From a virus, in the IMG/VR virus record IMGVR_UViG_3300025655_000201, positions 1-29,274 of that record: a stretch of DNA of 29,274 nucleotides. One strand, 5' to 3'. The notes beneath the pieces are model-generated. The model worked only from the letters and a program-made list of their open reading frames with translations, ran no database searches and was not told the DNA's origin. How positions within the stretch are numbered: position 1 is the stretch's first letter; each line of letters begins with the position of its first letter. Position numbers and translations under genes: made by a program. Shown here piece after piece: positions 1 through 29,274 of this stretch.

Positions 1-768
1 CCAGGCTTCTAGAATTTCCTTGTCAGTCCAAGTTTCCGCACCAGATTCAGCCGAATCGAGTCCGTCGTATGATGTTCCTGTTTTTTCACACTCCGCTTTG
101 ATAAAGTTGAACGTTTCACTATTCGATGAGTGATATACTTTAGAAATAGAGTTATACATTCTTTGTTTATTGTCTTCATGCCCCATCAAACTAGCTTGGT
201 GTGAATCAACATATTTTTTTACGTATTTATTGTAATAAACCTCGTCTGTGATATTTCCGTAAAGCCTGATTTCCTTGTAACCATCCTTTATAGCACGTTC
301 AATCGAGACATGAGTTTGTTTGTTCTCATCAATGCTTCCGATTACTGCGGCGATACCAAACACAACCCTTTCTGGCTTGTATAGTTTTTCTACTACATTT
401 GGGATCACCTTTCCAGGAACGCCTTGCCAGAACATCTGTGAGTTGGAAACATACACAACGTCATCCCAGAAAGGTTGGGTTTCCTTTACAGGATACACAT
501 TCTTCTCGTGACAAGCAAGAATAACTTTGTTGGATTGCTCGGGTCGGTGCGGGAACTTCAGATAATGAACAATAAGATTCTCTTCTGGTTCATTTATCGG
601 AACCTCCATCAAATGACCTGATTTACATTTATCCAAATGCCATTCATGAGGACCGTAAAAGGTGCAGTCATATCCATTTTCATTGAACAGATTGCACAGA
701 TTTATGAAAGCAACGGTTGACCCACCAGGGGCAGACCAACCGCTCATAATTTTGATTTTTTTATTCAT
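1..768 (-). CDS. Glycosyltransferase, GT-B fold (C-terminus outside window)
   Basis: Partial gene: 256 codons are visible and the frame stays open to the window edge. The start is an ATG at 768 that overlaps the 3' end of the next upstream gene by 8 bp. The N-terminus (MNKKIKIMSGWSAPGGSTVAF) is a first beta strand followed by a Gly-rich loop, as in GT-B glycosyltransferases. A later strand-loop block (VFGIAAVIGSIDENKQTHVS, about residues 137-156) resembles the start of the nucleotide-sugar domain of GT4-type enzymes. It is the third of three consecutive sugar-transfer genes, which suggests a joint role in glycosylating phage DNA, virion proteins or a host surface polymer. Donor and acceptor cannot be told. 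Confidence 0.65.
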   Translation of the reverse strand, partial: MNKKIKIMSGWSAPGGSTVAFINLCNLFNENGYDCTFYGPHEWHLDKCKSGHLMEVPINEPEENLIVHYLKFPHRPEQSNKVILACHEKNVYPVKETQPFWDDVVYVSNSQMFWQGVPGKVIPNVVEKLYKPERVVFGIAAVIGSIDENKQTHVSIERAIKDGYKEIRLYGNITDEVYYNKYVKKYVDSHQASLMGHEDNKQRMYNSISKVYHSSNSETFNFIKAECEKTGTSYDGLDSAESGAETWTDKEILEAW

Positions 769-1537
769 GCTCTCTTTCTAGGTGATGCCATATCATAGTA
801 TCTTCAACTTCGTTATCAGCAAGAAATACTTCATCAAGTTTTCTTCCGATTCCAGTTGTGTACCTGAACATTGGATCTCTAGACGGGACATCTGCACGTC
901 CACGGGTGAGTTTGTTCTCGTACTCCTCTTTGGACTTTACCCAGTAATGATTGATTCTTAGGATCTCTGCGGATGCGGGTTCATTGAACGGACCGCCGCA
1001 AGGTTGCTTTCTCTCGTTTACGGCTAACCCATGAGTATAAACGAAAGAGTGCGGGTTGTTTGCTGGGCAAAGAGTGTACATCGGTTGAACAATTGACTTT
1101 ACGTGTTTATCGACACTCTTGCGCCTCTTCGTGTAGTTTTTCAGAACCCCACCGGAGGGACGCTTCTCATGCCCGTTAGAGCCATAGAACACTTCATTGA
1201 CTGCTACTCCAGGATGCTGCTCAAACTCCTTCAGGCGCTCTTTTAGGTTGCCCTGAGGGGCGAATAGGAACTCATCGAGATCAATAAATGCCATCCACTT
1301 GGACTGGTCACGGAAGGCGGTAAGTGCGTTGTAATAACAAGCCATTTGCGCCATGTCCATGTCGGTGTAAAAATATGAGATATCCTTCTGTCCCTTACAA
1401 ATTTCTTTGGTATTGTCTGTACTTCCGTTATCATAAAGATAGAAGTGTTCCACTCCTACAGCCCTATGAAAATCCAACCATTCTTGAAGGTTCTTGCCTT
1501 CGTCTTTCATTATTGCTACAATGCTTAGATAGTTCAT
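761..1537 (-). CDS. GT92/GT2-like glycosyltransferase
   Basis: This 258-aa protein begins MNYLSIVAIMKDEGKNLQEWL and continues with a YLYDNGSTDNT segment, the usual opening of GT-A enzymes of the family 92 (DUF23)/GT2 type. The acidic metal/sugar motif follows as FIDLDEFLF (about residues 84-92). Near the C-terminus an INHYWVKSKEEYENK stretch matches the family pattern of a conserved His before a Ser/Lys-rich helix. The start ATG overlaps the upstream glycosyltransferase stop in an ATGA arrangement, so translation is probably coupled. The sugar and acceptor are unknown. Length is normal for a single catalytic domain without membrane anchor. Confidence 0.75.
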   Translation of the reverse strand: MNYLSIVAIMKDEGKNLQEWLDFHRAVGVEHFYLYDNGSTDNTKEICKGQKDISYFYTDMDMAQMACYYNALTAFRDQSKWMAFIDLDEFLFAPQGNLKERLKEFEQHPGVAVNEVFYGSNGHEKRPSGGVLKNYTKRRKSVDKHVKSIVQPMYTLCPANNPHSFVYTHGLAVNERKQPCGGPFNEPASAEILRINHYWVKSKEEYENKLTRGRADVPSRDPMFRYTTGIGRKLDEVFLADNEVEDTMIWHHLEREHE

Positions 1538-2679
1538 GCTTCTGTCTCCTGAATATTCTTTTCTTTTTGTTCCATTAGAGCGTCTGATAGAGCTTCCTTC
1601 TTCATATCCATCAGCTGTCGGTATAGAGCCAGTCTACCACCAACAACCTTGTTGATATCATAAAGCTCATCGCAGATAACTTTCAATGCTCTTCCCATCT
1701 CTTCTACGTGCTTAGGATTGCGAATACACTTATCCAGAACACGAATCCATTCATTCTTTGGGTTGGATGGGTCTATGAGGTATCCTGTTTCTCCATTTAC
1801 AATAAGCTCATCATAACATCCTACGTTGGTAGCTACGAGAGGAACTCCGTAACGTGCGCCTTCGATTGCTTTGATTTCAGACTTTGAATCATTGAAACTA
1901 TTATTGTCCAGAACAGCAATGTTCAGGTCAATGTTGGAATACATCTCCCCATACATATTGGGTGGCATGGCGGGATAGATCGTGTAGTTACGGTGAGATT
2001 TAAACCCTTTTTTGATCTGCTGCTCGTAACCTTCCCATACATCCCATTGCCAATCTCTTTCATTAGGAGCTTGTGTTGGTTTTCCATAGAACCCCCAATG
2101 AACTCGTTCTTTACCAACTTTCTGGTTTACCAAATAAGGAACCCCAGCAAAGTGTTTGATATCTACGTCGTGGTGAATTCCTCCAACCCAACCCATTCTC
2201 ATGAGTTTCTTTGGTTTTGGTTTCTTTCGTGCGTTCCAGCAAGGCAGCTTGTAATCAATCGTATTCTTGATTACTACAAGCGCACCCTTTACATAGGGAG
2301 CGATTCTCTGCGCGAACTTTCTTTGAGTTACTGAAACCAGGTCTACATTGTTGTAAATGTATTTGGTTACTTCATCAAGTTGCTGGTCGGTGTAGACATC
2401 GAAAAGGCGGTGTCCTTTGTATAGATCAGTAAGAAGGTCATCCGTATCGAAGTGTGTGAACGCTCCGAACTCATGACCCTTTGCTAGGATCTGTATAGTA
2501 TACTGCCCTCCGAAGTTATGAATGTTTTGCGTAAACACCACGTCAGCCCACTTCAGATTTTCGTAATCGAAATTTGGTGGTGTTTGTGTGCCTGTTTCTT
2601 TAGACCACCCTAACGGGTTGTCATCAAAACGAACCTCAACTTCGTCGGGGTATAGTTCCGCCAACTTTTGCATTGGCAA
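1534..2679 (-). CDS. GT4-like glycosyltransferase with a displaced 5' end
   Basis: The protein has a GT-B layout. The C-terminal donor domain carries SEIKAIEGARYGVPLVATN followed by ETGYLI, the GT4-type region that contacts the nucleotide sugar. The annotated start is a TTG with no Shine-Dalgarno sequence. The conserved frame continues further upstream: codons 2694-2680 read YYRIL before LPMQKL, and YYR-x3-P matches the first helix of phage GT4 enzymes. No ATG exists upstream in this frame before the TAA at 2779-2781. The usable start (Shine-Dalgarno plus ATG at 2767) is in another frame and stops after nine codons. The functional N-terminus is therefore uncertain: bypass, frameshift, weak internal start at 2679 or 2673, or a damaged gene. 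Confidence 0.7.
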   Translation of the reverse strand: MPMQKLAELYPDEVEVRFDDNPLGWSKETGTQTPPNFDYENLKWADVVFTQNIHNFGGQYTIQILAKGHEFGAFTHFDTDDLLTDLYKGHRLFDVYTDQQLDEVTKYIYNNVDLVSVTQRKFAQRIAPYVKGALVVIKNTIDYKLPCWNARKKPKPKKLMRMGWVGGIHHDVDIKHFAGVPYLVNQKVGKERVHWGFYGKPTQAPNERDWQWDVWEGYEQQIKKGFKSHRNYTIYPAMPPNMYGEMYSNIDLNIAVLDNNSFNDSKSEIKAIEGARYGVPLVATNVGCYDELIVNGETGYLIDPSNPKNEWIRVLDKCIRNPKHVEEMGRALKVICDELYDINKVVGGRLALYRQLMDMKKEALSDALMEQKEKNIQETEA

Positions 2680-2702
2680 TAGGATTCGGTAGTAAGCTAG
2701 GC

Positions 2703-2765
2703 GCAGCCCCCGGAATTCGAAGCGGCTGCTAAGATTCTTAGCTTGCGTCCTCGTCCGGGGGCTGC
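2703..2765 (-). repeat. GC-rich nested hairpin at the glycosyltransferase start
   Basis: A perfect 12-bp inverted repeat, gcagcccccgga (2703-2714) and tccgggggctgc (2754-2765), encloses a second palindrome, gctaagattcttagc (2728-2742). The outer stem begins at the base next to the leader ATG, and the inner palindrome contains the leader stop codon. The outer stem is much more GC-rich than its surroundings. Its place between two frames of one gene suggests a role in recoding, or an inserted element. It could also act as an attenuator for the glycosyltransferase genes. Confidence 0.6.
2722..2732. repeat. 11-bp direct repeat, left copy
   Basis: gcggctgctaa occurs here and again at 3471-3481, on either side of the HNH gene. 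This copy lies inside the nested hairpin at the glycosyltransferase start. The pair could be a footprint of insertion or of repair-mediated spread of the HNH cassette. Confidence 0.5.
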
Positions 2766-2767
2766 AT
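2738..2767 (-). other. Nine-codon leader ORF in front of the glycosyltransferase
   Basis: AAAGGAG precedes an ATG at 2767, and the frame reads MQPPDEDAS then TAA. The peptide looks like the missing N-terminus of the downstream glycosyltransferase, because enzymes of this type often open with a P-x-D...-YYR pattern and YYRILLP reappears at 2694 one frame away. The stop lies inside a GC-rich hairpin. It could be the first exon of a bypassed or frameshifted gene, or a remnant. Confidence 0.45.
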
Positions 2768-2788
2768 TTTCTCCTTTGTTATTTGTGT

Positions 2789-3439
2789 TCATACTTTTCG
2801 GTTTTTAAAGTAACTGACTTTGTCAGGTGCGAATACATCCAAATCTTTTGTTCCTTTTCTGAGGTTACAGGTTGGACATGAAATCGCCAAGTTTTCTAGT
2901 TCTCCCGAACCATCTTTGGCTACGGGAATGATATGCTCTAAGTGGTAACTACCTTTAATTTCTTTTTCGCAGTATTCACATGAGAACTTTTCTTTTTTGA
3001 ATGTAACTTTGTTGTATTCTTCTAAAGCGAGTACGGAAGAGACGGCTATGGAATAACGACTAAGCTTTGACCTCATGTTCGCGTAGGCTTTCCACTTCCT
3101 TCCAGTCTCAGTATGTTTGTGCCACCATCTCTGGTATTTTATAAAATACTCTTTTCTGCTTTCGTAAATCGCTCTCCTTTCTTCTTCAGGCTTTGCAGCC
3201 CATCGTTTTCTTGAATATGCGTTTTCACGCTCCTTGATTTCTGGTCGCCTTTTATACTCCCTACCCCTCTTTACTTGACAAGACTTACACTCAGGTTTGT
3301 ATCCGTGAAGTGCGTTGCCTTTATTAAACTCTAACAAGGTAAACTCTTTTTTACAAGTGTTGCAGGGTTTTGTAATATTTCCCCGCTCGGAATCAGGAAC
3401 TCTTTCGGGCTTCCATCTTTTTCTTCTCTTTTGTGGCAT
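2789..3439 (-). CDS. HNH endonuclease (probable homing endonuclease)
   Basis: The 216-aa protein has a C-terminal HNH domain: C153-x2-C156, the catalytic LEHI His at 168, N182 and C187-x2-C190 with N191. Near the N-terminus a second Cys pair set (C26-x2-C29, C47-x2-C50) probably forms a zinc finger, followed by a very basic region (about 52-130) suited to DNA binding. This is the build of phage free-standing HNH homing endonucleases. The ATG has a strong Shine-Dalgarno (AAGGAGG) and a promoter-like CTATATAAATTA upstream, so it is probably expressed by itself. It lies between the terminator of the gp32-like gene and a glycosyltransferase with a disrupted start, and 11-bp direct repeats flank it. 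It could instead be a non-mobile HNH nuclease. Confidence 0.85.
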   Translation of the reverse strand: MPQKRRKRWKPERVPDSERGNITKPCNTCKKEFTLLEFNKGNALHGYKPECKSCQVKRGREYKRRPEIKERENAYSRKRWAAKPEEERRAIYESRKEYFIKYQRWWHKHTETGRKWKAYANMRSKLSRYSIAVSSVLALEEYNKVTFKKEKFSCEYCEKEIKGSYHLEHIIPVAKDGSGELENLAISCPTCNLRKGTKDLDVFAPDKVSYFKNRKV

Positions 3440-3450
3440 CGCATCCTCCT

Positions 3451-3465
3451 TGATAATTTATATAG
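3451..3465 (-). promoter_or_regulatory. Candidate late promoter of the HNH gene
   Basis: On the minus strand this reads CTATATAAATTATCA, close to the T4 late promoter core TATAAATA, and ends 11 nt before the ATG. AAGGAGG lies between the two. It is downstream of a terminator, where a new promoter is expected. No mapping data support it. Confidence 0.45.
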
Positions 3466-3470
3466 TCGCG

Positions 3471-3481
3471 GCGGCTGCTAA
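3471..3481. repeat. 11-bp direct repeat, right copy
   Basis: Identical to 2722-2732 (gcggctgctaa) in the same orientation. It lies between the terminator of the gp32-like gene and the HNH ribosome binding site. Confidence 0.5.
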
Positions 3482-3485
3482 AACC

Positions 3486-3529
3486 AGAAAGAAAAGCAGT
3501 TGCTTATCCATTATAGAACAAGCAACTGC
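3486..3529 (-). terminator. Rho-independent terminator after the gp32-like gene
   Basis: On the minus strand GCAGTTGCTT and AAGCAACTGC form a perfect 10-bp stem (3496-3505 with 3520-3529) around a 14-nt loop, directly followed by the T-rich tract TTTTCTTTCT. It lies 17 nt past the stop of the gp32-like gene and would separate the replication operon from the HNH and glycosyltransferase genes. Confidence 0.75.
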
Positions 3530-3545
3530 GGTTTACAAAGTATTT

Positions 3546-4313
3546 TTAGTCAATATCAAGACCTTTTAGGTGAGACATATAGTCGTCTTCGTCCGAGTTA
3601 TCGGCGGTTTCAGTTTGGGTTTGAGTTGGTGATCCGCTTCTAATAGCGTTGAACTCAGACATCAGATTCTTGAGTTCTTCGTACTCAGCCACTTTTACCA
3701 GACCGTGAATATCGTGAAGTTCATCCATGAAAGTTTCAATCTCAGCCTTCGTACCAGCGGGAGTGGATTTTGGCTTTGGAGCAGACTTGTCATAGTTTGG
3801 CCATTGACCTTGAGTGTCCTTTACGATCTTGAAATCCCAACCTTCTTTGAGATCGGTGATGTCACCAAAATCTTCGTCAAAGAAGCAGTCAAGAATTTTT
3901 CCGAAAAGCTTTTGTCCAACAGACAGAATCTTTACGGAATCATCTCGACGGTCGATGATGTTCATGTAGAAACGCTTACGAGACTTGATTTGGCGAGCTA
4001 GATCAGCCAGATCCTTTCCTTTTGGAGTCTCCTTACCAATCGCATTGATCTCCTTCCACACGCCGTAGTAAGTATCACAAACAGGACACTTTTCTCCCTT
4101 CACACGTGGGCAGTGATAGTTCTTGTCGTTGATACGGTGAATAGCAGTTTCAGCATAGAACTCTTGATCTTCCTTTCCTGGAAGAACACGCACCACAGAA
4201 GTGCCTTCTTCCATCATGAAGAACTTGTTGAGAAACTCAGCGTTATCAGACCTTGCGCCTCCAGGATTGTTGATTTCCTGGTACTTCTTTCTTAGTTGTT
4301 CGATGTTTACCAT
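3546..4313 (-). CDS. 32: Single-stranded DNA-binding protein, gp32-like
   Basis: The 255-aa protein would coat single-stranded DNA at forks and recombination intermediates. Residues 59-79 carry a gp32-type zinc site: H59 or H67 with C68, C76 and C79, as HCPRVKGEKCPVCD. The N-terminal helix (MVNIEQLRKKYQEI) fits the self-assembly domain. The C-terminal tail is acidic (NSDEDDYMSHLKGLDID), as expected of the protein-recruiting tail of T4 gp32. It is shorter than T4 gp32 (301 aa). It is the last gene of the replication block and is followed by a strong terminator. The upstream 147-aa gene ends 5 bp before its start, so the two are probably co-expressed. Confidence 0.88.
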   Translation of the reverse strand: MVNIEQLRKKYQEINNPGGARSDNAEFLNKFFMMEEGTSVVRVLPGKEDQEFYAETAIHRINDKNYHCPRVKGEKCPVCDTYYGVWKEINAIGKETPKGKDLADLARQIKSRKRFYMNIIDRRDDSVKILSVGQKLFGKILDCFFDEDFGDITDLKEGWDFKIVKDTQGQWPNYDKSAPKPKSTPAGTKAEIETFMDELHDIHGLVKVAEYEELKNLMSEFNAIRSGSPTQTQTETADNSDEDDYMSHLKGLDID

Positions 4314-4318
4314 GTTAG

Positions 4319-4762
4319 TTATAGTTGTTCAATTAGTTTAGCTTCGGCTCTCTTGTTAGCCGACAGTTGAATTATTATATCCTTTTGATGATCTAAACTG
4401 GATACAATATTCTTACAAAGGTTGTATTTATGTGATTTTATGGTTATTCCTTTTTGTAGTGTTTGCAGTTCTGGAACACACTTCAGATATGCGTCTAACG
4501 CTCTATCTGTAGCTTTCTGTCCAGACTGCCGAAGTGATTCTCGTTTTTCTTCTCTTACCTCGGCTTCGCGAGTTTCGAAAAGAAAGTTTGCTTTTTCAAG
4601 TTCTTTTTTTGCGTGTGCCATCACGCCAGCGAAGAAAGCAAATGTTGCCGGATGCTTTGACATAGCATCTTGAAAGTTGTGTTCGTCTATAGCGACATAC
4701 TTTTTGATAATGTCGTAATAGCTATCTTCTATTTTTTCGTAAATTTCTTTTATGTCACTCAT
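4319..4762 (-). CDS. Coiled-coil protein, possible UvsY-like recombination mediator
   Basis: The protein has 147 residues, is almost wholly helical and charged, and shows no catalytic motif. A central Ala/Lys/Glu-rich helix (about 50-95) is followed by a QTLQKGITIKSHKYNL segment. Size, helical character and the central helix followed by an IK-containing stretch recall T4 UvsY (137 aa), and it lies directly upstream of the gp32-like gene, with which a mediator would work. The resemblance is weak and rests largely on context. The start overlaps the upstream gene's stop by 8 bp. A plain hypothetical protein remains the safe reading. Confidence 0.5.
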   Translation of the reverse strand: MSDIKEIYEKIEDSYYDIIKKYVAIDEHNFQDAMSKHPATFAFFAGVMAHAKKELEKANFLFETREAEVREEKRESLRQSGQKATDRALDAYLKCVPELQTLQKGITIKSHKYNLCKNIVSSLDHQKDIIIQLSANKRAEAKLIEQL

Positions 4763-5099
4763 AGTTGAAAATAAACCTGAACAGTTCTGGGTTTAAAGTT
4801 GTTAGTAGTTGAATCATATTTGATGTAACTGAAGTCAGATACTCATTACCCATTGTGGGCATTTCATCGTCATCTCCTAAACCAAAAAGTTCCCATCCTA
4901 TATGACAAATTTCATGTAAAAGAGTTCCTCGATAGTCTTCCGGGCTTTGGTCGGGATCAATGCTGATTAAAGCTTTTTCAAACTCTACGCAACCGTATAA
5001 CCCTTCCTTTGTAAGCTTTTTTTGAACTATAGTAAACTTCTTTATTCCAGCATCTACTGTGAGAGGATGAATATACTTTGGTTTCTTGGAGGAACTCAT
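4755..5099 (-). CDS. Small zinc metallopeptidase-like protein (HEICH motif)
   Basis: The 114-aa protein carries LLHEICHIGWELFGL at about residues 60-74: H62, E63 and H66 form the HExxH zinc site, within a helix as in SprT-like or ImmA/IrrE-type minimal peptidases. A third zinc ligand could be an acidic residue or His after position 75, for example in the GDDDEMP stretch, but this is not certain. There is no signal peptide, so it should act in the cytoplasm. Its ATG overlaps the helicase stop as ATGA, so it belongs to the replication operon. The substrate is unknown; SprT-type enzymes act on DNA-bound proteins and ImmA types on repressors. Confidence 0.65.
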   Translation of the reverse strand: MSSSKKPKYIHPLTVDAGIKKFTIVQKKLTKEGLYGCVEFEKALISIDPDQSPEDYRGTLLHEICHIGWELFGLGDDDEMPTMGNEYLTSVTSNMIQLLTTLNPELFRFIFNYE

Positions 5100-6376
5100 T
5101 GTTGTGTAATTACTAATCTAGTATAGTCAATGCGTATGGGAACAATATAACGCGCCCTACCGTTGCGAGACTTCATTACGAATAAGCGAGCTTTTCCTTC
5201 ATCAAACTCTTGTTCTTTCTGGTTGATTGAAAAAGCTAGGTCGCACACACGAATCTTACCGTAAGAATCCGCTAATTCGGCATCTGTAATAATATCTACC
5301 TCTTTACCCTTTCGGTTTGTTTGTGTAGCAGTCCAAACAAGACATTTATATTCTACAGCAATGCCACGAAGCTCTTGCGCTATTCTTTCTTGAGCCATGT
5401 ATTCCGACATACTGTTGTCGATATTGGTCATAAGCTCAAGATAATCTACGATGATAATGTCTGGCGTAAAATCCTCGTAATTGCGTAACTGATTGAGGTA
5501 TGCTCTAAGACCTGTTACGGTAAGCCTCTTAGTAGGAAACTCTTTGATTTTGAGCTTTCCCATATTCGGTAACGAGGACTTTATTTGTGACAGGCGATCC
5601 TCTAGTTTCTTCACGCCGTTTTTCAGTTCAGCTTGTTTGATGCGAGTAAAGATGCTGTCCAGTCTTTGAGCAACACGATCTTCCGACATCTCAAGCGACA
5701 CATATAGGACATTCTTACCATCAAGAACAGAACGCGCAGCCTGATTAGCAAGGAACAACGATTTACCTACTCCGGGAGGAGCGACAACCATCGCTAGCTC
5801 TTTGCTTGCCATACCGCCCTCAAGTTCTTGGTTGATAGTCTCAAACGGTGTTCTGAATTGAGCGTCGATACTAGTATTGTTCAGCCTATCATAACGACCT
5901 GTTACATCACCGAAATAGTCTGTTCCGAGATCCACGTCGCGGCTTACAGACAGAGCTTCCCTAATAGACTCCTCAATCTTTCCAAACTGTTTCTTTTTTA
6001 AGAGATCTACGGAACCTATAATCGCATCTTTCAGGGACTGTTCCTTAGCAAACTCCTCAACTTTGTCTAGATAAAACTCTTCATTAGAAAGAGATTTTTC
6101 ATCAACAGCATTGATGTTGTCGAGTTCGTCTTTATAGTCAGACAGTAACTCGTTATCCGATTTGATAACGCGAATCTGCTCTAGGATCTGTTCGTCAGAC
6201 GGAAGAGTTTTGTAGTTACTGTAATGCTCTCGTATAACTCGCCACAGCTTTTGGTGCGAAGGAAAATCAAAATACGTATCCTTCACCATCGGCATAGCTT
6301 GAATTATAAAATTCTCATCCGACTTGGCGAGGTAAACTATGCCTCGCTGAATAGATTCTTGAAACTCGTAAGCCAT
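5096..6376 (-). CDS. 41: Replicative DNA helicase, DnaB/gp41 type
   Basis: This is a RecA-fold hexameric helicase of the DnaB family that would unwind DNA at the fork. With the ATG at 6376 it has 426 residues. Walker A is APPGVGKS (199-206), followed by NVLYVSLEMSEDRVAQRL (about 222-239, the DnaB H1a region) and Walker B DIIIVDYLELM. The N-terminal 150 residues are helical, as in the DnaB/gp41 collar domain. The start at 6376 has GGAG 7 nt upstream. The frame can be extended to a GTG at 6412, but that lies in the conserved C-terminal motif of dUTPase and lacks a ribosome binding site. No primase gene is seen in the window. Confidence 0.93.
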   Translation of the reverse strand: MAYEFQESIQRGIVYLAKSDENFIIQAMPMVKDTYFDFPSHQKLWRVIREHYSNYKTLPSDEQILEQIRVIKSDNELLSDYKDELDNINAVDEKSLSNEEFYLDKVEEFAKEQSLKDAIIGSVDLLKKKQFGKIEESIREALSVSRDVDLGTDYFGDVTGRYDRLNNTSIDAQFRTPFETINQELEGGMASKELAMVVAPPGVGKSLFLANQAARSVLDGKNVLYVSLEMSEDRVAQRLDSIFTRIKQAELKNGVKKLEDRLSQIKSSLPNMGKLKIKEFPTKRLTVTGLRAYLNQLRNYEDFTPDIIIVDYLELMTNIDNSMSEYMAQERIAQELRGIAVEYKCLVWTATQTNRKGKEVDIITDAELADSYGKIRVCDLAFSINQKEQEFDEGKARLFVMKSRNGRARYIVPIRIDYTRLVITQQ

Positions 6377-6377
6377 T

Positions 6378-6845
6378 TTATTCTCCAGTTGATCCGAAAC
6401 CACCCTCGCCACGAATCGTCTGATTTAGCGGGGAGTTCCACTCATCAGAGTCCATGACGTAGATTTTTGGACAGAAAACTGGGGAACAAACGACCTGAGC
6501 AACTCGATCACCTTTCCTTACCACAACATAAGTATCATTTAGGTTATGTAGCAGTAGTTTTATTTCACCACGATAGTCTTCATCAATCGTAGCTGGAGCA
6601 TTAGGCATTACAACACCTTTCAATCCCCAGGAACTTCTCAGCCGCAGTTGAGCTTCATACCCAGGCATAAGACTAAAGTATAGTCCTGTGCGTACAATAG
6701 TAGTTTTGTGGGGAGGCAAAACAACCTCTTCATTTGCGGCAATATCAAAACCCGCAGACTTATCTGTTTTGTATTCCGGGTTCGGATTATCGGACTGGTT
6801 ATAAATACAAATCTTGTTTATTTTAGTTATATTGTTATCCGTCAT
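6378..6845 (-). CDS. dut: dUTP diphosphatase
   Basis: This trimeric dUTPase hydrolyses dUTP to dUMP and pyrophosphate, lowering uracil incorporation and supplying dUMP. All five motifs are present in order: DKSAGFDI, RSSWGLKG, ATIDEDYRGEIK with the catalytic Asp, KGDRVAQVV, and the C-terminal P-loop-like RGEGGFGSTGE. From the ATG at 6845 the protein has 155 residues, normal for the family; GGAAGA precedes this start. Upstream ATGs at 6860 and 6872 would add a few residues but lack a good ribosome binding site. The stop is one base from the helicase ATG, so the genes are coupled. Confidence 0.95.
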   Translation of the reverse strand: MTDNNITKINKICIYNQSDNPNPEYKTDKSAGFDIAANEEVVLPPHKTTIVRTGLYFSLMPGYEAQLRLRSSWGLKGVVMPNAPATIDEDYRGEIKLLLHNLNDTYVVVRKGDRVAQVVCSPVFCPKIYVMDSDEWNSPLNQTIRGEGGFGSTGE

Positions 6846-7374
6846 GTCTTCTTCCAACATGTTTCTGGTCAATTTCTCTAGTTATATGTTCTTTAGCCTT
6901 TTCAGCGACAACTTTAGCTCGCTCATCGGCAACTCGTTTTTTCTCAGCAGCAGCATTCTCATCAATTTTTTTGATTACCCCAGCAGCAAGAGCTTTTTCG
7001 ACATTCAAAGTTCTCTTGGCGTAAGGTGCTGCTGCTTTTCCTGTTATCTGGTCTTCTCCACTAATTGCTTTCTTGGCTTCTTCAATTTGAAGCTCCATCC
7101 ATTTGTGTTCCGAATCAGCCAATGATTTAGAGTAGTGAGGGTTTTCAACACCTCTAGTATTACCACGAATATTGAATTCTGCTAGACCAGGGACACACCA
7201 CTCAGCCATATGATCCCCATCAAAAGGACATTCTACAGAAGAAGGCACTATATCTGGTGCTTCGTAGTAGTTTATATGGAAAGTCTTGTGTCCCTTACAA
7301 TCGTCGTCTACGCAAGCGAATCGGAACCGGGTTTCCCCGCTCTTATTCGGTGTGTTAGGCCATTGAATACCCAT
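6835..7374 (-). CDS. Unrecognised protein with a putative zinc ribbon
   Basis: The N-terminal part of this 179-aa protein holds Cys residues that may bind zinc: CVDDDC (about 21-26), then CPFDGDHMAEWC (about 49-60). The C-terminal half (about 90-175) is a long charged Ala/Lys/Glu-rich helix, probably a coiled coil. No catalytic motif is visible. It starts directly after the RNR stop, with CTATAATATATC abutting its ATG, and its 3' end overlaps the dUTPase start. The layout, a zinc ribbon plus coiled coil, would fit a DNA- or protein-binding adaptor, but the function is not known. Confidence 0.75.
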   Translation of the reverse strand: MGIQWPNTPNKSGETRFRFACVDDDCKGHKTFHINYYEAPDIVPSSVECPFDGDHMAEWCVPGLAEFNIRGNTRGVENPHYSKSLADSEHKWMELQIEEAKKAISGEDQITGKAAAPYAKRTLNVEKALAAGVIKKIDENAAAEKKRVADERAKVVAEKAKEHITREIDQKHVGRRHDG

Positions 7375-7386
7375 GATATATTATAG
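7375..7386 (-). promoter_or_regulatory. CTATAATA motif at the RNR/zinc-ribbon gene junction
   Basis: The minus strand reads CTATAATATATC across the RNR stop and immediately before the ATG at 7374. It belongs to the recurring CTATAATA family seen at 15622-15630 and 16650-16658. A promoter here would give an almost leaderless transcript, so the call is tentative. Confidence 0.25.
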
Positions 7387-9285
7387 TTCACACACTCCAT
7401 TTTTACAGGTTTCTACGGACTCGGTAATCTCCTCTATCGTCCCTTGCTGAATTAGCTTGTCCAGATCAATTGTATTGATATCTACAGCTTCTAGCGGCTC
7501 ATTACCTCTTGACCCGGCTCGATAGAAAGTAAACCCTTTCATATCGTTCGCATAGGTAAGAAGATCATCATACAGGTTTGACGGCTTGAAATCTGCGGGT
7601 AGGTTACAAGTTTTTGATACAGCGGAATCGATATAGGATTGAACTACAGCCTGTACTTTGATGTGTTCTTCTGGGGATACGTCGTACGCCCCAACACAAT
7701 GCGAGACATCACGCCCACGAAGATATAACTGCTTGAAAAGAGGGTCAACCACAAAAGTCTCATTCCAGACACCATCAGTGCCAGTACGCCACCTACGCTT
7801 GTAAACAGGGGCAAAGATCGGCTCAAGACCAGTAGAGACACCCAATACCATGCTGATAGTTCCAGTTGGAGCAACGGTAAGAAGAACGGCGTTTCGTAGA
7901 CCATTCTTCTTAATGTCAGATCGGATTCTTGATGGTAATGTTTTGAAGTACTTCTCATCTTTTAGTTTGCTCCAGTCGTATGCGGGGAAACTACCTTTTT
8001 CCTTACCGAGATACATAGAGGCTTTGTACGCCTCGTTTCTTATCGTGGCGAACAACCGTTCCAGGAATTCCAAGCACGATTCGTCTCCATATTTGAATCC
8101 TGATTTGATAAGAAAGTAGTGTAGTCCAGTGACGCCCAATCCGATTCTTCGGGAACGCATTCCCCCTTCTTCACACTCTGGAATTGGGAAGTGGTTTGCT
8201 GTGAGGATATTGTCGAGGAATCGTACTCCGGTACGGATTGTGCGAGCCAGTCTACGCCAATCGATATTACCGTCCATATCCACCATATTAGCAAGATTGA
8301 CGTGGCCAAGACAGCAATTCCCATACGCAGGAAGAACTTCCTCACCGCAGGGGTTGGTAGAAGGCATATACTCAAAGTAAGAAGCGTTAGTATATTCGTT
8401 AGCAAAATCTATATTGAAGATTCCCGGTTCCCCTGATTCAATAGCGTTATCTACGATATGCTCCCAGAGTTCACGAGCGCGGATCTCTTTCTTCGTTACT
8501 CCTATAAAAGTATCCGCATAGTGCTTTAGGTAATGAACCTTAGCGCGACCAAGAGCATCGTCCTCATTCTTTGCGACAACTTCTATAATGTCATCGCCAA
8601 GCTCGGACTTGCGCTCAACAGAATAGACGTAGTATTTATTATGCTTTCCACCGAAAGTAAAATACCACTCATCATCTTTTTCAACAGCCTCAATAAATCT
8701 CTTTGTGATAGCAACAGAGATGTTGAAATTAGTTAGCTCTTTTCTATCAAGTTTTACGTGTAAAAACTCTAAAAAGTCTGGATGTGTTACTTCCAGAATA
8801 GACATAAGAGCGGTTCTGCGGTTCTTTCCAGCGCGAACATGATTTCCGATTTCATTAATCATTCGCATAACAGAAATAGATCCTGGTGCGGAATGAACAA
8901 TGTTCTGTATATTGTCTCCCTTGGGACGAATCTTTGAGAAGTTGAAACCAATCCCGCCTCCTCCACAGGAAATCTTATACATATCAGAAATTATCTTTCC
9001 AATATTGTCTACAGAATCTTCGGGGTCTAGAACATAACAGTTCAGAAGGTTCTGGCGGCTTCTACCTGAACCAAATAGGATTCGTCCTCCTGGGCAGAAA
9101 TCTCCGTTGTTGATGGCGTCAAAAAACTTCTGCTCATACTTCTGTCTATTCTCGGGGAATTCGGGATCGGAAGCTGCTTTTGCTACTCTTCGGGCGCACT
9201 CTTTCCAGCTTGTCTCTCCAGGATAAGCATACTTATCCATGAAAATTGTTTCCGCGAGAGAGTTCTCGGGAATTTCATATCCCAT
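7381..9285 (-). CDS. nrdJ: Ribonucleotide reductase, class II (adenosylcobalamin type)
   Basis: This 634-aa enzyme reduces ribonucleotides to deoxyribonucleotides, independent of oxygen, using coenzyme B12. The N-terminal redox Cys is C82 (NLLNCYVLDP). The radical site is STNPCGEE (C313, E315), followed by NCCLGHVNL with the partner Cys at 324/325. VAPTGTISM is the nucleotide-binding block. The tail CKNGVCEL (C627, C632) is a C-terminal cysteine pair expected to relay electrons; the thioredoxin-like protein at 15974-16300 is a candidate donor. NPCGE, the short length and absence of an nrdB gene nearby indicate class II. Residues about 205-265 are an insertion relative to the usual spacing. 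The start is coupled to the co-chaperonin stop, with GGAGG upstream. Confidence 0.93.
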   Translation of the reverse strand: MGYEIPENSLAETIFMDKYAYPGETSWKECARRVAKAASDPEFPENRQKYEQKFFDAINNGDFCPGGRILFGSGRSRQNLLNCYVLDPEDSVDNIGKIISDMYKISCGGGGIGFNFSKIRPKGDNIQNIVHSAPGSISVMRMINEIGNHVRAGKNRRTALMSILEVTHPDFLEFLHVKLDRKELTNFNISVAITKRFIEAVEKDDEWYFTFGGKHNKYYVYSVERKSELGDDIIEVVAKNEDDALGRAKVHYLKHYADTFIGVTKKEIRARELWEHIVDNAIESGEPGIFNIDFANEYTNASYFEYMPSTNPCGEEVLPAYGNCCLGHVNLANMVDMDGNIDWRRLARTIRTGVRFLDNILTANHFPIPECEEGGMRSRRIGLGVTGLHYFLIKSGFKYGDESCLEFLERLFATIRNEAYKASMYLGKEKGSFPAYDWSKLKDEKYFKTLPSRIRSDIKKNGLRNAVLLTVAPTGTISMVLGVSTGLEPIFAPVYKRRWRTGTDGVWNETFVVDPLFKQLYLRGRDVSHCVGAYDVSPEEHIKVQAVVQSYIDSAVSKTCNLPADFKPSNLYDDLLTYANDMKGFTFYRAGSRGNEPLEAVDINTIDLDKLIQQGTIEEITESVETCKNGVCEL

Positions 9286-9560
9286 TATACTTCCTCCCCG
9301 TAAACGAGAATATCTTCTTCTGGAATTACTAGATAAACTTCATCGTCTATCTTGATTTCTTGTCCAGCGAATTGCGCGAAAATTACGTGTTGACCTTCTT
9401 TCCAATACTTGCCTTCACACCCTCTAGCAGCTTTAACGATGTAACCTTCGCTAAGCTTCTTTTCGGTTACAGCATCGGGAAGAAGAACTCCGCCTTTGGT
9501 CTTTATTTCGTTCTTTTTACGAGAAATGATTAATCTTTTACCGTTAGGAGTGTATTTCAT
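9285..9560 (-). CDS. GroES-like co-chaperonin (gp31 counterpart)
   Basis: The 91-aa protein matches Cpn10 length and pattern: NGKRLIISR at the start, a mobile loop ending in GGVLLPDAVTEKK (about 23-35), then EGYIVKAARG and the GQHVIFAQFAGQEI barrel strand. It should cap host GroEL for folding of phage proteins. T4 uses gp31 in the same way for its capsid protein gp23, and a gp23-type capsid is encoded in this window. No groEL is present, so the host supplies it. It lies 13 bp after the gp46-like gene, and its stop overlaps the RNR start. Confidence 0.9.
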   Translation of the reverse strand: MKYTPNGKRLIISRKKNEIKTKGGVLLPDAVTEKKLSEGYIVKAARGCEGKYWKEGQHVIFAQFAGQEIKIDDEVYLVIPEEDILVYGEEV

Positions 9561-9570
9561 TTTTCTTGGA

Positions 9571-9581
9571 ATATTATATAG
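9571..9581 (-). promoter_or_regulatory. Candidate promoter before the co-chaperonin
   Basis: The minus strand reads CTATATAATAT, ending 10 nt before the ATG at 9560, and overlaps the end of the gp46-like gene. It resembles the motif at 3451-3465 and the T4 late core TATAAATA. AT-rich stop codons can produce such strings by chance. Confidence 0.3.
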
Positions 9582-11184
9582 CTATTTTTGTAAGATTATT
9601 ACGTTTTGTTACAATTAAAGTTTGTGAATATTCTTCTAATAGCGAAGAAAGATATTCGTTATGAGTTATGATGAAGAGTTTTTTATGTTTGGTTAGCTGG
9701 TGAATAAGCTCAATCAAACCTTTCACTCCGTCTGCGTCAAGAGAATCCGCTACCTCATCGAAAAAGATTATGTTTGATCTGTTCTTACCAGTAAGAAGAA
9801 GTAGATCGTTGAGTCCAAGCATTACAGCTAACGAGACTCGTTTCTTTTCGCCTCCAGATAGAGATTCATAGTGACATTCTACCCCGTCATTATAGATCGT
9901 CTCGACCAGTGAATCGTCAAATTTTATGATAAAATTGCCTTTTGTTAGCGTACTCAAATAAGAGTTGCATCTCTCGTTCAAATACTCAAGGATGTTGCGT
10001 ATAACATAGCGAATCAGACCCGCCTCGGAGAAGGCGTGTTCCCAGAACTTCATTAGATCGTATTTCTTTTGGGCTTCTGTGGAAAGTTCTCCATATTTTT
10101 TGACAAGCTTTTTCTCGGTCTTGATTTGTGCGTTTATAACTTTTATTTCAGTATCAATTTCTTTGAACTTTTCAATTGTTTCAAAATCAGAAGATGATAC
10201 TGGAATCTGTAGCTTGTCTACAAGTTCTCCGAGCTTACGAATCATTTTTACCATCTCTCGTTCCTCGGAAGACCAAGACTGTATTTTCTCTTCTAGCTCT
10301 TTTGACTTATACAGGTTGGCATTTGAAAGCTTTCCGCAATGCTCACAACTTGTACCACTAAGAGCTTTTAAGGTACTGTTTGTTTGTAGAATTCTATCAC
10401 GAAGAACATCCCTCTTGGCAATGGCTCTTTCGTACTCAACATCTTTTTCGTGATGCTGTCTCTCAAGATCTTGTATTTCACTTAGGGATTTATTCTCAAT
10501 AAACTTGAGCTTGTCCTGAGAGAAGTAGCTCTTGGACTGCTTCTTCAGCTTACGTAGAGACGCGAGCTTGTTGGAAAGCTTGTTTACTTTTTGTGTAGCA
10601 TCATTGTGCAGAGCAAGGTTTACTTTCTTGTCATTCAAGTGCTGTGATTTGAAAGATTTTATAACAGACCTATTCTTGAACAAATCCCCGACAGACAGGA
10701 AGTTCTGAATAATCGCTCGCTTTTCTTCGGGAGTAGCTGTTAGGAAATCGGTGTTGTTTGATTGGCCAAAGATGATTGATGCTAGGAATACATTGTGGTT
10801 GATGTTGAGTATTTGCTCAAGATACTTTTGTGTATTCTGTATCGAGTCTTGGGTGCAGTTTTTATCTCCAACATGAACTGTGAGCATTGGTGGACGCTTC
10901 ACTCGTTCAATTACCGTATCTCCGTTAATCGTTAGGACGACTTTACACTTTCCCTTTGTATGATAGTTCTTGAGGCTCTTGTCGTTTGTTTTTCGGATAG
11001 TCTTTCCAAACAAAGCGAACATAATAGCCTCGATGATCGTGCTTTTTCCAGCACCATTTGATCCAGCTGGTTTTGTATCATAATTTTTTCCTACGATACG
11101 AACTAGATTACCGCACGAATCAAAATCGACCACAGCCTCTTTCACGGAAAGAAAGTTGTAAATTTCAAGTTTATTGAGATGCAT
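9574..11184 (-). CDS. 46: Recombination nuclease ATPase subunit, gp46/SbcC/Rad50 type
   Basis: An SMC-like ATPase of 536 residues. Walker A is AGSNGAGKST (40-49). A long coiled coil (about 165-375) is interrupted by the zinc hook C280-x2-C283. The ABC signature is LSGGEKKRV (442-450), and Walker B is NIIFFDEVAD (471-480), with a D-loop after it. Length is close to T4 gp46 (560 aa). It would pair with the gp47-like nuclease, whose gene ends 14 bp inside this one, to resect DNA ends for recombination-dependent replication. The ATG at 11184 has AGGAG upstream. Confidence 0.95.
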   Translation of the reverse strand: MHLNKLEIYNFLSVKEAVVDFDSCGNLVRIVGKNYDTKPAGSNGAGKSTIIEAIMFALFGKTIRKTNDKSLKNYHTKGKCKVVLTINGDTVIERVKRPPMLTVHVGDKNCTQDSIQNTQKYLEQILNINHNVFLASIIFGQSNNTDFLTATPEEKRAIIQNFLSVGDLFKNRSVIKSFKSQHLNDKKVNLALHNDATQKVNKLSNKLASLRKLKKQSKSYFSQDKLKFIENKSLSEIQDLERQHHEKDVEYERAIAKRDVLRDRILQTNSTLKALSGTSCEHCGKLSNANLYKSKELEEKIQSWSSEEREMVKMIRKLGELVDKLQIPVSSSDFETIEKFKEIDTEIKVINAQIKTEKKLVKKYGELSTEAQKKYDLMKFWEHAFSEAGLIRYVIRNILEYLNERCNSYLSTLTKGNFIIKFDDSLVETIYNDGVECHYESLSGGEKKRVSLAVMLGLNDLLLLTGKNRSNIIFFDEVADSLDADGVKGLIELIHQLTKHKKLFIITHNEYLSSLLEEYSQTLIVTKRNNLTKIAI

Positions 11185-12190
11185 TTCGTATTTCTCCTAA
11201 GGCTTTCAGTAAGTCGTTCTTAGAAAATATGGTATCGCTTTCTTCGATATACTGATTGATTATACTGTCGTCTAAAGTGAATATTTGTTTTTTTGGTGAG
11301 TAAGAAGATTCAAATTTAGGCATAACATCTTCAAATACCAACTCTAAGTGCTGTATTGGGTACTTAGCAAATATTTCTTCTTTCAAACGATCCTCGGTAT
11401 AAGTATCAAGCTTGTCCATCTTTACACGAAGAATGGTGAAAAAGTCCTCAAACTTATGCTTAGTGGCTAACTCAGGAATTTCGTCTATAGTACCGACAAC
11501 GTGCTTGATTCCTTTTCCCATTGGCTTTCTTACCATCTCAATCTCTTTACCGCGTATGATAAGTTCATGAACGTACTTCTGTGCGTTTGCTTCGCCAAAG
11601 GTATTTGAGTATTGAGTTCCTAGGATTACTACGTTATCGTAAATTTTTGGCTTGTGGATATGTCCTAAGAAGGCGTAAGGTTTTTTCTTGAAATGCCAAC
11701 GTTTTACTCGCGCCTCATATGCGTAGTGTCCATTAGAAACGCAGCCATCAAAACCAAAATGACCGAATACAGGGTTATTGGTTTTCTTCAGATCTTGTAT
11801 TATTTTGTCTTCGTCCTCATAGTGAGGAATGAAATCAAAATCGATGTCGCCTATTCGTATTGTTTCAGTATCTTTTACGATATGGGCTAGATCAGAGAAT
11901 AGCGTTAGAACTGTATCGGATGTTCCGTCTTTTCTCAAAGTATCGTGGTTACCTCGATTGACGATGATATTCTTACACTTGATACTTTCTAATATTTGAC
12001 GGAAAGCCAGAAGTTCTTCGCTTCGTGGGTTTCTGCGTTCAAATACATCTCCGTTGATAACAACGTGGGTACACGGTTTTCTGTTCGCAAGATCTACCAG
12101 GGTTTCTATTTGAGTCTCAAGAAACCCTGGCATGTAGTCAGATCGAAGGTGTAAATCCGTGAGAATAACAACCCTACTTGTTTTTGACAT
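11171..12190 (-). CDS. 47: Recombination nuclease subunit, gp47/SbcD/Mre11 type
   Basis: A calcineurin-like metallophosphoesterase of 339 residues, the T4 gp47 size. The motifs appear in order: TDLHLRSD (D11, H13), NGDVFERR, NRGNHD, GHFGFDG and GHIHKP, which supply the two-metal site. It would act as the nuclease in a complex with the gp46-like ATPase encoded next. The start overlaps the polymerase gene's 3' end by 17 bp and has no clear Shine-Dalgarno sequence, so translation is probably coupled to the polymerase. Confidence 0.95.
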   Translation of the reverse strand: MSKTSRVVILTDLHLRSDYMPGFLETQIETLVDLANRKPCTHVVINGDVFERRNPRSEELLAFRQILESIKCKNIIVNRGNHDTLRKDGTSDTVLTLFSDLAHIVKDTETIRIGDIDFDFIPHYEDEDKIIQDLKKTNNPVFGHFGFDGCVSNGHYAYEARVKRWHFKKKPYAFLGHIHKPKIYDNVVILGTQYSNTFGEANAQKYVHELIIRGKEIEMVRKPMGKGIKHVVGTIDEIPELATKHKFEDFFTILRVKMDKLDTYTEDRLKEEIFAKYPIQHLELVFEDVMPKFESSYSPKKQIFTLDDSIINQYIEESDTIFSKNDLLKALGEIRNASQ

Positions 12191-13691
12191 ATTCTAATAT
12201 TTCATTTTCGTTGCACAGGCAGCCAGTTGAATCGAATTCTGCTTCGATCATGTCCCCGAATGAGGTTCCGGCTTCAACATCCACAACGAAGGGTACAACA
12301 AAATCTAGACCGTACAACTTCTTGAAATCGTCAGTGCTTTGAAGAACATACTTCATCAACTCTAAAGTTTTCTTCATGTCCTTTTTAGAAGCTTGAACTT
12401 CTACTGAGTCGTGTACAGTAGCAAGAATCTGTGCATCTAGTCCTGTCTTAGTTAGGTACTTTTGAAGACGAAGAATGGAATGCAACATCAAATCTGATGC
12501 TGAACTTTGAATCACAAAGTTCATTCCTTGTCTTAAAGCACGGTATTGGTATTTTTTATTCGGACTGTTTACATTTTGTAGGTGTCGGCGTCTTCCGAAA
12601 AGACTTACCGCATAACCATTTTGTTTTACAAACTTGTGTACAAAATCAATCCACTTGAAAACCTTTGGAAAGGAGTCCTGGTATGCTTTGAAAATACTCT
12701 TGCAGTATCCGACATCCTTACCGATCTGCATTGATAGCTTGTGTGGACCTCCGCCATACACGATCAAGAAGCTTACACTTTTTGCGATCTGGCGTTCTTC
12801 TTTTGTAACTTCAGACGCATCCTTACCGAATACCAGAGATGCGGTAAAACTGTGAAGGTCTTGACCAGAGTTGAATGCTTCGATTAGGTTTTTATCACGA
12901 CAGCATTGAGCGAGAACACGAAGCTCTGCCTGAGAGAAGTCTGCCGCAAGAAATACCTTATCATCATCAGCAGTCATCATACTGCGAAGATTTACCTCGT
13001 CACCATCTTCTGGTCTTGGCAAGGTATGGAACGATATTCCCTTCTTGTTCTTTGGAGATACCGAATACGTGGAGCAGCTGAGACGCCCTGTAACGACGTT
13101 TCCGAAGTTGTAGCTGGAGTAGACTCTACCATCCTCGTTGTACTCTAATGCGTTCTCCACGCCCTTTACGTACGTCTTGTGCTGCTTTACACGGGCTTTG
13201 TGACGGAGAAGAAGCTCAATGTATTCTTTCGCGTCTCCTTTGGCGGTAGCAGCTACGCTTGTTAGGTGAGCCTCAGTAATAGATGGAGCCTTGGTCTTCT
13301 TTGAAAACTCAGTTGCTTTTAGACCAAACCCTTCTTTGCTGAATAGCAGTAGTCCCATGTCAGCATTTGAGTTTGGATTCACTCCGTCTATAGGTGATAG
13401 TTCCTTTAGACGTTCGTGGATATCGTTGATCTCATCTTGAAGAATCTGGTCGAATCGCTTTACACAATCCGTATCAACAAGAATACCATTATGCTCTATC
13501 TCAGAAGCTACTACAAGGATTTCCTTGAGAAGTTTATCATATACATGATTCACTCCTTTGCTTTTCATCTGAGGATTCATAAGACGACACGCCCTTAGAG
13601 TGAAGTCGGCATCCATGGCATTGCCAAGAGCCATGTCCTCTAAGGGCATGTTTTCCCAATCGTGGGTTCCACCGTTAGTTACGGTTAGCAT
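12174..13691 (-). CDS. polA: DNA polymerase family A, polymerase half of a split gene
   Basis: The 505-aa protein holds the Pol I-type polymerase domain. Motif A is AADFSQAELR (D251). Motif B is R300-QIA-K304-SVS-F308-LIV-Y312, matching E. coli R754, K758, F762 and Y766. Motif C is VHDSVEV (H427, D428, with Ser in place of Glu). The Phe at the 762 position predicts normal discrimination against dideoxynucleotides. The first 30 residues are not polymerase sequence: NAMDAD (24-29) is the Exo III motif of the 3'-5' exonuclease domain, whose Exo I and II motifs are in the protein at 14647-15618. At the Exo III Tyr position there is Gly23. The ATG overlaps the glutamine synthetase stop. Confidence 0.95.
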   Translation of the reverse strand: MLTVTNGGTHDWENMPLEDMALGNAMDADFTLRACRLMNPQMKSKGVNHVYDKLLKEILVVASEIEHNGILVDTDCVKRFDQILQDEINDIHERLKELSPIDGVNPNSNADMGLLLFSKEGFGLKATEFSKKTKAPSITEAHLTSVAATAKGDAKEYIELLLRHKARVKQHKTYVKGVENALEYNEDGRVYSSYNFGNVVTGRLSCSTYSVSPKNKKGISFHTLPRPEDGDEVNLRSMMTADDDKVFLAADFSQAELRVLAQCCRDKNLIEAFNSGQDLHSFTASLVFGKDASEVTKEERQIAKSVSFLIVYGGGPHKLSMQIGKDVGYCKSIFKAYQDSFPKVFKWIDFVHKFVKQNGYAVSLFGRRRHLQNVNSPNKKYQYRALRQGMNFVIQSSASDLMLHSILRLQKYLTKTGLDAQILATVHDSVEVQASKKDMKKTLELMKYVLQSTDDFKKLYGLDFVVPFVVDVEAGTSFGDMIEAEFDSTGCLCNENEILEYVKNK

Positions 13692-14647
13692 GAAAGTGTT
13701 TTTAGTATTCTAGCAGTTACAAGATAAGGGTCACAAGTAGCTGCGGGTCTACGATCTTCAAAATACCCACAGCCCTTTACTTCGACATGGCTAGGAATAC
13801 GAACACTTGCGCTTCTATCACCGACACCATGCGTAAACTTATTATAGTCTGAAGTTTCGCATTCTCCGGTTAATCTTAGCTCATTTCCAACACCGTAAAC
13901 TTCCATGTGTTCCTTGTGAGCTTTTTTGAATTTCTTCATAATATTTTCCAGGGTGTCAAGACTTTCTCGTAGCTCCTTTGTAGAAACATTTACATGACAC
14001 CCAGCACCATTCAGATCTTTGTAAATCTTTGGGTGATAGGAAATACGCATGTTGAACTTCTCGGCGTTTCTCTCATTAATGAATCGAGAAACCCACAGAT
14101 TGTCTGACGCATCGACTGCGGTCTTTGGCTGTGTTTGGTATTCCCATTGAGAGAGCATAACTTCAGCGTTGTAACCAAACAGATCTAGTCCAGCTTTTTC
14201 GCATTTAATCATATGCTCTTCTGCGATCAGTCTACCTACAACTCTACCAGCACCATTACCACAATAGAACTCTCCCTGTACCTGTTCTTCTGGTACAACC
14301 GGATTCATCATCGGATCAGTGATAGTATACTCCTGTTCAAATCCGAACCAAACATCATTCAGATCCATTTCTCTGAGCTTGGCTCGATTATTGCTTTCGT
14401 GTGGTGTTCCGTCCGGGTAAAGCACTTCACATAGAGCAAGATACCCGTCTTCTCTGAATGGGTCGACGTATATCTTTACGGGCTTTAGGGTTCTGTCGGA
14501 ATCCTTCAGATCTCCTTGCTTCGTACTCCCTCCATCGAAAGACCAATCGGGAAGAATGCTTTCTACAGTAGGAAGAAGTCTAACTTTTGACCGGATCTGA
14601 GGCATATCGTCGGATCCGTCTAACCAAATATATTCTACAGTTTTCAT
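13685..14647 (-). CDS. glnA: Glutamine synthetase, type II (eukaryote-like)
   Basis: The enzyme would make glutamine from glutamate, ammonia and ATP. The 320 residues follow the GSII pattern from end to end: YIWLDGS; WSFDGGST with KQG; DPFRED...LALCEV; WFGFEQEYT with the metal-binding Glu pair; FYCGNGAGRVVGR; YNAEVMLSQWEYQ; LNGAGCHVNVSTK with the active-site His; GNELRLTGECET; DRSASVRIPS; and GYFEDRRPAATCDPYLVT. No key block is missing, so it looks functional; it is slightly short for GSII (about 340-370 aa). It lies exactly between the two halves of a split DNA polymerase and overlaps both neighbours (TAATG at 14647, ATGCTAA at 13691-13685). Glutamine synthetase is rare in phages; a metabolic role or a use of glutamine in modification are both possible. 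Confidence 0.93.
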   Translation of the reverse strand: MKTVEYIWLDGSDDMPQIRSKVRLLPTVESILPDWSFDGGSTKQGDLKDSDRTLKPVKIYVDPFREDGYLALCEVLYPDGTPHESNNRAKLREMDLNDVWFGFEQEYTITDPMMNPVVPEEQVQGEFYCGNGAGRVVGRLIAEEHMIKCEKAGLDLFGYNAEVMLSQWEYQTQPKTAVDASDNLWVSRFINERNAEKFNMRISYHPKIYKDLNGAGCHVNVSTKELRESLDTLENIMKKFKKAHKEHMEVYGVGNELRLTGECETSDYNKFTHGVGDRSASVRIPSHVEVKGCGYFEDRRPAATCDPYLVTARILKTLSC

Positions 14648-15618
14648 TAAAATTTTTCTAGTTCTTGTGGGAAGTATTCCTTCACCAAATCCATTAAGGA
14701 GTGCGGAAGATTTTCGTCAATAAGCGAATGCATGATCTTCGTATCTCCAATGTTATAAAAGTGTTTGATTCCAAAAGACATCAAGAATTTTATGTCGAAC
14801 TGACAATTATGAAAAACTTTCTGTATGTTCTTGTTTGCCATCAAGTTCGATAATCTTTCTCGTATATGGTCAATGTCCTTGTCTATAAAACAGGTTTCCT
14901 TGTGATATATCGGAACAGTAAACGCTTTGTTTTCCTCGTACGCAATTGCGATTGTCGAGATTACATGTTTTTTGAAATCCAATCCTGTAGTCTCAATATC
15001 GAGTCCAAGAACTTCATGATTTTCCGCGATGTCCATAAGACGGTCGAAATCAGAAATGTCTTTACATAATACATAGCCTGTTCCATCAAATTTGTTTTTG
15101 TTCAGAATAAACTTGTCGTAAGCATTGTTAATATCCTGAACAAACAGTTTTCTTACTTTCGGTTCAAGGAAAAGTGTTTCTGAGTCGTAGGTTGGTATGA
15201 CCGGGAACCCGTTATACTCAAACTCCTTTCCTCGCTTGTTGTATAGACCGGATTTCTTGATAAGAGTTTTCATTGCTACATTACCAAGAGGAATGATTAG
15301 ATCCGGTTTTATTGTGTTTATATCATCGTAGAGAAACTCACGATGTGTTGCGTAATCTTTTGTGGTAAGATCATCCTCCTTTATGTTAGGTTCTCGGATA
15401 GCGGGGACGAACTGATAATGTCCATCAGGGAGATTAGTTTTCTCAAGAAGATGCGAAACGATTGCGTATTCATTATCGTTGAAGTCGTATAGCTTTCCAC
15501 GTTCTCTATATCGACAAGGAGTTACGAATACGATCTTTTCGTCCCCAACAGAATTTGACGAATAATCTTTGTTTTTTTCTTGTTCGTCAAAACTTTCAAG
15601 AATCTTTTCTATATCCAT
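14647..15618 (-). CDS. UDG-like domain plus 3'-5' exonuclease, exonuclease part of a split PolA
   Basis: The 323-aa protein has two parts. Residues about 25-170 resemble a family 4-type uracil-DNA glycosylase fold: KPDLIIPLGNVAMKTL, RGKEFEYNGFPVIPTYD, then a KVRKLF helix. The usual HPS triad is TYDSE here, so the catalytic His is absent. Residues about 195-323 are a DEDD exonuclease: Exo I LGLDIETTGLD and Exo II VFHNCQFDIKFL. The protein ends just after a PHSLMDLVKEYF helix, before Exo III, which is at the start of the polymerase protein. The two products must probably associate to proofread. The SPO1 polymerase has a similar UDG-like N-terminus fused in one chain. Its ATG is 15 bp from the divergent sigma-like gene. 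Confidence 0.85.
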   Translation of the reverse strand: MDIEKILESFDEQEKNKDYSSNSVGDEKIVFVTPCRYRERGKLYDFNDNEYAIVSHLLEKTNLPDGHYQFVPAIREPNIKEDDLTTKDYATHREFLYDDINTIKPDLIIPLGNVAMKTLIKKSGLYNKRGKEFEYNGFPVIPTYDSETLFLEPKVRKLFVQDINNAYDKFILNKNKFDGTGYVLCKDISDFDRLMDIAENHEVLGLDIETTGLDFKKHVISTIAIAYEENKAFTVPIYHKETCFIDKDIDHIRERLSNLMANKNIQKVFHNCQFDIKFLMSFGIKHFYNIGDTKIMHSLIDENLPHSLMDLVKEYFPQELEKF

Positions 15619-15621
15619 GTT

Positions 15622-15630
15622 CTATTATAG
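15622..15630. promoter_or_regulatory. Bidirectional CTATTATAG motif between exonuclease and sigma-like genes
   Basis: The 15-bp gap between two divergent ATGs (15618 minus, 15634 plus) contains ctattatag, a palindrome with one central base, so it reads as CTATAATAG on the minus strand. The same 9-mer fills the other divergent gap at 16647-16663. It may be a two-way promoter. The gap is so short that transcripts would be nearly leaderless. Confidence 0.4.
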
Positions 15631-15633
15631 TTT

Positions 15634-16002
15634 ATGTCTAAGCGTAAAAAGAAAAGGCATTACATAAACAACAAAAAATTTGAAGAGACAATTTTCAATT
15701 ACTTAGATGATCCAGAAAAGTATGAGGACGAGTTGATTTCTCAACTCGACCTCTTGATCTCTAGTATTCTTACATCTTTCAAATTCAAAGTTGATTTCGA
15801 TGATGCCAAACAGGAATGTTTTCTTTTAGCTCTAAAAGTGTTGAATAATTTTAGCCGTGAAAAAGGCTCTGCGTTCAACTACTTCACTACAGTTATAGTA
15901 AACAACCTGAAACTAATTTATACTAAGAATAAAAAGTACTACGAAAAAGTTCAAGAATATCGAGATAAGAAAATCAAGAATTTTCTTGATGAAGAACTTT
16001 GA
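15634..16002 (+). CDS. 55: Small sigma-like factor, gp55-type late transcription factor
   Basis: The 122-aa protein has a basic N-terminus, then a block that follows sigma-70 region 2: FDDAKQECFLLALKVLNNFS, then EKGSAFNYFTTVIVNNLKLI, equivalent to the core-binding helix and the aromatic melting helix. There is no region 3 or 4, as in T4 gp55 (185 aa), which directs the host polymerase to TATAAATA late promoters. It is one of only two plus-strand genes in the window, starts 15 bp from a divergent gene, and overlaps the thioredoxin-like gene by 29 bp tail to tail. The candidate late promoters elsewhere in the window could be its targets. An ECF-like sigma fragment is the alternative. Confidence 0.65.
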   Translation: MSKRKKKRHYINNKKFEETIFNYLDDPEKYEDELISQLDLLISSILTSFKFKVDFDDAKQECFLLALKVLNNFSREKGSAFNYFTTVIVNNLKLIYTKNKKYYEKVQEYRDKKIKNFLDEEL

Positions 16003-16300
16003 AGTGATCGTAGATCTTTGGGTATTCCACATCTACGTCAATTCGACCTTCTGAGAAGTGAACCAAGGATGGTGCTGATGTTATTGAGAATGTTGCGAAT
16101 GCGGCTGGTAGATTCCAGCTATCTACTACATACACAATCTCATCACCTTCTTCGTTTACCCACTCCTCAGCAAGACTCAGAATTCTATCGCAATACTTAC
16201 ACCAAGGAGATGAATATAAAACCGAAAAAGTTTCAGTTTTTCTATCCTTTAGAACGTAGTTCAGTTCTTCCTCAGTTGTTAGCGGTATCAGATGTCTCAT
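15974..16300 (-). CDS. Thioredoxin-like protein
   Basis: The 108-aa protein has a thioredoxin fold pattern: a beta strand TFSVLYSS leading to PWCKYCDRI (C34-x2-C37), and later TSAPSLVHF with the likely cis-Pro. Length matches thioredoxin. The active site WCKYC differs from the canonical WCGPC, so the redox potential may differ; glutaredoxin-like function is possible. A disulphide reductant is needed by the class II RNR encoded in the same window, and this is a candidate. The last 29 bp overlap the sigma-like gene on the other strand, and the start overlaps the upstream 124-aa gene by 29 bp. Confidence 0.75.
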   Translation of the reverse strand: MRHLIPLTTEEELNYVLKDRKTETFSVLYSSPWCKYCDRILSLAEEWVNEEGDEIVYVVDSWNLPAAFATFSITSAPSLVHFSEGRIDVDVEYPKIYDHFKVLHQENS

Positions 16301-16646
16301 CGTCTTCGGCGTCTAGCTCTTGTCGGGCAATCTTAGAGGCAGCAGCTATTTGATCTTCACTAACCTGGGAAAGAATCGTTTCCCTTTCTTCTTCAGTCAT
16401 ATTCTCAACACGCTCATTTAGTTCTTGCGTAATGGAATGAATACCTTTGAAGAAAAGAATGCGAGCAAGAAGATCGTCATTCATGGTGTCTCCAGTTAAA
16501 GCAGTCTTGAGCGCCTTCCATTGATCTGCTTCGTCTTTGTTTAGTTTGATATACAATCTCATTTTTTTGTCTGTTTCTTGAAGTTTGAATTTACCAAAAT
16601 TATTACCGTCAACTTTGAAGTTGATGATTTCTTTGTCGGCAGTCAT
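16272..16646 (-). CDS. Unrecognised 124-aa acidic protein
   Basis: No family is recognised. The N-terminus (MTADKEIINFKVDGNNFGKF) looks like two short strands; a MRLYIKLNKDEADQWKAL block follows that could be strand-helix; and the rest is helical and acidic, ending AEDDETSDTANN. The ATG at 16646 is 17 bp from the divergent nuclease gene, across a CTATTATAG motif. It overlaps the thioredoxin-like gene by 29 bp. Being next to the gp55-like gene, a role in transcription such as a gp33-like co-activator was considered, but no hydrophobic clamp-binding tail is seen. Confidence 0.7.
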   Translation of the reverse strand: MTADKEIINFKVDGNNFGKFKLQETDKKMRLYIKLNKDEADQWKALKTALTGDTMNDDLLARILFFKGIHSITQELNERVENMTEEERETILSQVSEDQIAAASKIARQELDAEDDETSDTANN

Positions 16647-16649
16647 GAC

Positions 16650-16658
16650 CTATTATAG
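16650..16658. promoter_or_regulatory. Bidirectional CTATTATAG motif between the 124-aa and nuclease genes
   Basis: The 17-bp gap between divergent ATGs (16646 minus, 16664 plus) contains the same 9-mer as 15622-15630. TAAGG precedes the plus-strand ATG with only 1-2 nt spacing. It may be a shared two-way promoter of phage type. Confidence 0.4.
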
Positions 16659-16663
16659 TAAGG

Positions 16664-17173
16664 ATGTCTAAAAATCTAGAAGATGTTTTATCCGTTGGCG
16701 AGTTTTCCAAGAAGAAGCGCGTCAACAGCAAACGCAAAGGGGCTACCTTTGAACGTAAAATCGCGACCATGCTGAACGAGAGGTTTCATACCAAGGAATT
16801 CAGCCGTACGCCAGGATCTGGAGCATTTGCTACCTCACACAAAAACTTGCCAGAAAATCTGCGTATTCAAGGGGACTTGATTACACCTACATGGTTCAAG
16901 TTTGTAGTAGAGTGCAAAAACGGTTATGACCTACAGATTGACGATTTGTTCAAGAGAAAGAGTGATTTCTGGTCCTTCATCAGACAAGCAGAGAGGGACG
17001 CTCAGGGCGCTCATAAAGAATGGATGGTTGTATACCAGAAAACTCGTAGAGTGGCTATGGTGATCGTTCCTAAGCAGTATGGGGTGAAGCCTGAGCTGGT
17101 TCTAAATGAAACTTACTTCATTTATCCCTTGAATGAGTTCTTGAAGCTGCCGAACGAAGTCTTCTGCTCGTAA
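16664..17173 (+). CDS. PD-(D/E)XK nuclease, Holliday-junction-resolvase-like
   Basis: The 169-aa protein has the archaeal Hjc/phage resolvase pattern: KGATFERKIATMLNERF with Glu30, SRTPGSGAFAT, then GDLI (Asp71) and FVVECKNG (Glu83-x-Lys85), completing the PD-(D/E)XK site. Such enzymes cut branched DNA; T4 uses endonuclease VII for this before packaging, and no such gene is seen here. The first 28 residues are basic (KKKRVNSKRKG), suited to DNA contact. It lies on the plus strand as a single-gene island and overlaps the 763-aa gene by 72 bp tail to tail. A repair endonuclease is the alternative. Confidence 0.78.
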   Translation: MSKNLEDVLSVGEFSKKKRVNSKRKGATFERKIATMLNERFHTKEFSRTPGSGAFATSHKNLPENLRIQGDLITPTWFKFVVECKNGYDLQIDDLFKRKSDFWSFIRQAERDAQGAHKEWMVVYQKTRRVAMVIVPKQYGVKPELVLNETYFIYPLNEFLKLPNEVFCS

Positions 17174-19393
17174 GGATTCCTTTTGCTGCTTCGCTGGTTT
17201 GGCTTCCTTCAATCTCAACATAGCTCTTTCTTTATCAGCGGAGAGTTCTTGAATAGGCTCACCACTCTTTACGCGAAGACCCAAACTGCCGATAGGTCCG
17301 ACATCATCAAAAATTTTCATTTGAGTTTCTGTGAATTCAACCTTACCACCGTTTATAACGGTATCGTAAAGTGGTCCAATAACATCTGTTTCTAGGCCAA
17401 CATAGCTTTTTCCTTTGGAGTTGAGAAGGAATCCTTGTCGTTCACTAGACCCGCCTGTAGATAAAATTTCAAGAGCTAGATTCTCTCTTACTCCAGGAGA
17501 TTCAATATTGCTTTGTCTCCAGGCTTGCGTTACAACCGCAGTAAGCTCTTTTCTCATTCTTTCTTTTTCTTCAGGATCCTTAGTTTTGTTGTATTCTTTT
17601 AGTTTATCAAAAAACCGTCTTTGTCTGATAGAATCATCATAACTAAGAGACCCAAGTCGCTCTCTAGCAATATCTTCAATCGTTCCGACTTCGGCGGCTG
17701 CTACCGATGCTATGAAGTTGTCTACTTCTAATACTTCTCTTTCCCTGGCTTTATTTGCAAGACGAAGGATCTCATCAGCTGATCTTCCTTTGCTATCTAT
17801 TTTTTCTACAAGGCTTGCGTGGTCTTGTCGTACTGCCATTACGTCTGGACTATCAAGATCTCTCGCTAAAGCAAGTCCATATTTTCCAAAATAAATTCTA
17901 GACCCTCCAGAATCCTGCTTTACCGAGAGTCTAGTGGTTCCTGATTCATCTTCCCTTCCTTCGACGTCATATCTGCTGTCTACAACAAGTGAATCTAAAG
18001 TTTCGGCTCCTGGACACTCAGCCTGAATGTCTGCGGTAACTTTTTTTCCTCCGGCGCGTCCTGTTATACCGCCAACCTTTATGAATTTTTTGCAGTCTGG
18101 AAATGATTCTACGAAATTTTTGAATTGCTGTAGTGATTGCGCTAACATTACAGCTACAACTTTTCGCGAGTCAGGATCTTCTATGTTTTTCATCAAGGTG
18201 TTTACATAGCGATTCATACCTTCCTCGGAAAAAGTAGCCACTTCTAAATCATCTAAGTCTCCACCTATTTTTGCGCTAACTACTCTAGTGAATAATGCTG
18301 GGTTGAATCTTGTTCCCATATCTTTCACTATCTTCACTAACTCTCTAGCAGCTTTTTTGGGATTTTTTTCTACATGATAAATATGCGCTACATTTACCAT
18401 CTCTTCTTGGATATCGTTTACGATAGCGTTGAAAGCATTTGATTCCGAAGTATCTCCTCTGCCACGAGAGATGTACGGTTTGCCATTGTCTGCCTTTTTT
18501 TCTTCAAGAATGGAAAGAGCTTCATATATCGGACTAGTCTCAGTTCCTATTTTCAAACCATAAACTTCTTCGTCAGTAGCAGCTACGTCAGCCAATGCTC
18601 CACATTTGGTCCAGATTCCTTTGTTCTGTCCTGAGCCTCTGAATTTGAAACATTTTTGTACAAAATCTCTATCGTCTTCTGAAATAGTTTGCCCGTCTTT
18701 TACTTTTTTAGAGATGTCCATGGCACGAGTTACATTTTCAGTAAGTTCGTTAGCGCCATCTATAGTTGCTTGGGCGGGAAGATCTTCTCCAAAGTCCCTA
18801 GCTACTTCTCTGAGTTTAGTTCTGGCACCTGTACCTAAAGATTGTCTTGAAAAAGCCGTTACTTTAACAGGATCAAATGGTATATTCAACGCTTCAAATG
18901 CTTGAACCATTCTTGCGTTTATTTCCTCTGCGACGGGAGCGAGGAATTCCTCTTGTCCAGCTGCTGGTGCGTCGGGGTTTATCTGTGTTGGAGCTTCCTC
19001 TTCAGCAGCGGCTACAGCACCATCGCCCATATCTGGTTTTTCAGCACCTAATTGGTCCTTTTGTTGATTGTACAGAGCTATAAGCGAATCCCAGTCGGCT
19101 TTCGGGAACGACACGCCCTGTGGATGATCTCCTCCAGCGAACCGAACCACCTCTTCTCCGGTAGATTTTATTTTATATGAGGCGGCAGCTTTTCCTATGT
19201 TTTCTCTAGCATAAGAAGCCGCTTCAGAAGAATCATTTTTAGGTACAGGACTTACAATTTCTTTTGGTAAATCTGCGGGTGCAAGTGGTGCGAGCATTCC
19301 TATGTAATCTTGAGGATTTTTGCTCGTAGCTTCAAATATATGTAAAGTGTTGCCGCTGTTTAAGTAAGCTTTTAGAAACTCAGATTTGTCCAT
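17102..19393 (-). CDS. Large unrecognised protein, possibly virion-associated
   Basis: A 763-aa protein of no family I recognise. The N-terminal 115 residues are followed by a low-complexity Ala/Glu/Pro linker (about 125-155), then a long mixed region without membrane segments or signal peptide. A Gly-rich stretch with VGGITGRAGGKKVTAD lies near the middle, and the C-terminus is strongly helical (KESLRAEDFVRQLQELIQG). It follows the tail tube gene across a strong hairpin in the structural block, which suggests a structural or injected internal protein. The ATG at 19393 has no Shine-Dalgarno sequence. The 3' 72 bp are also used by the convergent nuclease gene. Confidence 0.8.
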   Translation of the reverse strand: MDKSEFLKAYLNSGNTLHIFEATSKNPQDYIGMLAPLAPADLPKEIVSPVPKNDSSEAASYARENIGKAAASYKIKSTGEEVVRFAGGDHPQGVSFPKADWDSLIALYNQQKDQLGAEKPDMGDGAVAAAEEEAPTQINPDAPAAGQEEFLAPVAEEINARMVQAFEALNIPFDPVKVTAFSRQSLGTGARTKLREVARDFGEDLPAQATIDGANELTENVTRAMDISKKVKDGQTISEDDRDFVQKCFKFRGSGQNKGIWTKCGALADVAATDEEVYGLKIGTETSPIYEALSILEEKKADNGKPYISRGRGDTSESNAFNAIVNDIQEEMVNVAHIYHVEKNPKKAARELVKIVKDMGTRFNPALFTRVVSAKIGGDLDDLEVATFSEEGMNRYVNTLMKNIEDPDSRKVVAVMLAQSLQQFKNFVESFPDCKKFIKVGGITGRAGGKKVTADIQAECPGAETLDSLVVDSRYDVEGREDESGTTRLSVKQDSGGSRIYFGKYGLALARDLDSPDVMAVRQDHASLVEKIDSKGRSADEILRLANKAREREVLEVDNFIASVAAAEVGTIEDIARERLGSLSYDDSIRQRRFFDKLKEYNKTKDPEEKERMRKELTAVVTQAWRQSNIESPGVRENLALEILSTGGSSERQGFLLNSKGKSYVGLETDVIGPLYDTVINGGKVEFTETQMKIFDDVGPIGSLGLRVKSGEPIQELSADKERAMLRLKEAKPAKQQKESLRAEDFVRQLQELIQGINEVSFI

Positions 19394-19402
19394 GATATAT
19401 GA

Positions 19403-19440
19403 TAGTAGGCTTCCCTAGTATTTACTAGAGAAGCCTACTA
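19403..19440 (-). terminator. Strong hairpin after the tail tube gene
   Basis: A 17-pair stem (19403-19419 with 19424-19440) closes on the tetraloop AAAT in minus-strand RNA. The one non-Watson-Crick position is G.U in minus-strand RNA but C.A on the plus strand, so the structure fits minus-strand transcripts. No T-tract follows, so it may be a processing or stability hairpin rather than a full terminator. Confidence 0.6.
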
Positions 19441-19458
19441 AGATTGTGATTTTATAGG

Positions 19459-20136
19459 TTATGAACCAGGGATTGCTACAGGACTTAGAACAGGATCAAT
19501 ATCTGAATTCGAAGTGAATTGAACAGCAAAATCGTATCTCAGAGTCATTTCAATAGTGTGGAACTCGTTGGTAGCGTAGTTGAATTCTCCTAGTTTCCAA
19601 CCTTTAGGGTAGCAACCATAAAGGTTGATGTGTGTTCTTGGGTTTCTATGAGCGTCTAGTTGGTGAATAGTTACAGTTTTCTTGAAAATGGGAGCTTCCG
19701 TCATACCAGCAAGACCTTCTGGGCTTGGGTTTACGGTGCTAGTACCATTTCCTAAACCGCCGTAATGGATACCATAAACTGGGTCATATACGGTTCGGAT
19801 CCAAGAGAACAATGCATCAGCAATATCACCTTTGATTAGGTTATCGAAAGTAACTGTAATCTCATCAGGACTTGGTTTTCCTGGATAGAAGAACTTTTCG
19901 TTAACACGATGAACTTCGATATCTTCAACAGTGAATCCTGGTTGGGTTACTTGTTTACAAGCAAGGGTTAGTCTCTCTTGGTTGTCAAGTCCAGGAACAT
20001 TACCCAGCGCACCAGCAAACTTAGGTATTTGAATTTCCCAAGAATATGCGCGGAAAGACTCAAGTGAGTGTGATAGTCTAGGAGTATCAGCAATCAGGGT
20101 TGCTGCCTTATCTACGTAATATTTTCCATCGGCCAT
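19459..20136 (-). CDS. 19: Tail tube protein, gp19-like
   Basis: The 225-aa protein would form the inner tube of the contractile tail. The fold markers match T4-type tube proteins: RAYSWEIQIPKF, LTLACKQVTQPGFTVEDIEVHRVNEKFFYPG, then EITVTFDN, followed by KTVTIHQLDAHRNP and YGCYPKGWKLGEF near the end. It is longer than T4 gp19 (163 aa). It follows the sheath gene by 29 bp, the T4 order, and has AGAGG upstream. The promoter-like CTATATAAGTA lies in that gap. A strong hairpin follows the stop. Confidence 0.92.
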   Translation of the reverse strand: MADGKYYVDKAATLIADTPRLSHSLESFRAYSWEIQIPKFAGALGNVPGLDNQERLTLACKQVTQPGFTVEDIEVHRVNEKFFYPGKPSPDEITVTFDNLIKGDIADALFSWIRTVYDPVYGIHYGGLGNGTSTVNPSPEGLAGMTEAPIFKKTVTIHQLDAHRNPRTHINLYGCYPKGWKLGEFNYATNEFHTIEMTLRYDFAVQFTSNSDIDPVLSPVAIPGS

Positions 20137-20146
20137 TTGTGTTTTA

Positions 20147-20162
20147 CCTCTTACTTATATAG
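20147..20162 (-). promoter_or_regulatory. Candidate late promoter and RBS before the tail tube gene
   Basis: In the 29-bp gap between sheath and tube genes the minus strand reads CTATATAAGTAAGAGG. The first part resembles the motif before the HNH gene and T4 TATAAATA. AGAGG at the end is the ribosome binding site, 10 nt before the ATG. Confidence 0.4.
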
Positions 20163-20165
20163 TGA

Positions 20166-22508
20166 TTAGATCTGTGCTGATTGATTTGTCAGATTTAGTT
20201 CGAAGACAAGAATTTCAGCGGTCTTAGTGGGCTTAATAATGATCTTGCACCAAAGTTCGTTTCTGTCTACGCGAATGGGTGTGTTTGTAGTCTCATCACA
20301 AACAACCTTGAACTCTCGTATACCTCTTCTTGACTGAATATCTCCAAGAGCAGGAGTTAGAATGTTTCTTACGGCTTCCCATGTTACGGGGTCGTTTGGT
20401 TCGAAGACGAGTCTGCGAGTTGACTGTAGGACCAATCTACGTAGGTAGATCATCATTCTGCGGACATTGATTCGGTCAAGAGCGGTTGCGGCTCTTTGTC
20501 CTGTTCTCTGTCCGTAGATGACAATTCCATCTGTAGTAAACTTGGTGATTGGGTTTACGATGTTTCCAGGTCCGTAGAGCGCATCTCTGTCTCCTTGGTT
20601 TAGTTTTACCTCAACATCGGTTGGTTGGGTAAGGCGTCCACGGACAAGGCCAGCGGGAGCAAACCACGGATCAGAAGTTTCGTCTGTGTAGCACATCTGT
20701 CTGATCGCGTAGATTGATGGATCGAAGAATGTATCCTTACCGTTGTATGGGTTGAACTGCTTCAACCAGGGCCAGTATACAGCAGCGTAGCTACTGTTGA
20801 TTGCGGCAGTTCTACCTGTGGCTTTTCCGTTTGTCCAGTCAATAGCTTGTTGTGCACCAGCAAGACCTATTGGAGGGGCTACGACTGCAATGAAGTTTTG
20901 TGTTCTTTCAGCAAGTGAGATCAGAGCATTTTGAACATTTTGATCTGTGATGCCGGGAACAGCAGCCATTGTGACTGGAACATCTTCTTGATCTAGAGCA
21001 TTAAGTCCAGTTTTTTGTGCCGCAGTTCCGATAAGAGCTTGACGAATTGTACTGTCAGAGATATTTCCACCTGTATTTGCAGCATCTCCGTTGTTACCTT
21101 GAGTGAAGCTGTAAGTTCCTTCCGCTAAGGTAAGTGCGCGGAAATTCTTGCTTGCACCATCCTTTACGTAAGTAGTTCCAGGACCGTGAACATAAGAAGC
21201 AGTGAGAGTGGCTTCGTCGAATGCGGACACAGGAGGAGTCCAGCTGTATACACCGGAAACTGTCGCAGCAGCAGCATTAGCGTTTGTGAATGGTGTTGTA
21301 GTGGCAAAGGTGTAAACGTTACCTTTTACATACTCTGATACAGCGTTATCTAAGCCTTTGTTCAGAACATCTTCTGGCCATAAAGAGACAGTGCTGCTTT
21401 CGTAGGAGGTTGGCTTAGCAATCTCCATAGTGTAGTTTTCTTCGATACCGCCGTCTGAGTTTACTCCGAGAACGAATCTTCCGTTGTTGCTTTGAGTTAC
21501 AACAGTTTGTAATCCTCTTAATTGAATTCCTCCCTGGTAATTTACAGAAGAGTAGTTGTATCCTAGACCTGGGTAGAGCGAAGCGGTTTGATAACCTCCT
21601 TGCTGACCGGAGGTGTGGAAAGTTACACCACTAGCAGTTGCGGCTACTCCTAGAACTCCTGATGGGGTGCCTGTATCTGATTCATCGGATAGGACAGGAA
21701 CGAACAGAGAAGATCCTGCGTAAGCTGCGTCTCCGAAAGGAGGGAATGTAGTAAGCTCTCTTGTTGATAAACTTTCGAAAGTAAGATCAGTTACATCGAT
21801 TGGAGTTGCTGAGAGATAAGTTCCGGTGTATTCAACGCCACTTGCTACATAGGTGTCTAGGGTCAAGTATGAGCCAGCACCACCTTTCTTAGCAACTATG
21901 ATTCCGCTACCGTCACCATAAACATTTGGCGCGAAGGTTATTGATCCGTTGGTGGGATCAAAAGCTTTAGCGAAACCAGCTACAGCAGCTGAGTTTTTGT
22001 GGGTATTATCAGCGTCCCAAAGAGTCTTGGTTACGGCTGGGTAAGGGGTTTGTCCTTCTCCGCTAGCGCCAGGGCGATCACGGTAAATGTAGACTGAGGT
22101 TTCTGTATCATCGACAGCGGTTCCGTTCTTGTCATAAGCGCGGAGATCTAAACGGTATACGACGTTAGATGAGAGCTGAGAAGTAGCAAACTCTATGTGA
22201 GGTTGAGTTTCAAAAGGAATTACGTTGTTTGCGGCTTTTGCGGAATTGGTTGCGGCTCGCACAAAGTAAACTTGGTTAGTTCTTTGTAGAATTTGTAGAG
22301 CGCCAAAAACACCCTGTCCTCCAGTAACAAGATCAGGAGTTCCGAACTTGCGAATAAGATCAGCAGGAGAAGTTACGAGAGTCGCTTCATCTACTGGACC
22401 GCGAGAAGCAAAACCTACAATACCTACGATTGAGGGGTTTACAGAAGGAGCGTAGTCCGAGACGTCTTTTTCTATTGTGTATACACCTGGGGAAACGAAA
22501 TTTGCCAT
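20166..22508 (-). CDS. 18: Tail sheath protein, gp18-like
   Basis: This contractile sheath subunit has 780 residues; T4 gp18 has 659. The N-terminus MANFVSPGVYTIEKDVSDY is the sheath signature (SPGVY-x-E-x-D), followed by IVGIVGFASRGPVDEATLVTS. The C-terminal core holds NSSYAAVYWPWLK, then PAGLVRGRL, GIVIYGQRT and INVRRMMIYLRRLV, the conserved interlocking region. The middle (about 230-480) is a variable, surface-exposed insertion rich in Thr, Ser and Gly. TAAGG precedes the ATG, just after the stop of the 58-aa gene. Confidence 0.96.
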   Translation of the reverse strand: MANFVSPGVYTIEKDVSDYAPSVNPSIVGIVGFASRGPVDEATLVTSPADLIRKFGTPDLVTGGQGVFGALQILQRTNQVYFVRAATNSAKAANNVIPFETQPHIEFATSQLSSNVVYRLDLRAYDKNGTAVDDTETSVYIYRDRPGASGEGQTPYPAVTKTLWDADNTHKNSAAVAGFAKAFDPTNGSITFAPNVYGDGSGIIVAKKGGAGSYLTLDTYVASGVEYTGTYLSATPIDVTDLTFESLSTRELTTFPPFGDAAYAGSSLFVPVLSDESDTGTPSGVLGVAATASGVTFHTSGQQGGYQTASLYPGLGYNYSSVNYQGGIQLRGLQTVVTQSNNGRFVLGVNSDGGIEENYTMEIAKPTSYESSTVSLWPEDVLNKGLDNAVSEYVKGNVYTFATTTPFTNANAAAATVSGVYSWTPPVSAFDEATLTASYVHGPGTTYVKDGASKNFRALTLAEGTYSFTQGNNGDAANTGGNISDSTIRQALIGTAAQKTGLNALDQEDVPVTMAAVPGITDQNVQNALISLAERTQNFIAVVAPPIGLAGAQQAIDWTNGKATGRTAAINSSYAAVYWPWLKQFNPYNGKDTFFDPSIYAIRQMCYTDETSDPWFAPAGLVRGRLTQPTDVEVKLNQGDRDALYGPGNIVNPITKFTTDGIVIYGQRTGQRAATALDRINVRRMMIYLRRLVLQSTRRLVFEPNDPVTWEAVRNILTPALGDIQSRRGIREFKVVCDETTNTPIRVDRNELWCKIIIKPTKTAEILVFELNLTNQSAQI

Positions 22509-22516
22509 GTTTTACC

Positions 22517-22693
22517 TTAGATAATTTGTAGAAGTTGTCTTCTTTGTAGTTCCAAACAAATGTCTGTTAGTGATTTTTCAGGAATTATGATAGACTTCCC
22601 TGGATTAAGCTGTATGTGTTGGAAAACACCGCCTGATTTGATTACTATTTCCAGACTTTGTCCCGCGACATTTGTGACGGTTCTATTCTTCAT
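22517..22693 (-). CDS. 58-aa conserved-looking small protein upstream of the sheath gene
   Basis: The ATG at 22693 opens a 58-codon frame beginning MKNRTVTNVAGQSLEIVIKS and ending RRQLLQII, stop at 22517-22519. It fills an otherwise empty 247-bp gap between the gp15-like and sheath genes. The sequence looks like a small beta-sandwich with a C-terminal helix. AGAGGAAG lies 6 nt upstream as ribosome binding site and is part of a hairpin. Its stop is 8 bp before the sheath ATG. The function is not recognised; context suggests a tail assembly factor. Confidence 0.7.
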   Translation of the reverse strand: MKNRTVTNVAGQSLEIVIKSGGVFQHIQLNPGKSIIIPEKSLTDICLELQRRQLLQII

Positions 22694-22700
22694 GAAACTT

Positions 22701-22720
22701 CCTCTATGTTTATTTAGAGG
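22701..22720 (-). promoter_or_regulatory. RBS-masking hairpin with promoter-like motif in its loop
   Basis: The minus strand reads CCTCTAAATAAACATAGAGG, a 6-bp stem with an 8-nt loop. The 3' arm is the Shine-Dalgarno of the 58-aa gene. CTAAATAAACATAG (22704-22717), a candidate late promoter, spans the loop. Transcripts starting at this promoter would lack the 5' arm and leave the ribosome binding site free, as known for some T4 genes. Confidence 0.45.
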
Positions 22721-22755
22721 ATGAGCGGTTCAAAATATCATTTATTTACTTATTT

Positions 22756-23568
22756 TTAGACTCCAGATAGAGGGTATTCTGTGAGAATCTCCGTCGCTTC
22801 TGTATTTCCGTCCTTGTCTAAAATATCTGCTTCAAAATTCATTTCTTTTATTGCCCCATTTGATTGAATCATATATTTTCTAGACGGCAAGTAGGTTTCA
22901 AGATTGAATGTTATGCTTTTTCTTATCAACCTGTCTTGTTTATCTTCAGCACTAACGGTGGAGTTGTCTGAGACTGCTGTAATGAACCCACACGCATTTA
23001 TGTTAAAATCTGTTTCTACTCTCAAGTGAGGATGAAATTTGTTCATAACATACTCGATAAGCTGATTCATGTCTTCAACATAACGAGTCCATAGGTTAAG
23101 TTGAAAAGATATATTTACTGCTTTTGGGGCTAGTGAAGCGACTCTAGTAAATCTTTTTGTTTTTGTATCTTTTATTGTCCAAAACTCAACATCAAAATTT
23201 GGTCGTCTTCTGTCATCATCTTGTTCCGTATCTGCTATAGCCAACGTCATTGACGGAATAAGATTTGTTCTGTCATCAAAAAGTTTTGCTATTGATCTTT
23301 CGTAGTTCGCATACCATACCGGAACAGAATAAATTTCCATATCCTCTCCGATTATTTGAGCATCACTAAAAAGACTAAGAAGCCTTTTAGTAGTTTCTCT
23401 AAAGAAATGCATGCTCCTGAAGTTTGAATTTTCCCTTTCGAAGATTTGTCTTTTTATATCAAACTTGTTTGGTATTCTGGCTTGTTCAGAAGTAGTATAC
23501 GGCTTTCTAGTACCGTCTATGCTTGGAGGGTACTCATAACCGAAAGGTGGTCCAGAAACTAAAGACAT
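22756..23568 (-). CDS. 15: Tail sheath stabiliser/tail completion protein, gp15-like
   Basis: The 270-aa protein has the block order of the T4 gp15 family: IYSVPVWYANYERSIAKLF, then IPSMTLAIADTEQDDDRRRP, then LAPKAVNISFQLNLWTRYVE followed by DMNQLIEYVMNKFHPHLRV. The pattern 'VP..YA..E', 'P.M....  D..R' and 'P..V..S..L...T...ED..QL.E.....F.P' is that of gp15, which caps the tail and joins it to the head. T4 gp15 has 272 residues. It starts one base from the gp13-like stop. The call is by eye, and gp14 was considered as the alternative. Confidence 0.68.
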   Translation of the reverse strand: MSLVSGPPFGYEYPPSIDGTRKPYTTSEQARIPNKFDIKRQIFERENSNFRSMHFFRETTKRLLSLFSDAQIIGEDMEIYSVPVWYANYERSIAKLFDDRTNLIPSMTLAIADTEQDDDRRRPNFDVEFWTIKDTKTKRFTRVASLAPKAVNISFQLNLWTRYVEDMNQLIEYVMNKFHPHLRVETDFNINACGFITAVSDNSTVSAEDKQDRLIRKSITFNLETYLPSRKYMIQSNGAIKEMNFEADILDKDGNTEATEILTEYPLSGV

Positions 23569-24449
23569 TAGTAAGTAGTGAATATGGGCGGCTCTTCAAT
23601 CTCAGAAAGAAGCTGCTCTTCAAGCATCTCTTTTTCTTTCTCAGACTCAGCGATCAGCGCAGCACCGTTCAGTTGTGCGCCACCTTGTGGGGATGGCAGA
23701 GTTGCGTACTTACCTCTAATCTCCCCGAGAATTCCTTTTGCAATAGCAAGAGAATATTTTTGGATCCAGTTTACAAAGTAATGATGTAAAGTATCAGTGT
23801 TCAAGCTCTTGTACTCAATAACTACATCCTCTTCGTCCCCGTCAACTGGGGTTGGGTATATCATAAGATATTTGCTGTTTACAACCTGAAAAGATCCTTC
23901 TCTTCCAAGAATCTTACGAATCATTTTCAGATGCATCTTCAGAAGTAGGAAATCGCTTACAGCATAATCATTGAATAAGAAGTTATCTTGAAAATACTTG
24001 ATGAAGAAATCCATCTCCAAAGATTGATTGGCAAGAGGTATACTCAGTAAGGATTTCTTATATGCGGCGTATCTGAAGTTGTTTACCATGAATGAAGGAA
24101 GTTCATACATGTTTACTCCTGATTGAGTTTTAAACGCTGCTAATTGAGTACACCAGTCTGGGGCGTGATAATCGAGTTTACTTATTGCTTCATCTATCGC
24201 AATAAGAATTTGAAAATCATCAAGCTCTACCCGAACAACAGGGTGTCCTAGGCGAGCCTTTATGAAATCACGAATTAACGTATAAAATCTATTGAATTCG
24301 ATGTTATCAGAAAAATATCTCCGATTCAAAGAATCGTAAGGAATATCGCCAGAAGGAGCTGTAAATGAAGAGGCGTTATTACCAGCCCCATATCGATCAA
24401 CTACAAATGGTCCCCAAGTAAAATTAGGTTTTACAGGTGCGCTTGCCAT
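23568..24449 (-). CDS. 13: Head completion/neck protein, gp13-like
   Basis: The 293-aa protein resembles T4 gp13 (309 aa), which joins the portal vertex to the tail. The recognisable part is the C-terminal region: YFVNWIQKYSLAIAKGILGE, then IRGKYATLPSPQGGAQLNG and a long helix (AESEKEKEMLEEQLLSEIEE). The N-terminal half has an aromatic-rich region with NRFYTLIRDFIKARLGHP. It follows the capsid gene across a hairpin, and its stop overlaps the gp15-like start. Confidence 0.72.
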   Translation of the reverse strand: MASAPVKPNFTWGPFVVDRYGAGNNASSFTAPSGDIPYDSLNRRYFSDNIEFNRFYTLIRDFIKARLGHPVVRVELDDFQILIAIDEAISKLDYHAPDWCTQLAAFKTQSGVNMYELPSFMVNNFRYAAYKKSLLSIPLANQSLEMDFFIKYFQDNFLFNDYAVSDFLLLKMHLKMIRKILGREGSFQVVNSKYLMIYPTPVDGDEEDVVIEYKSLNTDTLHHYFVNWIQKYSLAIAKGILGEIRGKYATLPSPQGGAQLNGAALIAESEKEKEMLEEQLLSEIEEPPIFTTY

Positions 24450-24466
24450 GTCATAATTATATATGG

Positions 24467-24497
24467 AAGAAGCCCAGCCAAATTAGCTGGGCTTCTT
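24467..24497 (-). terminator. Strong hairpin after the capsid gene
   Basis: AAGAAGCCCAGC and GCTGGGCTTCTT form a perfect 12-bp stem (24467-24478 with 24486-24497) around a 7-nt loop, about 20 nt past the gp23 stop. No T-run follows, but CCATATATAATTATG, a promoter-like string, lies between it and the next ATG at 24449. It could stop most capsid transcripts or protect the 3' end of the capsid mRNA. Confidence 0.65.
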
Positions 24498-24518
24498 GAA
24501 CATCAATCCAAATTAGGA

Positions 24519-26129
24519 TCAGCTGTATAGTGAGGTGTCGCCATACCGACCAGCCTTCTGGAACGGAGTCAGTAGGTAACGGCTATCAGCACCGACGATA
24601 CGGATGATTCTGTAGAACCGAGAAGCGGGGTTGATTTGAGCAGTCGCGTAGCGAGTGATCAGACCCTTTCTTGGTTGGAAAGTCTCAGGATCAGTGATGG
24701 TTGGTAGCATTTGGAGTGGAATGTAAGGAGCGTATACGAAACCAGCATCCATTGGTGAGCTACCCTTGTAACCCATTAGAATTTCATCTTCAGGGTACAG
24801 AGGATCAACGTAGACGTCGTACTGACCCATCCACTTGCCCTTGTAGACCATGGTAGCACCGAGTTGTCCAGCGGATTCGGCTGGTAGACCACCCTCTAGC
24901 TTGGCAGCTGAGGAGAGCATAGCAGCAACGAAGGGTGAACAGACTAGGTAGTTACCAGCCCCACGAAGAGTAGTTCTGTAGATGTCCTGGGCAGCGAAGT
25001 TGATTACAGCAAGTAGGTTGCTGTATACTTCACCGACGTGACGAGGAGCCAGACCGAGAGCGGTAGTACCAAAGTCTACGAAGAAGACGTTGGAGCCGTG
25101 CTGCTCTGTTGGCATTGTTTGGTTTTCTTGACCAGTGTTTGATCCAGCAACTCCGGTCTCATCAGCGGGAGTGTTTGAACCGTAGGGCTGATCGTAGTTG
25201 AAGGAACCCATTGCACCAGCATCACCAAAACCATCAGCAGCAAAGCTGTTGGCGTTGGCTTGGTTTTGGTAATCCCATAGACCGCCACCGATTGGATCTC
25301 CGGTAGCGAAATCAGTACCCCAACCGTAAGCAATGTTACGAAGTGATTCAACCAGTTCACGGTCAATTTCAAGAGCAACTTCCTTTGAGAGAAGTTCAGT
25401 TAGCTCACGCTCAAGATCGAGGTTGTGGTAAGCACGAAGATCCTGTGAGGCTTCAAGAGTCCATAGAGCGCGGAACTTACGAGTCCGTGCAGTTACTGAC
25501 TGCTGCTCGATGGTGAAGTTTACTTCAGGAATACCAGAACCGCTCAGACGCTCACCAGCAGATACGAAGTATTGAGGACCAACTATGTTGCTCTTGGGGA
25601 AAGCAGCGATTTGGCCACCAACAGTGCCTGAAGTCCAGGTAGTCTTATCTCCAGCAGATAGACCGGAGTAAGCAAAGTTTCCTGAAGCTACTGAGCCAGC
25701 GGTGCTATCCAGAGTACCTAAGTTGCTTTGAGTTCCAGCAACACGACCACCGTAGAGTAGACGGTACTTGGAGTAGACTACTTCGGAGCGACGGGCGCCG
25801 TTTTGATCAACACCAGCGCGGTTGTATCCCAGGTAGAAAATCTGAGAAACAGGACCTTGCATAGGCTGAACGCCGACGATCTTGTTAGCGATTAGTTCCG
25901 GGAATACCCGGCGAACGAGAGGGAAAGCGAACTTCTGGAAAGTACCTAAGTTACCAACGGTAGTTGCCTCTTCAAGTGTCCCATATTCACGAGCCTTCTC
26001 GGTAAGAATGCTCTTGGCCTGGTTCTCAAGAAGAACTGCGGTGGTTTGACGTATATTGGCGTCTTCGATACCTTCTAATAGTGGCTCCCACTTCTCACAA
26101 AGAGATTGACTTAATTCGTTGTTCAACAT
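24519..26129 (-). CDS. 23: Major capsid protein, gp23-like
   Basis: The 536-aa protein is a HK97-fold capsid subunit of the T4 type. The N-terminus (LCEKWEPLLEGIEDANIRQTTA, broken by ENQAKSIL) aligns with T4 gp23 LLNKWKPLLEG...ENQ. Further blocks are PLVRRVFPELIANKIVGVQP, PVSQIFYLGYN, YNLDLERELTELLSKEVALEIDRE with H-N-LDLE, and the C-terminal SRFYRIIRIVGADSRYL. T4 gp23 has 521 residues. A likely gp21 cleavage site is L52-E-E54|A55, removing the N-terminal propeptide. The ATG overlaps the scaffold stop by one base and has no Shine-Dalgarno sequence, so translation probably depends on the scaffold gene. Confidence 0.95.
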   Translation of the reverse strand: MLNNELSQSLCEKWEPLLEGIEDANIRQTTAVLLENQAKSILTEKAREYGTLEEATTVGNLGTFQKFAFPLVRRVFPELIANKIVGVQPMQGPVSQIFYLGYNRAGVDQNGARRSEVVYSKYRLLYGGRVAGTQSNLGTLDSTAGSVASGNFAYSGLSAGDKTTWTSGTVGGQIAAFPKSNIVGPQYFVSAGERLSGSGIPEVNFTIEQQSVTARTRKFRALWTLEASQDLRAYHNLDLERELTELLSKEVALEIDRELVESLRNIAYGWGTDFATGDPIGGGLWDYQNQANANSFAADGFGDAGAMGSFNYDQPYGSNTPADETGVAGSNTGQENQTMPTEQHGSNVFFVDFGTTALGLAPRHVGEVYSNLLAVINFAAQDIYRTTLRGAGNYLVCSPFVAAMLSSAAKLEGGLPAESAGQLGATMVYKGKWMGQYDVYVDPLYPEDEILMGYKGSSPMDAGFVYAPYIPLQMLPTITDPETFQPRKGLITRYATAQINPASRFYRIIRIVGADSRYLLTPFQKAGRYGDTSLYS

Positions 26130-26698
26130 TATTTTGAAAGTTTGATTACGTCTTCTGTGAGGAAGATATTATTAGCCGCTTCCGCTGAGGGACGGCTCGA
26201 ATCGGTTTCGTTAGTAATAACAACAGCAGCTTCTGAGGACTTGAATGGTAGTTTTGCATTCTCAGTTAACTGTGCGTTAGCTTCATTGAGACTCTCGACC
26301 TTATCGGTTAGCATAGAGTTCTCATGGAGAGTGTTCTTTAACTTGAAGTTTAGCTGCTCAACACTCTCTTGAAGTTCGTCGATAGTTTTTTGTTGCTCAG
26401 AAACAACGGAATCAACATCCTTAGACTCAACCTCCTGGGCAACAAGAGCGCGAATGGTTTCATAAATTTGATAACCACGAAGAACTTCGTCTTCAGCTTC
26501 AAGCTCTTGACGAGCCACATTCTTTAGCTCGTTGATCTTTGAACGAAGGAAGCCACTAACTTTAGTTTCTAAAAGCTTTACTTCTTTGGCGATGCCTTCC
26601 TGGATCGCACCCTCAACGATGGAACGGACTTCTTCAAGCCCTGTTTCGGAGAGTCCGTCAGGTAGAAGTTGTGCGATTTTTTCTATTGTATCTTTCAT
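26129..26698 (-). CDS. 22: Prohead scaffold protein, gp22-like
   Basis: The 189-aa protein is almost entirely helical and charged, with a heptad-like coiled coil at about 95-145 (VVSEQQKTIDELQESVEQL and on). It sits between the gp21 protease and gp23 capsid genes, the T4 order, and scaffold proteins in this position are poorly conserved coiled coils. Several L-x-E strings would be cleaved by gp21 during maturation. TAGGAG lies 8 nt before the ATG. It is shorter than T4 gp22 (269 aa). Identity rests mainly on position and composition. Confidence 0.78.
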   Translation of the reverse strand: MKDTIEKIAQLLPDGLSETGLEEVRSIVEGAIQEGIAKEVKLLETKVSGFLRSKINELKNVARQELEAEDEVLRGYQIYETIRALVAQEVESKDVDSVVSEQQKTIDELQESVEQLNFKLKNTLHENSMLTDKVESLNEANAQLTENAKLPFKSSEAAVVITNETDSSRPSAEAANNIFLTEDVIKLSK

Positions 26699-26714
26699 GG
26701 AAAAACTCCTACTG

Positions 26715-26729
26715 CTTATATTTACTTAG
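26715..26729 (-). promoter_or_regulatory. Candidate late promoter of the scaffold-capsid genes
   Basis: The minus strand reads CTAAGTAAATATAAG, ending 16 nt before the scaffold ATG, with TAGGAG between. It shares the CTAARTAAANATA pattern with 22704-22717 and 28935-28948. It is in the one sizeable gap (54 bp) between protease and scaffold genes. Confidence 0.45.
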
Positions 26730-26752
26730 CCCGATAAAAAAAAGTGCTTTTT

Positions 26753-27355
26753 TTAGCCTAAAAGTCTACGTAAAGCAGCAATATATATTTTTTCTGATAT
26801 TAATGGATCATTCACGTCCACATGAGCGCGATTCTCCATTAGTGATTTGTGTTCTACTAGCTCCGGGAAAGCGGTCTGGCAGGAAGGGTCGGCTACCATA
26901 TCCCAGGTAATCATTTTTAGATTATCCTGAACTCGATAGGCATTCTCCTTCATATCAAACTCTACGCTTCCAGTAGCTCGGGAAGAAATACCAATACGAA
27001 CTCCAGCTTTGGCGAGTTCTTGTAGAATTCTTCCAGAAGGTGTATCAAGGAACTCAGCCTCTCCGACGAGGCGGTTTCCTTCCATACGAAGATCTGTAAT
27101 TATGTGGGAGACATTAGCTAAGTGAACAACTTCATCGCTAGGATGATCTAGTTCACCACAAAGTCGGCGCTGCTGAATTAGCGGCTGCAAGTTCTTTACC
27201 TCTCTCTCCAGTAAACGGCGTTCATAGATTCTTTTGTTTCCGTTTATTGTTTCAGCCTCACTGAAGATTCCGCGAACTTTCATTGTTCTTCTTCCTTTAC
27301 CTTCGCTAAGGATTTGAAGCGGCTGGAAATCGTTGAAGTCGCGTAGAAGTGCCAT
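26753..27355 (-). CDS. 21: Prohead core protease, gp21-like
   Basis: A serine protease of the U9/herpes-type fold that matures the prohead by cleaving scaffold and capsid after L-x-E. The 200 residues match T4 gp21 (212 aa): KVRGIFSEAETINGNKRIY, CGELDHPSDE with catalytic H71, VGEAEFLDTPSGR, and GISSRATGSV with the nucleophile at S124/S125, then MITWDMVADPSCQTA. It starts on the last base of the upstream gene's stop codon. The expected order core-protease-scaffold-capsid is kept. Confidence 0.95.
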   Translation of the reverse strand: MALLRDFNDFQPLQILSEGKGRRTMKVRGIFSEAETINGNKRIYERRLLEREVKNLQPLIQQRRLCGELDHPSDEVVHLANVSHIITDLRMEGNRLVGEAEFLDTPSGRILQELAKAGVRIGISSRATGSVEFDMKENAYRVQDNLKMITWDMVADPSCQTAFPELVEHKSLMENRAHVDVNDPLISEKIYIAALRRLLG

Positions 27356-27870
27356 TATTGTGTTCTCCCTAAATACGCAATAAAATCATTTGAATGATCT
27401 TTCTTTGCTTTAACAGGTTCTTTCTTTGTTCTCTTTTTGGGTTGTTTGGATACGTTAGTGTTTCCTGGAATAGTTACCTTTTTAGGATCCATCCCAGGCT
27501 TACCTCCAGCCATGTTTACGCCAATACACCCAACAGTAGTGGCTTCTTGAATCCTCTCAATTATTTTTTTGGCTTCCGAAAGAATCCGAAGATCTTCTTC
27601 AGAAATCGAAATGCTTTGGGTAGAAGGGCTAGTATTGCTTGTATTTTCAGTAATAGGTTCATCTTGTATTTCCTCTACTTTTATTCCAGTGCTTTCTTTT
27701 ATTAGTGCCATTCTTTGAGCGTCAGACATTTCAACTAACTTATCATTCGGATCCATGGCTGGCATATGTGCTTGGTGTCCTTGTGATGGATCATAAGGAT
27801 TCTTGGTGGGGTCGGTTAACGCTCCACCAAGAATCTGATCAGCTAGTTCCATGTATGATTTATTCATCAA
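27355..27870 (-). CDS. Unrecognised protein in the prohead-core position
   Basis: The 171-aa protein shows no known motif. The N-terminus (NKSYMELADQILGGAL) is helical; the next 60 residues are polar with repeated Asp/Pro; a helix SEEDLRILSEAKKIIERIQEATTVG lies at about 89-113; and the C-terminus is very basic (KQPKKRTKKEPVKAKK). It lies directly upstream of the gp21-like protease, where T4 encodes the small core proteins gp67 and gp68. A basic internal head protein fits composition and place, but it is not established. Confidence 0.7.
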   Translation of the reverse strand: MMNKSYMELADQILGGALTDPTKNPYDPSQGHQAHMPAMDPNDKLVEMSDAQRMALIKESTGIKVEEIQDEPITENTSNTSPSTQSISISEEDLRILSEAKKIIERIQEATTVGCIGVNMAGGKPGMDPKKVTIPGNTNVSKQPKKRTKKEPVKAKKDHSNDFIAYLGRTQ

Positions 27871-28274
27871 TTATAATATTTGCGGGGGTCAGGGTGAGTA
27901 ATTAGAGATTGTTTGGTTGTAGGAGTGCCTAGTCTGTCTTGTGGTCTTGGTGGAGGTATTTTTATTTTGTCTCGCGGAGTTGGCTTAGCGATTCCTCGTT
28001 CACTTTTTGGTTTATCACCAGTCATTATTTTATCAATATCACCCTCTTTTAGTTTTTTACGTTTTTGTAAAACTTCTTTTATTTTTTGTTGCTTTGATTC
28101 TTTTGGCGAAGTAGGGTTGGTAGATCCGCTTCCAACCTTCATCTTAGCTTTTTCATCAGCAGTAAGAGGTCCGCGTTCACCTACAGGTTTTGTATCCTTA
28201 GGTGTTATATCTTTCATTGGAGCAAGACTTGCTTCAATCAATCTCTTACGGAGATCATCGTTTATGTAAACCAT
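27867..28274 (-). CDS. Unrecognised basic, Pro/Lys-rich protein
   Basis: From the ATG at 28274 the protein has 135 residues; AAAGGAG lies 9-10 nt upstream. A GTG at 28283 would add three residues but leaves almost no spacing to that site. The sequence is low in hydrophobic residues, rich in Lys, Pro, Asp and Gly, with PPPRPQDRLGTPTTK near the end, and is probably disordered. It overlaps the next gene by 4 bp. Position suggests a head-core or DNA-binding internal protein; the function is unknown. Confidence 0.65.
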   Translation of the reverse strand: MVYINDDLRKRLIEASLAPMKDITPKDTKPVGERGPLTADEKAKMKVGSGSTNPTSPKESKQQKIKEVLQKRKKLKEGDIDKIMTGDKPKSERGIAKPTPRDKIKIPPPRPQDRLGTPTTKQSLITHPDPRKYYN

Positions 28275-28279
28275 TTTTC

Positions 28280-28912
28280 TCACGCTCCTTTGTCGTCGGA
28301 ATTTACATCGCCATGAGCGCCAGCAGCTTTTTTGGCAGCTTTATCAGAAGCTACTTTCACGCCTTTAGTAACTTTATCTACATCCTTCTTTAGGCTTGGG
28401 TTTTTATCAAGCTCATCCGGGTTGGTTCCCTGAAGTGATGCGGCTGGTTTCGGGGCGGGCTTTCCAGCAGCAGCGTCAGCCTTTGCTCTTGCGATAACCC
28501 GTTTCAGTGCCTCGGAATCAGCTTCATTCAGCTTGATAAAAGTCTCGTCCTCGTAATCATACACATCGCCAAGAGTGTACTCTGTGTTCTGGAAAGAGAC
28601 GTTTTCAACAAACATATCTTCGTGAGACTCGTTGATTTCCATAGCGACATCACTGTCTAGTTCAAAGGAACGAAGGAAAAGCTCGCCGTCAATTTCGTAG
28701 ACTTCATCTTCTAGAGCAAAAATAGAGCCATCCCATTCGTAAAGTGAGACTTCAGTCTCATCTACTTCCGGCTCTTGGGTTTCAACGGATTCAGTAAGGT
28801 TCTCTTCTGGTTCTGGGTTTACAAAACCTAAACTCTCTAGAAGAGAATTGCGGAGTTCGTCAGTAAGACTAGCTTGACCGCAAGTGTTATTTTCATTTAC
28901 GATGTATCTCAT
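28280..28912 (-). CDS. Unrecognised protein with acidic N-terminal two-thirds and basic tail
   Basis: The 210-aa protein has an acidic N-terminal 135 residues with repeated E/D-rich beta-like units (EDEVYEIDGELFLRSFELD; EYTLGDVYDYEDETFIKLNE) and a basic Ala/Lys-rich tail (about 140-210: KRVIARAKADAAAGKPAPK onwards). No catalytic motif is visible. It lies in the late structural block upstream of the gp21-like protease and probably forms part of the prohead core. A promoter-like motif and a small hairpin lie upstream of its ATG; no Shine-Dalgarno sequence is seen. Confidence 0.7.
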   Translation of the reverse strand: MRYIVNENNTCGQASLTDELRNSLLESLGFVNPEPEENLTESVETQEPEVDETEVSLYEWDGSIFALEDEVYEIDGELFLRSFELDSDVAMEINESHEDMFVENVSFQNTEYTLGDVYDYEDETFIKLNEADSEALKRVIARAKADAAAGKPAPKPAASLQGTNPDELDKNPSLKKDVDKVTKGVKVASDKAAKKAAGAHGDVNSDDKGA

Positions 28913-28922
28913 TTTACTAAGG

Positions 28923-28948
28923 GGGATTTTATCCCTATTTTTATTTAG
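28923..28948 (-). promoter_or_regulatory. Candidate late promoter plus 5'-leader hairpin
   Basis: The minus strand reads CTAAATAAAAATAG (28935-28948), then a 5-bp hairpin GGGAT-AAA-ATCCC (28923-28935), then the ATG at 28912. The motif matches those at 22704-22717 and 26715-26729. The hairpin lies between promoter and start and could affect translation. Confidence 0.4.
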
Positions 28949-28956
28949 TGTTCAAA

Positions 28957-29274
28957 CTATAGTTTATCTTCTTTTTTGCTGAATAGTTTTGTTTTTGGGA
29001 CTCCTGTCTTTATCCAGCCTCTGAAGCGTTTACTAAGAAATGGTATTAGAATAAAAATGATAAGATACCATTTACTAGCAGTTTCTATTAAATTTGAGGT
29101 TTCCTTTATGGTAGATGCTGTCTCTCCTTGAGAAGCTCCTGCTAAGACTGGTTGTTCTTCGCTATCTGGAAACGTTGTTTGACCTACAGCCACTCCTGTG
29201 GCTGCTCCAGCTGCCGCTAATCCAGGACCACCTAAACTTCCAGTAGCTCCACCAATAGCCCCTCCAATAATGGG
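28957..29274 (-). CDS. Membrane protein with glycine-zipper segment (N-terminus outside window)
   Basis: The frame is open to the right edge, so the gene is partial; 105 codons plus stop are visible. An in-frame GTG at 29191-29193 is an unlikely start because coding-like sequence continues upstream: a Gly/Ala-rich run (IIGGAIGGATGSLGGPG and LAAAGAATG), typical of glycine-zipper membrane helices. A second segment WYLIIFILIPFL (about 68-79 of the visible part) is a clear transmembrane helix, followed by a basic tail (SKRFRGWIK...SKKEDKL). The topology suits a small membrane or membrane-puncturing virion protein. The family is not recognised. Confidence 0.6.
   Translation of the reverse strand, partial: PIIGGAIGGATGSLGGPGLAAAGAATGVAVGQTTFPDSEEQPVLAGASQGETASTIKETSNLIETASKWYLIIFILIPFLSKRFRGWIKTGVPKTKLFSKKEDKL

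Follow-up and report, generated by a model that had tools for sequence, protein, structure and literature searches.

Split replicative polymerases have been described in a few phages, often next to homing endonucleases or introns. Gene 43 of Aeromonas phages 25 and 44RR is divided into 43A and 43B, and the phage 25 halves co-purify and are active (PMC2988022). Like 43A/43B, the locus described here has its replicative polymerase divided over two genes that are separated by additional DNA. However, 43A and 43B are of family B, and their insert is a seg homing endonuclease gene or untranslated DNA rather than a series of metabolic genes. The OM43 phages MEP401 and MEP402 also encode a family A polymerase in two parts separated by an ORF, as do most members of that phage group, but there the polymerase domain itself is cut, only a single small ORF of unknown function is inserted, and an intron is suspected by the authors (PMC10580990). 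The SPO1-like (Herelleviridae) PolA of Lysinibacillus phage LysYB1 spans both parts of our split enzyme and is among the best isolate matches of the first part, EXO. Unlike here, it is one polypeptide, about 31% identical in the exonuclease part, and is encoded without a glutamine synthetase (GS). An earlier note on this DNA drew a parallel with Rhodothermus phage RM378. That phage has a T4-like virion and does carry exonuclease and polymerase on separate proteins, but its genes are family B, ruling it out as a homologous precedent, and they lie about 57 kb apart with no PolA. Kuravirus-like phages similarly encode a 3'-5' exonuclease apart from the polymerase, though as separate subunits from distant genes and not cut within the exonuclease domain (PMC9965538). 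A GS gene is known in aquatic moraphages, but it is not described as polymerase-linked and the moraphages carry PolB (PMC12619734).

The window, by which we mean the whole 29,274-nucleotide stretch of viral DNA analyzed, very probably belongs to a lineage of uncultivated T4-like myoviruses encoding a multi-subunit DNA polymerase I. T4-type head and tail genes and gp46/47/32-like genes are present. As the earlier note described, three genes with overlapping stops and starts throughout lie in a row on the minus strand: EXO (14647-15618), GS (13685-14647) and POL (12174-13691). EXO (323 aa), the putative polymerase subunit 1, codes for a UDG-like domain and the first part of the PolA 3'-5' exonuclease (Pfam DNA_pol_A_exo1, 6.7e-19). 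Foldseek recovered both UDG and exonuclease folds; the Pfam UDG match is sub-threshold (7e-4). The EXO/GS junction is TAATG (14645-14649, minus strand), one base being common to the EXO stop and the GS start. GS (320 aa), a type II glutamine synthetase with Pfam Gln-synt_N and Gln-synt_C domains, fills the seam between EXO and POL. The POL start and the GS stop overlap by 7 bases, ATGCTAA (13685-13691, minus strand). POL (505 aa), the putative subunit 2, begins with the ExoIII motif and continues into a family A polymerase domain with a Klenow-type fold (Pfam DNA_pol_A, PF00476, 7.7e-81), not family B (PF00136). The genes that follow in the operon encode an SbcD/gp47-like nuclease subunit overlapping POL (11171-12190, minus strand; phrog_100, 6.3e-27) and an SbcC/gp46-like ATPase (9574-11184, minus strand; phrog_77, 3.2e-75).

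EXO and POL match adjoining parts of phrog_17, the PHROG polymerase profile of 1445 positions, at 479-785 and 794-1241, respectively. The claim that the end of EXO and the start of POL continue one PolA is thus accurate to some 10 positions of the profile. The cut falls between ExoII and ExoIII. ExoI (D207/E209) and ExoII (D275) are on EXO, while the fourth exonuclease carboxylate, the ExoIII aspartate, is beyond the split as D27 of POL (codon 13611-13613, minus strand). All four carboxylates are conserved across the two genes in 67/67 split relatives, and the ExoIII aspartate is also present in 4/4 undivided polymerases. The tyrosine of ExoIII (Y-x3-D), found in all four undivided enzymes, is replaced by Gly in 67/67 split forms, so the exonuclease may have changed or lost its activity. 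In the polymerase domain, the D and E of motif A and the K, F and Y of motif B are retained in 67/67 relatives, as are the H and D of motif C in the 66 where it is covered. EXO, GS and POL all have low dN/dS. AlphaFold models of the single chains have low confidence around the cut. Judged by sequence, EXO and POL are one ancestral PolA frame encoded as separate genes, and we infer, with indirect support from the conservation of the divided active site, that the two proteins fold together into a working polymerase.

We compared related contigs, all metagenomic and possibly incomplete. All relatives recovered, the most distant at about 40% identity in the polymerase, share the same split point, which is present in 75/75 distinct split loci. 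In a sister lineage an additional cut in the thumb yields a three-piece polymerase; a further scan found two cuts in 69/69 complete loci. The thumb cut may have arisen twice or may have been undone by fusion. The earlier note proposed looking for relatives with adjacent halves and no glnA, and such relatives exist, namely L055, L084, L087, L088, L154 and the majority of sister-lineage loci. In many relatives the halves touch at a TAATG and the seam is empty. Outgroups have an undivided PolA, though the polymerase tree is a quick one with the outgroups on long branches. The split itself is older than the GS insertion, permanent and lineage-wide. EXO precedes POL in all loci carrying both, even where they are 3.7 kb apart. 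The tight stop/start coupling noted earlier is real and conserved: the EXO stop is part of TAATG in 50/76 loci and of TGATG in 7/76, the signal is also found where EXO directly abuts POL, and the distance from EXO to the first cargo gene is -1 in most loci. Each contig encodes one PolA and one exonuclease. PolA, PolB and PolC searches of large related contigs (up to 101.7 kb, maybe incomplete) found no PolB or PolC and no further polymerase, so that the result named in the earlier note as refuting, another complete polymerase, did not turn up in them. Among isolated phages, 50,697 records searched with the polymerase-piece proteins gave no match above 60% identity; in the records retrieved PolA is undivided or intron-like.

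GS does sit exactly in the break of the polymerase, but many relatives have other genes or none there. In the clade of the window the EXO|POL seam is occupied in 47 of 53 loci, in 17 arrangements. The POL|SbcD junction of the same clade, used as a control and counted as occupied when the gap exceeds 100 nt, is occupied in 0/45. The seam cargo includes GS, the most frequent (29 loci), ThyX, a PD-(D/E)XK nuclease, a saccharopine-dehydrogenase-like protein and small proteins. These are different complete genes, inserted exactly at the EXO stop and POL start, and neither half has been lost. Close pairs with and without cargo (L088/L092 and L081/L084) differ precisely at the seam, the sister pair L068/L075 has exchanged its cargo and L079 is a recombinant at the seam. 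On the polymerase tree there are at least 10 state changes for GS, four for ThyX, three for the nuclease and nine for the small proteins.

These results are best read as an old PolA of several subunits whose seam serves as a recurrent docking site, with GS as one interchangeable and apparently intact passenger. The sequences show the PolA frame to be permanently split between ExoII and ExoIII in the whole lineage. The pieces would be made from one operon through coupled termination and re-initiation, with EXO and POL then assembling into a functional polymerase. Since the two halves do not have to share a reading frame, the seam would tolerate insertions and would have turned into a place within the replication operon where genes repeatedly dock and are exchanged, with GS as one such passenger. 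We regard this explanation as a whole, from split enzyme to tolerant seam and passenger cargo, as highly probable.

The earlier note instead took GS to have inserted into an intact polA and broken it, being retained through a coupling of nitrogen state to replication or through equal synthesis of the halves. The precise position of GS in the break, overlapping both stop and start, and its rank as the commonest cargo would fit such an origin. However, the whole sister lineage as well as L055, L084, L087 and L088 are split but have no GS in the break, ruling out GS as its cause. Nor does a special link between GS and replication agree with its many changes of state on the polymerase tree, its replacement by unrelated genes (ThyX, nucleases, saccharopine-dehydrogenase-like) or its location 22 kb from the seam in one relative; nothing in the analysis supports nitrogen control of replication. 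We consider this origin very improbable. A chimeric glnA segment, raised in the same note, is excluded as the EXO-GS-POL order recurs in many independently assembled contigs. There is similarly next to no chance that the pieces are joined by an intron, intein or programmed frameshifting with GS inside the intervening element. PolA introns are known in SPO1-like phages, and in the related record Goe26 a small gene separates the reading frames that encode PolA, but no Rfam match was found within the window, so we reject an intron or other known RNA. The ELEKF end of EXO and the MLTV start of POL lack intein-like extensions, and an intein is rejected. Frameshifting is likewise rejected as the bases preceding the stop vary and the intervening genes are mutually unrelated; empty seams are a plain TAATG.

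It is also conceivable, though improbable, that EXO and POL are now independent enzymes, EXO a separate protein and POL without proofreading, and that their neighborhood merely reflects an operon. The Gly in place of the ExoIII tyrosine in all 67 split forms is consistent with this, as is the fact that the best PDB matches for EXO include free-standing DnaQ-like nucleases (NrnC and RNase D). Yet EXO has no ExoIII of its own, D27 of POL serves no obvious purpose other than in the exonuclease site and still is as invariant as D207, E209 and D275 (67/67), and the order of EXO then POL is constant even across 3.7 kb. More plausible, if still unlikely, is that the seam is an active target rather than merely tolerant, with a homing-type nuclease cutting the conserved junction and driving gene gain. 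Six seams contain a gene for PDDEXK_11 (3.8e-26) and two contain one from another nuclease-like family, insertions are exact, and phage nucleases at exchange boundaries have been described (PMC10448857). However, most seams, including that of the window, have no nuclease gene of this kind, and PDDEXK_11 does not belong to the known homing families. Extending the preferred reading of a split PolA with a docking site, we tentatively suggest that the seams of this two- or three-subunit polymerase are a dedicated capture-and-exchange site. Genes would be swapped by recombination at TAATG junctions, perhaps nuclease-driven, and several (ThyX, a dNMP kinase and possibly GS) could serve nucleotide supply.

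The GS of the window has the beta-grasp and catalytic domains and the conserved metal, ATP and glutamate ligands of a type II enzyme, and its closest solved structures are eukaryotic type II GS. Residues E104, E106, E162, E169, H218, R258, E264, R278, R283, E297 and R299 are invariant among 14 GS. The NCBIfam GlnII equivalog is its top match at 318 bits, under the 500-bit cut-off, so it is a divergent member, type II in kind only. All the seam GS belong to one phage clade that also contains non-seam GS, in a poorly resolved tree, and may have one origin or several. The GS of the window may be an active type II enzyme that is produced along with the replication proteins and would supply the glutamine needed to make purines and CTP while phage DNA is synthesized; this is the least certain step, and we place it slightly short of an even chance.

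In this lineage an old, lineage-wide split runs through one catalytic site, recurs in the thumb and has a seam that collects metabolic genes. The loci form a natural series, with polymerases in two or three pieces, seams empty or loaded, and close pairs with and without cargo, for studying how essential enzymes come to consist of several subunits. The series also bears on why auxiliary genes settle at particular sites. For annotation, a short PolA fragment on a phage contig can be a whole subunit and not a truncated gene. Where split polymerases could be engineered may also be hinted at by the natural cut sites.

The window, a 29,274-base IMG/VR virus fragment, encodes T4-type head and tail proteins. 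On its minus strand are replication genes for a DnaB-like helicase, dUTPase, ribonucleotide reductase, a gp32-like protein and SbcC/SbcD (gp46/gp47-like). A row of three genes reported in the earlier note is also on this strand: EXO (14647-15618), coding for a UDG-like and partial 3'-5' exonuclease protein, the type II glutamine synthetase gene GS (13685-14647), and POL (12174-13691), coding for a family A polymerase protein. EXO and GS have one base in common (TAATG), and GS overlaps POL in ATGCTAA. A single PHROG polymerase profile is matched by EXO at positions 479-785 and, right next to that, by POL at 794-1241. The reported arrangement is confirmed. Divergent from EXO on the plus strand is a small protein kept in relatives (15634-16002), with a weak match to sigma-70 region 2 (4e-4, below the cut-off). 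A thioredoxin-fold protein (15974-16300, minus strand) is also encoded close to the polymerase; it has a CxxC motif that is absent in some relatives (loci L012 and L013), a loss that may point to a role in structure instead of redox chemistry. Elsewhere on the minus strand, a GroES-like (Cpn10) gene (9285-9560) immediately precedes that for ribonucleotide reductase, and an HNH endonuclease (2789-3439) is encoded close to the gp32-like gene.

The N-terminal part of EXO is UDG-like, with family 4 uracil-DNA glycosylases as best Foldseek matches (E 1e-8), and the exonuclease behind it carries ExoI and ExoII. POL begins with ExoIII, followed by the thumb, palm and fingers. The cut thus divides a single catalytic site, with carboxylates D207, E209 and D275 on EXO and D27 on POL. 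Aligning 67 split polymerases showed all four to be invariant, along with every catalytic residue tested in polymerase motifs A and B apart from the serine position of motif A; motif C is intact in all 66 that reach it. At the ExoIII tyrosine position (POL residue 23, window 13623-13625), all 67 have Gly while the four undivided outgroups have Tyr, so the proofreading chemistry of the split enzymes may be altered. In the pair L013/L017, dN/dS is about 0.03, 0.13 and 0.03 for EXO, GS and POL, respectively, indicating purifying selection on each; between the window and L003 synonymous sites were saturated. Single-chain AlphaFold models have low confidence beside the cut (EXO 290-323 and POL 1-35), as would be expected of parts folding only once in contact, but also of shallow alignments.

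The earlier note proposed that insertion of GS had broken the polymerase gene. To survey related loci, we scanned IMG/VR with each of the three proteins and with alignments, and found 75 distinct split loci, all with the identical EXO|POL cut. Nothing lies between the halves in many of them (e.g. L055, L084, L087 and L088). One base separates EXO and POL in L154, and in the sister lineage of split-polymerase loci the halves overlap by one base in 17 of 22. With GS-free loci sharing the same cut and their halves touching, GS insertion is not borne out as the cause; judged from sequence, the split is older than the GS insert. In a quick maximum-likelihood tree, whose root is approximate given the long outgroup branches, the split polymerases group together as one clade, apart from the undivided outgroups LysYB1, FF47, MW202455 and L181. 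Both the sister lineage and L087 point to an empty seam (the EXO|POL junction) as the likely ancestral state.

Cargo occupies 47 of the 53 seams of the window's clade in 17 arrangements, including GS, ThyX, a PDDEXK_11 nuclease, a saccharopine-dehydrogenase-like protein and a 62-70 aa protein that mostly adjoins POL. On the polymerase tree GS requires a minimum of 10 state changes, the small protein nine, ThyX four and the nuclease three. Proteins of 60-70 aa without a family match are encoded in 19 seams (L010 9964-10152, L030 7764-7973, L151 6975-7157 and 16 others), mostly directly ahead of POL and overlapping its start; this is possibly a polymerase-associated small protein. No cargo was found at the POL|SbcD junction in 45 loci of the window's clade or at SbcD|SbcC in 61 loci overall. 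Seam occupancy differs from that of the neighbouring junction with a Fisher p of 1e-21, overstated because the loci share ancestry. POL|SbcD holds inserts in 15 of 20 sister-lineage loci, limiting the seam preference to the window's clade. A few sister-lineage seams carry a glycosyltransferase or 2OG-oxygenase gene. A glycosyltransferase (PF13704/GT92-like) is also encoded in the window itself (761-1537, minus strand), and the glycosyltransferase cargo in the L102 and L180 seams shares its Pfam family.

Several loci form matched pairs. L088 has an empty seam and L092 carries GS; with 83% identity on either side, the two differ exactly from the EXO stop to the POL ATG. Likewise, L081 (saccharopine-dehydrogenase-like) and L084 (empty) differ exactly at the seam (75-76% identity). 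The sisters L068 and L075 carry GS and ThyX, respectively. In L079 the EXO resembles that of L084 (85% protein identity), and the cargo and POL resemble those of L078 (98.4% DNA identity), so recombination appears to have joined them at the seam, though as a single contig L079 could reflect an assembly error.

The GS in these seams looks active, its catalytic Glu, His and Arg columns being invariant among 14 sequences. Its closest solved relatives are eukaryotic type II enzymes, and the nearest matches found among cellular genes are mostly GSII of Bacteroidota (43-49% identity). The seam GS fall in one phage clade that includes GS from outside the seam. On contig G010 (carrying L104), 22 kb separate GS from the polymerase, and GS was not found on 82-102 kb contigs having the same split. 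ThyX is likewise mobile: L076 has it in the seam, on contig G005 (carrying L074) it lies about 18 kb from POL, and on G007 (carrying L174) it directly follows the C-terminal polymerase piece, so nucleotide genes seem to have relocated around the polymerase across the lineage. GS therefore behaves as one passenger among several, and the proposed nitrogen link to replication did not hold up. As ThyX and a dNMP kinase are likewise cargo, GS could plausibly supply glutamine for nucleotide synthesis.

In the sister lineage and in L088, L090 and L092 of the window's clade, the thumb of POL is cut again at nearly one place, with stop and start mostly overlapping. Three-piece loci are L088, L090, L092, L098-L116, L170-L180 and L344-L420; a further scan seeded with the sister lineage gave 69 complete loci, all EXO|POL-N|POL-C. 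Short extensions flank this second cut on each side and are absent from uncut forms. In one subgroup a dNMP kinase occupies the second seam. The polymerase tree requires at least two changes, which may represent two independent cuts, or one cut, one fusion and a new cut.

One of the closest known split polymerases is gp43A/43B from Aeromonas phages, in which either a homing endonuclease or untranslated DNA separates the two genes (PMC2988022); it is family B, whereas the polymerases here are family A. The gp43A and gp43B halves of phage 25 co-purify (PMC2988022). OM43 phages MEP401/402, also among the closest, have a family A polymerase with a different cut site and a small ORF between (PMC10580990); the RM378 polymerase, unlike that of the window, is family B. 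GS is already known as a phage gene (PMC12619734). A word search turned up no passage on split PolA in a study surveying polymerases across 18,382 tailed-phage genomes (PMC11348598). A PolA cut through its exonuclease site, a three-piece PolA, and a seam exchanging metabolic genes are undescribed in the open-licence literature searched. The finding is real and broader than first reported, the observation standing without its causal reading, and it belongs to split phage polymerases, a known kind.

No second polymerase was found on contigs up to 101.7 kb. The sequences establish separate reading frames, overlapping stop/start signals, a split catalytic site that is conserved, and variable cargo. 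The polymerase pieces would probably be made in similar amounts by coupled translation and would assemble together. Insertion would be tolerated at the seam because there is no reading frame to preserve, and cargo may arrive there by recombination, perhaps aided by the seam PDDEXK nuclease.
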